From the NCBI RefSeq assembly GCF_025685655.1, contig NZ_JAGSYG010000002.1:496001-560000 (forward strand): 64,000 nucleotides of DNA, read 5' to 3'. Origin of the DNA: Acidicapsa ligni. GTDB lineage: Bacteria; Acidobacteriota; Terriglobia; Terriglobales; Acidobacteriaceae. Every line of letters starts with the position of its first letter. The first letter of the stretch is position 1. The position numbers and the translations under genes are program-made. Positions 1 through 64,000 of this stretch are shown here, piece by piece. Under the pieces are notes generated by a model, which saw nothing but the letters and a program-made list of their open reading frames with translations, searched no databases and had not been told where the DNA came from.

Positions 1-96
1 GTTAGCCGTTTCTCTAGCTTGTCGTTCTCCAGTTCTAAGGATACAGGAGATGCAGGTTCGCGCTTTCTCCGGACAATCTCTAGTCAGATGAAGTGC

Positions 97-897
97 TCAC
101 AGATCGGAAAATGGATCGTGAATCGACGGATGACCTTCCCCTGATTTGTCCGTTCCGTTAGAGATCTCGAGGTCGTAGTTGACCACGAATTTGTTCATGA
201 AAACTTCAGAGCGCCATGGTGCGTTGGGGTCGGTCGAGCCATTGTTTGGCGGCAGAATTTGCCGGTCAACTTCGGGGCTTCCAGGAATGGTCCACCGATA
301 TTCACTGCGGAATTTTCGGCTGCAGGCGGAGTAGAGCGAGAGGGTCAGCATCCATTGGCCATCGGCCTGGTCGGAATGATCGACGGGATCGACATGACGG
401 ATGCTTTCGTGGACCTGAATTCCACCATCCTTTGCTCGCTGAAGAATGGAGCCGAAGGTATCTATCCCCAGCTCCACGCCATCCAGAGTCTTGAATATGT
501 GTCCAGGATTCATGTCCACGCTTACGAAGTTCGAAGAACTTTCAAGGCCAAAGTTGCTGTCCGTGAGCGTGTAGGGGTAAAGATCCCAGGTTACGGGGCC
601 GTTCTTGTCGCGTTCCGATTCTTTGCCATATACGGCTCGGAATTGTTCTATCGATGAGCCCGGAAGGACACGAGGTTCGAGAATCTCTCCAGGGCGAACC
701 AGGAAATCCCGGTCGCAGCCCGCTACGTGGAGTGGTTTCAGATTTTGCGGCGGAGCGTTGGAGTGCGACGGTTTCTCGTTAGCGGAGTGAAGCTGGCCGT
801 GGAGTACTGCACGAGGCCGCGCCCACCAGATCAGATACGCTCCTCCTGCGAGGACGAACAATAAAATCGCAATGATCCACGGCAGAGGTTTGGTCAT
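97..897 (-). CDS. Membrane-anchored hypothetical protein
   Basis: This 266-residue protein is not recognised. Starting at the ATG at 897, it opens with MTKP and a hydrophobic stretch at about residues 5-25 (WIIAILLFVLAGG) that would serve as a signal anchor. The rest is hydrophilic and would lie outside the cytoplasm, with two cysteines. An upstream TTG at 978 keeps the frame open for 27 more codons, but the ATG has a purine-rich AAGAGATG before it and puts the membrane segment at the N-terminus. It lies downstream of lon on the same strand, about 140 bases away, so it could be read through from lon. No function is proposed. Confidence 0.6.
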   Translation of the reverse strand: MTKPLPWIIAILLFVLAGGAYLIWWARPRAVLHGQLHSANEKPSHSNAPPQNLKPLHVAGCDRDFLVRPGEILEPRVLPGSSIEQFRAVYGKESERDKNGPVTWDLYPYTLTDSNFGLESSSNFVSVDMNPGHIFKTLDGVELGIDTFGSILQRAKDGGIQVHESIRHVDPVDHSDQADGQWMLTLSLYSACSRKFRSEYRWTIPGSPEVDRQILPPNNGSTDPNAPWRSEVFMNKFVVNYDLEISNGTDKSGEGHPSIHDPFSDL

Positions 898-1033
898 TTT
901 GACATCTCTTGGAAATTCTAACGGACGGACTAAACCAGAAGCTGAGCCGGAAGCTAAACCAGAAACAGCTATGCCCAACCCTTGCCGATCGTCCGGCTAA
1001 GATTGGGCATAACGTTATTGACTGCTTGAGCGC

Positions 1034-3445
1034 TTACTGACGAGCTACCTGGCCGGAACCTAAATCTCCGGTCGGAATTGTCGCCATCGATTCCGCATCA
1101 GGCTCGATCAGAGCGGTGAGCGGAGACTCAAGCGCAATCCGAAGAACTTCGTCCATTTGATCGACGAAATGCAGCTTCATTGCGGACTTGAGGCCCTCGG
1201 GAAGGTCATGCGTATCCTTCTCGTTGGCTGCCGGCAGGATGACTTCAAAGACGCCTGCACGCTGGGCCGCCAGCAACTTTTCTTTCAATCCACCGATGGG
1301 CAGAACCTTGCCGCGCAGGGTGATTTCGCCGGTCATGGCGATATCGCGGCGAACGGGAATCTTCGCCAGGGCACTGGCCAGAGCCGTCGCCATGGTGATT
1401 CCGGCCGAGGGGCCGTCCTTGGGAATTGCGCCCTCAGGCACATGCAGGTGGATGTCCAGGTTGCGATAGAAATCGCGTGGAAGTCCAAGCGCGTGCGCCT
1501 TGCCGCGAATGTAGCTGAGTGCGGCCTGGGCCGACTCCTGCATGACATCGCCGAGTTGACCGGTGATGGTCAGCTTACCCTTGCCGTCCAAAATCTGGAC
1601 CTCAGTAGTAAGGATGCTGCCGCCAACTTCCGTCCATGCGAGGCCGGTGACCAAGCCGATTTCGCTTTTTTCGTGGACTTCAGAATCGCGGAAGCGAGCC
1701 ACGCCGAGAAACTCGTGGATATTGGCTCCGGTGATCTCCTCGGTGTGCTTGGCGCCGTTCTTGACGACACGGCGAGCTACCTTGCGGCAGAGATTACCGA
1801 TTTCGCGCTCAAGGTTGCGAACGCCCGCCTCGCGAGTGTAGTGGCGGATGATGGCCAGAATCGCATCATCGTGGAAGGAGATGTTCTTCTCGGTCAGGCC
1901 AGTGGCTTCACGCTGCTTTTTGAGCAGGTAATTGCGGGCGATTTCGAGCTTTTCGACCTCGGTATAGCCATGCAGGCGCAGGATTTCCATGCGGTCCTGC
2001 AATGGCGCCGGAATGGTGTGCAGCACGTTCGCCGTAGCTACAAACAGCACTTCCGAGAGGTCGTAGTCGACGTCGAGGTAGTGATCCTGGAACGTGGTGT
2101 TCTGTTCCGGGTCGAGAACTTCGAGCAGAGCGGATGCCGGGTCGCCACGGAAGTCCGAAGCCATCTTGTCTACTTCGTCCAGCAGGAAGACAGGATTCTT
2201 GGTGCCGGCTTTTTTCATGGCCTGGATAATCTGGCCGGGTAGGGCCCCTATGTAGGTGCGGCGATGGCCACGAATCTCGGCCTCATCCCGTACACCGCCA
2301 AGCGAGAGGCGCACAAATTTGCGTCCCGTTGCCTTGGCAATCGACATGCCGAGCGAGGTTTTGCCTACGCCCGGAGGTCCAGCGAAGCAGAGAATCGACC
2401 CCTTCGGATTTTTGACCAACTGACGCACCGCGAGGAACTCAAGGATACGCTCCTTGATCTTTTCCAGGCCGTAGTGGTCTTCGTTCAGGACTTTTTCAGC
2501 ATGCTCGACGCTGCGCGTTTCCTTGGATTTTTTCTTCCACGGCACGGCAAGTAGCCAGTCGAGATAGTTGCGGCTTACGGTCGATTCGGCAGACATGGGA
2601 GGCATCGCTTCAAGCTTTTTGAGCTCCTGGATAGCCTTTTCCATCACTTCCTTGTTCATGCCGGAAGTTTCGATCTTCTTTTTCAGCTCGTCGAACTCGT
2701 TCTTTTCGCCGCGGCCCAGTTCCTTTTGGATGGCCTTGATCTTTTCGTTGAGGTAATACTCTTTCTGGGCGCGCTCCATCTGCCGCTTTACGCGGGACTG
2801 GATGTTGCGGTCCATATCGAGCTTTTCGATTTCAACGTCGAGTACGTCGGCGATGCGAGCGAGGCGGGCAGCCGGGTCAAAGATGCCAAGCAGTTCCTGC
2901 TTTTCTTCAATGCCAAGTTGCAGATTGGCAGCGATGACGTCGGAGAGCTTCGCAGGCTCATCCATGCGCACGCTGGCGATCATCGTCTCGTAGTTAAGGG
3001 ACTGCTGCAGTTTGACGTAGCTCTCAAAGAGAGTCGTTACGCGTTGCATCAGGGCCTCTGAGCCGGGTGTCATCTCAAAATTCGATTTGCCTTTGCGCAC
3101 GGTGGCTACGAAGAAACCGTCTGTGTCGGTGATTTCAGATGATTTGGCGCGCTCTACGCCTTCGACCAGCACCTTGATGTTGCCATCCGGCATTTTGACG
3201 CTCTGGACGATATTGCAGATGGTGCCAACCTGGTAGATCTCTTTGGCTTTGGGCTCGTCCACGCTGGCATCGTGCTGTGTAGCCAGAAATATCTTGCGGT
3301 CGCCGTTCAAAGCCTCTTCAAGTGAGCGAACGCTTGATTCGCGGCCCACTACAAAGGGCGTCACCATGTACGGGAAGATAACCATGTCCCGAATGGGCAT
3401 CATGGGCAGTTTGCGTGATTCGTTTTTTTCGCGGGTGGTGGTCAT
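1034..3445 (-). CDS. lon: ATP-dependent Lon protease (LonA)
   Basis: Lon is a cytoplasmic AAA+ serine protease that unfolds and degrades damaged and regulatory proteins. The 803-residue length is normal for LonA. In order it has the N-terminal substrate-binding domain ([14 protein letters not shown] near the start), a coiled linker, the AAA+ module with Walker [10 protein letters not shown] and Walker [10 protein letters not shown], and the C-terminal protease domain. The catalytic serine lies in [10 protein letters not shown] and the catalytic lysine in [15 protein letters not shown]. The ATG at 3445 has GAGGG just upstream. It belongs to the tig-clpP-clpX-lon quality-control cluster but is separated from clpX by a nucleoside-binding protein gene, so it probably has its own promoter in the 210 bases before it. 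Identification is firm. Confidence 0.98.
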
Positions 3446-3655
3446 TGAGCCCTCATTGACGTTAGATGCGGCGAGACGGCTGAGGCTTCAGGACGCGCTG
3501 CGGTTCTAATCATTTGATTGTATAACCGACTGGGTTTAAGAACAGAAGATACACGTTTTAGGACGCCCCGGCTTACGATTCGCGTGAGTAGAAACAGCTT
3601 CGCAGCCAGCAAGTCCTGCTCAGCGAGTCCTGCTCAGGAACGGGTATGTTTTCTC

Positions 3656-4729
3656 TTAAATCCCCGGTACTGTATCTCGATACTGCGCCCAGCCCCGAAT
3701 CAACTCGGCGGCGACGACGTGCCCCACCGTATAGGCAGAATCGAGCGACGGCAAAAAAGCTCCATAGCGACCGGTATGCTGGCTGGCCAGGCTGGCCGCG
3801 GCATCGAGACCGTTTGGCTGCTGGTCAAAGTTGCTGACCGCCCTCAGTACCAGGATCCTCTTCGGGTCAACGCGCCCCGCATGTTCCAGCAGTTGCAGAG
3901 ATTGCAGCGTCCCCGAGTCTTCCATCGCCGTAGTTGCAAACCGCCCCTGGCCATTTGTGAAATAGCTCATCCACTGCTGCGCCCACTGATCCATCAGCTT
4001 TCCATGCCAGTAGGTCGAGGCGGAAACTTCATCTCCCAGCAGTACGCGGGGTGGATCATGCGCCACGGCACCGTTGAAATGTCCGCGAATCTCCCGCAGG
4101 CTGTCGGAATCCTTCAGCGGCACATCTTTCGTGAGTCCGTAGGCCCACATCGTTAACCCGTGATTGGTCTGATAAACCTGGCCGGCATCGGGTTGAGCCG
4201 GGCTTTCGAAGGGGGAAATCTTGCGTAGCGGCAGTATGCCTGTTGCCCAACCGGCGGGCATCTCCCGCGCGTCAATCTCATGCGCCAGGTCACCATCCAC
4301 TATCCAGTTGGCCCACACTGCCGAGGCCAGTGAAGTAGTATCGGGACTGCCCCCGGCGATTCCCGCGATTATCCAGTAGGCATGGCTCAGGTCGAAGCGG
4401 GGATCGAGGCCAAGAGCCATAATCGTCGAGGCTGCGTGTGCCGTTCCCTGGCCGGTTACGATGGCGAGTTCTCCATCGGCATTCATGCGTGCATCGTGAA
4501 AGGCCGCGGGAAGAGGGAAGACCTGCTCCAAATGGTCGTTGACCACCCAGTTCTGTAACTCTCCAGGCTTGTCGCCGCGATCTTTGCCGGATTCAAACAT
4601 GGTTACCACCACTACTTTGACCGGGATCGGTGCGGCATTCTTCGGCCGTGTAGGGGGCACCACCAACAATAGAAATATTAGAACTGTAAGCGATCGAGTA
4701 AGAATATTGGTGTACACAATTCCAATCAT
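3656..4729 (-). CDS. Secreted purine nucleoside permease (NUP) family protein
   Basis: The 357-residue protein resembles the NUP/purine nucleoside permease family, best known from yeast; bacterial members are exported and related in fold to nucleoside phosphorylases. A hydrophobic signal segment at residues 10-25 is followed by VKVVVVTMFESGKD, the usual family opening. Family-like stretches include TGQGTAHAASTIMALGLDPR, AYWIIAGIAGGSPD and TNHGLTMWAYGLT. The ATG at 4729 has CGAGG six bases upstream. It probably binds or cleaves nucleosides outside the cytoplasmic membrane. Its position between clpX and lon is odd for that cluster. A 21-bp hairpin separates it from clpX, so it is likely transcribed on its own. 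The family assignment is good; the exact activity is inferred. Confidence 0.85.
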   Translation of the reverse strand: MIGIVYTNILTRSLTVLIFLLLVVPPTRPKNAAPIPVKVVVVTMFESGKDRGDKPGELQNWVVNDHLEQVFPLPAAFHDARMNADGELAIVTGQGTAHAASTIMALGLDPRFDLSHAYWIIAGIAGGSPDTTSLASAVWANWIVDGDLAHEIDAREMPAGWATGILPLRKISPFESPAQPDAGQVYQTNHGLTMWAYGLTKDVPLKDSDSLREIRGHFNGAVAHDPPRVLLGDEVSASTYWHGKLMDQWAQQWMSYFTNGQGRFATTAMEDSGTLQSLQLLEHAGRVDPKRILVLRAVSNFDQQPNGLDAAASLASQHTGRYGAFLPSLDSAYTVGHVVAAELIRGWAQYRDTVPGI

Positions 4730-4801
4730 AATGTACCTCGAATCGGAAAGAATGCGACTCTACCGCGGATGGTCCGATAGCTTCGCGAATAGCCCCATCT
4801 G

Positions 4802-4850
4802 CCACAAACAAGAGCCGCTTTTCCGAAGAAAAAGCGGCTCTTGTTTGTGG
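4802..4850 (-). terminator. Long hairpin downstream of clpX
   Basis: A perfect 21-bp inverted repeat (4802-4822 with 4830-4850) surrounds a 7-base loop. The core on the minus strand is AGAGCCGC then T-rich, then AAAAGCGGCTCTT followed by GTTTG. It lies 50 bases after the clpX stop codon and before the next minus-strand gene, which suits transcription termination of the clpPX unit. The U-tract is weak, so it could also act as an mRNA-stabilising 3' end. Confidence 0.75.
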
Positions 4851-4902
4851 TGCCATCTATATCGAAAGCAAAATGCTTCAGTCAAATCTTACAAAACCGA
4901 CA

Positions 4903-6180
4903 TTAGCCAGCTTTTTCGAGGAGCGAAAGCGACAGATCGCGGCGTTCGACCATATCTTTTGTAATTTCAAGGTCGCGAACGCGTTTGTTGCTGGGCAGGT
5001 GGTACATCAGATCCAGCATCAACTCTTCGAGAATCATGCGTAGTCCGCGCGCGCCGACCTTGCGGTGCAATGCTTCGCGTGCCACGGCGCTGGTTGCGTC
5101 CGGAGTGAAGTGCAGATGTACATTCTCGTATTCAAAGAGGCGCTGATACTGCTTGAGAATTGCATTCTTGGGCTTGGTGAGAATCTCGACCAGAGCGGCT
5201 TCGTCCAGTTCATCGAGAACGCCCATGACAGGCAGGCGGCCAACGAACTCGGGAATCAGGCCGAATTTGATGAGGTCCTGAGGCTCGGTCTGGCGCAACA
5301 GTTCTGTATCGCGCAGGGAGCGGATCGTCATGGCTGCTTCGGTCTCGCCCTCGCCTGGGACTTTGAAGCCGAGAGCTTTCTTGCCGACGCGGCGTCCGAT
5401 GATGCGCTCGATGCCGACAAACGCTCCACCGCAGATGAAAAGAATGTTGGTGGTGTCAACAGCAGTAAATTCCTGGTGGGGATGCTTGCGTCCACCCTGG
5501 GGCGGAACGTTGGCAACGGTGCCCTCAAGAATCTTGAGCAGCGCCTGCTGTACGCCTTCGCCGGAGACATCGCGGGTGATCGACGGATTCTCGTCCTTGC
5601 GGCCGATCTTGTCGATTTCGTCGATGTAGATGATGCCGGTCTGGGCGCGGGCGACGTCGCCGTCTGCGGCCTGCAGCAGCTTGAGAATGATGTTTTCAAC
5701 ATCCTCGCCGACATAACCAGCTTCGGTGAGCGTGGTGGCATCAACGATTGCAAAGGGAACATCGAGCATCTTGGCCAGGGTATGCGCCAGCAGAGTTTTG
5801 CCGGAGCCGGTCGGGCCGATGAGCAGGATGTTGGACTTGGAGAGTTCGATCTCGTTGTTGCGCACACGGTTCATCTGGATGCGCTTGTAGTGGTTGTAAA
5901 CCGCCACGGCCAGCTTTTTCTTGGTCTGGTCCTGGCCGATGACGTACTCATCGAGAAAGGTTTTGACATCCTGCGGTTTAGGCAGGTGTGCCGGGGAAGT
6001 AGTTGGGTGAGCTTCGCCGCGGTCATCCTCAAGGATCGAGTTGCAGACCCCCACGCATTCATCGCAGATGTATGCGCGCGGATAATCACTCGGTGATGAG
6101 ATGAGCTTGGCCACAGCGTCCTGCGATTTATGGCAGAACGAGCAGCGCAGTGTGTCTTCAGGTCCCGTGCGCGTTTTCAT
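4903..6180 (-). CDS. clpX: ATP-dependent Clp protease ATP-binding subunit ClpX
   Basis: ClpX is the AAA+ unfoldase that feeds tagged substrates into ClpP. The 425-residue product has the N-terminal C4 zinc-binding domain (CSFCHKS then ICDECVGVC), Walker A GPTGSGKT, Walker [10 protein letters not shown], the ClpP-contacting loop in the form ALGF, and the C-terminal small domain with [18 protein letters not shown]. The ATG at 6180 is preceded by GGAGGAAG. It follows clpP by 36 bases on the same strand, so the two are almost certainly one transcript and act as the ClpXP protease. Nothing is missing or unusual. Confidence 0.98.
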
Positions 6181-6216
6181 CAGAACTACTTCCTCCGGAG
6201 AAAATGGAGCTTTTGC

Positions 6217-6807
6217 TTAAGTGCGAGGCCGGTCGATGATTTCGTCGAGGATGCCATATTCTTTGGCTTGCTGGGCGGTCATGATGAAGTCGCGCTCAAC
6301 ATCGCGTTCGATCCGGTCGAGGCTTTGGCCCGTGTGCTTGGCCATCAGCGTGTTGGTGATTTCACGAATCCGCAGGATCTCACGAGCATGAATATCGATG
6401 TCCGTGGCCTGCCCACTCAGTCCGCCCATGGAGGGCTGATGAATCAGGATGCGTGAGTTAGGCAACGCAAACCGCTTGCCTTTTGTTCCCGACAGCAACA
6501 GGAAAGCACCCATGCTGGCAGCTTGCCCGATGCAGTAAGTGACGACGTTGTTCTTGATGAACTGCATCGTATCGTAAATGGCGAGACCGGCTGTGATGGA
6601 ACCGCCGGGAGAGTTGATGTAGAGCTGGATGTCCTTCTCTGGGTCCTCACCGGAGAGGAACAGCATTTGCGCAACGATAAGGTTGGCAATCTGGTCGTCG
6701 ATCGGAGTTCCAAGGAAGATGATGTTATCGCGGAGCAGACGGGAGTAAATGTCGTAGGCGCGTTCGCCTCGGCTCGTCTGCTCGACCACCATGGGGACTA
6801 GTGCCAT
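6217..6807 (-). CDS. clpP: ATP-dependent Clp protease proteolytic subunit ClpP
   Basis: ClpP forms the self-compartmentalised serine peptidase core of ClpXP. The 196-residue protein has the usual length. The catalytic triad is visible: Ser98 in QAASMGAF, His123 in LIHQPSMGG and Asp173 in [10 protein letters not shown]. There is no long propeptide. The N-terminal part with [19 protein letters not shown] is typical. It sits directly upstream of clpX (36 bases) and downstream of tig on the same strand, the classical tig-clpP-clpX order. Confidence 0.98.
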
Positions 6808-6961
6808 TGCGCTATTCTCTCACTTTGCATCGGTGCCTGGTGGGGCTCCGGGGTGATTATCTTCCCGGGCTGACTTACTTTCGGCAGCCCGGCTTTGCCA
6901 CTTTGGTTTTGCCAGCCCCCGAATCTTTCCAGTTGCTGGCCCATTGCGCTTTGGCTTTCAG

Positions 6962-8392
6962 TTACGCCGCAGGCAGGCGTTGGTAGAGCACGCTTGCGGT
7001 CTTTTCACGCCTAAGTTGTTCCCGGATTCTAGCCAGACCGCCGTCTTCCGTCAAACGGGCACGCACGGTTTCGATCGGCTCGCGAGCCTGAAGAGCAGCC
7101 ATGTACAGCTCCTGCTCAAACTCTTCGTCCGAAACAGAGACGTCTTCAATATCGGCGATTTTGTCCAGCAGCAGCGAGGTCTTGACCTCATTGATGGCGG
7201 AATCACGCTGTGCGGCGCGCAGACGGGTAAAGTCGAGCTTGCGCATCATGTCGGGATTCATGCCCTGTGCCGCCAGCGCGCGCAGGCCGCGGTCGAGCCG
7301 CGCATCTACTTGCTGCTGTACGAGAGATTCCGGAATCGGGAAGTTGAACTTCTGGGTCAATGCCTGGAAGAGCGCTTCGCGTGTCTGCTGCTCGGACTGA
7401 CGCTGCTTGGTCGCCAGCAGATGCTCACGGATGCGGGTTTCGAGAGCGGCGAGATCTTCGTAATCGCCTAGTTCCTTGGCGAACTCGTCGTTCAGCTCAG
7501 GCAGAATGCGCTTCTTGATCGCTTTTACTTCAAGCGTGTAGGCGACGTTCTTTCCGGCGAGGTTGTTCTCGGTGTAATCCTCAGGATAGACAACTTCGAC
7601 CTTCAGTTCCTGGCCGACCTTGGCTCCGCGAAGAGCTTCGGTGAAGGCAGGGAGAGTTTCGGCTCCGCCAACTTCGATCAGGGAATCCTGGCCTTCGAGC
7701 GGAGGAAGCGCTTCGCCTTCTTCTGCCTGGACCTGGCCGTGATAGCTGATCTGCGCCCAGTCGCCGTCTACGAGAGGGCGGTCTTCCTCGACCGGCTCAA
7801 CCGTGGAACGGGATTCGCGGAGCTGCTTGATCTCCTGCTGGAACTCTTCTTCAGAGGCCTCGACCGTCGGCTTGGGAACGGTTACGTCCTGATAGCCATC
7901 GAGCGAGAATGGCGGGATCACTTCAAAAACGGCGGCGCCGTCGAGCGGCTGACCTTCTTCGAGAGTGAGCCGGGTCAACTGGGGCTGCGATACGGGGGTT
8001 ACACCGGCAGCAGTAATCGCCGCCTGGAAGCGCTCCGGCAGCAGGGCCTCGACAACATCCTTCTTGATCTGCTCGGCAAACCGCTTGCGAACTACCGACT
8101 CCGGCACCTTCCCGGCGCGGAAGCCAGGAATCTTGGCATGCTTTTTGTATTCACGGAGGACGCGGGCAAAAACCTTATCCACTTCTTCAGTGGAGGCTTC
8201 GATTGCGACTTCACGGACGCATTCCGGGTTCAGGACTGGCGCGGGCGCGTGATCGTGGCCCTCGTGATCATGACCTGCGTGGTCATGGCCGTCGTGATCG
8301 CTATGGTCGTGGAGGTCGTGACCTTCCTGGGTTTGGAGGGAGGTTTCGGCGTCGGAATTGGGAGTGTTTTCGATTGTCTCTGCGGAACTCAA
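6962..8392 (-). CDS. tig: Trigger factor with histidine-rich N-terminal extension
   Basis: Trigger factor is the ribosome-bound chaperone and peptidyl-prolyl isomerase. The ribosome-binding signature GFRAGKVP is present, followed by the FKBP-like domain (GDWAQISYHG to NVAYTLEVKAIKKRILPEL) and the C-terminal chaperone arms. I chose the TTG at 8392 because GGAAGG lies six bases upstream; a second TTG at 8449 has no clear site and would cover tandem repeats. From 8392 the protein is 476 residues. About 50 residues precede the normal trigger-factor start (VREVAIEAS), and residues 25-48 hold ten histidines alternating with aspartate (HDHAGHDHEGHDH). Such a segment is not part of the standard family architecture and could bind metal ions. 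It is the first gene of the tig-clpP-clpX set. Confidence 0.95.
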   Translation of the reverse strand: MSSAETIENTPNSDAETSLQTQEGHDLHDHSDHDGHDHAGHDHEGHDHAPAPVLNPECVREVAIEASTEEVDKVFARVLREYKKHAKIPGFRAGKVPESVVRKRFAEQIKKDVVEALLPERFQAAITAAGVTPVSQPQLTRLTLEEGQPLDGAAVFEVIPPFSLDGYQDVTVPKPTVEASEEEFQQEIKQLRESRSTVEPVEEDRPLVDGDWAQISYHGQVQAEEGEALPPLEGQDSLIEVGGAETLPAFTEALRGAKVGQELKVEVVYPEDYTENNLAGKNVAYTLEVKAIKKRILPELNDEFAKELGDYEDLAALETRIREHLLATKQRQSEQQTREALFQALTQKFNFPIPESLVQQQVDARLDRGLRALAAQGMNPDMMRKLDFTRLRAAQRDSAINEVKTSLLLDKIADIEDVSVSDEEFEQELYMAALQAREPIETVRARLTEDGGLARIREQLRREKTASVLYQRLPAA

Positions 8393-8404
8393 AGTTGTGC
8401 CTTC

Positions 8405-8440
8405 CAGGATACAAGTCAGGATACGAGTCAAGATACGGTC
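8405..8440. repeat. 12-bp tandem repeat, three copies, before tig
   Basis: Three consecutive 12-base units (CAGGATACAAGT, CAGGATACGAGT, CAAGATACGGTC on the plus strand) lie just upstream of the favoured tig start. If translation began at the upstream TTG they would encode an ILTRILT-type repeat, which does not look like trigger factor. They therefore more likely lie in the 5' untranslated region. Confidence 0.7.
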
Positions 8441-8702
8441 AAAATGCAAACCAACTGCGCGTCTCCCTGTCGGCTAAATCTGTTCGGTCCGGCTGGATCT
8501 GTTCGCCGTTAAAGCCTTGCTCGATTTCGAGGAAGCTCCGCAAGAACAGGTCGCGGACAGGAGACATTCTTTCTAATGGTATGAGGGTTGGCCGGACCGG
8601 TCAAACCGAGTCAGCTCAGCCAGGGCGTATGGGCGGTTCAACAACTCTCGGCCAACCGATATCTTGTTTTCAATGAACCACTTGGAAGGCTATGCTCGTC
8701 AG

Positions 8703-8978
8703 CTAGATTTCTTCGGGCAAAGCTGGGCGAACGTAGCGAACGAAGCGTGGATGAGCTGCGCCGCATGCCTGGAAATTCAAACGCGCCTGCCGCAGACTCA
8801 GTTCGCCATTCACAGTGAGCCGCACTTCCGCGGCGTCGGCAGAGCCTGGCTCCCCATCCTGGCCGTCATCTTCCCACCAGCAGACAGGGCAAAGCTCCAT
8901 TGTTGTCGGTGTCGACAGCGTCTTAGCCCCACAGCAGGGACAGCGAAATCCAGCACAGAGAAATCCAGCATCGGTCAT
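8703..8978 (-). CDS. CPCC family cysteine-rich small protein
   Basis: This 91-residue protein matches the cysteine-rich CPCC family, whose function is unknown. The pattern FRCPCCG at residues 11-17 is followed by ELCPVCWWEDDGQ at 29-41, giving two paired-cysteine knuckles that probably hold one zinc ion. The tail LRQARLNFQACGAAHPRF is also typical. The ATG at 8978 is the only sensible start. It is a single gene on the minus strand, between the secreted epimerase and the tig promoter region. Confidence 0.8.
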   Translation of the reverse strand: MTDAGFLCAGFRCPCCGAKTLSTPTTMELCPVCWWEDDGQDGEPGSADAAEVRLTVNGELSLRQARLNFQACGAAHPRFVRYVRPALPEEI

Positions 8979-9111
8979 GCGTAGAGATAGACGAAGGATT
9001 CTGGCGCGGGATTACAGCGCAGGACCACAGCAGAACAGGCTCCCGGCAAGCGATTGCGGGGAGCCCGTTGACTGCGTTTGATTTGATCCAGATCAGGTAT
9101 CCGGATCCGGC

Positions 9112-10281
9112 TCAGGGAATGAAGACCTTCAGACGGACATGCCACGCCGTGCTCTTGCCCGGTGCCAGCGTGACCATCTGCGTATCCATCTTGCCCCATT
9201 CTTTGCCAAAGGGATCGGCAAAGTTGTACTGGTGCTCTACCGCGATGAACGATTTCGCAGGTGGCGCGTAGACTTGCAGCGTTTTGATCGTGGGCGACAG
9301 ACCCTCGATCCTGACGCCATAATGCGCCTTCGGGTCGGTGATGACCACGGTCACCGGGCCGGCCTTGGTGTCGAAGTCGCTGAAATTGTCATCCATGAAC
9401 TGTTGCCCCAGCGCCTTGCCGCCCGCAGCCTGAAAGTCATACTGCGTTCCCGCTACCGGAACAATTTTGCCGGTGGGAAAGACATTATCGTAGTTATCCA
9501 CGATCGCCATTTTGCTGGCTGGAATTTGAATCCGCGCCTGGGTGCGATCTCCGCTGGGAATGTTGAAGTACGGATGCCAGGCAATGGCGACAGGCTCAGA
9601 CTCGGTGCCGACATTGTGCGCAACGATGGAGGCATCCACGCCCTCAGCCGTGAGGCTAATGGTGATTACGAGGTCAGTCTTCGAGAGCCAGTGGCCGTTG
9701 AAATTGCCGCCGTGAATGATTCCGGTAACGGTGCTGCCTGCGGCCGTCTGCTTGACCCCGAGGTCTTCGACCTTGGATTTCAAAATCAGGCCGTGCATGG
9801 CGTGTCGTTCCGCGCCGGGATTTTTGCCGATGTTGTTGGCCGGTAGCGTGATGGTGTGGCCGTTCCACTCGGTGGTCAGGCTCTTGCCGTCTGCGGATAG
9901 CTTGCCGCGAATGCGATTGGGATAGGGAAACAGAAACGCCGCGCCCAGGCGATAGCTCAAGTCGCCGTTGGGTGTGTCCTGGGTATTGAGCATCTTGGCG
10001 GACTCATCCAGGCTTGGCGAGGCGAGCACGTCCACTTCACCCTTGCCGGGGAAAAACGCCTTGATCTGCTGGACCATGAGGGCGCGACCGGGCAGCAGCG
10101 TTACGCTTGTGAACTCAGGCCTGGTTGTACCCGGCGTGGCTTTGCGGCTGAGCGTGACGGGCTTAACGCCATCGATCATCGGCACGTCAGATTGTCGGGC
10201 AGATTGTTCGGCGTGGCTCACACCAGCAAAGATACCAGCGGCGACGGTGAGCAGTGCAATTGCGCGAGTAGCGTGTTTCAT
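9112..10281 (-). CDS. Secreted aldose 1-epimerase family protein
   Basis: The product resembles galactose mutarotases, which interconvert the alpha and beta anomers of sugars. From the ATG at 10281 (AGGGGA upstream) it has 389 residues, beginning with a clear signal peptide (MKHATRAIALLTVAAGIFAG, cleaved near SHAEQ). The beta-sandwich motifs FPYPNRIRG, ERHAMHGLI with the catalytic-type histidine, and AIAWHPYFNIPSGD with the second histidine are in the expected order, and EHQYNFADPF stands near the C-terminus at the position of the catalytic glutamate. Export suggests action on sugars in the periplasm. The 33 codons upstream in the same frame are rejected because they precede the signal peptide. 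It diverges from the uracil-DNA glycosylase gene. Confidence 0.88.
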   Translation of the reverse strand: MKHATRAIALLTVAAGIFAGVSHAEQSARQSDVPMIDGVKPVTLSRKATPGTTRPEFTSVTLLPGRALMVQQIKAFFPGKGEVDVLASPSLDESAKMLNTQDTPNGDLSYRLGAAFLFPYPNRIRGKLSADGKSLTTEWNGHTITLPANNIGKNPGAERHAMHGLILKSKVEDLGVKQTAAGSTVTGIIHGGNFNGHWLSKTDLVITISLTAEGVDASIVAHNVGTESEPVAIAWHPYFNIPSGDRTQARIQIPASKMAIVDNYDNVFPTGKIVPVAGTQYDFQAAGGKALGQQFMDDNFSDFDTKAGPVTVVITDPKAHYGVRIEGLSPTIKTLQVYAPPAKSFIAVEHQYNFADPFGKEWGKMDTQMVTLAPGKSTAWHVRLKVFIP

Positions 10282-10494
10282 AGTCGGTCTATCCCCTGAA
10301 GACGAGTGATGCTGCATGTGAAAGCGCCGTTGGCTGAGATGCCATTTTTCGGCCATCTGCCCAAAAACTATCCAGCTCAAACCCTGGAACTGATACGCGA
10401 ATCATCCGTTTGCCGAAGCGGCTGCGAGAACGTTTTCTGAAAGCGACCCAATTTTACGACACGCCGCCAGACATTTGCTTTCTACAATAGGTCT

Positions 10495-11238
10495 ATGCCT
10501 GTTCAGCCGCCGCTTGCAGCTCTTAGTCTTGGAGCGCAGTCTCTTGAAGTTCTCAATTCGCGCCTCATCGAATGCGAAGCCTGTCCGAGGCTCCGAACGT
10601 ACTGTGAAGAAATCGCACGGGTGCGGAGACGGCAGTGGCGCGACTGGAGCTATTGGGGCAGGCCTGTACCTTCCTTTGGCGATCCCAGGGCGCGTGTGCT
10701 GATCTTTGGTCTCGCTCCGGGAGCGCATGGCTCCAATCGAACCGGGCGGCCGTTTACCGGCGATGGCTCGGGCAATTTCATGTTCCCAATCCTGTACGAA
10801 GCTGGCTTTGCGTCGCAGCCAAATTCGGAGAGCCGCGACGATGGCATGAGGCTCACCGATATGTGGATCAGCGCCTCCGTCCGATGCGCACCGCCAGCCA
10901 ACAAACCCACACCCGAGGAGCAGCGCAACTGCGCCCACTGGCTCGATGAAGAAATGGAGCTGCTGACTCGTCTGAAGGTAGTTGTATGCCTGGGCAAGAT
11001 TGGCTTCGACGCCTTCGTCGGCTATCTATTGCGCGTAGGAGTGCTAACGTCACGCAAGGGAATCGCGTTTAGTCATGGAGCCGAATACAAGCTGCCGAAT
11101 GGGCTGCATCTGCTTGCGACCTATCATCCGTCCTTGCAAAACACGAATACCGGTGTGCTGACTGCATCGATGTTCCTGAAGATATTTACTCGCGCTCGAA
11201 GCCTGATGGAAGAGAAGAAAAGACTTCCGAAATTGTGA
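10495..11238 (+). CDS. Family 5 uracil-DNA glycosylase (UdgB type)
   Basis: The enzyme removes uracil and other deaminated bases from DNA as the first step of base excision repair. The 247-residue product carries the hallmark GLAPGAHGSNRTGRPFTGD at residues 72-90. It also has the cysteines of the iron-sulfur cluster: C27 and C30 in ECEACPRLR, and further ones in VRCAPP and QRNCAHW. WGRPVPSFGDP before the motif and LLATYHPSLQNTNTG near the C-terminus (HPS motif) complete the fold. The ATG at 10495 has AATAGG nearby. Its stop overlaps the GTG of the next gene, so the two may be co-transcribed although their functions are unrelated. Confidence 0.93.
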   Translation: MPVQPPLAALSLGAQSLEVLNSRLIECEACPRLRTYCEEIARVRRRQWRDWSYWGRPVPSFGDPRARVLIFGLAPGAHGSNRTGRPFTGDGSGNFMFPILYEAGFASQPNSESRDDGMRLTDMWISASVRCAPPANKPTPEEQRNCAHWLDEEMELLTRLKVVVCLGKIGFDAFVGYLLRVGVLTSRKGIAFSHGAEYKLPNGLHLLATYHPSLQNTNTGVLTASMFLKIFTRARSLMEEKKRLPKL

Positions 11239-12575
11239 GCATGGATTGCCGAACGCTGCATGCTAGTATCGCTTCCATGCCCCGGTCCTTTCTGTCTTCG
11301 GTCTTGTCTTTCGCTGCCATTTCGACTGTGTTCTTCGTCAGCCAACTGCTTGCTGCACAATCCACTCCTGCTGACGTCTTCGTTCTTCATGCGACGCGCC
11401 TGCTTGATGTGGAGCATGGTGCTGTGATCTCGCCGGGCGAAGTTCTGGTGCGCGGCAATAAGATCGTCGAAGCAGGCAAATCGGTTACCCATCCCGCAGA
11501 AGCTACTATTCTCGATCTCGGTGATACCACGCTGATGCCTGGCATGATTGACGCGCATGTACATCTGTTTCTGCACCCCGGCGCGGAAGATTTGCAGACC
11601 GTCACCGAGTCGATTCCTGAGCGAACAATCTATGCGGAGCTTGCCGCGCGCGATGACCTGATGGCTGGCTTTACCGCTGAACGCGATATGGGCACCGAGG
11701 GCGCCGGATCAGCCGACACTGCCGTTCGCAATGCGATCGACAACGGGCTTATCCTCGGCCCGCGAATGCGCATCAGCGGCAACGCGATCAGCATTCTTGG
11801 CGGCCATGAAGATGCGATCCACTTCAATCCAGCAGAGCATATTTCTTCGAATGCAACTTATGCCAATAACTCGACCGAGTTAGTCGCCGCGATTCGTCAG
11901 CAGTTGAAAGAAGGCGCGAGCTTCATCAAGATATACGAAACGGGCAACGATCATCTCGACGGAGCGACTTTCACCGCTCCCTATCAGTACACGCAGGCAG
12001 AGTTGGAGGCAGCAGTCGCCGAGACCGCACGCATGGGCACGCGCATTGGCGTACATTGCACTGGCGAACCAGGTGCGCTCTATGCGGTTAAAGCTGGCGT
12101 AGCATCGATCGATCACGCTTACTATCTCTCTGCCGAAACCATGCGCCTCATGCATGAGAAGCAGATATACGCTGTACCGACCTTCACTATCGGCGAATAC
12201 TTCGCCGCGCATGCCGAGAATGCCTCGGGTGCGGAGCGCGAAACGAGCTTGCAGGCCTTTCACGCGGCGGAGTTCAAGAAGCAATTGAAAGCCGGCGTTC
12301 CGATGGCTGTTGGCTCCGATGTTGGACCTTTTCCGCATGGCATGCAGGCACGTGAATTGGAACTGATGGTGCAATACGGCATGACGCCCGCTGACGTGCT
12401 CAAAGCCGATATGATCAACGGCGCGAAGCTACTCGATTGGGATGGCAGGATTGGCCAACTCAAGCCTGATTACTTCGCGGATGTTATCGCCGTTCGCGGT
12501 AATCCGCTTGAGAATATCTCGGCAGTCAAGTCAGTTGTTTTTGTGATGAAGAATGGCACCGTCTATCGCAAGTAG
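11235..12575 (+). CDS. Secreted amidohydrolase (imidazolonepropionase-like)
   Basis: This metal-dependent hydrolase of the amidohydrolase superfamily resembles the imidazolonepropionase-like/Xaa-dipeptidase group. The metal ligands are visible: MIDAHVHLF (HxH at about 108-110), a lysine in ASFIKIYETG, IGVHCTGEPG, SIDHAYYL, and the aspartate in VGSDVGPFPH. A signal peptide begins at MPRSFLSS, so the real start may be the ATG at 11277; the GTG at 11235 overlaps the preceding stop and an ATG lies at 11241. No start has a strong ribosome binding site. The isoaspartyl peptidase gene follows 18 bases later, so the pair probably works together on small peptides or amide compounds outside the cytoplasm. 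The substrate cannot be read from sequence. Confidence 0.88.
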   Translation: MSMDCRTLHASIASMPRSFLSSVLSFAAISTVFFVSQLLAAQSTPADVFVLHATRLLDVEHGAVISPGEVLVRGNKIVEAGKSVTHPAEATILDLGDTTLMPGMIDAHVHLFLHPGAEDLQTVTESIPERTIYAELAARDDLMAGFTAERDMGTEGAGSADTAVRNAIDNGLILGPRMRISGNAISILGGHEDAIHFNPAEHISSNATYANNSTELVAAIRQQLKEGASFIKIYETGNDHLDGATFTAPYQYTQAELEAAVAETARMGTRIGVHCTGEPGALYAVKAGVASIDHAYYLSAETMRLMHEKQIYAVPTFTIGEYFAAHAENASGAERETSLQAFHAAEFKKQLKAGVPMAVGSDVGPFPHGMQARELELMVQYGMTPADVLKADMINGAKLLDWDGRIGQLKPDYFADVIAVRGNPLENISAVKSVVFVMKNGTVYRK

Positions 12576-12593
12576 CATCTAGCAGGAGCATGC

Positions 12594-13661
12594 ATGTTCT
12601 CTCTCCGACGTATTTGGCTGGCAGTTACCATGACTCTTCTCGGCTCGGTAATCTCTTTTGGGCAGTCCACGAAAGACCACAAATGGGCTGTTGTCCTTCA
12701 TGGTGGAGCAGGCGTGATTGCTCGTTCGTCGATGACGCCGGAAGCCGAAGCGCAGTATCGCGCCGGGATCAAGGAAGCGCTCGATGCCGCGGCCAGCGTG
12801 CTGGATAAAGGCGGTTCCTCTCTCGATGCGGTAGAAGCCGCAATCAAGCTGCTCGAAGACAATCCACTCTTCAACGCAGGTCGTGGCGCAGTCTTTGCAG
12901 CGGATGGCACCAACCAGCTCGACGCCGCCATCATGGATGGCAAGACAATGCAGGCAGGCGCGGTTGCAGATGTACAGCGCACGCGCCATCCTATCTCGCT
13001 TGCTCGCGCTGTGATGGAGCAGTCGCCGCACGTCATGCTCATTGGCGCAGGCGCAGATGCCTTTGCAGCGCATGTGCATCTGGAGCAGGTGCCACCGGCC
13101 TTCTTCTTTACCGAACGCCGTTGGCACAGCTTGGTCGATGAGTTGAAGAAAGAGGGATCGCCGATTCCTCCGCGTCCGGAAGGTGCTCCGGCTCCGCCCA
13201 CCCATCCGATTGCCTTCTTTGAAACGCCTGATTCGCATAAGTTCGGAACAGTTGGCGTTGTGGCCCTGGACCGCGACGGCAACGTCGCCGCCGGAACCTC
13301 AACCGGCGGCACAACGGGCAAGCGCTGGAACCGTGTGGGAGATTCGCCGATCATCGGCGCAGGCACGTATGCCTCGAATCAGTCATGCGCCGTTTCAGCG
13401 ACCGGCACTGGCGAATACTTCATTCGCCTCACCGTCGCGCGGACAATCTGCGCTTTGGTTCAGTACAAGGGAATGCCGTTGCAGGACGCAGCCGATCAAG
13501 TTGTGCAAAAAGAATTGGCGGCTATCCACGGAGACGGCGGCGTCATCGCGCTCACTCCGGACGGACAGCTTGCCTGGAGCTTCAATACGCCGGGGATGTT
13601 CCGCGCGAAAGTCGCCGAGGGCGGCAAGGCGCAGATTGGCATCTTCCGCGATGAACCTTGA
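12594..13661 (+). CDS. Secreted isoaspartyl peptidase / L-asparaginase
   Basis: This plant-type asparaginase is an N-terminal-nucleophile hydrolase that splits isoaspartyl dipeptides and L-asparagine. It is made as a precursor that cleaves itself. VVLHGGAGVI opens the fold, NAGRGAVF lies in the alpha subunit, and the nucleophile is Thr219 in HKFGTVGVVALD, followed by AGTSTGGTTGKRWNRVGDSP. A signal peptide (residues 1-24, ending near SFGQS) indicates export. The ATG at 12594 has GCAGGAGC upstream. It is second in a two-gene unit with the amidohydrolase and is followed by a hairpin terminator. Confidence 0.94.
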   Translation: MFSLRRIWLAVTMTLLGSVISFGQSTKDHKWAVVLHGGAGVIARSSMTPEAEAQYRAGIKEALDAAASVLDKGGSSLDAVEAAIKLLEDNPLFNAGRGAVFAADGTNQLDAAIMDGKTMQAGAVADVQRTRHPISLARAVMEQSPHVMLIGAGADAFAAHVHLEQVPPAFFFTERRWHSLVDELKKEGSPIPPRPEGAPAPPTHPIAFFETPDSHKFGTVGVVALDRDGNVAAGTSTGGTTGKRWNRVGDSPIIGAGTYASNQSCAVSATGTGEYFIRLTVARTICALVQYKGMPLQDAADQVVQKELAAIHGDGGVIALTPDGQLAWSFNTPGMFRAKVAEGGKAQIGIFRDEP

Positions 13662-13683
13662 AAGCTGTGAATGTAGAGCCGCC

Positions 13684-13710
13684 GAGGTGTCCACAAACGG
13701 ACACCTCTTT
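13684..13710 (+). terminator. Rho-independent-type terminator after isoaspartyl peptidase
   Basis: The perfect 9-bp stem GAGGTGTCC/GGACACCTC has a 6-base loop and is followed by TTTC. It lies about 20 bases after the stop codon and before the efflux locus, so it probably insulates that locus from upstream transcription. Confidence 0.75.
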
Positions 13711-13741
13711 CTGCCTGCGGACAGACGAACGAATATTTCTG

Positions 13742-13765
13742 CTCGTAAGTATCTGAAAATACGAG
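13742..13765. promoter_or_regulatory. Dyad upstream of the efflux locus, possible activator site
   Basis: CTCGTA at 13742-13747 is mirrored by TACGAG at 13760-13765, with an inner GTAT/ATAC pair. It lies just upstream of the sigma-54-type motif. It may be bound by the NtrC-type regulator encoded in the same locus, although it is closer to the promoter than most enhancer sites. The evidence is limited to this symmetry. Confidence 0.35.
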
Positions 13766-13773
13766 AGTAGGAA

Positions 13774-13790
13774 TGGCCAGCCACGTGCAA
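13774..13790 (+). promoter_or_regulatory. Candidate sigma-54 (-24/-12) promoter of the efflux locus
   Basis: TGGCCAGCCACGTGCAA has the invariant GG (13775-13776) and GC (13787-13788) separated by exactly ten bases, as in the RpoN consensus TGGCAC-N5-TTGCA. Transcription would begin near 13799, only a few bases before the adaptor start codon, so the mRNA would be almost leaderless; no Shine-Dalgarno sequence is visible there. The locus encodes its own sigma-54 activator, which supports the reading. Confidence 0.5.
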
Positions 13791-13804
13791 CTACTGTTCG
13801 CGTG

Positions 13805-15070
13805 ATGGATATCTCAAGACCTGATATTAAGCGGAAGAAGAAGCGTCAACAGTGGATTCTGGCAGCCTGCGCGGTGGTGGCGATTGCCGCTATCGGCTGG
13901 TTCGTAACCCGGCTCAAGCCGGCGTCTCCCACCGTGGACAAGGCCACCGTATGGACGGACACGGTCAAGCGCGGTTCGTTCATGCGCAACGTGCGCGGCC
14001 CTGGCACTCTTGTTCCGCGTGAGGAGAGCATCCAGCTTATTCCCGCGCAGACCGACGCGACTGTGATCAAGATCCGCGTGCTGCCCGGAACCAAGGTTAC
14101 TCCGGACACGATTCTGCTCGATCTCGCCGATCCCTTGCTGCAGCAGAAGTTGCTGGACGCCAGGTTGCAGCTAAAAGGCGCCCAGGCGGATTACAAGAAT
14201 CTGCAGGCCACGTTGAAGAGCAGCCTGATGGACAAGAAGGTCGCTTCGGCTGCCATCAACTCCGACTACACGCAGGACCAGTTACAGGCGCAGACAGATA
14301 AGCAGCTTTTCGATCTCGGTGTGATCTCTGGCCTCGCTTACAACAAGTCAAAAAACACCGCCGACCAGTTGACTACGCAGCACCAGATCAGCCAGGAGCA
14401 GATCGACGTAAACACCAAGGCGATCGAGATTCAACTCGCCTCTTCTCAAACGAAAATCGATCAGGCCGAGGCGTTGCTCGGTTTGTACGAGAAGCAGGAG
14501 CAGTCGCTTGAGGTACGGGCCGGGATCGCCGGCGTGCTCGTTGCCCTTCCCATTCCCGTTCAGGTAGGTCAGCATGTCGCGGTCGGCACCTCGGTCGCAG
14601 AGGTGATCCAGACAGACAAGCTCAAGGCCAGCCTCAAGATCGCAGAGACCCAGGCGCGGGATATTCAGATTGGTCAGCCGTCAGAGATTGATACCCACAA
14701 TGGCGTCATTTCCGGTAAAGTCAGCAGAATTGATCCCGCAGTATTGAACGGAACGGTCACCGTTGACGTAGAGCTGGAAGGGGCACTTCCACAGGGAGCG
14801 CGTCCTGATCTGAGCGTAGACGGCACCATCGATCTCGATCGTTTGTCTGACGTGCTTTATGTAGGGCGTCCGGCATTCGGCAGCGAAAACAGCACCATCA
14901 GCCTCTTCAAGTTAGGTGCGGATGGCAAGACTGCAGTCCGGGTTCCGGTCAAAGTTGGCCGCGCCTCGGTGAATGCCATTCAAGTGATTGAGGGTCTGCA
15001 GGAAGGCGATACCGTCATCCTGTCGGATATGAGCCGCCAGGATGCCACGGATAAAATTCGCCTCGAATAA
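13805..15070 (+). CDS. HlyD/MacA-like periplasmic adaptor of the efflux locus
   Basis: Membrane-fusion adaptors bridge an inner-membrane transporter to a TolC channel. The 421-residue protein has a basic N-terminus, one membrane segment at about residues 19-36 (ILAACAVVAIAAIGW), then a barrel/lipoyl-type region, a long alpha-hairpin at about 115-225 rich in Gln and Lys (LLDARLQLKGAQADYKNLQ and following), the second lipoyl half (GIAGVLVALPIPVQVGQHV) and C-terminal beta domains ending in EGLQEGDTVILSD. Translation could start at the GTG at 13802 or the ATG at 13805; neither has a Shine-Dalgarno sequence. It is the first gene of the efflux locus, 71 bases before the first ATPase. Confidence 0.88.
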   Translation: MDISRPDIKRKKKRQQWILAACAVVAIAAIGWFVTRLKPASPTVDKATVWTDTVKRGSFMRNVRGPGTLVPREESIQLIPAQTDATVIKIRVLPGTKVTPDTILLDLADPLLQQKLLDARLQLKGAQADYKNLQATLKSSLMDKKVASAAINSDYTQDQLQAQTDKQLFDLGVISGLAYNKSKNTADQLTTQHQISQEQIDVNTKAIEIQLASSQTKIDQAEALLGLYEKQEQSLEVRAGIAGVLVALPIPVQVGQHVAVGTSVAEVIQTDKLKASLKIAETQARDIQIGQPSEIDTHNGVISGKVSRIDPAVLNGTVTVDVELEGALPQGARPDLSVDGTIDLDRLSDVLYVGRPAFGSENSTISLFKLGADGKTAVRVPVKVGRASVNAIQVIEGLQEGDTVILSDMSRQDATDKIRLE

Positions 15071-15141
15071 GCACCGGAAACGCAAGCGGCAAAGTCAATG
15101 ATGCAGAGACCAAAAAGAAGGCAAAGGGGAGAGGAACAGAT

Positions 15142-15852
15142 ATGAGCGAAACCATCATCGAAATTGAACAGATGACCAAGGTCTTCTATACCGACGAAAT
15201 CGAGACGCATGCGCTCTCGGGCGTTCACCTCAACATCGCACGCGGAGAGTATGTCGCCATGTCCGGCCCCTCGGGCTGCGGCAAATCGACGCTGCTCTCG
15301 ATCATCGGCTTGCTCGACACGCCGACCGGTGGCCGCTACACGCTGAACGGCAAAGAGGTAGCAAACCTCAACTTTGCCGACCGTTCGCGCATCCGCAATC
15401 AGGAGATTGGTTTCATCTTTCAGAGCTTTAACCTGATCGGCGATCTTACTGTTGCCGAGAATGTTGAGCTGCCGCTGACGTATCGCACCGGCATGCCTTC
15501 AGCAGAGCGCAAGAAGAAGGTACAGGAGTCGCTGGAGCGCGTGAACATGGCGCATCGTATGCGACACTATCCGGCGCAACTCTCCGGCGGTCAGCAGCAG
15601 CGTGTCGCAGTAGCCCGCGCCCTGGCTGGTTCGCCCTCGATCCTGCTGGCTGACGAGCCTACCGGTAACCTGGACTCCAAAAACGGCGAAGCAGTCATGA
15701 AGCTGTTGCAGGAGCTGCACGCGGAAGGTGCGACGATCTGCATGGTGACTCACGATCCTCGTTTTGCCGCGCATGCCGAACGCCAGGTACATCTCTTCGA
15801 CGGCAAGGTTGTCGCAGAGGGTGAGTTGAACCAGCTTCTGGCTGAGGTTTAA
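15142..15852 (+). CDS. ABC transporter ATPase, MacB/LolD type (first of two)
   Basis: This 236-residue cytoplasmic ATPase energises FtsX/MacB-type permeases. It has Walker A GPSGCGKST at 42-50, Q-loop FIFQSFNL, signature LSGGQQQRVAVARA at 147-160, Walker B ILLADEPTGNLD at 167-178, and the switch histidine in MVTHDPRF. AGGGGAGAGGAAC precedes the ATG. All catalytic residues are intact, unlike the second ATPase of the locus, which differs at two positions. It lies between the adaptor and the first permease and probably powers one or more of the three permeases. Confidence 0.95.
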   Translation: MSETIIEIEQMTKVFYTDEIETHALSGVHLNIARGEYVAMSGPSGCGKSTLLSIIGLLDTPTGGRYTLNGKEVANLNFADRSRIRNQEIGFIFQSFNLIGDLTVAENVELPLTYRTGMPSAERKKKVQESLERVNMAHRMRHYPAQLSGGQQQRVAVARALAGSPSILLADEPTGNLDSKNGEAVMKLLQELHAEGATICMVTHDPRFAAHAERQVHLFDGKVVAEGELNQLLAEV

Positions 15853-16116
15853 GGCAGAAGTCAGTCACGGTTTCGTTCAGAAGCCTGTTGGGAAGTATCT
15901 TCAATTTTTGTCGCTGAAGTTCTCCTCTAAGGTGAAATCGATGGTTGCTGCCTTCATTCAGGACGTTAACCATGTAGATCTTTCTTCCGGCACTCGCCGC
16001 TTCGCTAGTTTCTGAGCGCCGTGTGGCTTTGGATCGAATCTTTTGATCGAATCTGTGGAAGCTCTTCGAGCGAGTAATAACAATCGGGGAGATAGGAAAG
16101 AAAGGGTTTGGTCTTC

Positions 16117-18576
16117 ATGAATAGCTTCATTCAGGATATGCAATACGCGGTACGCCAACTGCGCAAGTCGTGGGCATTTACGTTGGTTGTCGTCGTGACG
16201 CTTGCACTTGGCATTGGCGCGAATACTGCGGTCTTCAGCGTGATGAATGCGATCCTGATGCAGTTACTGCCGGTGCGTCATCCGGAGGGCTTGTCCTATG
16301 TAGTGATCGCCAATGATCAGGGACAAGCGCCTGGAGCAATCAATACCGGCGACTCGGACTCTTCCTTCTCTGAGGATACCTTTGAAGCGCTGCGTCAACG
16401 CACAGATGTCTTTGAAGAACTGATCGGATATGTGCCGCTTAGTTTTACAGGCAGCGTTGCAGTCCGGCATGGAGGACTCCCTGAGGTGGCCGCGGGCGAG
16501 GAAGTCAGTGGCAATTTTTTCACGGGCGTTGGCACACGCATAGATCAGGGTCGGGGCTTCTCTCTTGATGACGAAAAGAATCATGCCCAGATTGCAGTGT
16601 TGAGCTACGACTACTGGACGAGCAAGTTTGCACGCGACCCAGGGGTGCTGGGAAAGACGCTCTTCGTCAAAGGTGTACCGATGACGATTACCGGTGTGGC
16701 CGCACGTGGATTCAAAGGGATTGAGCCCGCCAGTTCGACTGACTTCTGGATTCCACTGCAGAACAATCCGCTGTTGAACGCATGGGGCGCTCCAGCGGAT
16801 AGCGCTGCTCTCTATACCTCGCCCAAGTGGTGGTGCCTGCGATTGATGGCTCGTGTGCGTCCGGGCATTTCAGGGAAACAGGCGCAGCAGGCGCTGACCG
16901 GAACATTTATTTCTGTCGTAGAAAAGACGCTGGGCAAAGTTGACCCCAAAAAATGGAAGCCTCTGCTTGACTTTGTGCCCGCACGCGGCATCGCCGGCTA
17001 TAACGAGGAGTTCCGCGAGCCGGTGAAGATTCTGATGGGACTGGTAGCTCTCGTTCTACTGATCGCCTGCGTCAACGTGGCCATGATGGTACAGGCGCGC
17101 AACGCTGTTCGTCAGCGTGAGTTCAGCCTGCGTATGGCGCTGGGTGCAGGCAAGATGCGCGTCTTCCGCCAACTGTTGATTGAGAGCCTGCTGCTGGTTG
17201 TGGCCGGGGCCATGCTTGGATGGCTCTTCGCGCTCTCAGCCACACATATGTTATCGGCCTGGTCGGGCATTGAAACCGGCCTCAGCCCCGACCTAAATGT
17301 GCTGTTGTTTACGCTGGCCATCTCTGCTGTCGCAGCAATTGTTTTCGGCCTGGTCCCACTCTGGAGCGCAGTCAATGCTCCCGTAGCAAGTGTGCTGCGC
17401 GCCAGCGCCATCAATATGACGGCGAATCGTACCCGCATTCTTGGTGGACGCATAGTGCTGGCTACGCAGATGGCGATCTGCCTCGTATTGCTGGTCGCTG
17501 CCGGGCTGCTCCTGCGCACTCTCAACAACTATTCTTCGCAGTCTCTCGGTATCCAGACAGAAGGCCTGGTGGTCTTCGACGTCACTCCACAAGGAGATAT
17601 CGAATCCCACGTCTTCTATCGCACACTGCTCGATCGGCTGCGGCAGGCGCCTGGCGTCGCTTCTGTTTCAATGGCTGGAAACCGTCCCGGCAGTGGATGG
17701 AGCAGCAACAACGATCTGATACTAGATGGCGTCGAGCAACAAGGCGTGTCGCTGCGATCGAACGACCTCGGCGCTGGATTCTTTCACACCATGGGCGTGC
17801 CGATACTTGCAGGCCGTGACTTTCTCGATACCGATACGAAAGACACGCCGCCGGTAGCTATCGTGAATGAATCCCTTGCCAAAAAGTTCTTCGCACATGG
17901 CAGCCCAATCGGCCATCGCATCGGAGGCGAACATTCGATGACGATCGTTGGCGTTGTGGCGGACAGCAAATATACCTCCGTTGCTGAGGCGCCACAGCCA
18001 ATGGCATATTACGCGACAATGCAGGGGCAATCCCTCGGAACCATGTCGATTGAAGTACGCACGCACGGCGATGCACGCGCAATGTTATCGGGGTTACGCC
18101 GAGTGGTCGCGCAGGCGTACCCCAATGTGCCTGTCGAGAAACCGATGACACAGCTTGCGCAGTTTGAAAAATCTTACGAGCGTCAGCGAATGTTTGCGGC
18201 AATGGGCGGATTCTTCGGCATCCTGGCGGCGGTCCTTGTTGCCACCGGACTTTATGGTACGCATTCTTTCCGTGTAAGCCGCCGCACTTCTGAGATTGGC
18301 GTACGCATGGCGCTCGGCGCAACGAGGGGACAAGTGCTGATGATGGTGATGCGCGAAAGCCTGTGGATACTGCTCGCGGGGCTCATCGTCGGACTTCCGT
18401 TGACTTACATGGCCATGGGGCAACTCAAGTCAATGCTCTACCAGATGTCTCCTCTCGACCCAGCCAGTTTTGCGATCGCTATCGCCGCGATGATTGTCGT
18501 TGCCAGCCTATCCGCGCTTATTCCGGCTCGCAGGGCATCGCGTCTTGAACCCATGAAAGCATTACGAACAGAGTAA
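16117..18576 (+). CDS. ADOP-type ABC permease, copy 1 of the efflux locus
   Basis: This large inner-membrane permease of the acidobacterial ADOP type is a duplicated FtsX/MacB permease. The 819-residue chain has an N-terminal membrane helix (LGIGANTAVFSVMNAIL), a periplasmic MacB-core domain, a first FtsX membrane triplet near residues 305-440 (REFSLRMALGAGKMRVFRQL), a second periplasmic domain, and a second FtsX triplet (EIGVRMALGATRGQVLMMV) ending in PARRASRLEPMKALRTE. I start at the ATG at 16117, with GGAAAGAAAGGG upstream, rather than the TTG at 16108. The next permease gene follows after 9 bases. ADOP proteins usually stand alone, but this one sits beside ATPase genes. Confidence 0.93.
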   Translation: MNSFIQDMQYAVRQLRKSWAFTLVVVVTLALGIGANTAVFSVMNAILMQLLPVRHPEGLSYVVIANDQGQAPGAINTGDSDSSFSEDTFEALRQRTDVFEELIGYVPLSFTGSVAVRHGGLPEVAAGEEVSGNFFTGVGTRIDQGRGFSLDDEKNHAQIAVLSYDYWTSKFARDPGVLGKTLFVKGVPMTITGVAARGFKGIEPASSTDFWIPLQNNPLLNAWGAPADSAALYTSPKWWCLRLMARVRPGISGKQAQQALTGTFISVVEKTLGKVDPKKWKPLLDFVPARGIAGYNEEFREPVKILMGLVALVLLIACVNVAMMVQARNAVRQREFSLRMALGAGKMRVFRQLLIESLLLVVAGAMLGWLFALSATHMLSAWSGIETGLSPDLNVLLFTLAISAVAAIVFGLVPLWSAVNAPVASVLRASAINMTANRTRILGGRIVLATQMAICLVLLVAAGLLLRTLNNYSSQSLGIQTEGLVVFDVTPQGDIESHVFYRTLLDRLRQAPGVASVSMAGNRPGSGWSSNNDLILDGVEQQGVSLRSNDLGAGFFHTMGVPILAGRDFLDTDTKDTPPVAIVNESLAKKFFAHGSPIGHRIGGEHSMTIVGVVADSKYTSVAEAPQPMAYYATMQGQSLGTMSIEVRTHGDARAMLSGLRRVVAQAYPNVPVEKPMTQLAQFEKSYERQRMFAAMGGFFGILAAVLVATGLYGTHSFRVSRRTSEIGVRMALGATRGQVLMMVMRESLWILLAGLIVGLPLTYMAMGQLKSMLYQMSPLDPASFAIAIAAMIVVASLSALIPARRASRLEPMKALRTE

Positions 18577-18585
18577 GGAACCAAT

Positions 18586-21063
18586 ATGCAAACACTCATT
18601 TCTGATCTTCGCTACGCAGCGCGACAACTCCGCAAATCGCCAGGCTTTGCCTTGATTGCGATCATCACTCTCGCTCTGGGTATTGGTTCCAATATTGCGG
18701 TCCTGACCTTGATTAACGGCATCCTGCTGCGTCCTCTGCCTCTGGGAAATCCAGAGCAACTGGTCGATGTTCATAACGGAGGAGACGGCGGGTTTTACAG
18801 TCTGAGCTATTCCAATCTTGTCGAATTGCAAAGACGCACCGGTTCCAAAATGGATATAGCCATGGACGGAATGGGTGGCACGGATGCGAACATAGTCGGC
18901 TTCGGCGGAAGGCTACAAATCCATCAGGACGAGGTCACAGCAAACCTGCCGCAGGTGCTGGGCGTGCAGCCCGCGCTCGGACGCACCTTTCGCACGGAAG
19001 AGAATGACCCTGGAAAAAACCATGTGCTCCTGCTCAGCGACTCTGTGTGGCGTCGCGTTTTCTTAGCAGACCCGCGTGTTATCGGAGCGACAGTCTCCAT
19101 CCGCGAAACACCGTATGTCGTCATTGGCGTCATGCCCAAAGGATTCTCTTTCCCTGCTGATACAAGTGGACAAAACTCAGTGTGGTCGCCCGCTGAATTA
19201 GGCGATAACGTCCGTGCCGACATAACGAGTGAGAGTCAGGTATATGGCAGCGCAATCGCGCGCCTGCCGGCAGGCATTAGCGCAACTCAAGTTGCCGCCG
19301 ATCTTAGTCGCGCGCAGGCGCAGATTTCAGCGACTCACAGTGGCCGCGAGATAAGCAAACGCATCGCTGTCGTGCCCTATCAAAAGTCTCTCAATGAAGA
19401 TGCGCGAAAGCCTCTCATGCTGCTATACGGAGTGGCTGTCGCCATCTGGGCTCTTGCCTGCCTCAATGTAACCAGCCTCATGTTGGCCCGCGCCATCTCG
19501 CAGCGCAGGGAGCAGGCAGTACGTTCCGCGCTGGGTGCCACACGCGCCAGGCTTATACGGCAATCCGTTACGGAAAGCCTGTTGATCAGCACTATGGGTA
19601 GTGTCGCAGGCATGCTCACGGCGCAAGGCACCATCAAGCTTTTGTGGAGGCCGATCACTCGTAATCTGCCCATGACAAACGCTGTTCACGTGGATTGGCG
19701 AGTAGTCCTTCTACTCGTTGCGCTCACTCTGCTCACCGCTGTTATCGTCGGATTCATTCCTGCACTGCGAACCATGCGGCGCGATGTGCAGCACGATCTG
19801 CAGGGCGGCAGAACACAGACTGCATCTGCCGCGCACAATCGTCTTCGTGGCGCTTTGGTCGTAGCTCAACTCGCCATCACAGTTGTGCTGCTTACAGGGG
19901 CTGGACTCTTCCTTCGTACTGTCCGCGCTTTGCGTGAAGTGCCACTCGGATTTACACAACAGAATGTGCTCACCGGCGGCATCATCCTGCATAGCCCGCG
20001 GAGGACGAACAAGACACAGAGTCCCGACAAGCAACCGGACATGGTACATCTCGCATATCAGCCTTTGCTGGATCGGTTGCGTGCAATGCCCGGCGTCCGG
20101 GCTGTTGCGCTGAGTTCTGTTCTGCCCATGCGGCCTGAGTTCCGCATCATGCTTTCTGCGAACCTGGACGGCAAGAAACTCCCGTCTGCAGACGAAGCCC
20201 AGGCAGAGGGGCGCGTAGCATCGCCAGGGCTCGTCGATGCTCTCGGCATTCCCATATTGCGTGGCAGATTTTTCACCGACGCAGACACACCCGCGAGCCC
20301 CGTCGTAGTCGTTATCAACCAGGCGTTTGCAGATAAATATCTGAAAAACCAAAATCCCATCGAACACACTCTTTCCCTGGGCGATGGGCGCTTCGGAACG
20401 ATGCAGATTATCGGTGTCATCGGAGATGTGAAGCAGGGAAAAGTAGACAACCCGACAAGCCCTGAAATGTATCTCGGTATGAACCAGATCACGCCAGGTT
20501 CACCCTTTTATGGAGTCGTGACTGCCTTCATGGAAGTCGCGATCCGCGCCTCTGTTCCAGCAGATTCTCTTCGCGCCCAGTTTGAAAAAGCACTCAACTC
20601 AGTTGCGCCGGATGCTACGACTACGGACGTCAAAACAATTCGCCAGGCAGTCGAAGATTCCTTCGGAAGCACGACGCTGACGGAATATCTGATGGAGGGA
20701 TTCGCAGGACTCGCACTGATCATCGCCTCTGTCGGTCTCTATGGATTGTTAGCCTTCACTGTTGCCCTCCGGACGCAGGAGATCGGCGTACGCCTCGCAT
20801 TGGGTGCGTCCCGAGTTAATGTAATGGGCCTCGTTCTTCGCCGCGCCGTTCTGCTCATTGGCATGGGGCTTGGCACCGGTTGTATCGCAGCCTGGTTCGC
20901 TGTGCGAGTAGCGCAAAGTTATCTTTTCGGAGTGAAGGCTCATGATGCTGTGACCTTCGTCGTCGTGCTGGCAGTGCTGGGTGCATCTGGCCTTCTGGCG
21001 GCATATCTACCTGCACGTCGCGCTTCGGCGATCGACCCTATGCAGGCGCTTAGAGCGGAATAG
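18586..21063 (+). CDS. ADOP-type ABC permease, copy 2 of the efflux locus
   Basis: This is a second duplicated FtsX/MacB permease of 825 residues with the same layout: N-terminal helix (LGIGSNIAVLTLINGILL), periplasmic domain, FtsX triplet (REQAVRSALGATRARLIRQS), second periplasmic domain, second triplet (EIGVRLALGASRVNVMGLV) and the ending PARRASAIDPMQALRAE. The ATG at 18586 has AAGGAA five bases upstream. Its sequence has diverged strongly from copies 1 and 3 in both periplasmic domains, so the three permeases may handle different ligands. It is the middle of three consecutive permease genes, 9 bases after copy 1 and 10 bases before copy 3. Confidence 0.93.
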   Translation: MQTLISDLRYAARQLRKSPGFALIAIITLALGIGSNIAVLTLINGILLRPLPLGNPEQLVDVHNGGDGGFYSLSYSNLVELQRRTGSKMDIAMDGMGGTDANIVGFGGRLQIHQDEVTANLPQVLGVQPALGRTFRTEENDPGKNHVLLLSDSVWRRVFLADPRVIGATVSIRETPYVVIGVMPKGFSFPADTSGQNSVWSPAELGDNVRADITSESQVYGSAIARLPAGISATQVAADLSRAQAQISATHSGREISKRIAVVPYQKSLNEDARKPLMLLYGVAVAIWALACLNVTSLMLARAISQRREQAVRSALGATRARLIRQSVTESLLISTMGSVAGMLTAQGTIKLLWRPITRNLPMTNAVHVDWRVVLLLVALTLLTAVIVGFIPALRTMRRDVQHDLQGGRTQTASAAHNRLRGALVVAQLAITVVLLTGAGLFLRTVRALREVPLGFTQQNVLTGGIILHSPRRTNKTQSPDKQPDMVHLAYQPLLDRLRAMPGVRAVALSSVLPMRPEFRIMLSANLDGKKLPSADEAQAEGRVASPGLVDALGIPILRGRFFTDADTPASPVVVVINQAFADKYLKNQNPIEHTLSLGDGRFGTMQIIGVIGDVKQGKVDNPTSPEMYLGMNQITPGSPFYGVVTAFMEVAIRASVPADSLRAQFEKALNSVAPDATTTDVKTIRQAVEDSFGSTTLTEYLMEGFAGLALIIASVGLYGLLAFTVALRTQEIGVRLALGASRVNVMGLVLRRAVLLIGMGLGTGCIAAWFAVRVAQSYLFGVKAHDAVTFVVVLAVLGASGLLAAYLPARRASAIDPMQALRAE

Positions 21064-21073
21064 GAGAAACTCG

Positions 21074-23599
21074 TTGCAATCCATCATTCAAGACATTCGC
21101 TATGCAATTCGCCAGTTAACGCACTCGCCGGGGTTTGCCGCTACCGTTATCATCACGCTGGCATTGGGCATCGGCGCCAACAGTGCAATCTTCACCATCT
21201 TTGATCAAGTGTTGCTCCGCATGTTGCCGGTGCACAATCCGAAGGAACTGGTGCGTTTTGAATGGAGCGGCAGCTTCTCTGGATCGATGAGCAGCTTCGG
21301 CGGCGATACAGATAATTACTTCTCCTATCCGATGTACAAAGACCTGCGCGATCGCAATACTGTCTTCACCGATATTCTTGCCGCCGATCGCACTGGTGTC
21401 GGTGTGTCCTGGCATAACCAGGCTGAGAATAAAGATGCCGAATTAGTGAGTGGAAATTACTTCGGCCTGCTGGGGCTTCGACCCGCTCTCGGAAGACTCA
21501 TCGAGAGCTCCGACGATACTGCGAAGGATGCCAATCCAGTTGTTGTTTTGAGTTATGACTATTGGAAGACGCACTTCAGTGCTGACCGCGGTGTCGTTGG
21601 GAAGAGCTTGCTTATCAATGGTCATCCGTTCACTATTCTCGGTGTCGCGCCGGATGGTTTTGTCAGTGCAATTGGTGGCTACAGGCCTGGTGTATTTCTG
21701 CCACTCAGTATGAGTGAAGTTGCGATGCCCTGGACCAAGTCAAGAGATAATCTGAATAATCACCAATCCATCTGGTTGACACTGATTGCGCGTCTGAAGC
21801 CCGCAGTAACGGCACAGCAGGCAGAAGTATCCATGGCCCCGCTCTGGTACTCACTCCGCGCACAGGAGTTCATCGCATATAAGTCTTCTTCAGCTCGCTT
21901 CAAGAATGGATTTCTCAATCACAGCCATCTTTCGGTGAAAGATGATTCCACTGGATTTACACCTGAGCGGAGCGATCTCCGTACTCCGCTGTTTGTACTT
22001 ATGGGTATGGTTGGAGTACTGGCTGCGATGTGTGCCGTCAACGTCGCCACGCTTCTTCTTCTGCGTGCAGCAGGACGCGTCCGCGAGATCTCCATGCGAT
22101 ATGCACTTGGAGCGGCACGGTCGAGAATCATTTTGCAACTGCTGGTCGAGGGCGCAGTGCTTGGCCTTTGCGGAGCAATCGCAGGACTGGCTCTTTCGCC
22201 TTTGATTGCTCGCGTTCTTGTGCAGATGATCAGCCACAGCGATGACATTGCCGACGTACCTTATTCTGCTACTGTCGATGGGCGCATCCTTGCATTCACG
22301 CTGCTGCTTTCGTTGTTGGTGAGTCTTGCGTTCAGCGTTGCACCGGCCCTGCAATTCATGCGCCCAAGGCTTGCCGAGACACTGCGCCAGAACACGGGCA
22401 CAGCCTCAAAAGCTTCACAGCGTTTCCGAAAATTCGCTGTTGGATTACAGATTGCGTTGAGCGTTATTTTGCTTGGCGGCGCGGGCCTGTTTCTTCGCAC
22501 TCTCACCAATCTTCGCGGGGAGAAGATTGGCTTTGCTGCGCAGAATGTTCTTCTCTTCGATGTAGATCCAACGCTCTCGGGATACAGTGACGATCGCACC
22601 GCCCAGGTGGAGATGTCAGTTATCGATGCGGTGCGCACTATCCCCGGAATTCAACAGGCCGCTGGAACCACGGACCCAGAGATCGCAGGGGACTCCAGCA
22701 CCACGAACTTTACCGTGCAGGGGCATGTGGCGCCGGAAGAAGAGGACATGAACTTCGAAGCCCCCTGGATAACCACCTCCTATTTTGCAACGCTGCGTCA
22801 GCCTATTCTTGCGGGTCATGAATTCACGGCTGCGGATACCAAGGGAAGTCCGCATGTGGCAATCGTCAATCTCACATTCGCCAATCGCTTTTTTGGTTCG
22901 CCACAGAATGCCCTTGGCCGACTCATCGCCGACGGTGGTGGAGATGGTACAAAGCTCGATACAACGATTATCGGTGTTGTAGGCGACGTAAAGCATCGCA
23001 ACATGCGCTCCAAGCCGCGTGGCACAATTTATCGCCCTTATCTGCAGGAAAATCACCCTGGCGGTATGGTCTTCTATGCATTGACCGCTCAGAAGAGTGA
23101 TTCGGTTGAGATCACCATTCGCGAAAGCATACATCGTCTCGATCCCAAGCTCGTTGTCGACGGCATGCGCACTATGGAGCAACAGGTAGATCTGAGTGTT
23201 TCAAATGAGCGCACGCTGGCAATGCTGGCAATGAGCTTCTCCGCTCTGGCCTTGGTCATGACGGCGGTTGGTCTTTACGGCGTGCTCGCTTTTGCAACAG
23301 CGCAGCGCACTCGTGAGATCGGCGTACGTATGGCTCTTGGTGCACAGCGCAGCTCCGTCGTTGCACTGGTTATGCGGGAGATGGCAATCACTACAATTAT
23401 CGGAGTAGCGATTGCATTGCCCGCATCGATTGCCTTAGCTCATTTGCTGCAAAGCCAGCTCTACGAAGTGAAGCCCGGAGATCCGGTCACTCTCATCGCC
23501 TGCGTTTTTGCCAGCGCAGTCATGGTCGTGATCGCGGCTGCAATTCCAGCCCGTCGCGCAGCCTCTATTGATCCCATGCGAGCACTGCGATCAGAATAG
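21074..23599 (+). CDS. ADOP-type ABC permease, copy 3 of the efflux locus
   Basis: This is the third duplicated FtsX/MacB permease, 841 residues. The best start is the TTG at 21074: AGGAGA lies six bases before it and the product then begins QSIIQDIRYAIRQL, like the neighbouring copies. A longer frame reaches back into copy 2 but is not homologous there. It has the N-terminal helix LGIGANSAIFTIFDQVLL, the first FtsX triplet with REISMRYALGAARSRIILQL, the second triplet with EIGVRMALGAQRSSVVALV, and the ending PARRAASIDPMRALRSE. The second ATPase gene follows after 39 bases, so this permease is a good candidate partner for it. Confidence 0.93.
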   Translation: MQSIIQDIRYAIRQLTHSPGFAATVIITLALGIGANSAIFTIFDQVLLRMLPVHNPKELVRFEWSGSFSGSMSSFGGDTDNYFSYPMYKDLRDRNTVFTDILAADRTGVGVSWHNQAENKDAELVSGNYFGLLGLRPALGRLIESSDDTAKDANPVVVLSYDYWKTHFSADRGVVGKSLLINGHPFTILGVAPDGFVSAIGGYRPGVFLPLSMSEVAMPWTKSRDNLNNHQSIWLTLIARLKPAVTAQQAEVSMAPLWYSLRAQEFIAYKSSSARFKNGFLNHSHLSVKDDSTGFTPERSDLRTPLFVLMGMVGVLAAMCAVNVATLLLLRAAGRVREISMRYALGAARSRIILQLLVEGAVLGLCGAIAGLALSPLIARVLVQMISHSDDIADVPYSATVDGRILAFTLLLSLLVSLAFSVAPALQFMRPRLAETLRQNTGTASKASQRFRKFAVGLQIALSVILLGGAGLFLRTLTNLRGEKIGFAAQNVLLFDVDPTLSGYSDDRTAQVEMSVIDAVRTIPGIQQAAGTTDPEIAGDSSTTNFTVQGHVAPEEEDMNFEAPWITTSYFATLRQPILAGHEFTAADTKGSPHVAIVNLTFANRFFGSPQNALGRLIADGGGDGTKLDTTIIGVVGDVKHRNMRSKPRGTIYRPYLQENHPGGMVFYALTAQKSDSVEITIRESIHRLDPKLVVDGMRTMEQQVDLSVSNERTLAMLAMSFSALALVMTAVGLYGVLAFATAQRTREIGVRMALGAQRSSVVALVMREMAITTIIGVAIALPASIALAHLLQSQLYEVKPGDPVTLIACVFASAVMVVIAAAIPARRAASIDPMRALRSE

Positions 23600-23638
23600 A
23601 CCAGGCAGTCCGCCAAAAGAATCGGAGTAATAAACAGC

Positions 23639-24346
23639 ATGATTGATCTAAAGAAAATCGAGCGCAGTTACAAGACCGGCCACACGGAAACATGGGTGCT
23701 GCGCCACGTGAATCTCACCATCAATCCCGGTGAATTCGTCACTGTGATGGGTCCATCGGGAGCAGGGAAGTCTTCACTGCTGAATGTACTTGCCATGCTC
23801 GATGATCAATGGTCCGGTGAGTTTTATTTTGAAGACGAAGCCGTCCATCGCATGAATCGCAAGCAGCGTGCCGACCTTGCTCGCAGGCGCATTGGCATGG
23901 TATTTCAGAGCTATCATCTGCTCGATGATTTGAGCGTCGCCGAGAACATCGACCTGCCACTGTCTTACAAAGACATTCCGCGTGCAGAGCGTCAGGCGCT
24001 CGTTGCCGACACGCTTGATCGGTTCAATATCGTTGGGAAAAAAGATCTCTTCCCCAGTCAACTTTCCGGGGGACAGCAACAACTCGTCGGCATTGCGCGC
24101 GCCGTCATTCACAAGCCGTCACTGCTGCTTGCGGATGAGCCAACTGGAAACCTGCATTCTGGGCAGGCAAAAGAAATCATGGAGCTATTCCGTCAGTTGA
24201 ATGAACAGGGCACCACGATCATTCAAGTAACTCACTCAGAAGAGAACGCAAAATATGGCAGCCGCATCATCGAGCTTCGCGACGGATGGCTCTATTCCGA
24301 TACTGCGGGAATTGCTCAAGGTGCAATATCAGGAGTGCAATCGTGA
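23639..24346 (+). CDS. ABC transporter ATPase (second of two) with variant motifs
   Basis: This 235-residue ATPase belongs to the MacB/LolD class. Walker A GPSGAGKSS is at 38-46, the signature LSGGQQQ at 142-148, and Walker B SLLLADEP at 161-168 with the catalytic glutamate kept. Two positions are unusual: the residue after the signature is leucine instead of the common arginine (LSGGQQQLVGIARA), and the D-loop reads GNLHSGQ with histidine instead of aspartate. The H-loop histidine is present in VTHSEENAK. Its final codons overlap the GTG start of the TolC gene, which indicates translational coupling. It may power export through that channel with one of the three upstream permeases. Confidence 0.93.
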   Translation: MIDLKKIERSYKTGHTETWVLRHVNLTINPGEFVTVMGPSGAGKSSLLNVLAMLDDQWSGEFYFEDEAVHRMNRKQRADLARRRIGMVFQSYHLLDDLSVAENIDLPLSYKDIPRAERQALVADTLDRFNIVGKKDLFPSQLSGGQQQLVGIARAVIHKPSLLLADEPTGNLHSGQAKEIMELFRQLNEQGTTIIQVTHSEENAKYGSRIIELRDGWLYSDTAGIAQGAISGVQS

Positions 24347-26382
24347 ATCCTTTTCTATCGAAGTGCAAGGAGAAGTCAGTGCCAGCGTCTATGAAAGCGG
24401 TTGCTTCGCTATGCATTTTGAGCCTTGCCTCGCAGATCGTTGTCCCGGCCACAGCTCAGAGCACTCAGAATGATGTTGCAGGTGCGCCCGCTACGCAAAC
24501 TGCAACGACGACGACACCTGCGACTAAATCATCCGAGGCCATTCCTTTTGATCTGTTGCAGCATGCCTCGCGTAATCCCATTGACGCTTATCGCGGCAAG
24601 AACGTACCACCGCCAAACATGGCGAATTCAGTGCAGCTTAATTCTCTCGTGAGAGATGGCAAGCTATATCTGTCCTTACATGATGCGATCGATCTTGCTC
24701 TTGAAGACAATCTCGACATGGTCATCGCTCGCTATAACCTGCCCATCGCGCAGACGGACATCCTGCGTACGGCGGCCGGTGGACAGGCACTCGGTGTAAA
24801 CACAGGTGTTGTCTCCGGCACCCCAGGCGGCGCAGGCGGCGGCCTCGGCGGTGGTTCAGGAGCCGGTGCCGGTGGTACGACGAGTGGTGCAGGCGGCGCC
24901 GGTGCAGGTGCATCGGGCTTGGTCCAGAACACAATCGGTACCGGAACCAACGTCTCCAATTACGATCCATCGATCAATGTCACGACCTACATTGATCACA
25001 CCACGCAACAGTTGCCTAACCAGGTCCTTTATGGCATCCCGGTTATTCATCTGAATGAGTTCCTCGCTAACGCATCCTACGTGCAGGCGTTTCCGACAGG
25101 CGGTAGCATTCAGGCCACCTGGAATAACAATCGGCAAACTACGAACAGCCCAAACAACACTTTCAATCCGCAGTTGAGTTCCTTTGTCGAGCTTTATGTT
25201 CAACAGCAATTGCTCGCTGGTTTTGGATTGGGCCCCAATCTCCGCTTCCTGCATATTGCACGCACCAACCAGAAGGTTTCCGACATCGCCTTCCGCGCCC
25301 AGGTGATCGCTACTGTGACGCAAATCTGCAATCTTTATTGGGATCTGGTGAGTGCTTACGACAATGAGCAGGTAAGCGAGCGCTCGGTTGCTTTTGCTAC
25401 GGAGACATTGAATACCAGCCGTCAGCAATTGAAGCTGCAGGCTATCCCCGAAATGGATGTGCTCAAGGCGGAAGGGGAATTGGCTACCCGTCAACAGGAT
25501 TTGACCGTGGCTCGCACCAACCTTGAGTTGCAAGAGTTGTACATGAAGAACGCGATCACCCGCAGCCTCGACGATCCTATTCTGGAAGAGATGCCGGTTG
25601 TGCCAACGGATCATATTGGAACCCAGGTAGAGGGAACCTCTGAGCCGGTGCAGGACATGATTGCCGACGCACTCAAGAATCGTACCGAGGTGCAGGAAAA
25701 CACACTGACCATGCAGAACAGTGAACTCAGTCGCAAGACTGCACGTAACGCTCTGCTTCCATCCCTATCAGTCTATGGATTCATTGACGGTCAGGGTTAT
25801 GGCGGTACTACGACTCCTTCGACAGTTGCTCCAGGCACTCCGATTCCGGGGCCAACCGGTTACGGCACGGCTCTTGATAATGCCTTGAACTACACCTCTC
25901 CGGAGTATCAGGTAGGCTTCCAGTTGAGCATTCCATTGCGTAATCGCATTGCAAAGGCAGCGCAATACCGCACTGAACTTGAATATCGTCAAACGCAGGT
26001 CTATCAGGAAGAATTGAAGAAGAAGATCCGCATCGAAGTGCGCAGCGCGCGCTTTGCTTTGGAGCAAGGTGCAAGCCGTGTCGACGCGGCAAGGAATGCG
26101 CATGACCTGGCACAGAAAACACTGGACATCATGCAAAAGGAGCAGAAGTTAGGAGCCGGTTCAAATCAACAAACTCTTGCGTCCGAGCATGACCTGGCCC
26201 TGGCCGAATCCGCCCTGGTTGCTGCCGAGACCTCCTATGAAAAAGCGCGTATCGAGGTGCGGCGTGCGACGGGTACAGTACTTGAAGAATTTGGCATCGC
26301 AATTGAGGCGAATCGCAAGGGAAATTTGACAGGCGCAGTCAGTCGCGAGACAACAGCACCAGTTCCGAGTGGACAGCAGTAG
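24343..26382 (+). CDS. TolC-family outer-membrane efflux protein with Gly-rich insert
   Basis: TolC-like trimers form the outer-membrane exit duct of tripartite exporters. I use the GTG at 24343, which overlaps the previous stop (GTGA) and has AGGAG seven bases upstream. The 679-residue product then starts with a signal peptide (membrane core SLCILSLASQIVV, cleavage near PATAQS). Helical TolC repeats are visible, for example LSLHDAIDLALEDNLDMVI at 110-128 and the second LPSLSVYG half. Between them residues 159-192 form a Gly/Ala/Ser-only stretch (GGGLGGGSGAGAGG), probably a flexible loop in the first repeat. It is the last transport gene before the sigma-54 regulator, which starts 28 bases downstream. 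Confidence 0.9.
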   Translation: MNPFLSKCKEKSVPASMKAVASLCILSLASQIVVPATAQSTQNDVAGAPATQTATTTTPATKSSEAIPFDLLQHASRNPIDAYRGKNVPPPNMANSVQLNSLVRDGKLYLSLHDAIDLALEDNLDMVIARYNLPIAQTDILRTAAGGQALGVNTGVVSGTPGGAGGGLGGGSGAGAGGTTSGAGGAGAGASGLVQNTIGTGTNVSNYDPSINVTTYIDHTTQQLPNQVLYGIPVIHLNEFLANASYVQAFPTGGSIQATWNNNRQTTNSPNNTFNPQLSSFVELYVQQQLLAGFGLGPNLRFLHIARTNQKVSDIAFRAQVIATVTQICNLYWDLVSAYDNEQVSERSVAFATETLNTSRQQLKLQAIPEMDVLKAEGELATRQQDLTVARTNLELQELYMKNAITRSLDDPILEEMPVVPTDHIGTQVEGTSEPVQDMIADALKNRTEVQENTLTMQNSELSRKTARNALLPSLSVYGFIDGQGYGGTTTPSTVAPGTPIPGPTGYGTALDNALNYTSPEYQVGFQLSIPLRNRIAKAAQYRTELEYRQTQVYQEELKKKIRIEVRSARFALEQGASRVDAARNAHDLAQKTLDIMQKEQKLGAGSNQQTLASEHDLALAESALVAAETSYEKARIEVRRATGTVLEEFGIAIEANRKGNLTGAVSRETTAPVPSGQQ

Positions 26383-26410
26383 TTACGGACTGACACACTG
26401 GCAAGAGCAT

Positions 26411-27823
26411 ATGACAACGGGCAATAAAACAAGCGCGACAATCGACAAACCCTATAAGCTGCTGATCGCGGATGATCAGCCGCAGATTCTCGAGGCATTG
26501 CGGCTTCTGCTCAAGCCTGAGGGCTACCAATTGGAGCTGGTGCGGACGCCGGCACTGCTTCTCGAGGCTCTCTCGCATGAGAGCTTCGATGGGGTTTTGA
26601 TCGATCTGAACTACACGCGGGATACGACCTCTGGACAGGAGGGAATGGATCTCGTCGTCCGCGTCAAGGAGATTGACCCGCAGCTTCCCGTTGTCGTCAT
26701 GACCGCGTGGGGCAACATCGATCTTGCCGTTGAAGCAATGCGCCGGGGTGCTGGCGATTTCATTCAGAAGCCATGGGAAAACGCGCGATTGATCAGTGTG
26801 TTACGCACGCAGATGGAACTGCATCGCAGCCAGAAGCGAACGCAATGGCTTGAAGCGGAGAATCGCATTCTACGCGCGCCCGGTGCTCCTGATTTCATAG
26901 CCACTGCGCCTTCCATGCGCCAGGTGATCGAGACAATGTCTCGCGTAGGCCCCTCAGATGCGAACGTTCTTATCACCGGAGAACACGGCACAGGAAAAGA
27001 AGTCGTCGCACAGATGCTGCATCGGCTCTCCTCGCGATCGTCACGCACACTTGTCGCCGTTAATACTGGAGCGTTGCCGGAAGGGACATTCGAGTCCGAA
27101 CTTTTCGGACACGTAAAAGGCGCATTCACGGATGCGCGAACAGACCGCATCGGGCGTTTTGAATTGGCCAACGGTGGCACACTTTTTCTGGATGAAATCG
27201 CGAACATTCCAATTCGCCAGCAGGCAAAACTTCTTCGCGTGCTTGAGACTGGTGAGCTTGAGCGCGTCGGCTCATCGCGAACACAATCCGTCGATGTCCG
27301 CATCGTTTCAGCGACGAATGCAAACCTGCGACAAGACTGCGCCGAAGGCCGCTTCCGCGAAGATCTTCTCTTCCGGCTTAACACTGTTGAGATAGAGCTT
27401 CCGCCGCTGCGCGAACGTCGTGAAGATATTCCTGCATTGGCCGGGCACTTCCTCGCACGCCATGCTACCCGCTATCGACGCCAGATTCAGGGCCTTGAAC
27501 CGTCAGCACTGCAATTGATGCTGCAATACAACTGGCCTGGCAACGTGCGAGAACTCGATCATACCGTCGAGCGCGCCGTTCTAATGGCTCGCGGAGACCG
27601 CATCGATGCTGTCGATCTCGCTCTGCATCCTCAGCGCAGCAGCTCCAGCAGCACTGCTTCAGGCGGATCGCAGAGTCTCGACGAGATGAGCCTTGAGACC
27701 GTGGAGTCGATCCTCATTCGCAAGGCTCTTGCGCGCGTAGGAGGCAATGTCAGCCAGGCCGCTGATGCTCTCGGCCTCAGCCGCGGAGCGCTCTATCGGC
27801 GGATAGAAAAATATGGTCTCTGA
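26411..27823 (+). CDS. NtrC-family sigma-54 response regulator
   Basis: This transcription activator works with RNA polymerase-sigma-54. From the ATG at 26411 it has 470 residues: a receiver domain with acidic pair Asp21-Asp22 and phospho-acceptor Asp65 in VLIDLNY, conserved Thr98 and Lys120; an AAA+ domain with Walker A GEHGTGKE at 190-197; the sigma-54 contact loop as GAFTDA at 237-242; Walker B LFLDEI; and a C-terminal Fis-type helix-turn-helix (GGNVSQAADALGLSRGALYRR). The contact loop differs from the usual GAFTGA at one position. The sensor kinase gene overlaps its 3' end. The likely target is the efflux locus itself, which begins with a -24/-12 motif. Confidence 0.93.
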   Translation: MTTGNKTSATIDKPYKLLIADDQPQILEALRLLLKPEGYQLELVRTPALLLEALSHESFDGVLIDLNYTRDTTSGQEGMDLVVRVKEIDPQLPVVVMTAWGNIDLAVEAMRRGAGDFIQKPWENARLISVLRTQMELHRSQKRTQWLEAENRILRAPGAPDFIATAPSMRQVIETMSRVGPSDANVLITGEHGTGKEVVAQMLHRLSSRSSRTLVAVNTGALPEGTFESELFGHVKGAFTDARTDRIGRFELANGGTLFLDEIANIPIRQQAKLLRVLETGELERVGSSRTQSVDVRIVSATNANLRQDCAEGRFREDLLFRLNTVEIELPPLRERREDIPALAGHFLARHATRYRRQIQGLEPSALQLMLQYNWPGNVRELDHTVERAVLMARGDRIDAVDLALHPQRSSSSSTASGGSQSLDEMSLETVESILIRKALARVGGNVSQAADALGLSRGALYRRIEKYGL

Positions 27824-29261
27824 GAGGGATGAGCCTGAAGAAGCGTCAGTAAACGAACGGCCGCTCAAACGCCTGCCGCTGGCACGCTCCGGACGCAGAC
27901 TCAGCTTTGAGCGCAGCCTGCGTTTGTGGCTTTATCTGATGGGGCTTCCAACTCTTGCTCTGCTCGCCCTACTGCTTCATAAGATCGATACCGATTTCTC
28001 AGTTCAATGGATTGCGCTTGTATCAACCGCCATCGCCTGGACTTTCGCTGTATCCCTCGTGACAGAACACATCATTCGGCCTCTGCAGACGCTCGCAAAC
28101 GTAGTTGCCGCCTTACGCGAAGACGATTATTCCTTTCGTGCCAGGGGCGCTCGCCGCAATGACGCAATGGGCGATCTCGCGCTTGAAATCAATGCATTGG
28201 CCGGCATGTTACAGGCTCAGCGTATCGGAGCCATGGAGGCTATGGCGCTTGTTGAGCGAGTGATGAAGTCCATGCAATCTCCCGTGTTGGCCTTCGATCC
28301 CGATGGGAGACTTAAGCTTCTCAATGCTGCGGCAGAACGAGCGTTTGATCTTCGCGCGCAAAGTGCGCTGGGCCGCTCCACAAGCAAGCTCAATCTCGAG
28401 CATCTATTGCAAGCCGAAGACAACGACCTTTTATCGCTTGGAAACTCGCAACAGTTGGCGCGCTGGGTAGTCAAGCGCACCGGCTTTCGCCTCCGCGGTG
28501 TTCCGCATTCCCTCTTCGTTCTATCGGATGTCAGTGAAGCATTGCGGGAAGAAGAGCGTCTCGCCTGGGAACGACTCATTCGCGTTCTCGGTCATGAAAT
28601 CAACAACTCGTTAACTCCAATCAAATCGATCGCAGGCAGTCTCCGCAGTCGATTGATCACCCTCGATCCAAGGTCAGAGGAAGAAGATGATTTTGCACGT
28701 GGGCTCGAAGTCATCGAAGATCGCGCGGAATCCCTCAATCGTTTTCTGCAGGCCTATCGTGAACTCATGGGCTTACCCGCCCCCAGGCTTGAACCCATCT
28801 CTCTTGCTGCGCTGATCAAACGTGTAGTGCAGCTTGAGACGCGTCTTTCCGTCAAGATCACTGGTTCTTCCAATGTCGAACTCCTCGCTGACCCGGATCA
28901 ACTTGCACAGGCACTGATCAACCTCATCCGCAACGCAGCGGAAGCGGCGCTAAGTCCGGATGTGGCCGTTGTCCCCGATTCAATAGTAGAGAGAGTTCCG
29001 CAGGTCTCTATCACCTGGGAAACCAGTGGCAACGAAGTGCTCATCTCAATTCTCGACAACGGTCCCGGCCTATCGAATGCAAGCAACCTGTTCGTGCCCT
29101 TCTATACAACCAAGCCTGGCGGTACGGGAATTGGACTCGTTCTCGCGCAGCAGATAGCACTTGCTCACACCGGTTCCGTGCAGCTTACCAACCGTATCGA
29201 CAGCAATGGATGTCGAGCCGACATCCGCTTGCCCCTCGCTGCTTCCCGCCAATCTTCCTGA
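27813..29261 (+). CDS. Membrane sensor histidine kinase, partner of the NtrC-type regulator
   Basis: The 482-residue kinase has two membrane helices at about residues 37-56 and 66-84 with almost no periplasmic loop, a HAMP-like segment (PLQTLANVVAALREDDYSF), a PAS-like region (SPVLAFDPDGRLKLLNAAAE), the dimerisation box with phospho-acceptor His261 in RVLGHEINNSLTPI, and the ATP-binding domain with N-box LINLIRNAAEAA, G1 DNGPGL and G2 GTGIGLVLAQ. The lack of a periplasmic sensor suggests that it senses the membrane or the cytoplasm. Its start overlaps the regulator stop by 11 bases. It resembles the NtrY group of kinases. It ends the efflux operon. Confidence 0.93.
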   Translation: MVSERDEPEEASVNERPLKRLPLARSGRRLSFERSLRLWLYLMGLPTLALLALLLHKIDTDFSVQWIALVSTAIAWTFAVSLVTEHIIRPLQTLANVVAALREDDYSFRARGARRNDAMGDLALEINALAGMLQAQRIGAMEAMALVERVMKSMQSPVLAFDPDGRLKLLNAAAERAFDLRAQSALGRSTSKLNLEHLLQAEDNDLLSLGNSQQLARWVVKRTGFRLRGVPHSLFVLSDVSEALREEERLAWERLIRVLGHEINNSLTPIKSIAGSLRSRLITLDPRSEEEDDFARGLEVIEDRAESLNRFLQAYRELMGLPAPRLEPISLAALIKRVVQLETRLSVKITGSSNVELLADPDQLAQALINLIRNAAEAALSPDVAVVPDSIVERVPQVSITWETSGNEVLISILDNGPGLSNASNLFVPFYTTKPGGTGIGLVLAQQIALAHTGSVQLTNRIDSNGCRADIRLPLAASRQSS

Positions 29262-29267
29262 AAAAAA

Positions 29268-29349
29268 CACTCCTGTGTTATTTCCACACGAAATATGTGG
29301 CATAACCACATGAGATGTGCCATTCTAGTGTGGTCATAACACAGGAGTG
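29268..29349. promoter_or_regulatory. Nested inverted repeats over the padR promoter and RBS
   Basis: A 22-bp arm at 29268-29289 (CACTCCTGTGTTAT onward) is mirrored by 29328-29349 with 20 of 22 matches. Inside lies a second palindrome, ATGTGG-CATAA-CCACAT, at 29295-29311. PadR proteins are known to bind ATGT/ACAT dyads, so the inner element is a likely autoregulatory operator. The right outer arm contains the AGGAG ribosome binding site of padR, so a transcript starting further upstream could hide it in a hairpin. Confidence 0.65.
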
Positions 29350-29352
29350 CGC

Positions 29353-29718
29353 ATGGGCGAACAAAAAGCCGAACCGAAACTGGATATTTTGCAAGGCACG
29401 CTTGATCTCATGGTCCTGCAGACCCTGTCTGTCATGGGCTCACAGCACGGCTACGGCATCGCCCGCCGCATAGAGCAAGTCAGCGATGACACGATCCTGT
29501 TGAACCAGGGAACGATCTATGCAGCGCTCGTTCGCCTTCAGCATCGCGGATGGATCGCGGCCGAATGGGGCATCTCCGAGAACAATCGCAAAGCCAAGTT
29601 CTACTCCATCACCAGGGCTGGAAAGAAGCAGTTACTCAAGGATGCAGCCTACTGGCAGCGTTTGTCCGAAGTGATGGGCCGTGTACTGACAATGGACGAA
29701 AGTGGTGGCACGCAATGA
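29353..29718 (+). CDS. PadR-family transcriptional regulator (ADOP-linked type)
   Basis: This small winged-helix repressor has 121 residues from the ATG at 29353, with AGGAG five bases upstream; a GTG at 29347 is less likely. LDILQGTLDLMVLQTL and HGYGIARRIEQVS begin the winged helix, followed by LNQGTIYAALVRLQHRGWI, the signature PadR recognition segment. A short C-terminal helix would serve dimerisation. The stop overlaps the next start (ATGA), so it is translationally coupled to an ADOP permease. This PadR-permease pairing is characteristic of Acidobacteria. The likely target is the palindromic region in front of its own gene. Confidence 0.95.
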   Translation: MGEQKAEPKLDILQGTLDLMVLQTLSVMGSQHGYGIARRIEQVSDDTILLNQGTIYAALVRLQHRGWIAAEWGISENNRKAKFYSITRAGKKQLLKDAAYWQRLSEVMGRVLTMDESGGTQ

Positions 29719-32387
29719 CACCGCAGCAGCCCAAATCAATCCTGGCGGCGCTGCGTCGAGGTCTGAATCGGCTCTGGTCTTTCTTCCGCAAAGGCCCTCT
29801 CGATGACGATCTCAATGAGGAAATGGCCGCGCACATCGACCTCGCAACCGAAGAGAAAATGCGCAGTGGACTCTCGCGCGTGGAAGCGCGCAGACAAGCA
29901 ATGATCCAGTTTGGAGGCATCATGCAGGCAAAAGAAAATCAACGGGCGACTCGGGGAATTCCAAGCCTCGATATTCTTGTTCAGGATCTTACCTATAGCT
30001 GGCGCACGCTTCGGCGTGATACCTCTTTCACGATGATCGCTGTGATCATTCTTGCCATCGGCATCGGCGCCAACATCTCAGTGTTCAGCGTGGTTAATAC
30101 CATCCTCTTCCGCCCGCTGCCCTTTCGCGATCCGGACCAATTGGTTCGCATGGGACCCATCACTGGCAACAAGGGTGGCATGTCCACCGCGACGTACTCT
30201 AGCGATGCCTACGAAGTCTTCGCCTCTAAAACAAAGACTCTACGGGATGTCATGGGCTACTTTGCTTTCTCTGATCGTGACAATGTGCGCCTCAATCGTG
30301 GCGGCACCCCGCTTCCCGTTTCGATGATCATGGTGACAGGAAACTTCTTCAAAGCGCTCGGAGTTGAGCCCTCGCTGGGACGACTCTTTACGGCTGAGGA
30401 ATCCCAGAAGAATGCACGCCCCGTAACTTTGTTGAGCTATCCATTCTGGCAGCGCCAATTCGGCGCAGATCCCAACATTATTGGTAGAGCTATCAGCTTT
30501 GGCAATACTCCCGTAACAGTTGTTGGCGTGCTTCCAGAGAATTTCGATTTCGGAGCAGTCTTCGAGCCGGGCGCAAAGATAGATCTCTTTACTCCTGTGA
30601 ATATGGATGAGATTCGAGAAGAGGGAAATACGCTCGCTCTCTTTGGTCGCCTGCAGCCGAACGCGACACTCCAGCAAGCTCAGGGAGAGGTGAATCTTCT
30701 CTTTCCCGATTTGCCGGGAAGCCTCAAGCATCCCGAGTGGAAGCCAGGTTACACCGCTGGCGTTCAAACGTTGAAGGACTATGTAAGTGGCAAGTTGCGG
30801 CGTTCTCTAATCGTCGTTTGGATTGCAGTTGGGTTGATTCTCCTGATCGTCTGCGTGAATCTCTCCAATCTTTTATTGGCCCGCGCCGCTACACGTAGAA
30901 AGGAATTCGCTCTGCGCAGTGCACTTGGTGCAGGGCGCGGACGCATCATTCGTCAACTGCTCACCGAAAGTATCGTGCTCTCATTCACCGGAGCGATTCT
31001 CGGCCTCGGCCTTGCATATGTGACCACCTACTATCTCGCACACAAAGGCTCGGTCGCCTTGCCACTGCTCGGCAGCATTCGCGTTGATGGCACTGCTCTC
31101 GTCTGGACGCTGCTGATCACCATGGCAACTGCTCTGGTCTTTGGATTGATACCGGCTTTTAGAACCACGGGTAAGAATCTGCAGGAAGACCTCAAAGATA
31201 CGGGTCAGGGAGTAAGCGAAGGTCGCAGTCACGACTTTCTACGCTCCTTCCTTGTCATCTCTGAAGTTTCTCTGGCCTGTGTCCTTCTCGTAGGCGCCGG
31301 GTTATTGCTGCGCAGCTTCCTTCAGGTGATGGATGTGGATCTTGGATTCAGTCCCAGCCAGGCAGCCGCTATCAAAGTCGACTACAACGACGGCAACAAT
31401 GCCGATAAAAAAGTAGCTATCTTTCAAGAAATGCAGCGTCGTATCGAGGCGCTGCCGGGTGTGGAGTCCGCAGGCATCTCCGATAATCTTCCCCTCGATC
31501 GCAATCGAAGCTGGGATATTTCAGCCAAAGGCGTTCAGTATCCCAGGGGATTACTTCAGGCCACCTTCGTCTATATCGTTTCACCTGGCTATCTACACTC
31601 CATCGGTATGCGCCTCGCGGCCGGTCGTGATTTCACGTGGGCTGATGGGCCCAAGGATGAGAAGGTCGTCATCATCAACCAGACGGTAGCACGTAAGCTG
31701 TGGCCCGGTCAGAATCCGATTGGCCGGATAGCATCTGCTGGCGGAGACGATGCCCGTGTTATTGGTGTCATCGATGATGTACAGACAGATACGATCGAGG
31801 GCGAATCTGGCTGGCAGATGTATATGCCTCTATCGCAGCAGGGCAATGACGGCGCGCAATTAGTCGTCCGCACCAAGCTTCCTCCCGCAGCACTGGCGTC
31901 AAGCGTGATGACGACACTTCGCAGCATGAACCCGGCACAGCCAGCGACCGAGTTCCGCCCACTGCAGCGGCTTGTGGATCGCGCTGTCTCCCCTCGACGG
32001 TTCTTCGTCTTGCTGGTAGCCTTCTTCGCCGTGCTTGGTGTGGTGCTGGCTTCGCTCGGCATCTATGGCGTAATCTCCTATTCCGTGACCCAGAGGACAA
32101 AGGAAATCGGCATTCGGATGGCCCTCGGTGCAACCGCGGAGCGGGTTCAATTCGACGTGATTTCAAGAACGCTGCGCCTTGCTTTTATTGGCATTGTCGT
32201 AGGCACCGTCTTTTCATTCATAACCTCCAGGCTGATTGCGTCCTTGCTCTTCGGCACCCGTCCGACAGACCCGATCACATTCGTCGGCATGGTCGTGCTT
32301 CTGGGTTCCATGGCCCTCTTCGCGGGATATATTCCAGCCCGGCGAGCTTCGCGTATTGAGCCTATGGATGCGTTGCGCCTGAACTGA
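29715..32387 (+). CDS. ADOP-type ABC permease coupled to PadR
   Basis: This 890-residue permease starts at the ATG at 29715, overlapping the padR stop. It has an extra cytoplasmic N-terminal segment absent from the other copies (DDDLNEEMAAHIDLATEEK and SRVEARRQAMIQFGG), which is common in PadR-linked members. Then follow the membrane helix IGIGANISVFSVVNTILF, a periplasmic domain, the FtsX triplet with KEFALRSALGAGRGRIIRQL, the second periplasmic domain and the second triplet (EIGIRMALGATAERVQFDV), ending PARRASRIEPMDALRLN. No ATPase gene is adjacent, so it is an orphan in the classical ADOP sense, unless it borrows one of the ATPases of the upstream locus. Confidence 0.93.
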   Translation: MTPQQPKSILAALRRGLNRLWSFFRKGPLDDDLNEEMAAHIDLATEEKMRSGLSRVEARRQAMIQFGGIMQAKENQRATRGIPSLDILVQDLTYSWRTLRRDTSFTMIAVIILAIGIGANISVFSVVNTILFRPLPFRDPDQLVRMGPITGNKGGMSTATYSSDAYEVFASKTKTLRDVMGYFAFSDRDNVRLNRGGTPLPVSMIMVTGNFFKALGVEPSLGRLFTAEESQKNARPVTLLSYPFWQRQFGADPNIIGRAISFGNTPVTVVGVLPENFDFGAVFEPGAKIDLFTPVNMDEIREEGNTLALFGRLQPNATLQQAQGEVNLLFPDLPGSLKHPEWKPGYTAGVQTLKDYVSGKLRRSLIVVWIAVGLILLIVCVNLSNLLLARAATRRKEFALRSALGAGRGRIIRQLLTESIVLSFTGAILGLGLAYVTTYYLAHKGSVALPLLGSIRVDGTALVWTLLITMATALVFGLIPAFRTTGKNLQEDLKDTGQGVSEGRSHDFLRSFLVISEVSLACVLLVGAGLLLRSFLQVMDVDLGFSPSQAAAIKVDYNDGNNADKKVAIFQEMQRRIEALPGVESAGISDNLPLDRNRSWDISAKGVQYPRGLLQATFVYIVSPGYLHSIGMRLAAGRDFTWADGPKDEKVVIINQTVARKLWPGQNPIGRIASAGGDDARVIGVIDDVQTDTIEGESGWQMYMPLSQQGNDGAQLVVRTKLPPAALASSVMTTLRSMNPAQPATEFRPLQRLVDRAVSPRRFFVLLVAFFAVLGVVLASLGIYGVISYSVTQRTKEIGIRMALGATAERVQFDVISRTLRLAFIGIVVGTVFSFITSRLIASLLFGTRPTDPITFVGMVVLLGSMALFAGYIPARRASRIEPMDALRLN

Positions 32388-32401
32388 AACGGTACCCGTC
32401 A

Positions 32402-32441
32402 GACCAAGAGGGGATGTCGATTCCGGCATTCCCTGTTGGTC
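32402..32441 (+). terminator. Hairpin between two ADOP permease genes
   Basis: GACCAAGAGGGGATG (32402-32416) is mirrored by CATTCCCTGTTGGTC (32427-32441) with 13 of 15 pairs and a 10-base loop. It lies just after the PadR-linked permease stop. There is no T-run, so it may be a weak terminator or a processing structure that lowers expression of the next permease. Confidence 0.45.
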
Positions 32442-32515
32442 GTTCGAAAAAATGCGCCAACGATGGAACATCGACACTCTTCTGACCGTACCTCTGACCA
32501 TCAGGGAGTGCGCCC

Positions 32516-34966
32516 ATGAGAGTTCTACAACAGGATCTTGCCTACACCTTCCGGCGTCTTTCACGTGCGCCAGGGTTTGTGATCGCGGTCGTTGTCTCGA
32601 TTGGCTTAGGCATTGCCGCGAATGCCACCATCTTTTCCATGGTGAGTCGATTTGTCCTACGCCCTGCTCCCGTCGGAGATCCCTCCACTCTGCTTAATCT
32701 CCACACGTTGCATGATGGCGATCAGTGCTGCAACAACTTCCCCCAGCCCGTCTTTAAAGACCTTCGCGATCAGGCGAAATCCTTCAGCGGAGTAGCAGCC
32801 TACAACGAACTGGTTCCCGCCTCCATCGGTGGCAATGGCGAGCCAGAACGTGTCTGGGGCCAGGCCACATCTGCAAATTTCTTCCGTGTGTTGCAGATCC
32901 CGATGACTGTTGGCCGTGGCTTTCTGAATGAGGAAGAGAATCAGCAAACGATCGTGTTGAGCCATCGTTTGTGGAAGCGTCGTTTCGCTTCAGACCCGAA
33001 TATTGCAGGCAAAGCCATAGTTCTCTCCGGACGACCGTACACTGTCGTCGGCGTAGCCCCCGAGGGCTTTCGCGGAGTTGATCTCATCCTGGATTCCGAG
33101 TTCTGGGTTCCACTTGGCAACGTAACATCTCTGGTCCCAAATCTCACCAACATCGACTCTCGCGACATGCACTGGCTTGCCGTCGTTGCGCGTCTCAAGC
33201 CTGGTGTCACCCAGTCCCAGGCCAGGTCCGAACTTGCTACTCTCGCCAAGCGCCTCGCTGCAACCTATCCCGCCACGGACAAGGGGAATGGCTTCCTCTT
33301 TGAGCAGGCAGGCTCACTTCCGCCCCGGGACAAGTCTACGGTCCTTCTTTTTCTGGGAGCGCTCTCGATCGTCGTATTGCTTGTTCTCTGCATTGCTTGT
33401 GCCAACGTTGCGAACCTGCTGTTGGCCCAGACCGCAGGTCGTCAGCGCGAGATGGCAGTACGGCTCGCCCTGGGAGCAACGCGCGCGCGCATCGTTCGTC
33501 AGATGATGATCGAATCCATCCTGCTCGCGCTCAGCGGGGGAGTACTGGGCGCAGCCCTCTCGCTCATGGCCACGCATGCTCTCTCTACCTTTCGCCTGCC
33601 CGCGCCAGTGCCTCTGGACTTAACGCTGAATGTGGACTGGCGTGTCATGGCTTATACCTTCGCGCTCAGCGTCGGCGCGGGTCTTATCTTTGGCATGATC
33701 CCCGCGTGGGTAGCCTCGCGTCCCAGGCTTGCAAACGCACTCAAAGGCGAAGACGCGCTTGCCCGCCCAGGCCGCAAATGGACATTACGCAACGTCCTTA
33801 TCATTGGCCAGATCGCGATGTGCCTCGTCCTGCTCACCTCTACAGGACTTTTCCTGCGCAGCCTGCAACAGGCCGCTAACATTGATATAGGCTTTCGCTC
33901 CAACGGGATCCTGAGCCTCTCCGTCGATCCTCGTCTTCACAGCTACACGCCGGAACGTACCATACAGTTTTTCACCCTGCTTCGTCAGCGCGTCGCAGCA
34001 CTGCCTGGAGTTGCTTCTGTAGTCGTCACCGACAGCGTTCCATTGAACGGAGGCAATCGCAGCGATGGATTCCATGCGCGTATCAAGCCCAAATCCCTCA
34101 CGGGAGCCGTCAGTGAACCCGACCCAGTCGTAGAAATGTACATGGCTACCCCGGGCTATTTTGAAGCAATGGGAATCCCGCGACTCGCAGGCCGTGATTT
34201 TGCCGAAGAATCTCCCGCAGGTCCCAAGGTTGCGGTTATTAACCAAGTCTTCGCGCAGAAAGTCTTCGGTGCAGAAAATCCCATTGGGCAGGTAGTAATG
34301 GACGGCGATATTCCCTATCAGGTCATCGGCGTCGTGGCCAATATCAAAGCCCGTTCAATAGGTGAAGAAAATCGCGCCATCCTCTTTCGTTCGCTCGATC
34401 AGACCGTTGCGTCTGATCCTTCTTTCACCGGTTACACAATCCTCGTACGCTATCAAGGCAACCCCGAGGCAATCGTATCTTCCGTTCGTGATCAGATTCG
34501 AGCACTCGATCCAGCAATGGCTGTTTACAACATTCAAACCATGCAGGAGCATCTCCGCGATGCGTTCTTCCTGCCGCGTCTCGCCGCAACTTTATTCGGA
34601 ACTTTTGGAGCGATAGGTCTCACACTCGCCGCCGTCGGCTTATATGGAGTGATGAATTATTCCGTGAGTCGCCGCACCCGCGAAATCGGCATTCGTATGG
34701 CTCTGGGCGCGCAGGTTGGAGCAGTGCAGCGCCTCATCGTTCGCCAGGGCATGGTGCTGACATGCATCGCGCTCATCGTCGGATTGCCCGCCGCATTTGC
34801 GCTCGCGAAGCTGTTCACAAGTGTTCTCTATGGCATTCACACAAACGATCTGGCGACCTTTGTTGTCGTTCCAGTCTTTCTCGCAGTAGTGGCGTTCATC
34901 GCGTGCTGGCTCCCTGCACGTCGAGCCTCACGCGTAGATCCGCAGATCGTACTGCGTTACGAATGA
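32516..34966 (+). CDS. ADOP-type ABC permease, stand-alone copy
   Basis: This fifth duplicated FtsX/MacB permease has 816 residues. The ATG at 32516 has AGGGAG seven bases upstream. It lacks the N-terminal extension of the PadR-linked copy and starts directly with QQDLAYTFRRLSRAPGF, then the helix LGIAANATIFSMVSRFVL. Both FtsX triplets are complete, with REMAVRLALGATRARIVRQM and EIGIRMALGAQVGAVQRLI, and it ends PARRASRVDPQIVLRYE. It lies 128 bases after the PadR-linked permease and converges with the LacI regulator, only 16 bases from that stop codon. No ATPase is adjacent. The substrate is unknown. Confidence 0.92.
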   Translation: MRVLQQDLAYTFRRLSRAPGFVIAVVVSIGLGIAANATIFSMVSRFVLRPAPVGDPSTLLNLHTLHDGDQCCNNFPQPVFKDLRDQAKSFSGVAAYNELVPASIGGNGEPERVWGQATSANFFRVLQIPMTVGRGFLNEEENQQTIVLSHRLWKRRFASDPNIAGKAIVLSGRPYTVVGVAPEGFRGVDLILDSEFWVPLGNVTSLVPNLTNIDSRDMHWLAVVARLKPGVTQSQARSELATLAKRLAATYPATDKGNGFLFEQAGSLPPRDKSTVLLFLGALSIVVLLVLCIACANVANLLLAQTAGRQREMAVRLALGATRARIVRQMMIESILLALSGGVLGAALSLMATHALSTFRLPAPVPLDLTLNVDWRVMAYTFALSVGAGLIFGMIPAWVASRPRLANALKGEDALARPGRKWTLRNVLIIGQIAMCLVLLTSTGLFLRSLQQAANIDIGFRSNGILSLSVDPRLHSYTPERTIQFFTLLRQRVAALPGVASVVVTDSVPLNGGNRSDGFHARIKPKSLTGAVSEPDPVVEMYMATPGYFEAMGIPRLAGRDFAEESPAGPKVAVINQVFAQKVFGAENPIGQVVMDGDIPYQVIGVVANIKARSIGEENRAILFRSLDQTVASDPSFTGYTILVRYQGNPEAIVSSVRDQIRALDPAMAVYNIQTMQEHLRDAFFLPRLAATLFGTFGAIGLTLAAVGLYGVMNYSVSRRTREIGIRMALGAQVGAVQRLIVRQGMVLTCIALIVGLPAAFALAKLFTSVLYGIHTNDLATFVVVPVFLAVVAFIACWLPARRASRVDPQIVLRYE

Positions 34967-34982
34967 CGGGCGCGCAGTATGT

Positions 34983-36017
34983 TCATCTCTTGGTTTTTAA
35001 ATGTGCCATTGTCCCTTGCGGATAACTAGTCGACTCGCGCACTACAAGTTCAGTCGGTATGTCAAACTCCTGCCGCCCGGATGATTGTCCCGGCTGTTCT
35101 ACATGCGCACGCAGCGCAGCAAAAGCAGCCTTGGCCAGCGTGTATCGCGACATCTGAATCGTAGTGAGAGGCGGCATTGTAACCTGCGCAATGTGAATGT
35201 CGTCAAAGCCAATCACTGATAAGTCATCCGGCACACGCAGCCCCGCCCGATACGACTTATGCAAAACTCCAATCGCAGTCATGTCATTCGAACACATCAC
35301 AGCAGTCGGCATTTCTTTTCCAGCGAGAAGAGAGCCCATCGCCGCCACGCCACCCTCAAGTGTGTGATCTCCCTGGACAATCCAATCGGGATGAGGCGTG
35401 ATCCCGCATTCCTGCATTGAATTGAAAAATGCAGTGAGTCTTGATTGCGCAGAATGCAGCCTGATTGGCCCGGTTACAAAGGCGATACGCCTGTGCCCCA
35501 GGGCAGCCAGATGCTGTACTCCCTGCCGAATCCCGTGTTGATAGTCAACTCTCAATACGCTGACCCCAGGCCGATCCGGGCCGACATCGACAAACACCAG
35601 TGGAATTTTTCGCTTTGCGAGTTGCTCCAGCAACGGCTCTTCAATGCCAAAGGTCATCACCGCGACGCCTTCCACTTTGCGTTCCAGCATACGGCGAATG
35701 CAATACGACATTCGCTGCGGATCATAGTTCGTAGAGCTGATGAGAATCTCGTATCCACTATCGACAGCGATGTCCTCAAAGCCTTGAATCAGTTCCGGAA
35801 AAAACGGATTTGTAATTTCAGATATCAATAGCCCAAAGATTTTGCTTCGCCCGGAAACCAACGCGCGCGCCTGCGTATTCGGCACATAATCCAGCCTCTC
35901 AATCACGTCCCACACACGCTTCGCCATCTTCGGGTTCACAGTGCTGACACCATTGATCGTGCGCGACACAGTAGCGATGGAGACATCAGCCAGACGAGCG
36001 ATGGTCCGAATATCCAT
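34983..36017 (-). CDS. LacI-family transcriptional regulator
   Basis: This ligand-responsive repressor has a typical length of 344 residues when started at the ATG at 36017. It begins with the LacI helix-turn-helix MDIRTIARLADVSIATVSR and hinge (DYVPNTQARALVSGR), followed by a periplasmic-binding-protein-like ligand domain (GLLISEITNPFFPELIQGF, CSNDMTAIGVL, DLSVIGFDDIHIAQ, PPLTTIQMSRY). An in-frame TTG at 36146 would add 43 lysine-rich residues; this cannot be excluded, but the helix-turn-helix normally sits at the extreme N-terminus. No sugar genes are adjacent, so the regulated genes lie elsewhere or it acts globally. It converges with the ADOP permease. Confidence 0.9.
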   Translation of the reverse strand: MDIRTIARLADVSIATVSRTINGVSTVNPKMAKRVWDVIERLDYVPNTQARALVSGRSKIFGLLISEITNPFFPELIQGFEDIAVDSGYEILISSTNYDPQRMSYCIRRMLERKVEGVAVMTFGIEEPLLEQLAKRKIPLVFVDVGPDRPGVSVLRVDYQHGIRQGVQHLAALGHRRIAFVTGPIRLHSAQSRLTAFFNSMQECGITPHPDWIVQGDHTLEGGVAAMGSLLAGKEMPTAVMCSNDMTAIGVLHKSYRAGLRVPDDLSVIGFDDIHIAQVTMPPLTTIQMSRYTLAKAAFAALRAHVEQPGQSSGRQEFDIPTELVVRESTSYPQGTMAHLKTKR

Positions 36018-36519
36018 TCTCTCTGGAACAACGTCCCCCACCTGAGACGCATCTGGCTTAGGCCCCGCAGCTTTGGCGCGCTTGATTTTTATAGGCTTTT
36101 CCGGCAAATAATCCACCCTACAGGAAATCGTTTTCGCAGCACTCAAATTTCAATCCAAGTGTATTAGATTTGGCAATCAAATGGGATATATGCTAACGGG
36201 GCAGTCCACATACAGCATCAAAGCCCCGAACTTAGCCCTACCCATGGCCTTCGTCGTCACCCTTGCTTTTGCCTTTGTCCTTGTCGTTCTGTCTGTCATT
36301 TCCGCAGGAAATCTGCTTCTTCCTTGGCCGTTGCCGTTCTAGCTAAAAGTCACGTAAGGCGTATAAAAATCATCCACAAACCCCATCCATTCTGTAGTTC
36401 CGATAAAACGATTTCTCAAACACATTTCAGAAATGAGAGATATTCAATGGAGCGACCCCTGCAGCTACTGCTATCGTTGAGCAGCCTGTAAAAAATTCCA
36501 TCTGGCGGAGAAGAATTCA
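36018..36519. other. Gene-poor stretch before the DUF1003 gene
   Basis: These 500 bases hold no convincing gene. The first 129 remain open in the LacI frame. At 36244-36342 a 32-codon plus-strand frame of hydrophobic codons is mirrored by a minus-strand frame ending in a Lys/Asp-rich tail (KDKGKSKGDDEGHG); the latter could be the end of a lost gene. Neither has a supported start. The promoters of lacI and of the DUF1003 gene must lie here, but no clear boxes were identified. Confidence 0.4.
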
Positions 36520-37026
36520 ATGTCTCAGAGCCACCTTGAAGAGCACGTCAATCTCATCGCTAAACATGAACAAGAGTTTCTAAACAGGCGCACCTATAGC
36601 GAAAAAATTGGCGACCGGATGGCCGGGTTCATCGGCAGCCTTACCTATGTTTTTATTCACATTGCGGCAGTCTGCGGCTGGGTCGCCTGGAACACCCTGC
36701 CGTACTTCCATCTGCGCCACTTTGATCTCTTTCCGTTCCCGCTTCTCGACACTATCCTGGCCTTCGAGGCGATCCTGGTCGCAAGTTTTATTCTCATGCG
36801 TCAATCGAGAATGAGCAGGCGCGCAGACGAACGGGAGCAACTCATGCTCCAGGTATTGCTGCTTACCGAGCGTGAGATTACCGCGGTATTAAGTGTCGAT
36901 CGACAGATCGCAGAACGAATGGGTCTGAGGGAAATAGCTGACGATGAAGAAATAGCCGAGATGAGCCAGCAGACCTCGATTGACGACGTAGCGGATACCA
37001 TCAAAGAAATATTGCCAACAGAATAA
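36520..37026 (+). CDS. DUF1003 family membrane protein
   Basis: This 168-residue protein fits DUF1003, small inner-membrane proteins of unknown function. A soluble N-terminal part (HVNLIAKHEQEFLNRRTYSEK) is followed by two membrane helices, about residues 43-62 (IGSLTYVFIHIAAVCGW) and 78-99 (LLDTILAFEAILVASFILM). A conserved basic turn SRMSRRADEREQLMLQVLL and a charged helical C-terminus come next. GGCGGAGAAG precedes the ATG. It is the last gene before the tRNA-Gly fragment, so it probably marks the end of the conserved chromosomal side. Confidence 0.85.
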   Translation: MSQSHLEEHVNLIAKHEQEFLNRRTYSEKIGDRMAGFIGSLTYVFIHIAAVCGWVAWNTLPYFHLRHFDLFPFPLLDTILAFEAILVASFILMRQSRMSRRADEREQLMLQVLLLTEREITAVLSVDRQIAERMGLREIADDEEIAEMSQQTSIDDVADTIKEILPTE

Positions 37027-37089
37027 ATCCCATAAGACTCTCAATAGAGTAAAGAGTGCCATTGCATAGATGGAAACGGCCAATTCTAT

Positions 37090-37138
37090 TGGAGCGGGAG
37101 ACCGGGATCGAACCGGCGATATTCAGCTTGGGCTGATG
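37090..37138 (-). pseudogene. tRNA-Gly 3' fragment, probable attachment-site scar
   Basis: Read on the minus strand, the segment has a half-complete tRNA-Gly. The 3' end CTCCCGCTCCA includes CCA, preceded by a fully pairable T-arm (GCCGG-TTCGATC-CCGGT). The anticodon stem TCAGC/GCTGA encloses only CCAA instead of a 7-base loop, so the anticodon is lost. No D-arm or 5' acceptor strand follows. This is not a working tRNA. Fragments of this kind are left when an element integrates at a tRNA 3' end. From its orientation, the inserted DNA would lie to the right (higher coordinates). Confidence 0.7.
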
Positions 37139-37544
37139 TTGCTGAGGAAGCCAGAGAGAACGACGACAAGGCTAAGACAGATGGCGTCAGCGCGGAGTGT
37201 GGAGAGTAGTAACCTGGTTTGCTCGATGGCCCACGTAGACCGATACAACAAACCTTTCAAATCCTGTGCTCTGAATTAAGAGGATTTGCGGACTCCGCAA
37301 GTGCGCAACAAAGATGACTTGGGCTCGCGAAGCCTACGAATCGTCATTGGCTGGCAACAGAACACACGCTGGATCATGCGTTCCATGCTTGCTTCGGTAA
37401 CTGTCGCGGCTTCCGAGCGGCCAGAAGATACTTCAGCCACTCGGTAAATCATGAGAGGTAGATTACTGTTGTTGCTGCCGCACGACAGGTAACTAGTCTG
37501 TTCACTCGTTTGACATAAAGCTAAGCTACTTCCGTAGGGACCGC
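37139..37544. other. Gene-free stretch after the tRNA fragment
   Basis: About 400 bases hold no supported gene. A short odd palindrome, TTGCGGA-C-TCCGCAA, lies at 37286-37300. No integrase gene or remnant of one is recognisable. The stretch ends at the stop codon of the TetR gene. Confidence 0.5.
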
Positions 37545-38132
37545 TTAGTTCTTCAGCAAGACATTAAACGCATTGTCAAAAAACAACTCAAGCGGCTTGT
37601 CGCTCTGCAATGCTTTTGCCCGGACTTGCGCGCCCTCCCAACTATTGACCAGCAACGCGGCAACGTCATCAGGTTTAACAGTTTTGGGCAGCTCCTGCTT
37701 CTCAACGGCCTCTCGAATCGTTCTGGCGATAGCACTCTGCCAGGCGTCGAACGCCTGTCCCAGAAATTTCCGGATCTCCGGATTCTGTCCTGCAACCTCC
37801 AGGGTCATATTGCCGAGAAGACAGCCCGCAATCGGTCCACCGCGAACTCCATAAGTTGCAATCAAGTCTTTGAAGTAGCGGCGCAATTTCTTCAGCGGTG
37901 AAAGATTCGAGCCGTCAAGCAGCCTTTCCCAACGCTCCTGCTCACCGGCAGCGTACCGCTTAATCACCTCAAGTACGAACTCGTCCTTGGTGGTGAAGTG
38001 ATGATAGAAAGACCCTTTCGGAACTTTCGCCGCCTCCAAAATCTGATTGACTCCAGTGGCCATATACCCGGCGGTGTGGATCAAACCGAGGCCAACATGA
38101 ATGAGGTTTTCTTTTGTCGTTTGTTTACTCAT
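37545..38132 (-). CDS. TetR/AcrR-family regulator (intact copy)
   Basis: The 195-residue repressor has an N-terminal helix-turn-helix (ENLIHVGLGLIHTAGYMATG, then NQILEAAKVPKGSFYHHFTT with the YHHF recognition helix) and an all-helical ligand/dimer domain typed like YxaF/LmrA regulators (GGPIAGCLLGNMTLEVAGQ). The ATG at 38132 is well placed. A palindrome AGACTAGTCT lies 10 to 24 bases upstream, so the gene is probably autorepressed. A second, broken copy of the same gene lies 5 kb away. Regulators of this type often control small oxidoreductase genes, and the SDR remnant beside the broken copy bears a similar operator. Confidence 0.93.
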   Translation of the reverse strand: MSKQTTKENLIHVGLGLIHTAGYMATGVNQILEAAKVPKGSFYHHFTTKDEFVLEVIKRYAAGEQERWERLLDGSNLSPLKKLRRYFKDLIATYGVRGGPIAGCLLGNMTLEVAGQNPEIRKFLGQAFDAWQSAIARTIREAVEKQELPKTVKPDDVAALLVNSWEGAQVRAKALQSDKPLELFFDNAFNVLLKN

Positions 38133-38275
38133 GTAAGTATGATTAGACTAGTCTAAATCATCCTCCGTTGCATATCTTTTGTTATCACCCTGCTCCAGAT
38201 TGCAATGGCTGTGTCGATATACGTTAACCACAGCTCCTGAGCGCTGATGAAAGAGCAACTGGGAGGCGACCGTCG
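38133..38275. repeat. Duplicated tetR upstream region, copy A
   Basis: This stretch is clearly related to 43378-43512. Both contain the operator, then TCGTTGCAT-like sequence, then CAGATTGC(A/G)ATGGCT and CTGAGCGC(T/C)GATGA. The duplication therefore includes the regulator and about 140 bases beyond its start. In both copies a short plus-strand frame ends with a similar tail (QIAMA...V.H.. then stop), which may be the remnant of an upstream gene. Confidence 0.7.
38143..38156. promoter_or_regulatory. TetR operator palindrome, intact copy
   Basis: TTAGACTAGTCTAA is a perfect 14-bp palindrome located 11 bases before the TetR start codon. The same core (TAGACTAGTCTA) stands at 43388-43399 before the broken TetR copy. 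A variant stands before the SDR remnant. Confidence 0.7.
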
Positions 38276-38324
38276 CTGCTGCCCCCCAATGTCTTCCTGA
38301 TAAGTCTTGAATGATTAGCTTCGT

Positions 38325-38666
38325 TCAGTTGGAGCTACCATTCAGCTTTGCGATGAGAGTGTTGCCAAACTCTTCGGCTGACATCGGCTGCTGGCCAGTG
38401 ATGAGTTCGCGATCAACCACTACATTCGGATGCCAGTTGGTAAACGTATCAACGTGAGCACCAGCCTCGGCAAGAGCATTAACCGGATAGAACTGCACAT
38501 AGCCACCCAGGCCCTTAGGGCCTTCAAGAACGTCCTCTTCACCAGTCGAGAAAATCGTTACATGGTAACCTGCGTAAGGCCAGCCCTTTGCCAGGAAGCT
38601 TGCGCTTCCGTCGCCTGCAATCAAGGCTTTCTGGAAGGCTTCTGAATCGCTCAGTGCAATGACCGA
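38325..38666 (-). pseudogene. Truncated DJ-1/PfpI-family gene (3' part only)
   Basis: The frame encodes only the C-terminal half of a type 1 glutamine-amidotransferase-like (DJ-1/PfpI) protein: LSDSEAFQKALIAGDG, then AKGWPYAGYHVTIFS, FYPVNALAEAGAHVD and NVVVDRELITGQQPMS. Full-length relatives have about 220-230 residues. Here homology begins at about 38666, just after the point where the catalytic CHGP cysteine motif should be, and an in-frame stop lies immediately upstream. The 5' end is lost and the remnant abuts the divergent monooxygenase gene, so a rearrangement happened at this boundary. It cannot be catalytic. Confidence 0.8.
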
Positions 38667-38955
38667 CGGAAAGCTCTATCTACTTGCGGAATTTCTAGTG
38701 AAGCCTGAATTGCTGGAAGAGACAAAGGAAGTTTTTTCTAAGCTTCTTCCCACCGTTTTGAAGGAGCCGGGTTGTGAGGCCATATATACGACCTCGATCG
38801 ATAGCGACCCGAGCAAACTCGTTTTCTTCGAAAGCTTCTCTTCCGAAGAAGCACACAAGTTCCACATGGCACAGGATTACACGCACGGGCTTGCTGTAGA
38901 TCTCGAAAGCAAACTTGCGGGGCCAATGAAGGTGACGAAGCTCAACGCCTTCTAG
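38659..38955 (+). CDS. Antibiotic biosynthesis monooxygenase (ABM/YgiN-like) protein
   Basis: This 98-residue protein fits the dimeric alpha-beta barrel ABM domain found in quinol monooxygenases such as YgiN. KLYLLAEFLVKPELLEETKE opens the fold, followed by LPTVLKEPGCEAIYTT, KLVFFESFSSEEAHKFHM and a final strand. The ATG at 38659 lies inside the remnant of the divergent DJ-1 gene and has no ribosome binding site. The original 5' region may therefore have been lost, and the gene may be poorly expressed. It could detoxify quinones, but the substrate is not predictable. Confidence 0.82.
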   Translation: MTDGKLYLLAEFLVKPELLEETKEVFSKLLPTVLKEPGCEAIYTTSIDSDPSKLVFFESFSSEEAHKFHMAQDYTHGLAVDLESKLAGPMKVTKLNAF

Positions 38956-38984
38956 AGGAGGCGTTGAGCCTAAATCGTGGAATG

Positions 38985-39413
38985 CTATACGTCTCGATTT
39001 GCTTTTCGACTGCGCCCTTCAGCGCTGGTCTTTTTGACAGGCTTTCGATCGTTTGAGGGTTTGCCTTTTGCCTGATAGCCCTTTAACTTCCGGGTGATAT
39101 ACACTTCAATCTCACTTAACTTCGCTATCTTTCCGCGGATAACTTCACGGCCCTCTTCGAGAAATTGAATCAATTGCTCTTGTGTATATCCTGCGGCAGT
39201 GACCTTGAGAATTGGCCCGATCTCACTCAAAGAGAGTCCTAATCGCTGGAGGTCGCGGATATTTTCTATCGTCTTTAAGACAGACAAATTGTATTCACGA
39301 TACGTTCTGCTACTGGCCTGCCGCGGTGTCGACGTGATTAGACCAAGCTCCTCGTAATGGCGAATACCGTCTTTGGACAAACCTGCCATTTTCGCGATCT
39401 CGTTGATCAGCAT
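38985..39413 (-). CDS. MerR-family transcriptional regulator
   Basis: The 142-residue regulator begins with the MerR winged helix (LINEIAKMAGLSKDGIRHYE, ELGLITSTPR, YREYNLSVLKTIENIRDLQ), then the dimerisation helix (GLSLSEIGPILKV onward) and a basic tail of about 40 residues (KPVKKTSAEGRSRKANRD). There are no cysteines for metal binding, so it probably answers to an organic ligand. AGAGGA precedes the ATG. It diverges from an MFS transporter gene; the region between holds a promoter with the long 19-bp spacer expected for MerR activation. Confidence 0.92.
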   Translation of the reverse strand: MLINEIAKMAGLSKDGIRHYEELGLITSTPRQASSRTYREYNLSVLKTIENIRDLQRLGLSLSEIGPILKVTAAGYTQEQLIQFLEEGREVIRGKIAKLSEIEVYITRKLKGYQAKGKPSNDRKPVKKTSAEGRSRKANRDV

Positions 39414-39422
39414 CTTGTCCTC

Positions 39423-39453
39423 TTGACTGTTGGGTTACTCCACACAGTATATT
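39423..39453 (+). promoter_or_regulatory. MerR-type promoter with 19-bp spacer
   Basis: TTGACT (39423-39428) and TATATT (39448-39453) are separated by 19 bases, the lengthened spacing typical of promoters activated by MerR proteins. The spacer holds a loose dyad, TGTNNGG-N5-CCNNACA. It points towards the MFS gene at 39566, and the divergent gene encodes a MerR protein. Confidence 0.6.
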
Positions 39454-39487
39454 AGTTGAGTCGGGCATGAAAAAGGGTAGTGGCTAG

Positions 39488-39531
39488 AGTAAATAAATGA
39501 GGTTAGTAAATAAATGAGGTTCGAACCTCAT
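39488..39531. repeat. Tandem 17-bp repeat and palindrome before the MFS gene
   Basis: AGTAAATAAATGAGGTT occurs twice in direct succession (39488-39504 and 39505-39521). The second copy runs into a perfect 18-bp palindrome ATGAGGTTCGAACCTCAT (39514-39531). It lies in the leader between the MerR-type promoter and the MFS start, so it could be a regulator site or an mRNA hairpin. Confidence 0.7.
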
Positions 39532-39565
39532 CTCCTACTTTGGGAGCTAAAAGGAATATAGGCAA

Positions 39566-40900
39566 GTGAGTATAAGCCCCACTACCAATCCAGCTGTAAC
39601 AAGAACGCAGCTTCGAACAATGTGGTTGGCTTCAATAGGCGGAGCACTTGAGTTCTACGACTTCGTTATCTTTGTCTTCTTCACCGCCGTCATCGGAAAA
39701 CTATTTTTTGCAGCAAATTTGCCGGATTGGGTAAGGCAACTCCAAACCTTTGGCATCTTCGCCGTAGGCTACATCGTGCGCCCACTCGGTGGAATTGTCA
39801 TGGCGCATCCCGGAGATACTTTAGGCCGAAAGCGTGTCTTCACTCTCAGCATCCTGCTCATGGCATTTCCCACGCTCATCATTGGCCTTGTACCCACATA
39901 CCGCTCGATCGGAATTGGGGCGCCACTTCTCTTGCTCGTCATGCGAGTACTGCAGGGAATGGCGATCGGTGGTGAAGCACCAGGAGGCTGGGTGTTTGTC
40001 GCAGAACATGCGCCTGCGCACCGAACCGGCCTCGGGATTGGGCTTCTCACCTCGGGACTAAGTTTCGGTATCCTGATTGGATCGCTTGTAACCACGCTAA
40101 TGCATCTCTTTCTGAGTCCCGAACAAATTCTCGCAGGCTTCTGGCGGTTGCCGTTTCTGCTTGGAGGCGTGTTGGGATTCTTCGGCTTGATCCTACGCAG
40201 AAAGCTTCAGGAAACACCTGTCTTTGAGGAGATCCGGACCCAGGCACAAGCGAGACGTGAACTACCTCTTTGGGTGATCCTAAGAACTTCGCCGCGAGCT
40301 GTTGTTGCCTCATTTGCAGGCACATGGGTGCTCACTGCTGGAATCCTCGTCGTCATTCTCATGACGCCGACGTTGCTCCAAAATGTGTTCCGCCTTAATG
40401 CGGATAAAATTCAGATTGCGAATCTTGCTGGCACAGCAGCCTTGGTTGTCTCGACAACTGTGATTGGTATGGCGGTGGACCGTTACGGGTTAAAGCGGCT
40501 CGCGATTCCGAGCATGGCCTTTCTGGCTCTTTCCACCTATGCTCTTTACTTCGCAGCAATGCATGCACCTGGCGCGATCCTGCCGCTCTACATCCTGGCC
40601 GGGTTCGGTGCTGGTGCTGTCGTACTGACGCCAATCGCCATGGTTAACGCATTTCCACCGCTCGTTCGGTTCACCGGCGTCTCCTTCTCATACAATATCG
40701 CTTACGCTATTTTTGGCGGCCTGACACCCCCATTGGTCGCTTGGCTGGGCCAACTTAATTCACTCGGGCCTGTGTATTACGTCGCAGCCGTCGCTGTAAT
40801 AGGGGCGGTAGGAATTTTAATATCTCCCAATTACGTGTCCAATCGTTGTGAACTTTTTCCCGGACAGTCTCTGGGAGTTGATACAGAAAGAAGAAGTTAG
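39566..40900 (+). CDS. MFS transporter, metabolite:proton symporter (MHS) type
   Basis: This 444-residue inner-membrane carrier has 12 predicted helices. WLASIGGALEFYDFVIFVFF in helix 1 and GYIVRPLGGIVMAHPGDTLG with RKRVF mark the MHS group, to which shikimate, citrate and proline/betaine symporters belong. LLLLVMRVLQGMAIGGEAPG is the conserved segment around helix 4. Translation starts at a GTG with AGGAA about ten bases upstream. The methyltransferase gene follows after 18 bases on the same strand. It is probably induced through the divergent MerR regulator. The substrate is not readable from sequence. Confidence 0.92.
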   Translation: MSISPTTNPAVTRTQLRTMWLASIGGALEFYDFVIFVFFTAVIGKLFFAANLPDWVRQLQTFGIFAVGYIVRPLGGIVMAHPGDTLGRKRVFTLSILLMAFPTLIIGLVPTYRSIGIGAPLLLLVMRVLQGMAIGGEAPGGWVFVAEHAPAHRTGLGIGLLTSGLSFGILIGSLVTTLMHLFLSPEQILAGFWRLPFLLGGVLGFFGLILRRKLQETPVFEEIRTQAQARRELPLWVILRTSPRAVVASFAGTWVLTAGILVVILMTPTLLQNVFRLNADKIQIANLAGTAALVVSTTVIGMAVDRYGLKRLAIPSMAFLALSTYALYFAAMHAPGAILPLYILAGFGAGAVVLTPIAMVNAFPPLVRFTGVSFSYNIAYAIFGGLTPPLVAWLGQLNSLGPVYYVAAVAVIGAVGILISPNYVSNRCELFPGQSLGVDTERRS

Positions 40901-40918
40901 ACATTGCAGGAGATACAT

Positions 40919-41929
40919 ATGAGTGATTCGCAACCTACCCCGGAAAAAGTTCTTTCCATGATGAACGCGTATCAACAGACAGCTGCCTTATATGCGGCGA
41001 TAGAACTTGATGTGTTTGGTGCGCTTGGTAAGGGATGCAACGACGTACCATCGATCTCAAGGCACTGCGGGGCATCGGAAAGAGGCATTCGGATTCTGTG
41101 TGATTTTCTGTCCAGCCATGGACTCATCGAAAAGTCGAATGGGCGCTACAATCACACACCAACGAGTCTGGTATTCCTCGACCCAGGTTCTCCGATGTCG
41201 ATGGGATCGCTGGCTGCATTTCTGAATGACTCAGCGGTAAATAATGTGTATCGCAACCTCGCAGAGGTAGTTCGGACGGGCAGAACGACACTACCGGGGA
41301 CCGGAACAATTGAGCCGGAAAACCCACTCTGGGTAACGTTTGCAAAGTCCATGGTGCCCATGATGGGGCCGATAGCAGTTCCGCTGAGCAACCTGGTTCT
41401 GGGTGAGCTAAGCGGCCCGATACGAGTGCTGGATGTTGCCGCGGGTCATGGGCTGTTTGGGATTGAGATTGCTAAGCAAAACCCCTCCGCACAGATCACA
41501 GCGCTCGATTGGAATCAGGTGCTCGATGTGGCATCAGAGAATGCGCGAATTGCCGGAGTAGACGATCGCTATACACGGCTGCCTGGAAGCGCATTTGATG
41601 TCGAATTTGGCGGCCTATATGACGCTGTCTTGCTGACAAATTTTCTCCACCACTTCGATAAGCCGACATGCGTGACTCTGTTGAAGAAGGTACATAGAGC
41701 GTTACGTCCGGGCGGGATAGTAGCCACGCTTGAATTTGTGCCCGATGAGAGTCGTACCAGGCCGTTGGCCGCTACGGGATTTGCCATGACTATGTTGACC
41801 TCTACGGAGGCGGGGGACGCATACACGTTGGCAGAACTCTCAGCTATGTATCAGGAGGCTGGATTCGGAACAGTCGCGGCACATCCAATACCGATGAGTC
41901 CGCAAACAGTCATCCTGGGAAAAGCCTGA
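40919..41929 (+). CDS. SAM-dependent O-methyltransferase (winged-helix type)
   Basis: This 336-residue enzyme resembles the O-methyltransferase family 2 seen in secondary metabolism. The N-terminal dimerisation/winged-helix part (LSMMNAYQQTAALYAAIELD, SISRHCGASERGIRILCDFL) is followed by a Rossmann fold with SAM motif VLDVAAGHGLFGIEIAKQ at about 166-183, the acidic residue in ITALDWNQ, and LLTNFLHHFDKPTC. CAGGAGA lies five bases before the ATG at 40919; the upstream TTG is not needed. It directly follows the MFS transporter, so the pair may modify and move the same small molecule. A 17-bp inverted repeat follows the gene. Confidence 0.9.
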   Translation: MSDSQPTPEKVLSMMNAYQQTAALYAAIELDVFGALGKGCNDVPSISRHCGASERGIRILCDFLSSHGLIEKSNGRYNHTPTSLVFLDPGSPMSMGSLAAFLNDSAVNNVYRNLAEVVRTGRTTLPGTGTIEPENPLWVTFAKSMVPMMGPIAVPLSNLVLGELSGPIRVLDVAAGHGLFGIEIAKQNPSAQITALDWNQVLDVASENARIAGVDDRYTRLPGSAFDVEFGGLYDAVLLTNFLHHFDKPTCVTLLKKVHRALRPGGIVATLEFVPDESRTRPLAATGFAMTMLTSTEAGDAYTLAELSAMYQEAGFGTVAAHPIPMSPQTVILGKA

Positions 41930-41978
41930 AGTCAACGAATGCCTGTGTCGTAGAGGAAAGGGAATGGGAATTCGTACC

Positions 41979-42020
41979 GCTTTTACATCAGCATGTCGAT
42001 GCTCATGCTGATGTAAAAGC
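41979..42020 (+). terminator. Perfect 17-bp inverted repeat after the methyltransferase
   Basis: GCTTTTACATCAGCATG (41979-41995) is exactly mirrored at 42004-42020 with an 8-base loop. It lies 50 bases after the methyltransferase stop codon. No T-run follows, so it may end or stabilise the MFS-methyltransferase transcript. The rest of the stretch up to 42242 shows no gene. Confidence 0.55.
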
Positions 42021-42242
42021 AGCTACGCCCCTGCGCCTGCCCATCACCGGACCTTTCGCTACCGCATCGCCTTCTTCATCAACCTATTGAAGATGAGGTC
42101 GGTCAGAAACGTTTAAGAAAAAGCATTACACCAGACGCGATAGCGGGCTTGAGGTCGCTGATTCAGAGCGCGCTTTCGATCTGAATAGTGAAGAGCTGCG
42201 GATTCGTTCCGATCAGCTTTATCGAACCTTGTTCTGAACGCT

Positions 42243-42869
42243 TCAATGACCTTCAGAATAGTCGGCACCTACTGTAGCCGACTCCCAGGCATCCAGATTG
42301 TCCTGCCATTGCGTAGGCTTGGTAAGGAAGCGCTTGAGGGCAATTTTACCGAGAAGAAGATGCAATGGTGGCTCAGTTGAGTCAGCTACCTGAATGATGG
42401 CCTCAACAGCTTTTTGCGATCTTCGGCTTGTTTCCTATTCTGCGAACTTTCCTGAACGTCCAAGGAAGTCTGTTCGAAAGGGGTCAGGCTCGATGACTGT
42501 GACATGCACACCGAACGGTTTCATCTCTTCGGCCAAAATCTCGCTGAAGTCTTCGACTGCAAATTTAGTGACATTGTAGAAGCCCCAGCCCGCAGACCCG
42601 ATCAACCCGCCAATCGAAGACAAGTTGAAGATATGTCCACTACCTCGATTACGAAAATGCGGAAGGAAAGCGCGGGATGTACGAATGACTCCATAAAGAT
42701 TGGTCTGCAAAACAGGCTCGAACTTCTGCACCGACACCTCTTCGATAGCGCCGTTAATGCCATAGCCGGCATTGTTGACCAACACATCCACATGGCCGAA
42801 AGCGTAGATCGCTTCCTGCACTACGCTAGGAATCTTGAAATTGTCTGCATCAGCGGTTACATATGAGAC
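42243..42869 (-). pseudogene. SDR oxidoreductase pseudogene, 5' deletion and internal stop
   Basis: The frame encodes the middle and end of a short-chain dehydrogenase: GHVDVLVNNAGYGINGA, IFNLSSIGGLIG and the catalytic pair in YNVTK. The N-terminal cofactor motif TGxxxGIG is missing because homology begins only at about 42869, next to the promoter-like operator. After GRSGKFAE a TAG at 42435-42437 interrupts the frame. Downstream of it the same frame continues with clear SDR tail sequence (AVEAIIQVADSTEPPLHLLL and LDAWESATVGADYSEGH) to a stop at 42243. It carries two independent lesions and is non-functional. Confidence 0.85.
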
Positions 42870-42881
42870 TAGACCAGTCTG
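42866..42881. promoter_or_regulatory. TetR operator-like site at the SDR remnant
   Basis: AGACTAGACCAGTCT shares the half-sites AGACT/AGTCT with the palindromes in front of both TetR genes, and TAGACCAGTCTG is two bases away from that operator core. It stands where the promoter of the SDR gene would be, suggesting that the SDR was once a target of the TetR regulator. Confidence 0.55.
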
Positions 42882-42921
42882 TTTATTGATTAATAAAAAT
42901 AGGCAATGTAATTAAACTTTC

Positions 42922-43377
42922 TCAGCTCTTGAGCAACACATTGAATGCATTATTGAAGAACAACTCAAGAGGCTTGTCATTCTGGACCGTCTTTGCACGG
43001 ACCTGCGCACCTTCTCAACCATTGACCAGCAGAGCAGCTACTTCAAGGCTCAAATTACCGAGAAGGCATCCCGCCATCGGCCCGCCGCAGATCTCATAAG
43101 TGGCTATCAAGTCTTTAAAGTACCGCCACAATTTCTTCAGCGGCGAAAGATTCGAGCCGTCAAGCAGCCTTTCCCAACGCTCCTGCTCAGCGGCCGCGTA
43201 CCGATTAATCACCTCAAGGATGAACTCGTCCTTGGTGGTGAAGTGGTGATAGAAAGACCCCTTGGGGACATTGGATGCCTCCAGGACCTGGTTGATCCCG
43301 GTAGCCGTGTAATCCGCAGAGTGGATCAAACCAAGGCCAACTTGGATGAGGTTTTCTCTTGTCGTTTGTTTACTCAT
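42922..43377 (-). pseudogene. Broken second copy of the TetR gene
   Basis: The first 110 codons closely match the intact TetR protein at 37545-38132 (MSKQTTRENLIQVGLGLIHS, VPKGSFYHHFTTKDEF, ERLLDGSNLSPLKKL). About 50 codons are then deleted: GNLSLEVA joins directly to ALLVNG, skipping the segment that in the intact gene lies between two VA codon pairs. At the next position a TGA (43012-43014 region) replaces the tryptophan codon. The frame continues after it with GAQVRAKTVQNDKPLELFF and the normal C-terminus to a stop at 42922. The helix-turn-helix part remains readable, so a truncated DNA-binding fragment is conceivable. Confidence 0.88.
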
Positions 43378-43512
43378 GTCAGCTGATTAGACTAGTCTAT
43401 ATCGTCCTTCGTTGCATAATTATTGTCTGACCATTCCGCAGATTGCGATGGCTATGGGAATGTTCGTCAAGCACAACTTCTGAGCGCCGATGAAGTACAG
43501 AAAGGCGACCCT
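43378..43512. repeat. Duplicated tetR upstream region, copy B
   Basis: This is the counterpart of 38133-38275, with the operator core TAGACTAGTCTA at 43388-43399. Similarity fades near 43512. From there to the yceI stop at 43653 no gene is supported. Confidence 0.7.
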
Positions 43513-43652
43513 TCCGGCGGTTTGGCAAGAACTGGAGTAGCGAAGCCATGCAATAGGCTGAGCAGGAATGGGACGGCCGAGATCAGCCGCCAGCATCAAA
43601 CAGAGCTTTACAGACTGTCGATATCGGGCATGCCAAACGTCAGGGCAGAGAA

Positions 43653-44225
43653 TTACTTGTCGGCCTCAGCGTCGATGGTGAACTTTATCTCATCACCGAG
43701 GATGGCAGTGGGATACTTCGAGGCGAAGTTGAAGTCGCTGCGTTTGAGAATGCCGGTTGCAGCGAAACCGATAATCAATTTGCCCATCCTGGTGGGAGGT
43801 GTAGGTCCGTCGACCGCGAGCGTAACGCTCTTCGTGACGCCTGCCAGAGTGAGATCTCCGACGATCTGAAGCTTGCCCGATGTGCCGGAAACGGCGGTGG
43901 ATTTGAAGGTCATGGTTGGGTACTTCTCTATGTTGAAGAAGTTGGGTGACTTAAGATCTGCATCTCTCGTCGAGTTAGCGGTTGAAATAGAAGCGGTCGG
44001 GATAACGACTTCAACGCTGGACTTCGAGGGGTCTTTTTCATTCCAGTTCACGGTCCCGGTGATGCCGCCGAAGGAACCGCGCACGTTACTGACAGGAACA
44101 CGACGTATCTGGAAATCAACTTGTGTGTGATTTGTATCGATGGTCCAGGCGGAGGTCTGAGCAAGAGCGCTGGCTCCCGAGAGCAGTAGCGTGGAAAAAA
44201 CAGCAGTAAAGAAGCGGAGGTTCAT
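43653..44225 (-). CDS. YceI-family periplasmic lipid-binding protein
   Basis: YceI proteins are lipocalin-like periplasmic barrels that bind isoprenoid-type lipids. The 190-residue product has a signal peptide (residues 1-22, FFTAVFSTLLLSGASALAQ), then WTIDTNHTQVDFQIRRV, the typical first strand, RGSFGGITGTV, SISTANSTRDADLKSPNFF, the hallmark turn before FNIEKYPTMTFKS, and GDLTLAGVTKSVTL. The ATG at 44225 has AAGGAGAAT upstream. It is a single gene. Some homologues respond to acid or membrane stress. Confidence 0.93.
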   Translation of the reverse strand: MNLRFFTAVFSTLLLSGASALAQTSAWTIDTNHTQVDFQIRRVPVSNVRGSFGGITGTVNWNEKDPSKSSVEVVIPTASISTANSTRDADLKSPNFFNIEKYPTMTFKSTAVSGTSGKLQIVGDLTLAGVTKSVTLAVDGPTPPTRMGKLIIGFAATGILKRSDFNFASKYPTAILGDEIKFTIDAEADK

Positions 44226-44481
44226 TGGGTCATTCTCCTTGCATAGTGAAACCGGGCTGAAGGCATTGTTGAAGCTGCAATTATGAGGATGTACGCAACG
44301 TGGTGGCGTCTGATTCGCGCCAATCTATCTCTAGCTTTTTCGTTGTTGACGCAGATGTACTCTTCAAGCGAATAGAGTTTGGTCGCTCGCCTCAACTCCA
44401 AAATGATTCGGTGCAGTGATATTCCCCGATGGGATATACAGCGGTAATTCGCATACATGATCGTTGCCGATTATTGGTCTC

Positions 44482-44865
44482 TCAGAACATCGTGTTGTCG
44501 TTTGAAGAAGTCTCAGGAATCGGTTGAATTACATCCCAGTGCTCGACTACCTTACCGTTCTCGACTCTGAAGAAATCAACGACAGCATTACCGCGTTCGC
44601 CTGATTTTTGGATCCAGTGGCAATGAAGGATCACCATATCTCCATCCGAAAATGCACGCTTGATTTCCATACGAGAGTCAGGGTAGTTGTTGCGTAGCCA
44701 GCCAATAAATTTCGTTACACCTTCACGTCCATCTGCAATGACGGGTGTGTGTTGCTTGTATGTATCACCGCCATACAGATTGAATGCTGTGTCCGGATCA
44801 AAGTCATTGATCAGCTTTTCGTAAAACGCAATCGCGATCTGTTTGTTCTGTTCAGACATAGCCAT
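44482..44865 (-). CDS. SnoaL/NTF2-like protein
   Basis: This 127-residue protein has the NTF2-like cone fold of the SnoaL group: IAIAFYEKLINDFDPDTAFN at the N-terminus, YKQHTPVIADGREGVTKFIG, and the strand pair MVILHCHWIQKSG and VVDFFRVENGKVVEHWDVIQ with the conserved EHWD. Related proteins act as isomerases or hydrolases on small polyketide-like or terpenoid molecules, but many are uncharacterised. AAGGAG precedes two possible ATG codons (44865 and 44859). A 26-base element about 120 bases upstream recurs before the DJ-1 gene at 60198. Confidence 0.85.
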   Translation of the reverse strand: MAMSEQNKQIAIAFYEKLINDFDPDTAFNLYGGDTYKQHTPVIADGREGVTKFIGWLRNNYPDSRMEIKRAFSDGDMVILHCHWIQKSGERGNAVVDFFRVENGKVVEHWDVIQPIPETSSNDNTMF

Positions 44866-44980
44866 GATCTCCTTTGGGTCTTGTTCGTTGATAGAAAGCC
44901 TCAGCGAGTCAGTAGCTTCTCGATGAGCTCCGCAGGTTTCCCCAAGATCAGATTGGACTAATTGGAGTGGGTCTAGTTGG

Positions 44981-45008
44981 TTAAGCTGTGTGAATCGTTG
45001 CTAAGAAC
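44981..45008 (-). promoter_or_regulatory. Shared upstream element, copy 1
   Basis: On the minus strand this reads CTTAGCAACGATTCAC followed by ACAGCTTAA. It matches 60280-60307 at 22 of 26 positions, including the exact core CAACGATTCAC. Both copies have the same orientation about 80-120 bases before a minus-strand start codon (SnoaL-like and DJ-1-like genes), so they could be sites for one regulator. Confidence 0.45.
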
Positions 45009-45036
45009 GCGGCTCCTGCCATACTTGCATTTGTAT

Positions 45037-47820
45037 TCATCTACTGCAGGCAAACTTTTCCAGAAGTGCGGTCGCTTCGAGCAGGTCTGGAAAGTCGAAT
45101 CCCTCTGTAAATTCGTTAACCGTAGCATCCAGCTGTTGCAGCGCGCTTGGTAGACGAGCGTCATTGCTCCAGAGATGGGCGATGGACATATTGATTCTCA
45201 ATCTCCACTGGAGAGCACCTTGCTCTTCTGCGATGGATAGAGCCTGTTCCAGCAGTTGCTCGGCTCTTGAGAGTGCGCATGGCTCTGCTTTAACAATGAA
45301 TCGCATTGCTTCAAGCCGAAGGATCTCCGGAGCGCACCACCAACAGCGGTCTCTCTTCGCTCGCTCCAGAAGATGTGGTGGTGCAAAGCCCTGCCCCAGA
45401 ACGCTAATGCTTTCCCAGTGCCGTGGATCCCATCCTGCTTCGCCGTAAACATTCTGCCGTGCGAGCGTTGATTGGCGAAGTTCAGACAAAGGAAGGCCAC
45501 GGCTGAACACGGCGACATAGTTCTGCCAATACGTCGAATTTGCTGCCTTGGCATATTCCTGAAGCAAAGCTATGTGCCGTTCAGCAGAAGCAAATTGGCC
45601 AGTCCAGAGCTTAATCGGACAACCGGCCATTCCAAGGGCAAAGCAGATGGTCGTTGAGTGACGTGCTTCCAGAGCGAGTTCTACGGCTTCATCCGCACGT
45701 TCAGAGGCTGCTTCTGAAAATCCCTGCAACCAGAGAAGGCGAGCCGTCGAAGCCAGCACGATCACCCTGGCGTCGTAGCTATACGCGTTTCGTAAGGGAA
45801 CGGTATCTCCGCTAATGCGCCTGGCTACCTCCGCGGCTCGTTCGCTGGCCTCACTCAGTCGGCCCAGATATAAGAGAGACAGCATCGCATGAATCAGGTA
45901 CATCGCTCCCGGATCGTGCCCTGTCTCAGCCTGTAATCGGAGTTGCTCTGTAACGTGAAGAGACTCTTCATAGTTGCTCAACCCATAGTGGTATCGCCAT
46001 AGACAAAGGAGAGCACAGACCACTCCGGCGTTGTCCTCAAGCTGGGTAGCGAGCTCCAGTGCTCGCACGGATGTTGAGTAAAGCTCCGGCACCGCGCCAA
46101 GCGCTTCAAACAACGCCGGCCCTTTTGCAAGAAGGATTTCGAGTTCGGCTTCGCGTGATCCGGCTTTTCCCTTCATGCTTGCGAGAGCTCGATCGGCAAT
46201 GTCCTGATATTCCCCGGGCAATGAAATCTGAAACCAGATATACGCGGAAACGGCGGCGAGATCAGCACCTAGTTCGGCATCGCCATCTACGGAAAATGCC
46301 CACATCATGGCTGCTCGCAACTCGTCTGCGAGTCGACGGTAACGGTCAAGTCCCGCTGACGTCACAAATCCATTTTGCGGTTCCAGTCTCCTGGTCAGAT
46401 CGCGAAGATAGGTTGCATGTCGCTTACGTAGAGAGTGCGTGGCCGGACCGGCGCCTAACTTTTCCAAAGCGTATTCGCGAGTTGCCTCCAGAAGCCTATA
46501 GAGAGGCAGTGGGCCTTCGCGTGAGGTCACGATGAGGGATTTCGCTGCGAGTGAGGTAACGCCGTCGAGGATGCGAGCTTCTGTCATCACTTCGTCAGAA
46601 GTTACTGCCAGAGCAGCCTCGCGATCGAAGGCATTTTGGAAGACAGAAAGTCTAGCGAGAAGAAGATGTTCCCCTTGAGAGAGCAATCCATAACTCCAGT
46701 CAAGAGTGGCACGAAGGGTGCGCTGGCGCTCGGGAGCAGTGCGGCGGCCCTTAGTCAGCAAATGCAGCGAGCGGTCGAGTTGCTGCGTAAGCGTAGAAAT
46801 GTTGAACAGCTCGATCCTGGCTGCTGCCAGCTCGATTGCAAGTGGAATTCCATCGAGACGGCGACAGAGGAGAGCGAGGCCAGGGGCGTCTTCGTCTTGA
46901 AGTTCAAACCATGCCTGGCTCGCCTGAGCGCGCTCAACAAAGAGACGAACGGCAGGATAAGTGAGCGCCTCAGATGCTGTGAGCAGCTTCCCATCCGCCG
47001 GCGGATAATCGAGTGACGGCAGGCGGACGACAAATTCGCTTTCTGCCTGCAGCGGCTCCCTGCTCGTTACCAGAAGATGAGATCCGGGGCTTGAGCGGAG
47101 AACTTGTTCGGCAAGATACGCGGACTCTTCCAGCACATGTTCACAGTTGTCAAAGATCAGAAGCGTCTCGCGATCATGAAGACATTCAAGAACAGATGTC
47201 TCCTGATCACTCGATGTAAGCGGCAAACGAAGCGCGCTCGCGAGACGATTCATGAGCATATGTCGTGTTGTCATCGTTGTGAAATCCACGAAGACAGCGC
47301 CATCTTCGTAGCAGGAGGCGGCTTTATGCCCTGCGGCCAATGCGACGCTGGTTTTACCTATCCCGCCGCTGCCTACAAGCGTGACGAAGCGATGAGCTGA
47401 GATGTCGTGCAACAGCCGCTCTATAGCATTCTCGCGGCCTATCAAGGCGGTCCATAGGTTGGGCAGGCTTGAACGAATGCGCTGTCGCGCTGTCGTTCGA
47501 TGTGCCTCCACGGCAAGATTGAATTGATAGCCTTGACCGGGAATTGTAAGAATCGCGTTTGTCTCTCCTGTAGCAGCCACAAGATGTTTGCGGATGTTGG
47601 CGAGATGCACGCGTACATTGCTCTCGACGACAGGCGTGTCGGGCCACGCATAGTCAATCAGTTCTTGCCCAGTTACGACTTCACCAGCTCGTTCGACAAG
47701 AAGCGTCAATATTTTTATCGCTCGACTACCAAGCGGAATAGGAACATCGTCGCAGAGCAGAACTCCTCTCTCGGGAAGTAACTCAAACGAGCCGAAGCTA
47801 TACTTGCGATCTTTTTGCAT
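45037..47820 (-). CDS. Winged-helix/STAND-ATPase/TPR regulator, copy 1
   Basis: This is a large one-component regulator of 927 residues. Residues 1-105 form an OmpR-type winged helix (YSFGSFELLPERGVLLC, ESNVRVHLANIRKHL, PGQGYQF). A STAND/NB-ARC-type ATPase follows, with P-loop VGSGGIGKTS at 149-158, Walker B LLIFDNCEH and the downstream RLDGIPLAIELAAARIE segment. The C-terminal half is helical repeat (TPR-like, many LEAA and ALxLA patterns). I start at the ATG at 47820 because the winged helix begins there; upstream starts lack support. Such proteins are thought to oligomerise with ATP upon ligand binding. A paralogue lies at 55539-58334. Confidence 0.9.
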   Translation of the reverse strand: MQKDRKYSFGSFELLPERGVLLCDDVPIPLGSRAIKILTLLVERAGEVVTGQELIDYAWPDTPVVESNVRVHLANIRKHLVAATGETNAILTIPGQGYQFNLAVEAHRTTARQRIRSSLPNLWTALIGRENAIERLLHDISAHRFVTLVGSGGIGKTSVALAAGHKAASCYEDGAVFVDFTTMTTRHMLMNRLASALRLPLTSSDQETSVLECLHDRETLLIFDNCEHVLEESAYLAEQVLRSSPGSHLLVTSREPLQAESEFVVRLPSLDYPPADGKLLTASEALTYPAVRLFVERAQASQAWFELQDEDAPGLALLCRRLDGIPLAIELAAARIELFNISTLTQQLDRSLHLLTKGRRTAPERQRTLRATLDWSYGLLSQGEHLLLARLSVFQNAFDREAALAVTSDEVMTEARILDGVTSLAAKSLIVTSREGPLPLYRLLEATREYALEKLGAGPATHSLRKRHATYLRDLTRRLEPQNGFVTSAGLDRYRRLADELRAAMMWAFSVDGDAELGADLAAVSAYIWFQISLPGEYQDIADRALASMKGKAGSREAELEILLAKGPALFEALGAVPELYSTSVRALELATQLEDNAGVVCALLCLWRYHYGLSNYEESLHVTEQLRLQAETGHDPGAMYLIHAMLSLLYLGRLSEASERAAEVARRISGDTVPLRNAYSYDARVIVLASTARLLWLQGFSEAASERADEAVELALEARHSTTICFALGMAGCPIKLWTGQFASAERHIALLQEYAKAANSTYWQNYVAVFSRGLPLSELRQSTLARQNVYGEAGWDPRHWESISVLGQGFAPPHLLERAKRDRCWWCAPEILRLEAMRFIVKAEPCALSRAEQLLEQALSIAEEQGALQWRLRINMSIAHLWSNDARLPSALQQLDATVNEFTEGFDFPDLLEATALLEKFACSR

Positions 47821-47984
47821 AATCGGCCTATTCCCAAATGTATTCGCCATGCGAAGCCAAGAGGCCACGCTGGACGCTGGATGCTTGGACAATCGTGCGG
47901 TTATTTAGAGTGACCATAACAACGTCAGCTGGAGGAAAGAACGAAACGGCACTCCGCCGCTATGAGTGGCACGCATCCCAGGTG

Positions 47985-48845
47985 TCAGATGATTGAGCCA
48001 ACCGCGAGACATCGGGGATCGAATACTTCCAAAGCTGGATTTGGAATTCTTAGAACGAAGGTTGTTCTTCCGGGCCGCGTCTCTTCGAGATAAACGTTGC
48101 CTCCATGTTCTCGAGCGACGCATTCGGCGATAGTCAGACCCAATCCCATTCCATCCTTTCGCTCCGCATTCACAAATGGACGGAAGAGGATCTTCTGAAT
48201 CGATTGAGGTATACCAGGGCCACTGTCTGTGACGCGGATGAAGATGTGGCTTAGTTCCTGATGTAGCGAGATCCCAACCTCTTTCATGTCAGGTGTGAAT
48301 CTCGCTGCCTGACATGCGTTAAGCAGCAGATTGAACATTGCGCTGCAGAGCCACTTACTATCTACGTACCCTTCAATAAAAGGCATCGCTTCGACCGTGA
48401 TGCTGACCGTATCTGCATCGGGATGCGAGCGAACCATCCGAACGGCTCGTCCGACTATTTCCTTTAGAGGCTGGCGGTGAAGATGGCACGCACAGCCAGT
48501 TCTTGAAAAGAGGAGAAGAGCATCGAGTTGATCCGTCATGCAAGCGATTGCGGCTTTTATCTCCTCGAACAATTCGTCGCGATCGGACAGATTGTTATTT
48601 GTGCTGCACATAAACTCTGCATTCGCATAGACAGTGCATAAATGATGACGAAGGTCATGTGCGACAAATTGCGCGACCCTGGCGAGTGCCGCTAGAGATT
48701 GCGATTCCGTAAGATCGTTCAATGTACGCTTTGGCTTGTCCTTCTCAACTGCAAGCAACTGCCGTAGAAGCTGGGGATCAATGCCTCCACTCGGATCAAC
48801 ACCTGGCGTTAGCGGAATATGTTCCAGGATGGGAGCTATGGGCAT
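47985..48845 (-). CDS. Soluble sensor histidine kinase
   Basis: The 286-residue kinase has no membrane segment. After about 40 residues without a known domain it has the dimerisation box with phospho-acceptor His63 in QFVAHDLRHHLCTVYANAEF, then an ATP-binding domain with N-box MFNLLLNACQAARF, G1 VTDSGPGIPQ and G2 DGMGLGLTIAEC. GGAGG lies four bases before the ATG at 48845. No response regulator is adjacent, so the partner must be elsewhere. It lies upstream of the winged-helix/STAND regulator on the same strand, with 164 bases between. Confidence 0.88.
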   Translation of the reverse strand: MPIAPILEHIPLTPGVDPSGGIDPQLLRQLLAVEKDKPKRTLNDLTESQSLAALARVAQFVAHDLRHHLCTVYANAEFMCSTNNNLSDRDELFEEIKAAIACMTDQLDALLLFSRTGCACHLHRQPLKEIVGRAVRMVRSHPDADTVSITVEAMPFIEGYVDSKWLCSAMFNLLLNACQAARFTPDMKEVGISLHQELSHIFIRVTDSGPGIPQSIQKILFRPFVNAERKDGMGLGLTIAECVAREHGGNVYLEETRPGRTTFVLRIPNPALEVFDPRCLAVGSII

Positions 48846-49161
48846 TTAACCTCCAATCGATACACCGACGTATGAACGGAACAATTGATTACAGGGCAGG
48901 TAATAACCTGTTTTATAAAATGTGTCAGTACGTTAAGGCTGAGTTGCAAGGTGTCGATCGTGCTCGTTCAACTAGCTCTTCGGATGTAACTCACCTGGTG
49001 AAATTCGAAAGATGCTACTTCATCTCCGAAAGGACGCATTGCTTGAAATAGACGAAGCCCGCGAGTTAGAGAACCTCTTTGAATTAACGTACTGTCTGAC
49101 CGGAGCCTTAGAAATCGCCATTCGTAGGAAATTGCGATACTCCATTTGCTCAGGCCTTCAT
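48846..49161. other. Gene-free stretch between kinase and DoxX-like gene
   Basis: These 316 bases contain only short frames without ribosome binding sites. The minus-strand promoter of the soluble kinase should lie in the first 100 bases. No hairpin or repeat stands out. Confidence 0.4.
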
Positions 49162-49593
49162 TCATACTGAACTGTAGCTCTTTGTAGAACTGCCGAGGCG
49201 ATCCTCATCGTTTGGATATTTGGGTTTACCTTGCACAGGAAAGCGGATGATTCGCCTGCCGAAGATGTGGGAATCGAGTGAATATGCCCCAGGGCCTAAT
49301 ATCCCTAGAACTGCGGTACTCGCGATGGAGAGAACGATGAGAAGTTCCGGACGAGTTCCAGCCATGACAATCAAGGCAAGCTCAATCAAGCAGCTAACGA
49401 TTGATGCATAGGGAGTGCGAATACCGAGGCACAGCGCACTTACTGGCAAGACCAGGACGATGAAAGTGCTTGCAGTGGCGAAGTCAGGATACTCCCAACC
49501 GGATTCCAGCAGAGTGGCAGCGAATGCGAGCCGCAGGATAAACAACGCAATACCCGCCGTTCCAGCAGGGAACATCGAGTAGAGCCGCTGCAT
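49162..49593 (-). CDS. DoxX-like small membrane protein
   Basis: The 143-residue protein has four hydrophobic helices (around residues 13-31, 41-57, 62-80 and 84-102) and resembles the DoxX-like family. IALFILRLAFAATLLESG is a typical first helix and GPGAYSLDSHIFGRRIIRF a typical ending of the membrane part. A charged tail follows. Its role is unknown; DoxX relatives are linked with respiratory or redox processes. It is divergent from the beta-propeller sensor kinase, sharing a 154-base intergenic region. Confidence 0.7.
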   Translation of the reverse strand: MQRLYSMFPAGTAGIALFILRLAFAATLLESGWEYPDFATASTFIVLVLPVSALCLGIRTPYASIVSCLIELALIVMAGTRPELLIVLSIASTAVLGILGPGAYSLDSHIFGRRIIRFPVQGKPKYPNDEDRLGSSTKSYSSV

Positions 49594-49747
49594 AGGAAAA
49601 AATAATATCTGAGCTTTTGTAGATGAACAAACGCCAATAGAACTACTCTACGATCATTCTTTTGGAGGGGAATAAGCCTATAGCTGAGGTTTATGCTTGA
49701 TGGTTTAACGCCCTGGGCGGGGAGAATAGGCTTTGAAGGAAATCACC

Positions 49748-52700
49748 ATGAAGAGAATGGTTCTGCCGATGATCCTTCGCTGTGCCGGCTTGTGCATCGC
49801 CATGATCCTGCAAAGTCATGGTTCACATGCACTTGATCCAAACCGATTAATCTCTCAATACGCTCATACGGCTTGGCGCACGCAGGATGGATTTCTCAGA
49901 GGCGTTCCGGAGGCGATCGCGCAGACTACCGACGGATACATATGGATAGGTACGCAGACAGGACTGGTGAGGTTTGATGGGGTGCGGTATGTCGCATTGA
50001 CTCCGCCAAACCAAAGTCAATTGTCTTCGTTGAAAGTTGTGTCTCTTCTAGCTGATCGCGATGGGAGCTTATGGGTTGGGTTGGAGTCTGGCCTGGTCCA
50101 TCTGAAAGGACAGGATTGGAACACATATACGGAAATCCATGGCCGAGTGAACTCGATTGTTCAGGATAGTAAGGGCTCGATCTGGTTTGTACAGACGCGG
50201 ATCCTGGACGGATCGAAGCCACTCTGTCAAGTGACTGGTACAGGAATCCAGTGCTTTGGAAATGCTGATGGAGTTGCGAGTCGAGAGTGCAGCGCTCTTA
50301 TTCTCGATGAAAAAGGAAATTTATGGATTGGCGCAGATATCGAACTTCTCCGATGGAAGCCAAGTTCATACAGCCTATACCCTCTCAAGCAATTAAAGGG
50401 ATACCGGGAACAGGATGGTATATCTTCCCTTGCTGCCGCCAGAGACGGCTCTTTGTGGGTAGGTGTAGGTGAATCTGGAGCAGGGATCGGATTACTCAGA
50501 TTTACCCAGGGGGCATGGAAGCCCTTTGTAACCCCTGAACTCAATGGAAATACACTCAATGTTCAAGCCTTGTATCTGGACCGCGAAAATAACTTGTGGG
50601 TGGGAACTGCCAAACACGGAATATATCGGATTTGTAACTCGCAAGTAGATCATTTTGGAAGCTCGGAAGGTCTCTCTAGCGACGATATCTACAATTTCTA
50701 TGAAGACCGGGAAGGAAACCTCTGGGTCGCGACATCCAGAGGTCTTGATAACTTCCGCGATACTCGCCTTGTCGACTTCTCAACGCGTGAGGGATTAAGC
50801 ACAGATGAAGTCAATTCAGTGCTGGCCGCGCGCGATGGTTCCATTTGGATAGGAAGCTCTGAAGGTCTGGATGTTCTTCACCCGGGCCATCTTTCTGCCA
50901 CACCTGCGATGAGCACCCTGGCGAGAAAACAGATTACCTCTCTGTTTGAAGATCAAGCGGGCGCGTTATGGATTGGCGTGATGAACTCATTACTGATGCA
51001 TAACAAAGGAAAGGTTCAAGAGGTTAGGAGGCCGGACGGAACTTCGCTCGGGCTCGTAACTGGAATAACTGAGGATAAGGAAGGCAATATCTGGGTTGAG
51101 GTTATCGGCCCTCCACGGACACTGATGCGTATTCGAGATCTCAAAGTGCAAGAGATGTTTCCTGTGCCACAGATGCCGGCTGCCCGAAAACTTGCCGCTG
51201 ATCCTCAAGAAGGTATCTGGTTGGGTCTACTAAGTGGCGATCTGGCTCGATATCGGCACGGCAAGCTCGACATATTTCCCTACCACCACAATCCAAACTC
51301 CAGAGTAGATCAAATCCTTATAAGTCCGGATGGTTCAGTACTTGGGGCTACCGCATTTGGACTGATAGCGTGGCGAAACGGCAAGAAGCAGATACTTACT
51401 ATTCAGAATGGTCTGCCTTGCAACGCCGTCAATGCGATCCTTTGGGACCATCACAATGCGTTGTGGCTATATACACAATGCGGCCTGGTTCAGATACAAG
51501 GTGAGGAGCTGGAAAGGTGGTGGCAGCGGCCAGATATGACCTTGCACATGAGGATATTCGACATATCGGACGGGGTTCAGCCGGGCGACGCGTTATTCAA
51601 TTCGAGTGCACAGTCTACGGATGGACGGCTTTGGTTTCCCAATAGTGTGGTTCTACAAATGATCGATCCTGACAGACTGGGCGGAAATAACCTTCCTCCT
51701 CCGGTCCATGTTGAAGAGATGATTGCTGACGGGCGGAGTTATCCAGTACAAGGGGATTTTCGTTTGCCTCCCCTGACGCGTGATCTGGAGATCAGGTACA
51801 CGGCGCTAAGCTATGTGTCTCCAGGGAACGTGCAATTTCGCTATAGATTAGATGGCTATGAGAGAGATTGGCAGAACGCTGGGACAAGACGCCAGGCTTT
51901 CTATAGCAATCTCTCTCCTGGCAAGTATCGATTTCGTGTCATTGCATGTAACAACGACGGTATCTGGAACGAAGCAGGAGCGGCGATGGCTTTCACCATT
52001 GCTCCTGCCTTCTATCAAACGATCTGGTTCAATGTATTTTCAGCTATAGCTTTTCTCGTGCTGATCTGGTTGCTTCATACTCTACGGCTAAGACAAGCCA
52101 CTGCGCAGACACAAGCACGGCTAGGAGAACGGCTTGATGAGCGAGGACGGATCGCTCGTGAGTTGCACGATACTCTCGTTCAAAGCGTCGATGGGTTGAT
52201 GCTGCGGGTCCAGACGGCGCTAAGTGAGTCCGATGCTGATCGGAGCCGCCTGATGATAGAAAAAGCTCTTGATTCAGCAGACGAGGTGATGCTCGAAGGC
52301 CGCCAGCGTGTGCATGCACTGCGAGCAGAAGCGACTACGATCTACGAATTGTCTGAGGCGCTTGCCTCCTATGGCAAAGACCTTGCCGAGGGCCATAATG
52401 CAACGTTCTCGGTTGCGCTTGCAGGCTCGCCCAAGCCTCTTGATGCGTTTGTACGAGATGAGGCATACCGTATCGGACGAGAAGGCCTGGGAAATGCTTT
52501 TCAGCATGCGGATGCGACAAAGATTGAGGTTGAAGTTACGTATGACCGTGCCATGGTTCGTATGAGAGTTCGAGATAATGGCAAAGGCATTGATCCGCAG
52601 TCTCTCAATGGTGGCCGGGCGGGGCACTGGGGGTTGCGTGGAATGCGGGAGAGAGCAAACGTTGTAGGAGGCAAACTCGTCATCTGGAGTCGCCCAGATG

Positions 52701-52816
52701 TGGGAACTGAGATCGATCTGGAAATACCAGCAGAGGTAGCCTACGAAAAAGGCTTTCGCGGTTTTGGGCCGCACTGGGTGAAGAGACTGATAGGCGATAG
52801 AAGAGTGATGCGATGA
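49748..52816 (+). CDS. Beta-propeller/Y_Y_Y sensor histidine kinase (HisKA_3 type)
   Basis: This membrane sensor of 1022 residues starts at the ATG at 49748 (GAAGGA seven bases upstream). A signal sequence (residues 1-27) leads into about 700 residues of periplasmic propeller blades, recognised by repeats such as GYIWIGTQTGLVRFDG, GSLWVGLESGLVHL and GNLWVATSRGLDNF. A Y_Y_Y domain (LEIRYTALSYVSPGNVQFRY) and one membrane helix (WFNVFSAIAFLVLIWLL) follow. The cytoplasmic kinase has His807 in RIARELHDTLVQS and an ATP-binding end with GLRGMRERANVVGGKL. It overlaps the NarL-type regulator by ATGA. Propeller sensors of this kind often detect sugars or polysaccharide fragments. Confidence 0.95.
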   Translation: MKRMVLPMILRCAGLCIAMILQSHGSHALDPNRLISQYAHTAWRTQDGFLRGVPEAIAQTTDGYIWIGTQTGLVRFDGVRYVALTPPNQSQLSSLKVVSLLADRDGSLWVGLESGLVHLKGQDWNTYTEIHGRVNSIVQDSKGSIWFVQTRILDGSKPLCQVTGTGIQCFGNADGVASRECSALILDEKGNLWIGADIELLRWKPSSYSLYPLKQLKGYREQDGISSLAAARDGSLWVGVGESGAGIGLLRFTQGAWKPFVTPELNGNTLNVQALYLDRENNLWVGTAKHGIYRICNSQVDHFGSSEGLSSDDIYNFYEDREGNLWVATSRGLDNFRDTRLVDFSTREGLSTDEVNSVLAARDGSIWIGSSEGLDVLHPGHLSATPAMSTLARKQITSLFEDQAGALWIGVMNSLLMHNKGKVQEVRRPDGTSLGLVTGITEDKEGNIWVEVIGPPRTLMRIRDLKVQEMFPVPQMPAARKLAADPQEGIWLGLLSGDLARYRHGKLDIFPYHHNPNSRVDQILISPDGSVLGATAFGLIAWRNGKKQILTIQNGLPCNAVNAILWDHHNALWLYTQCGLVQIQGEELERWWQRPDMTLHMRIFDISDGVQPGDALFNSSAQSTDGRLWFPNSVVLQMIDPDRLGGNNLPPPVHVEEMIADGRSYPVQGDFRLPPLTRDLEIRYTALSYVSPGNVQFRYRLDGYERDWQNAGTRRQAFYSNLSPGKYRFRVIACNNDGIWNEAGAAMAFTIAPAFYQTIWFNVFSAIAFLVLIWLLHTLRLRQATAQTQARLGERLDERGRIARELHDTLVQSVDGLMLRVQTALSESDADRSRLMIEKALDSADEVMLEGRQRVHALRAEATTIYELSEALASYGKDLAEGHNATFSVALAGSPKPLDAFVRDEAYRIGREGLGNAFQHADATKIEVEVTYDRAMVRMRVRDNGKGIDPQSLNGGRAGHWGLRGMRERANVVGGKLVIWSRPDVGTEIDLEIPAEVAYEKGFRGFGPHWVKRLIGDRRVMR

Positions 52817-53445
52817 GTGAGGCAAGGAAAATCAGAATACTTGTTGTGGATGATCATCCGTTTCTCCGTGAAGGTATTGTTGGAGCAGTCAATAGTCAGA
52901 GTGACATGGCTATGATTGGTGAGGCGAGTAATGGCGAAGAAGCGATTGAGCAATTCCGCCTGCATCGTCCCGATGTAACACTTATGGATTTACAGATGCC
53001 AACAATGAATGGGACTGATGCAATCATCGCGATTCGCAGCGAATTCCCGACGGCGCGAATCGTTGTGCTTACCGCATACAGGGGCGACGTCCAGGCACTG
53101 CGTGCGTTAAAGGCTGGTGCTGCAGGCTACCTGTTGAAAAACATGCTGCGCAAGGAATTATTGGATACGATCCGAGTTGTGGATTCTGGACGGCGACGCA
53201 TCCCTCCCGAAATAGCGAGAGAGCTTGGGGAGCACATCGTAGACGACGAATTAAGCAATCGGGAGATTGAAGTGCTGAGGCTGATTGCAACTGGAACATC
53301 GAATAAGATTATTGCTACGCAGCTATCCCTTGCTGAGACGACAGTGAAGACTCATGTGCAAAATATACTCATCAAACTGAGCGCGAACGATCGCACTCAC
53401 GCTGTAACTATTGCCATTAAAAGAGGGTACATCGACCTGGCATGA
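52813..53445 (+). CDS. NarL/LuxR-type response regulator
   Basis: The 210-residue regulator has a receiver domain with acidic pair Asp13-Asp14 (VVDDHPFLREG), phospho-acceptor Asp59 in VTLMDLQMPTMNG, and conserved Thr and Lys in VVLTAYRG and YLLKNMLRKE. A LuxR-type helix-turn-helix (LSNREIEVLRLIATGTSNKI, AETTVKTHVQNILIKL) completes it. The start overlaps the kinase stop (ATGA), so the two are produced together and form a two-component pair. Targets are unknown; the downstream AraC gene starts 88 bases later and may be among them. Confidence 0.96.
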   Translation: MSEARKIRILVVDDHPFLREGIVGAVNSQSDMAMIGEASNGEEAIEQFRLHRPDVTLMDLQMPTMNGTDAIIAIRSEFPTARIVVLTAYRGDVQALRALKAGAAGYLLKNMLRKELLDTIRVVDSGRRRIPPEIARELGEHIVDDELSNREIEVLRLIATGTSNKIIATQLSLAETTVKTHVQNILIKLSANDRTHAVTIAIKRGYIDLA

Positions 53446-53533
53446 TACCGCCTCGTGCATTGAAATTCAGGGGGATAAGTCACGAGGCCAAGGAGGATCA
53501 TGCAAGCCAAACGAATCAGGAGGTCTGAACCTT

Positions 53534-54469
53534 ATGACAGAGCGTAGTATTTCTACCGCGGCTAGATGCGGACAATGCCGAACGTCTGAAGTCATGCATT
53601 CAATCATTCGTCAGCACTATCAGCGCTTTGCAGCGTCAGGAGAGCGTTTCCGGAACATCTGGGAAGAAGAGAAGGGAATTGCATTCATCGACCGCGGATG
53701 GTTGGAGCCCGCAAAGTGGGAAGCGCCTCATCCAGAGCCTCAGGGCTTTTATCATTTCTATATTCAATCCAAAAGACATCTTCAATGTGGAGAGTTCAAT
53801 GGCAGGCCAAGTCGTATTGAATGCCGCATTGGCACTGTTCAGAATGTCCGCCCGGATGAAACAGTACACACTGCTGGAGTTGGGGCAACGAGGATCTTTC
53901 AGATCAGCTTTTCTTCCGATTATTTGACTGAGTATCTTGATACGAATTTTGTTATGCCTCGCGGAGTAGAGTTGCGTACTCGTCAGCTCGACGATCTGGG
54001 GCTGGAACAAATCGCTCGGGCTCAACACGAAGCCCTGGACTGCGGTATCGCAGGGCGCAAGCTTTATTTCGATGAAATCCATGAAGCTGCTCTCGGCCGG
54101 ATTCTTGCACTCTATGCGCCACGGAGTCTTCGCGAAAATTCAGTTCGAGAAATCCTTGTGCCCGCAAGGGCGCGTGCTGTAATCGACTACATTGAGGCCA
54201 ACCTTGCGGAAGATCTTCGACTGTCTGAATTATGTTCAGTGGCCAGGGTTAGCAGAGCGCATTTTGCTCGCGGTTTCCGAAAAGTGGTGGGCATGAGTCC
54301 GCACAAGTTTGTTATGCAACGACGTCTGAGTCGCGCGATTCAACTCGTTCGATACGGCGATACTCCGATGAAGGAAATCGCACGGCTTTGCGGTTTTGCA
54401 GACGCTGCCCACTTGACGCGGTGCTTTAAGTCGCAGTTTTCATCTGCTCCTTCGCTACTGCGCGAATAG
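53534..54469 (+). CDS. AraC-family transcriptional regulator
   Basis: From the ATG at 53534, with AGGAGG nine bases upstream, the protein has 311 residues. The N-terminal 200 residues form an effector domain without a clear ligand motif (SKRHLQCGEFNGRPSRIECR, VGATRIFQISFSSDYL). The C-terminal 100 residues hold the two AraC helix-turn-helices: ARAVIDYIEANLAEDLRLSE with VSRAHFARGFRKVVGMSPH, and PMKEIARLCGFADAAHLTRC. It follows the NarL-type regulator on the same strand and converges on an SDR gene that ends nine bases after it. The SDR is a possible target. Confidence 0.92.
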   Translation: MTERSISTAARCGQCRTSEVMHSIIRQHYQRFAASGERFRNIWEEEKGIAFIDRGWLEPAKWEAPHPEPQGFYHFYIQSKRHLQCGEFNGRPSRIECRIGTVQNVRPDETVHTAGVGATRIFQISFSSDYLTEYLDTNFVMPRGVELRTRQLDDLGLEQIARAQHEALDCGIAGRKLYFDEIHEAALGRILALYAPRSLRENSVREILVPARARAVIDYIEANLAEDLRLSELCSVARVSRAHFARGFRKVVGMSPHKFVMQRRLSRAIQLVRYGDTPMKEIARLCGFADAAHLTRCFKSQFSSAPSLLRE

Positions 54470-54478
54470 AAATCGCAT

Positions 54479-55282
54479 TTATCTCTGTTCGCGAACCGCC
54501 TTATAACGATTCGCAGGCGATGCGTTTCTTAGGCTTGGAATCATTTTCTTCCGTGCAGATTCGAATGCGTTCCACTCCTCTATATTCGCGAGCGATGGAA
54601 GTGTGGCGAACTCTCCGAGGTCAAGGCCAGCGAGCGCCGCATCGACTACGTCATCTGTCGTCATCAAGGTGGCACGCCGCTCTTCTGTCATCTCGTGGAT
54701 AGGAGTGCCTGCAGTAGCGAAGAAGCCGGTTTGTGTTCCTCCAGGCAGAACTACCTGAATCCGCACACCTGTCTCGGCAAGCTCATGCCGGAGCGATTGA
54801 CTGAACGCGAGGACGAATGCTTTTGTTCCCCCATAGACGCCATTTAATATCTCGGGAGCAACTGCGACGATCGACGAAATATTAATGACTATTCCTGAGC
54901 CGCGTTCGACGAAAACAGGAACAACAGCATACGTAAGCCGCGTCAATGCAGTTACATTCAGGCTGATGATCTTTTCCATTTGATCGGCTTTACTCTGCAA
55001 CAGAGGTTGGGTAGAACCTATTCCAGCATTGTTGACGAGCATCGTAATTTCGGGGTCAGAACGAAGCATTTCTTCGACGCATGCCAGATCATATGGTTCC
55101 GTCAAATCTGCAGCCATAACGCGCACAATCCTTCCAGTTTGTTGTCGGATAATTCGTGCCATAGCATTCAGTTTGTCGTGGTCGCGCGCTACGAGAATGA
55201 GGTTGTATCCTCTGCGCGCCAATCTGTCAGCGTAAGCCGCTCCAATTCCAGAAGATGCTCCCGTTATCAATGCAGTACCCAT
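54479..55282 (-). CDS. SDR-family oxidoreductase
   Basis: This intact NAD(P)-dependent short-chain dehydrogenase has 267 residues from the ATG at 55282, which has GGGAGGAA upstream. It has the Rossmann motif TGASSGIG at 7-14, NNAG in MLVNNAGIGST, a serine in INISSIVAV at 136-137, and the catalytic Tyr150 and Lys154 in YGGTKAF. It resembles the DltE-like group of SDRs (YNLILVARDHDKLNAMA, GVRIQVVLPGGTQTGF). The 35 codons upstream in frame are rejected. It is divergent from the second winged-helix/STAND regulator, which is therefore a candidate for its control. Confidence 0.93.
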   Translation of the reverse strand: MGTALITGASSGIGAAYADRLARRGYNLILVARDHDKLNAMARIIRQQTGRIVRVMAADLTEPYDLACVEEMLRSDPEITMLVNNAGIGSTQPLLQSKADQMEKIISLNVTALTRLTYAVVPVFVERGSGIVINISSIVAVAPEILNGVYGGTKAFVLAFSQSLRHELAETGVRIQVVLPGGTQTGFFATAGTPIHEMTEERRATLMTTDDVVDAALAGLDLGEFATLPSLANIEEWNAFESARKKMIPSLRNASPANRYKAVREQR

Positions 55283-55538
55283 GTATTCCTCCCCTGTCGA
55301 TGGTCGTAATGCTGAATGGTTTCTTCCATCAAACGCCGAGAATGGACTGAGTCTGCATCGCTCGGTGTTAATCTTTGCAAATTGCATTAATCCTGGAAAT
55401 AAAGACCGACGTCATACGTTGGGAGAGCACTTGAATATCTGTGCTATTTTTTTAAACCAATAGAAAAAAAGCAGTGAGATCGGCCCGTATTGCATGAGCT
55501 TGACAATTAGAATTGAGCTCTGATTTTTCTGAAACAGT

Positions 55539-58334
55539 ATGAGTAAACCTGTCTTTATTTTCGGTGAGTTTGAACTGGATGCTGGTCGTCGTGTGCTCAC
55601 GAGAGGGACCGATCCGATACATCTTGGAAGTCGCGCTATGGATCTTCTCATCGCACTTGTTGAACGGCCAGGTGTGATGCTCGGCGCGGGGCAACTAACT
55701 CAACAAATATGGCCTGATACGTTTGTGGATGAGTCTAATCTTCGCGTTCATATTGCGGCGATACGTAAGGCTCTGCGGGGCGCAGGACAAAGCACAGAAC
55801 TGATCGAGAATCTTCCCGGCGCAGGTTATCGCTTTGCAGCGCCGGTGATCGCCAAGCGGAGGCAAAGCCGCGTCGAAAAAGAGGTTCGTTTTCGACCTCC
55901 GCCTCTTTTAACAAGCTTGATCGGTCGAGCCGAGACGGTTCGAGGTTTCATCGAAGATCTGCCTCTACATCGTTTGATCACTATCGTTGGAGCGGCTGGC
56001 ATCGGTAAAACGAGCGTAGCCCTGGCTGTTGGAAATAGCATAGAGGACGAGTACGCAAATGGAGTATGCTTCGTCGACCTAACATCGGTTGCTGCGCAAG
56101 GGCAGATCGCTGCTGCGATCGCATCGGCGTTTCAACTTTCTCCTGTGCGGGAAGATATCCTTGAGTCTCTTTTAAGCTTTATCTCAGATAAGCATCTTCT
56201 GCTGGTTCTCGATAATTGCGAGCACCATCTCGACGAGACAGCTCAGCTTGTCGAATCAATGCTGCAGGTTGGTTCGAAGGTAGCGATCCTTGCGACAAGC
56301 CGAGAACCACTAGGAGCCCAAGGTGAGTGGCTGCGAAGGCTTAAGGCTCTCGATGTACCACAAGCCTCTGCTGCAACAGTGACTGTTGAGGATGCGCTAA
56401 CCTACTCGGCGGTACAGCTTTTTGCAGAACGTGCTCGAGCTGTTTCTAGCTCTTTTCATCTCACGGATCAGGAAGCCACCTCCATCGCAGAACTTTGCAG
56501 GCAACTAGACGGACTGCCGCTGGCGATTGAGCTCGCTGCCGCCCGCGTGGATACTCTCGCTGTGAAAGATATAGCCGATCAGCTTCGGGCATCGATTGCT
56601 CTACTGTCACGCGGACGGCGGACCGCGCAGCTACGGCATCGCACTCTTGCGGCAGCGCTTGATTGGAGCTACGAATTATTACCCGAAGAGGAGCAGATCG
56701 TCTTTGCTCGTCTCGGTGTATTTCAGTCACGGTTTACTCGACAAGCGGCGCTTGCAATTGTCTCCGACGAGGTATTGACGGCACCAAAGTTTTTGGAAGC
56801 GCTGGCGAATCTGGCTGCAAAATCGATGGCCCTCGTGGAGCCTGGTCGAACGGAGCCGGTCTATCGTCTGTTGGATACGACGCGAACCTATGCCACGGAG
56901 AAACTAGGCGGCGGACCTGCGGCTGATAGCGTGCGACGTCGTCATGCAGAATATCTTCGCGCCGAGCAGGCGGAACATAACAGCGTCTCTGTCTCTGATC
57001 AGGACTTGCCGCAACAAGATTACCGGCCATTGATCGATGAATTGCGTTCAGCACTGCGATGGTGCTTCTCCGATCACGGCGATCCATTGCTCGGCATTCA
57101 TGTGACTGTCTCACTCGCCTCCAACTGGTACGCAGTTACATTGTTTCTGGAGTTCTCCGGCGAAGTTAATCGAACGCTTGAGCGGCTGAAAGAGCGAGGC
57201 AGGCTCAGCCCCGAGACGGAGATGCAATTGCTGCTTTCGTTCATCCCTGCGCTGTACAACACCGAGGGCTCGACACCGCAGATGTACAAGACACTTGAAA
57301 AGGCGCTCGCTCTTGCAGATGAGAAGACCGATCCTCAACGAACCTCGCGCCTTCGACTTCTGAAAGAGCTCTGGCAGTATTACAACGGCTCTGGAGAACA
57401 TGCTGCGGCACTGGCCGTTGCCGATGAGTTTGAGCGTCTTCTCGGAGGGAATCATGATCGCACGTTTCTGCTGCAGCGAATACGGGCGGTCAGCTATCTG
57501 AATCGAGGAGATCTCCAGCAGGTGCGGGAGAATCTCGATGCTGTATTCGCACATCCGGCGAATCAGATGGTGATCAACAGGGGAATCTATGAGTACGACC
57601 CGCAGGTTGTCGCGCTGTTCACCCTGGCTCGCACTCAATGGCTGCAAGGGTTTTCTTCTCAGTCACGTCAAACTGCGAGGCTCTGTGTTCAGGCCGCTGT
57701 GGATGCGCAGCATCCGGCATCGCTTTGTGTAGCGCTTGCCCTGGCTTCATGCCCTATCTCTCTCTGGTGCGGCGATCGGATGACTGCGGAACAGAGTCTG
57801 GAACTGCTGCGTGCGCAAGCAGTCGTATGTCCACTCGCATACTGGCAGCAGTTTGGCGATGTATTTGAACGTGCACTCGGCCTGTCGCGAAACAAAGAAA
57901 TCAACATACGAGCTCAGTCATGGCGCCATCGCCAACTCCAGGAAGCATGCGTGTTGGATGGTGGATGGATTGCGCCAGCATTGCTGGAACAAGTCCTGGC
58001 GGGAGAACGCCACTGGTTCTCCGCAGAGGTTCTTCGGCGAGAGGCGCAGCGCAGGCTCGAAGCATCGAATGGAAACGCATTTGACGAGACGGAAGAGCTG
58101 TTGCAAAGATCGTTGCTACTTGCCCGCGAGGGTGGTGCGCTTTCGTGGGAGTTTCGCACTGCGATCAGCCTTGCGCAACTCCTCAAGGACCGAGATACGA
58201 TGCGTGCATATCTACTGCTGCAGGAGCTCGTCGAGCGTTTTTCTGAAGGATACGATACGGCAGATTACATGCAGGCGCTGACGGTCCTCAGCGAACTGGA
58301 GGACCGTCTGGCAAAGATCATGCATGTCTCCTGA
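55539..58334 (+). CDS. Winged-helix/STAND-ATPase/TPR regulator, copy 2
   Basis: This 931-residue protein has the same architecture as the regulator at 45037-47820: an OmpR-type winged helix (residues 5-102, FIFGEFELDAGRRVL, ESNLRVHIAAIRKAL, PGAGYRF), a STAND ATPase with P-loop VGAAGIGKTS at 150-159, Walker B LLLVLDNCEHH, CRQLDGLPLAIELAAARVD, and a long helical-repeat C-terminal half. The paralogues also share TLDWSY/ALDWSY and DPRHWES/RERHWFS-like positions. A TTGACA stands about 35 bases before the ATG at 55539. It diverges from the SDR gene over 256 bases, a classic regulator-target layout. The signal sensed is unknown. Confidence 0.9.
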   Translation: MSKPVFIFGEFELDAGRRVLTRGTDPIHLGSRAMDLLIALVERPGVMLGAGQLTQQIWPDTFVDESNLRVHIAAIRKALRGAGQSTELIENLPGAGYRFAAPVIAKRRQSRVEKEVRFRPPPLLTSLIGRAETVRGFIEDLPLHRLITIVGAAGIGKTSVALAVGNSIEDEYANGVCFVDLTSVAAQGQIAAAIASAFQLSPVREDILESLLSFISDKHLLLVLDNCEHHLDETAQLVESMLQVGSKVAILATSREPLGAQGEWLRRLKALDVPQASAATVTVEDALTYSAVQLFAERARAVSSSFHLTDQEATSIAELCRQLDGLPLAIELAAARVDTLAVKDIADQLRASIALLSRGRRTAQLRHRTLAAALDWSYELLPEEEQIVFARLGVFQSRFTRQAALAIVSDEVLTAPKFLEALANLAAKSMALVEPGRTEPVYRLLDTTRTYATEKLGGGPAADSVRRRHAEYLRAEQAEHNSVSVSDQDLPQQDYRPLIDELRSALRWCFSDHGDPLLGIHVTVSLASNWYAVTLFLEFSGEVNRTLERLKERGRLSPETEMQLLLSFIPALYNTEGSTPQMYKTLEKALALADEKTDPQRTSRLRLLKELWQYYNGSGEHAAALAVADEFERLLGGNHDRTFLLQRIRAVSYLNRGDLQQVRENLDAVFAHPANQMVINRGIYEYDPQVVALFTLARTQWLQGFSSQSRQTARLCVQAAVDAQHPASLCVALALASCPISLWCGDRMTAEQSLELLRAQAVVCPLAYWQQFGDVFERALGLSRNKEINIRAQSWRHRQLQEACVLDGGWIAPALLEQVLAGERHWFSAEVLRREAQRRLEASNGNAFDETEELLQRSLLLAREGGALSWEFRTAISLAQLLKDRDTMRAYLLLQELVERFSEGYDTADYMQALTVLSELEDRLAKIMHVS

Positions 58335-58362
58335 AGAGGAGATGAATCCTTCTTCAGATCTC

Positions 58363-58394
58363 CGAACTGACGAACTGATGAACTATCGAACTAT
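58363..58394. repeat. Octamer tandem repeat, four copies
   Basis: CGAACTGA, CGAACTGA, TGAACTAT and CGAACTAT follow each other without gaps in the intergenic region between two convergent genes. They may reflect slippage; no function is assigned. Confidence 0.6.
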
Positions 58395-58454
58395 CGAGGT
58401 ACGATCCGGCTGATCCCATGCGCTTCACGTCGTAGGCGTACGCTTGTGCAACGG

Positions 58455-59018
58455 CTACTTGGCTGCTGATGGCGGTGGAGGAACGGGGATCGCAATGTCG
58501 CTTGCCATCTTCCATCCCGCTGAAGTCATGACCCAGTCGATCAGAAGCAAGAATGGCTTGGGCACAGCCTGCTGTCCACCGTAGCCAACGGTAATCTGGA
58601 CGGGTACATATGTCTCAGCGACATCTGCGCTTAGCAACACAGCCTTGGCTTTCGTATAGTCAGGATCGATGCGGAACGGGCCGCCAAAGATCACGTCATG
58701 AAGATGCGCTACGACTACATCATGTCCCCAGAAGCCAGCCCAGTTTCCTTCGGCGGCTGTGGCCGTCTTCGCGACGAAGAGAGCAGAGGGCGATTCCCAC
58801 ACCATCGCTTTAACGGTGTCGAAGTCTTTTGAGTTCTCGGAGTCGATCAGTTGTTTATTCAACTCTAGAACCTGGTCGAGGTTCGCCTTCGGGATATGGG
58901 CCGAACTCTTGCTCGTGAGGCCTGAAGGAGTGTATGCAGGTGCAGACGGAGCGATGCCTGTTATAAAAATTGCGGCGAAGACTATTCTCGTAATCTGTTG
59001 AAGCAACTTCTTATTCAC
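58455..59018 (-). CDS. Secreted NTF2-like hypothetical protein
   Basis: I start at the GTG at 59018 because AAGGAG lies five bases upstream; the product then begins NKKLLQQITRIVFAAIFITG, a good signal peptide with likely cleavage near APSAPAYT. The mature part of about 160 residues looks like an NTF2-like cone (LNKQLIDSENSKDFDTVKAM, VVVAHLHDVIFGGPFRID, and a final WKMASDIAIPV strand), although the match is weak. It would lie in the periplasm. It is the last gene of the minus-strand cluster of small proteins between 58.4 and 64 kb. Confidence 0.6.
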   Translation of the reverse strand: MNKKLLQQITRIVFAAIFITGIAPSAPAYTPSGLTSKSSAHIPKANLDQVLELNKQLIDSENSKDFDTVKAMVWESPSALFVAKTATAAEGNWAGFWGHDVVVAHLHDVIFGGPFRIDPDYTKAKAVLLSADVAETYVPVQITVGYGGQQAVPKPFLLLIDWVMTSAGWKMASDIAIPVPPPPSAAK

Positions 59019-59116
59019 AAGTGCTCCTTGCTCGAAAGGGATGCTCAATGGAGATGCTCGATGGTGATTGTCGTCGCAAGTTACGCCACTGTTTGAGTGG
59101 CGTAGCGAGGATATGT

Positions 59117-59404
59117 CTATTTATTCAGCTCAAGCGAACCGGGATGTTTGCATAGGGCAGTCACTTCAATCTGCATAAATGGATAGAGAGGAAGCGAGCT
59201 GAGGATGTCATGCAACTCCGCGGGATCGGCAACCTCCAGGATAGTGATGTTGGAGTACTTGCCGGCTACGCGCCAAAGGTGTATCCACTTTCCCCGGAGT
59301 TGCAGTTCTTTGGCTCGCTCATGCTCACGCTCGCTGAGTTCCTTGAGCTTTTCTGGGTCAGTGCCGTGAGGAATCTGCACGTCGATGTACACGTGAAATA
59401 GCAT
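59117..59404 (-). CDS. Muconolactone delta-isomerase family protein
   Basis: The 95-residue protein fits the ferredoxin-like muconolactone isomerase fold: MLFHVYIDVQIPHGTDPEKL, a helix with SEREHERAKELQLRGKW, HLWRVAGKYSNITILEVADP, and LHDILSSLPLYPFMQIEVTA with the family-typical SLPL(Y/F)P. True muconolactone isomerases act in aromatic ring degradation, but no other genes of that pathway are present here, so the substrate is open. AGGAGAC precedes the ATG. It follows the DJ-1-like gene on the same strand after a hairpin. Confidence 0.9.
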   Translation of the reverse strand: MLFHVYIDVQIPHGTDPEKLKELSEREHERAKELQLRGKWIHLWRVAGKYSNITILEVADPAELHDILSSLPLYPFMQIEVTALCKHPGSLELNK

Positions 59405-59441
59405 GCTTCGTCTCCTGTGAAACTGATTGAGAGTTTGCAGA

Positions 59442-59477
59442 CTCTGAGCTTCGACACTTTTGCGTTGAAGCTCAGAG
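59442..59477 (-). terminator. Hairpin after the DJ-1/PfpI gene
   Basis: CTCTGAGCTTC (59442-59452) and GAAGCTCAGAG (59467-59477) pair perfectly over 11 bases with a 14-base loop. It lies in the gap between the DJ-1-like gene and the isomerase gene. No U-run follows, so termination may be partial. Confidence 0.5.
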
Positions 59478-59508
59478 CAAAGCTCGATGGTCGTTGCCTT
59501 ATATGGAA

Positions 59509-60198
59509 TTACACGATTGTTACAGGCGAATGTCCGGTCATCAGATGCAGAAATGCCAGTGCGTACTCGGACGCAGCAGATTGATCCTGGCCCGTAATCA
59601 GCTTGCCGTCGACGATGACTTTAGGCGTGTAAGGTTCAATGCTGCTGTAGACCGCGCCAGTGCTCTCGAGAACAGTTTGCGGATAGTGGGGGATGAGGAA
59701 GCTGGGACCAAACATACTCTGAAGCTGCTTGTCTGCTTCCAGCGTGAAACCGGTTACCTGGCGACCCTTGATGCGTCCGGGAATGTTGCCAAGCGCAATG
59801 GCTCCGTGGCAAATCGCGCCAACGACTTTGTCCTTTGCCCAGAAGTACTCGAGGGCCTTTGCCACATGCTCGTTCGGATATAGATCAAAGGTCGCACCGC
59901 GGCCGCCAGCGACATGGATTGCATCGTACTGACTCAAGTCCACATCTTCGAGCTTGAGCGTGCTATCGAGCTTCGTCTGCACTTTCTCGTCGCTTAGGAA
60001 GCCTTTGCTTACCAGGTCTTCCGGCTCGAGCGAATTCTCAAAGTCGGGATCGCTGTACTGGTCGTATACGATCTTGCCACCCTTGGGGCTCGCGAAGTCA
60101 ACTTCCACGCCACGCTCAGTAAAATGCCAATATGGGTGGGAAACCTCCGACAGCCAGAATGCGGTTTCAGAACTGCTGATAATGAAAAGAACCTTCAT
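59509..60198 (-). CDS. DJ-1/PfpI-family protein (Hsp31-like)
   Basis: The intact 229-residue protein has the class I glutamine-amidotransferase-like fold. The nucleophile is Cys130 in AICHGAIAL, preceded by HVAGGRGATFDLYPN. A conserved acidic residue stands near WLSEVSHPYW. The C-terminal DGKLITGQDQSAASEYA is typical. Relatives act as glyoxalase III/deglycase or chaperones; which applies here is not decidable. GGAGGAAG precedes the ATG at 60198. The 26-base element about 80 bases upstream is shared with the SnoaL-like gene. A truncated relative from a different subgroup lies at 38.3 kb. Confidence 0.92.
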   Translation of the reverse strand: MKVLFIISSSETAFWLSEVSHPYWHFTERGVEVDFASPKGGKIVYDQYSDPDFENSLEPEDLVSKGFLSDEKVQTKLDSTLKLEDVDLSQYDAIHVAGGRGATFDLYPNEHVAKALEYFWAKDKVVGAICHGAIALGNIPGRIKGRQVTGFTLEADKQLQSMFGPSFLIPHYPQTVLESTGAVYSSIEPYTPKVIVDGKLITGQDQSAASEYALAFLHLMTGHSPVTIV

Positions 60199-60279
60199 CT
60201 TTCTTCCTCCGTTGCAACGGGTTTTGTGAAATCCCGACTGCCTGAAATTATCCTGAGCTTTTCTTCGATAAGGCTTACG

Positions 60280-60307
60280 TCAAGCCGCGTGAATCGTTGT
60301 TAAGACA
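60280..60307 (-). promoter_or_regulatory. Shared upstream element, copy 2
   Basis: On the minus strand this reads CTTAACAACGATTCAC followed by GCGGCTTGA. It is the counterpart of 44981-45008 and lies 82 bases before the DJ-1-like start codon. Confidence 0.45.
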
Positions 60308-60365
60308 CTATCGCCAACTGGTCAATGTGATCTTGTATGTCACATTGCTTCGCCTGTGATGCAGA

Positions 60366-60406
60366 CCCCATCCTTGCTGGGCGATGCTGCCGTATCAAGG
60401 ATGGGG
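60366..60406 (-). terminator. Hairpin after the first SRPBCC-like gene
   Basis: CCCCATCCTTG (60366-60376) is exactly mirrored by CAAGGATGGGG (60396-60406) with a 19-base loop, a few bases after the stop codon at 60411. It probably ends the minus-strand transcript. There is no T-run. Confidence 0.55.
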
Positions 60407-60410
60407 GACT

Positions 60411-60944
60411 CTATAAAGCGTTCTTGTGTGCGAGTTCCTCGATGCTCCTGGCGAACTTCGGCGTCTCTTCGACGTTATGCGCGTGAGATGCTTTCTGCCT
60501 TGCAGCACTGGCCGCTTCGATCGTCACGTTGTGAGCCTTTAGAAACTCCAACGTCTGATCGATAGCCGTGGAGTGAATGTGATTGGTGTACTCGCAGGTA
60601 TTGTCATCGATCTTCTTTGCGCTCAGCTCCCAAACTACCTGCAGCTTCGTTCGACCCGCAGGAGAGATCGAATCCGAGATCGAGAGCATCCGGCAGTAAT
60701 GTGGCTCATGGACCTCAGCGACATAGTGCTGAACGACGAATGCGTCGCCGATCGTCTCCACGTTGATAGACATTGGCCTGCCATCTTCTGTCGTGGTCGA
60801 TCCCGCAGCAATATGCGCAGTCGAACAGCGCTGGTATTCAGCATCGGGAAGATGCAGTACCCAGTCAGCGATATTCACCTTCTCAATGGGCGCATGAATG
60901 ATGGCGGTGACGGTTGAAAGAGAAAGCGTATTATCGGTCGACAT
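60411..60944 (-). CDS. SRPBCC-like small-molecule-binding protein, paralogue 1
   Basis: From the ATG at 60944 (AAGGAG six bases upstream) the protein has 177 residues with no signal peptide. It shares the segment DAEYQRCSTAHIAAG with the gene at 61653 (DAEYQRCSVNHIAAA), and the later TKLQVVWELSAKKID and LEFLKAHN parts also align, so the two are paralogues. The strand-rich middle and the C-terminal helix with HNVEETPKFARS suggest a START/SRPBCC-type pocket. No function can be stated. The two copies are separated by an NTF2-like gene on the same strand. Confidence 0.7.
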   Translation of the reverse strand: MSTDNTLSLSTVTAIIHAPIEKVNIADWVLHLPDAEYQRCSTAHIAAGSTTTEDGRPMSINVETIGDAFVVQHYVAEVHEPHYCRMLSISDSISPAGRTKLQVVWELSAKKIDDNTCEYTNHIHSTAIDQTLEFLKAHNVTIEAASAARQKASHAHNVEETPKFARSIEELAHKNAL

Positions 60945-60999
60945 GGAGATCTCCTTGAGGATCTGTTCTATTGAAGCTTGAGAGACAGGCCAAACAGCA

Positions 61000-61023
61000 C
61001 AATCAACCGACATGGATTGATTG
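61000..61023. promoter_or_regulatory. Dyad upstream of SRPBCC paralogue 1
   Basis: CAATCAA (61000-61006) and TTGATTG (61017-61023) form an inverted repeat with a 10-base centre, about 56 bases before the start codon. It may be a regulator site. Confidence 0.35.
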
Positions 61024-61118
61024 TCTCGGTACGTTTGTTATGCCCATTCCTGGTCGTGATGGTAGATGAGTATTGGGTCGCCGACGCGGGAACGCAGGTG
61101 GTCAACGACCCACCCCAC

Positions 61119-61538
61119 TTACTTCTTGTTGATCACGTCGGCGATGCCGTTCGGGAACATACCATCGGCGGCCGCGAGCACATTCAGAGCCTCGCGCAGC
61201 AGGACGATCTTGCCGTTCTCGGCGGTGAGATGGCCGAAGAACCGCTGGTGAACGTCCTTGCCGGAGATGCCTGATTTCTGATGAATGGTGTACTCACCGA
61301 AGGCCTGATCGGGAGTGTCGATATAAATTTTCACGTCAATGAACTTAAAGCCGGGATACATTTTCTCGTGCAGGAAGGTCAGGAAAGCGCCGATATTTTT
61401 TGGGCCTTCGTATCGTGGCTCTACACCGAGATCGGCGAGGTACGGCAGCTCTAGCGCTCCGTTGTCGGCGAACAGGGCAGCGGCTTCGAGAGCGGATCCG
61501 TCGATATAAGCCTGGAGAAGTTCTTTTGCGGTTTTCAT
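61119..61538 (-). CDS. NTF2-like/SnoaL-type protein
   Basis: Starting at the ATG at 61538, with GGGAGG nine bases upstream, the product has 139 residues. MKTAKELLQAYIDGSALEAA is the usual NTF2-like first helix. LFADNGALELPYLADLG and KNIGAFLTFLHEKM follow, and the final strands with GKIVLLREALNVL close the cone. Members such as PhzA/PhzB- or ketosteroid isomerase-like proteins act on small ring compounds; the exact role here is unknown. The 30 upstream in-frame codons are not needed. It lies between the two SRPBCC-like paralogues. Confidence 0.85.
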   Translation of the reverse strand: MKTAKELLQAYIDGSALEAAALFADNGALELPYLADLGVEPRYEGPKNIGAFLTFLHEKMYPGFKFIDVKIYIDTPDQAFGEYTIHQKSGISGKDVHQRFFGHLTAENGKIVLLREALNVLAAADGMFPNGIADVINKK

Positions 61539-61652
61539 GGATTTGCCCTCCCTGGGCGATTGCGTCTCGCGTAGGAGACTGGTTGTAGGGTCTCGATCAA
61601 AGTTCTGATAGATGGATAGGAGCGGCATGCAGCAAGCCGTTCAATGTGCCCG

Positions 61653-62192
61653 TTATCGCTTGTTATCGTGCGCGGATTTTCTCGCGATACTGTTGGCGAA
61701 GAGAGGCGTCTCTTCAGCGTTGTGTGCCTCTGTCGCTGCTTTGAAGCTCGCTTTGATCTGATCGAGAGGCATGTTGTTCCTCTCGATGAAGTTCTCCAAG
61801 TCCGGAGTCGTGTGAATCAGGACGACGTTCTCCAGTTGGCTGATGTCTTTGGTTACTGGAGTTGCGATCAGCTCCCAGGTCACTTGGCATGTAGTGCGCC
61901 CCTTGTCGGGAAAAAAGAGATCGGTGATCGAAATAACGCGGCAGTGCTGTTTCTTCGCAAGCTCCTCGACGTAGTGTTGGACCATCATGACGCCAACATG
62001 CTCCACGTTGAGCGACATACGCTTTCCTGCGGCATTTATCGACGATGCAGCGGCGATGTGGTTCACCGAGCATCGCTGATACTCGGCGTCGGCAATGGTG
62101 AACAGCCACTCCGGTATGTCGATGCTCTCGAACGGTGCGCCAAGCGGGGCTTTGGCGCTGCTTTGAACGAGAAGTTGCTGTGTGGTACTCAT
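61653..62192 (-). CDS. SRPBCC-like small-molecule-binding protein, paralogue 2
   Basis: This 179-residue relative of the protein at 60411 shares IADAEYQRCSVNHIAAA, a hydrophobic MMVQHYVEELAKKQHCRVIS segment, CQVTWELIATPV and HNAEETPLFANS near the end. No signal peptide or catalytic motif is visible. GGAGAAACGA precedes the ATG at 62192. The alpha/beta hydrolase gene lies 72 bases upstream on the same strand, so co-transcription is likely. The function is unknown. Confidence 0.7.
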   Translation of the reverse strand: MSTTQQLLVQSSAKAPLGAPFESIDIPEWLFTIADAEYQRCSVNHIAAASSINAAGKRMSLNVEHVGVMMVQHYVEELAKKQHCRVISITDLFFPDKGRTTCQVTWELIATPVTKDISQLENVVLIHTTPDLENFIERNNMPLDQIKASFKAATEAHNAEETPLFANSIARKSAHDNKR

Positions 62193-62264
62193 TTCGTTTC
62201 TCCTTGGAGAGTGGTCTATTGAATGTTGAGAGAGGGAGTTATCGTTAGATAAGTCCGCCTGGAT

Positions 62265-63104
62265 TTAGAGCCTGGCGTAGCCACCCTGGATGAATTCGCG
62301 CGCAAGCTGAGCGTACTTCTGCGGCTCGTCTTCCCAGACGAAGTGACCGCAATCGATTACGTCTAGCTTGCACTTCGGGAGACCGCGCTTCAGTCCTTCT
62401 GCATTGGAGACAGGCACGAACGGATCGTGCTTGCCGACCGTTACCTGGCAGGGAACGGTGATCGTGGGGAGAAGCTTGGCTAGGCGTGGCAGAGCATTAG
62501 GGTAATCGCGGACGAAGGTCATCGCGTCCCAGAACTTGTCGCCTGCATAAGAAGCGATATAGTCCTGCAGCACATCTTCGGGAAGCTTGTAGTTCTTCAT
62601 GCCGCCAACTGCGTCGCGTACGAACTCCTCGCCGGTGAGGTTCTTGAAGGGTTCGAGCGAAGGTGCATTCACGATGGCGTCGAGTGCGCCAAGGATGTCC
62701 GTGTGGTCGGTCGCACCGCTGCCGATGACGAGGCTTTTGAAGACGCCAGGGTGCTTGGCGGAAGCGAACAGGCATGCAGGCGTTCCGATGTCGGGAGCGA
62801 TGACATGCGGCGTCTTGATACCGAACGCATCCATAATGCGGAGGACGAATTCGCCTACTGCCTCAGGTGTACGAGCATCCTTGTTGACCTCAGAGCGACC
62901 GAACGGAGGAAGATCCACGGCAACCACGGGTCCGAGCTCGGAGATGGTGTCCCAGATGGGCAGGAACGCGAGGATACTTTCAGGCAAAGGGCTCAACATC
63001 AGGATGGGATCCCCATCTGTCTTGTCGTTGGTCGCATAACGAATCTGGAGTCCATCTATCGTCTTGTACTGCAGTGCGTGCAAGCCTGTTTTTGTTGCCG
63101 TCAT
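62265..63104 (-). CDS. Alpha/beta hydrolase with aspartate nucleophile
   Basis: The product has 279 residues from the ATG at 63104 (AAGGAAA upstream); the longer open frame is rejected. PLPESILAFLPIWDTI and VVAVDLPPFGRSE give the oxyanion and strand 4 regions. The nucleophile elbow reads IAPDIGTPA with Asp105 instead of the usual serine, as in epoxide hydrolases and haloalkane dehalogenases. The acid lies in VTVGKHDPFVP and the histidine in DCGHFVWEDEP. An ester-alkyl-enzyme mechanism on epoxides or halides is therefore likely, although the substrate is not given by sequence. It follows the flavoprotein gene on the same strand. Confidence 0.88.
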   Translation of the reverse strand: MTATKTGLHALQYKTIDGLQIRYATNDKTDGDPILMLSPLPESILAFLPIWDTISELGPVVAVDLPPFGRSEVNKDARTPEAVGEFVLRIMDAFGIKTPHVIAPDIGTPACLFASAKHPGVFKSLVIGSGATDHTDILGALDAIVNAPSLEPFKNLTGEEFVRDAVGGMKNYKLPEDVLQDYIASYAGDKFWDAMTFVRDYPNALPRLAKLLPTITVPCQVTVGKHDPFVPVSNAEGLKRGLPKCKLDVIDCGHFVWEDEPQKYAQLAREFIQGGYARL

Positions 63105-63184
63105 GACTAGTTTCCTTTCGAGTGAAGTACGTGGTGTTATCGGTTGAAATTGCTTGCTGACAGTTGGAAAAGTTGTCGATATGA

Positions 63185-64000
63185 TCAGGGCTCTGCCAGC
63201 GTTTGGTGCACCAGGTGAAGCACGATGGAGCCTTCCCCTACTGCAGAAGCAACTCGCTTGACGTTGCCGGAACGTGCATCTCCAACCACAAAAACACCAG
63301 GCAGGCTCGTCTCTAACATGTAGGGCGCGCGAGCAAGCGGCCACGGGATGGGAGGCATAGTCGTCTCCAGATCGCGTCCCGTGAGGATGAAGCCTTTGCT
63401 GTCGAGTGAAAGGCAGCCCGATAGCCAGTCTGTCTTGGGCGATGCGCCGGTCATGACAAATACGTGGCGGATTGATTCGCTGACTGTTTCATCTGTGACC
63501 TTGTTCTTCCATGTGACGCCTTCGATGTGAGACTCGCCATCGAGGTCTGTAAGTTCACATTGGTAGTGCAGTTGAATGCGAGGGTTCTCTTCGATCCTCT
63601 GAATGAGATAGCGGGACATCGTATCAGCGAGGCTTCGCGAGCGGACCAGCATCGTGACGCCAGCAGTATTCTGTGCGAGAAATACAGCAGCCTGTCCCGC
63701 TGAATTGCCTCCGCCGATAACGATTACCTGCTCGCCTGTGCAGAGCTGCGCTTCCATGAACGTAGCGTTGTAGTAGATTCCGCGGCCTGCAAATGTCTCG
63801 ATGTTCTTCAACGCAGGCTTGTTGTACTGCGCTCCGGTCGCTAAGACGATTGTGCGAGTGGATATTTCATGGCCGTCGTCGAGGATCACCGTGTATGGGC
63901 GTTGATCGCAGCTCAACCGTTGAACGCTTCGAGCCACCATAATCCTGGCCCCGAATTTCTCGGCTTGCGCAATAGCCCGATCGGCGAGCTCCTGGCCGGT
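63185..64000 (-). CDS. Thioredoxin-reductase-like flavoprotein (partial)
   Basis: This is the C-terminal 271 residues of an FAD/NAD(P)-binding reductase whose 5' end lies beyond the window. The visible part starts TGQELADRAIAQAEKFG, continues with VLATGAQYNKP, the NADPH motif VIVIGGGNSAGQAAVFLAQ, and ends with the FAD-binding GVFVVGDARSGNVKRVASAV. The position of the redox-active CxxC in classical thioredoxin reductases is occupied by YNATFMEAQLC, so that dithiol is missing. This resembles the group in which such a module is fused to another domain, for example a cyclic-nucleotide-binding or receiver domain, which could lie beyond the edge. It is upstream of the hydrolase on the same strand. 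Confidence 0.9.
   Translation of the reverse strand, partial: TGQELADRAIAQAEKFGARIMVARSVQRLSCDQRPYTVILDDGHEISTRTIVLATGAQYNKPALKNIETFAGRGIYYNATFMEAQLCTGEQVIVIGGGNSAGQAAVFLAQNTAGVTMLVRSRSLADTMSRYLIQRIEENPRIQLHYQCELTDLDGESHIEGVTWKNKVTDETVSESIRHVFVMTGASPKTDWLSGCLSLDSKGFILTGRDLETTMPPIPWPLARAPYMLETSLPGVFVVGDARSGNVKRVASAVGEGSIVLHLVHQTLAEP

Follow-up and report, generated by a model that had tools for sequence, protein, structure and literature searches.

What do the nested inverted repeats immediately upstream of a padR gene in Acidicapsa ligni control, and do they act as DNA, as RNA or as both? The element lies in a 64,000-nucleotide stretch of the genome (the window, to which all coordinates refer). 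A sequence-only reading had proposed that PadR binding to DNA and RNA folding could both control the padR–permease pair, read-through from the upstream kinase gene being blocked at translation. The padR gene (29353–29718, + strand), recognized as an open reading frame and from profile scores, encodes an acidobacterial PadR, with 59.9 bits against PF03551 (cut-off 27 bits) and 135.2 bits against TIGR03433 (cut-off 101.8 bits). It is directly followed by the gene for an ADOP-family permease (29715–32387, + strand; TIGR03434, 865.1 bits against a cut-off of 622.3 bits), the start of which overlaps the padR stop codon (ATGA). Directly upstream of padR are the genes for a sigma-54 response regulator and, after it, a co-directional histidine kinase (27813–29261, + strand), the latter being a possible source of read-through. 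A second ADOP permease gene in the window (32516–34966) has neither a padR gene directly before it nor TGTG-N7-CACA boxes. The source genome holds 22 PadR genes above the TIGR03433 cut-off (L037–L058), the padR of the window included. Several of these paralogs are preceded by distinct inverted arms of their own, which suggests paralog-specific operators.

Arm alignment and a window-wide repeat scan recovered the nested repeats as they had been described. The arms of the 22-bp outer repeat lie at 29268–29289 and 29328–29349 (+ strand), match at 20 of 22 positions and are separated by 38 nt, in which an inner ATGTGG/CCACAT palindrome occupies 29295–29300 and 29306–29311. The right arm does contain the AGGAG Shine-Dalgarno sequence (29343–29347, + strand), with 5 nt separating it from the ATG start codon of padR (29353). 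The most fitting reading of these nested repeats is a 15-bp box, TGTG-N7-CACA, present three times, each copy a predicted PadR site on the + strand: S1 (29274–29288, TGTGTTATTTCCACA), S2 (29296–29310, TGTGGCATAACCACA) and S3 (29329–29343, TGTGGTCATAACACA). Their centres are 22 and 33 bp apart, and the last base of S3 is shared with the Shine-Dalgarno sequence. The inner palindrome is S2, and the outer repeat is S1 facing S3, together with their flanks. The motif reported for PadR proteins is an inverted ATGT/ACAT with a spacer of 8–10 bp (PMC3506622, PMC5428041). S2 with its flanks reads ATGT-N9-ACAT and so conforms to this motif; S1 and S3 conform only to its TGT/ACA part.

When the window was scanned without gaps for inverted repeats with at least 20 of 22 matches and loops of 3–60, the outer repeat and one simple hairpin near 4801 (in four registers) were returned, and no others. 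None arose in 40 simulated windows of 64 kb (first-order Markov), which rules out a chance repeat. The other hairpin (4801–4850) is near-perfect, being a 21/22 inverted repeat with a short loop, and looks terminator- or attenuator-like. Exact TGTG-N7-CACA occurs three times in the window, always in the padR upstream region. In 100 shuffles of the window the mean was 0.68, and five shuffles gave three or more, so that the count of three loose boxes per 64 kb is only mildly unusual; their clustering within 70 bp is the unusual part. Across the 5.68 Mb genome the strict form TGTGGN5CCACA is found once, at S2, the form being absent from S1 and S3. The loose form is found 45 times, as against 24 for the reversed control, with 42 of the matches outside the padR region. 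Among the 45 genome matches, a second non-overlapping pair within 100 bp was found nowhere else. The surplus of loose matches elsewhere in the genome may belong to other regulators.

Comparison among relatives tied the boxes to the PadR protein. We began with 149 loci, 147 of which matched the PadR query; leaving out L035, where the upstream sequence was too short, and four duplicates gave 142 upstream regions, all belonging to PadR homologues selected by PadR similarity. A box pair was defined as two TGTG-N7-CACA boxes, with at most two mismatches, 22–35 bp apart. All three loci with a PadR identity of at least 80% (window included) carried such a pair, as did 47 of 53 at 70–80%, where six loci were without one, and 16 of 30 at 60–70%; at lower identity the counts were 3 of 27 (50–60%) and 1 of 29 (below 50%). 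Summed, this amounts to 50 of 56 loci at 70% identity or more (window included) and 4 of 56 below 60%, against a rate in shuffles of at most 0.0009 (0.09%) in any identity bin; since the loci share ancestry and PadR similarity was the basis of their selection, the trend partly reflects descent. An ADOP match was present in every one of the 82 PadR loci of at least 2 kb. Inverted repeats as such (arms of 10, loops up to about 41) were enriched over shuffles before TGTGG-type (66 loci) and other-type (52 loci) padR genes alike, and 11 of the 52 other-type genes had outer arms matching at 9 of 10 positions or better with a loop of 22–36, compared with 2.7% of shuffles.

The spacing of the pairs was narrowly distributed. 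Among 70 pairs the distance was 33 bp in 37, 34 in 16, 32 in 9, 23 in 4, 24 in 2, and 30 and 31 in one each. A spacing profile built from 17-mers was set aside, its peaks being broad because palindromes match in many registers. At L062, L064, L078, L081, L090 and L094 the pairs are 23–24 bp apart instead of 33, that is, about one helical turn closer. The members of the pair are referred to below as op1 and op2, which correspond to S2 and S3 of the window. A third box at the position of S1, 22 bp before op1 (at most three mismatches), was found in 2 of 56 loci, namely the window and L002. The latter is the closest relative and is syntenic: 88% of the aligned PadR residues are identical, the kinase encoded upstream is homologous (75%), and an ADOP permease is present (61%). 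Its three boxes have exactly the 22/33 spacing of the window. The 22-bp outer repeat is absent from L002, where the best inverted repeat surrounds the middle box instead, and is perfect at L068, where it encloses both boxes. The sequence-only reading had suggested a search for the same nested repeat before other padR–ADOP pairs: the outer 22-bp repeat comes and goes among relatives. At nine further loci (L066, L069, L070, L071, L074, L077, L082, L084 and L087) the PadR is 73–79% identical over the aligned part and the boxes are the same, and the best ADOP match to either ADOP permease of the window reaches only 34–39%. The pattern looks as if a PadR–operator cassette had been reshuffled among permeases, and loci cut short could add to it.

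The protein side of the comparison showed a matching signature. In the 66 loci that have the pair and a PadR identity of at least 60%, PadR residues 51–57 read N-Q-G-T-I-Y-A, with a conservation of 0.98–1.0 per position. We take this stretch to be the recognition helix, from the winged-helix fold of the family. Of the 52 loci that lack the pair and fall below 60% identity, 47 carry P at position 57 and 48 carry L at position 55, a contrast uncorrected for relatedness between sets that also differ in overall identity.

A consensus scan found no sigma-70 promoter in the padR upstream region. We therefore give promoter elements by position only, from an alignment of those 60 of the 66 loci in which the spacing is 30–35 bp. 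In 48 of the 60 loci a hexamer with A at its second and T at its sixth position has its first base 8 bp upstream of op2, as compared with 0–16 loci at each of the other 20 offsets. In the window this place is taken by the putative −10-like hexamer CATTCT (29321–29326, + strand), 17 bp after a candidate −35 slot, TGGCAT (29298–29303, + strand), which is a poor match. At a spacing of 33 bp, the slot 17 bp before the hexamer falls inside the upstream box, and it reads TTGACA in 10 of the 60 loci. Given a −10-like hexamer at a fixed place before the downstream box, transcription probably starts inside S3, at about 29332–29335. This comparison of upstream regions shows the boxes and how they are spaced, the constant position of the hexamer and the link to PadR identity. 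The flanks of the boxes carry information as well. Over the 66 loci, TCC before op1 is conserved at 1.2, 1.5 and 1.4 bits and GGAG after op2 at 1.6, 1.8, 1.8 and 1.3 bits, whereas GGA after op1 is conserved less (0.6, 0.5 and 0.6 bits). Since TCC at op1 plays no part in ribosome binding, we read TCC/GGA as part of the presumptive PadR half-site, which at op2 would double as the Shine-Dalgarno sequence. An RNA stem would also explain the conserved TCC/GGAG flank pattern.

The arrangement resembles characterized PadR systems. LmrR, a PadR-like protein of Lactococcus lactis with operators at lmrR and lmrCD, likewise autoregulates through an inverted ATGT/ACAT box, has its operator in the promoter region, places multiple dimers on its own promoter and controls a transport gene (PMC5428041, PMC4534193). 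The present locus differs in having three boxes at 22/33 spacing with mostly TGTGG half-sites, the last of which runs into the Shine-Dalgarno sequence, and in having an ADOP permease in place of the ABC drug exporter. Similarly, the promoter of cdPadR1 in Clostridioides difficile contains two inverted repeats that the protein itself binds, but the motif is TACT(N11-12)AGTA, with about 200 predicted sites in the genome (PMC5050560), compared with one strict and 45 loose boxes here. Both proteins of the window exceed the curated cut-offs of their families and in this respect match the pairing of TIGR03433 PadR with TIGR03434 ADOP. Among the papers that it covered, our literature search found no operator for the TIGR03433/TIGR03434 family; it also found no PadR-family sites overlapping a ribosome binding site.

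Several other explanations of the element were weighed. It might act in intrinsic termination of the kinase transcript or of an antisense RNA. An A-run (29261–29267) to the left of the stem means that a minus-strand RNA would read as a stem followed by U's, and in L003, too, the first box is preceded by an A-rich run. However, the right arm is not followed by a T-run on the + strand, which rules out a sense terminator; no + strand match to an intrinsic terminator was found in 29150–29450, where the sole terminator-like match is the inner hairpin on the − strand, and L002 lacks an A-run of this length at that place. We regard termination as very improbable. Still harder to credit is binding of the boxes by another regulator, for instance the sigma-54 response regulator whose gene precedes that of the kinase. 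These two genes do lie directly upstream, but the boxes follow PadR identity and accompany PadR in loci where no kinase match was found, and a sigma-54 activator normally acts with a −24/−12 promoter. A more substantial rival is action as RNA, in which the outer arms of a read-through transcript from the kinase gene would pair into a stem of 20 pairs and hide AGGAG; padR would then be translated well only from its own promoter. Indeed, the 104-nt stretch 29262–29365 folds at −46.3 kcal/mol (z −6.9). Read-through stretches of the 66 loci, taken from 8 nt before op1 and so leaving out S1 in the window, have a mean z of −2.99 (window included), with 70% under −2, and a mean pairing of the Shine-Dalgarno sequence of 0.81, versus 0.41 in promoter-derived RNA. 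L002 (z −4.2, Shine-Dalgarno pairing 0.75), L067 (z −9.1) and L068 (z −10.0), the last with its perfect outer repeat, all fold well. By contrast, promoter-derived RNA of the window, from 29333, folds no better than shuffles (z 0.73) and leaves AGGAG mostly open. Read-through may therefore be blocked as proposed, given the folds of the window and L002 and the perfect repeat of L068. The hairpin needs read-through RNA, but only 4 of the 82 loci that are at least 2 kb long, the window among them, gave a match to this kinase, most loci holding about 1.5 kb of upstream sequence. No Rfam family scored above its gathering threshold in 29100–29500, two sub-threshold matches reaching 17.2 bits (threshold 60) and 16.5 bits (threshold 105), and a known RNA family was accordingly set aside.

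Swap and flip tests on 56 of the 66 loci bear on whether op1 and op2 are matched to each other. Native op1/op2 folds averaged −26.38, compared with −24.97 when op1 was swapped between loci, and none of 60 swaps was as stable; the same held in a thinned set of 29 loci (−26.63 native, −24.56 swapped, 0 of 60). The box centres were complementary at 114 positions in the 56 loci, against 85.8 after permutation. Both results favour RNA action, and a slightly weaker fold after flipping the op2 core (−25.63 vs −26.38) points the same way. Flipping the op1 core, on the other hand, did not weaken the fold (−26.99), and the swap effect was smaller within close PadR groups (−27.11 native vs −26.25, with 1 of 60 swaps as stable). 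Within the closest groups the centre complementarity was 91 against 81.1 (p 0.02). A single position accounts for about half of the overall excess of complementarity in the centres, and the flanks contribute nothing to it, which also speaks against RNA action. It is conceivable that one set of bases acts at once as PadR half-site, as Shine-Dalgarno sequence and as part of an RNA stem, promoter RNA being open and read-through RNA self-silencing. Selection for such a two-layer lock would explain why op1 and op2 match better within than between loci, but a lineage-specific PadR preference together with palindromy is the simpler cause of the swap effect and of the centre complementarity, and we consider the lock rather unlikely. 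Hairpins arise from palindromic operators alone, and the outer repeat is missing from L002, so that action of the element as RNA in its own right seems quite improbable. The sequence-only reading had itself named a transcription start downstream of the left arm as one part of what would refute its proposal; the start given by position does lie there, and it is against RNA folding that this counts. The case for RNA folding as a second control is weak. Overall, RNA control of padR is possible, and DNA control by PadR, judged from the sequence comparisons, is well supported.

Taken together, the element is very probably the operator of a PadR autorepressor, with three boxes laid over the padR–ADOP promoter. 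The predicted operator agrees with the PadR-controlled promoter first proposed: the box pair follows PadR identity, S2 has the ATGT/ACAT form, and the boxes span the putative −35 slot, the probable start and the edge of the Shine-Dalgarno sequence. In the mechanism that we infer, which extends to PadR binding, repression, the start site and a releasing signal, PadR dimers would bind the three TGTG-N7-CACA boxes. S2 would lie over the −35 slot and S3 over the start site, with its last base in AGGAG, and S1, some two helical turns further upstream, would act as an accessory box. Occupation of S2 and S3 would exclude RNA polymerase, and padR and the overlapping ADOP permease gene would stay off until some signal releases PadR. 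The repeats look nested because palindromic boxes succeed one another and because the GGA that flanks a half-site doubles as ribosome-binding sequence.

Autorepression is a known and ordinary kind of control; the layout here is unusually tidy and conserved. What is of interest is the conserved, promoter-bracketing arrangement, and the half-site running into the Shine-Dalgarno sequence. Palindromic operators beside a ribosome site give strong RNA hairpins, which are not necessarily riboregulators. With a box that follows PadR identity and a matching set of residues in the protein, the DNA code of the family would become open to testing, and each PadR could be assigned to its target.
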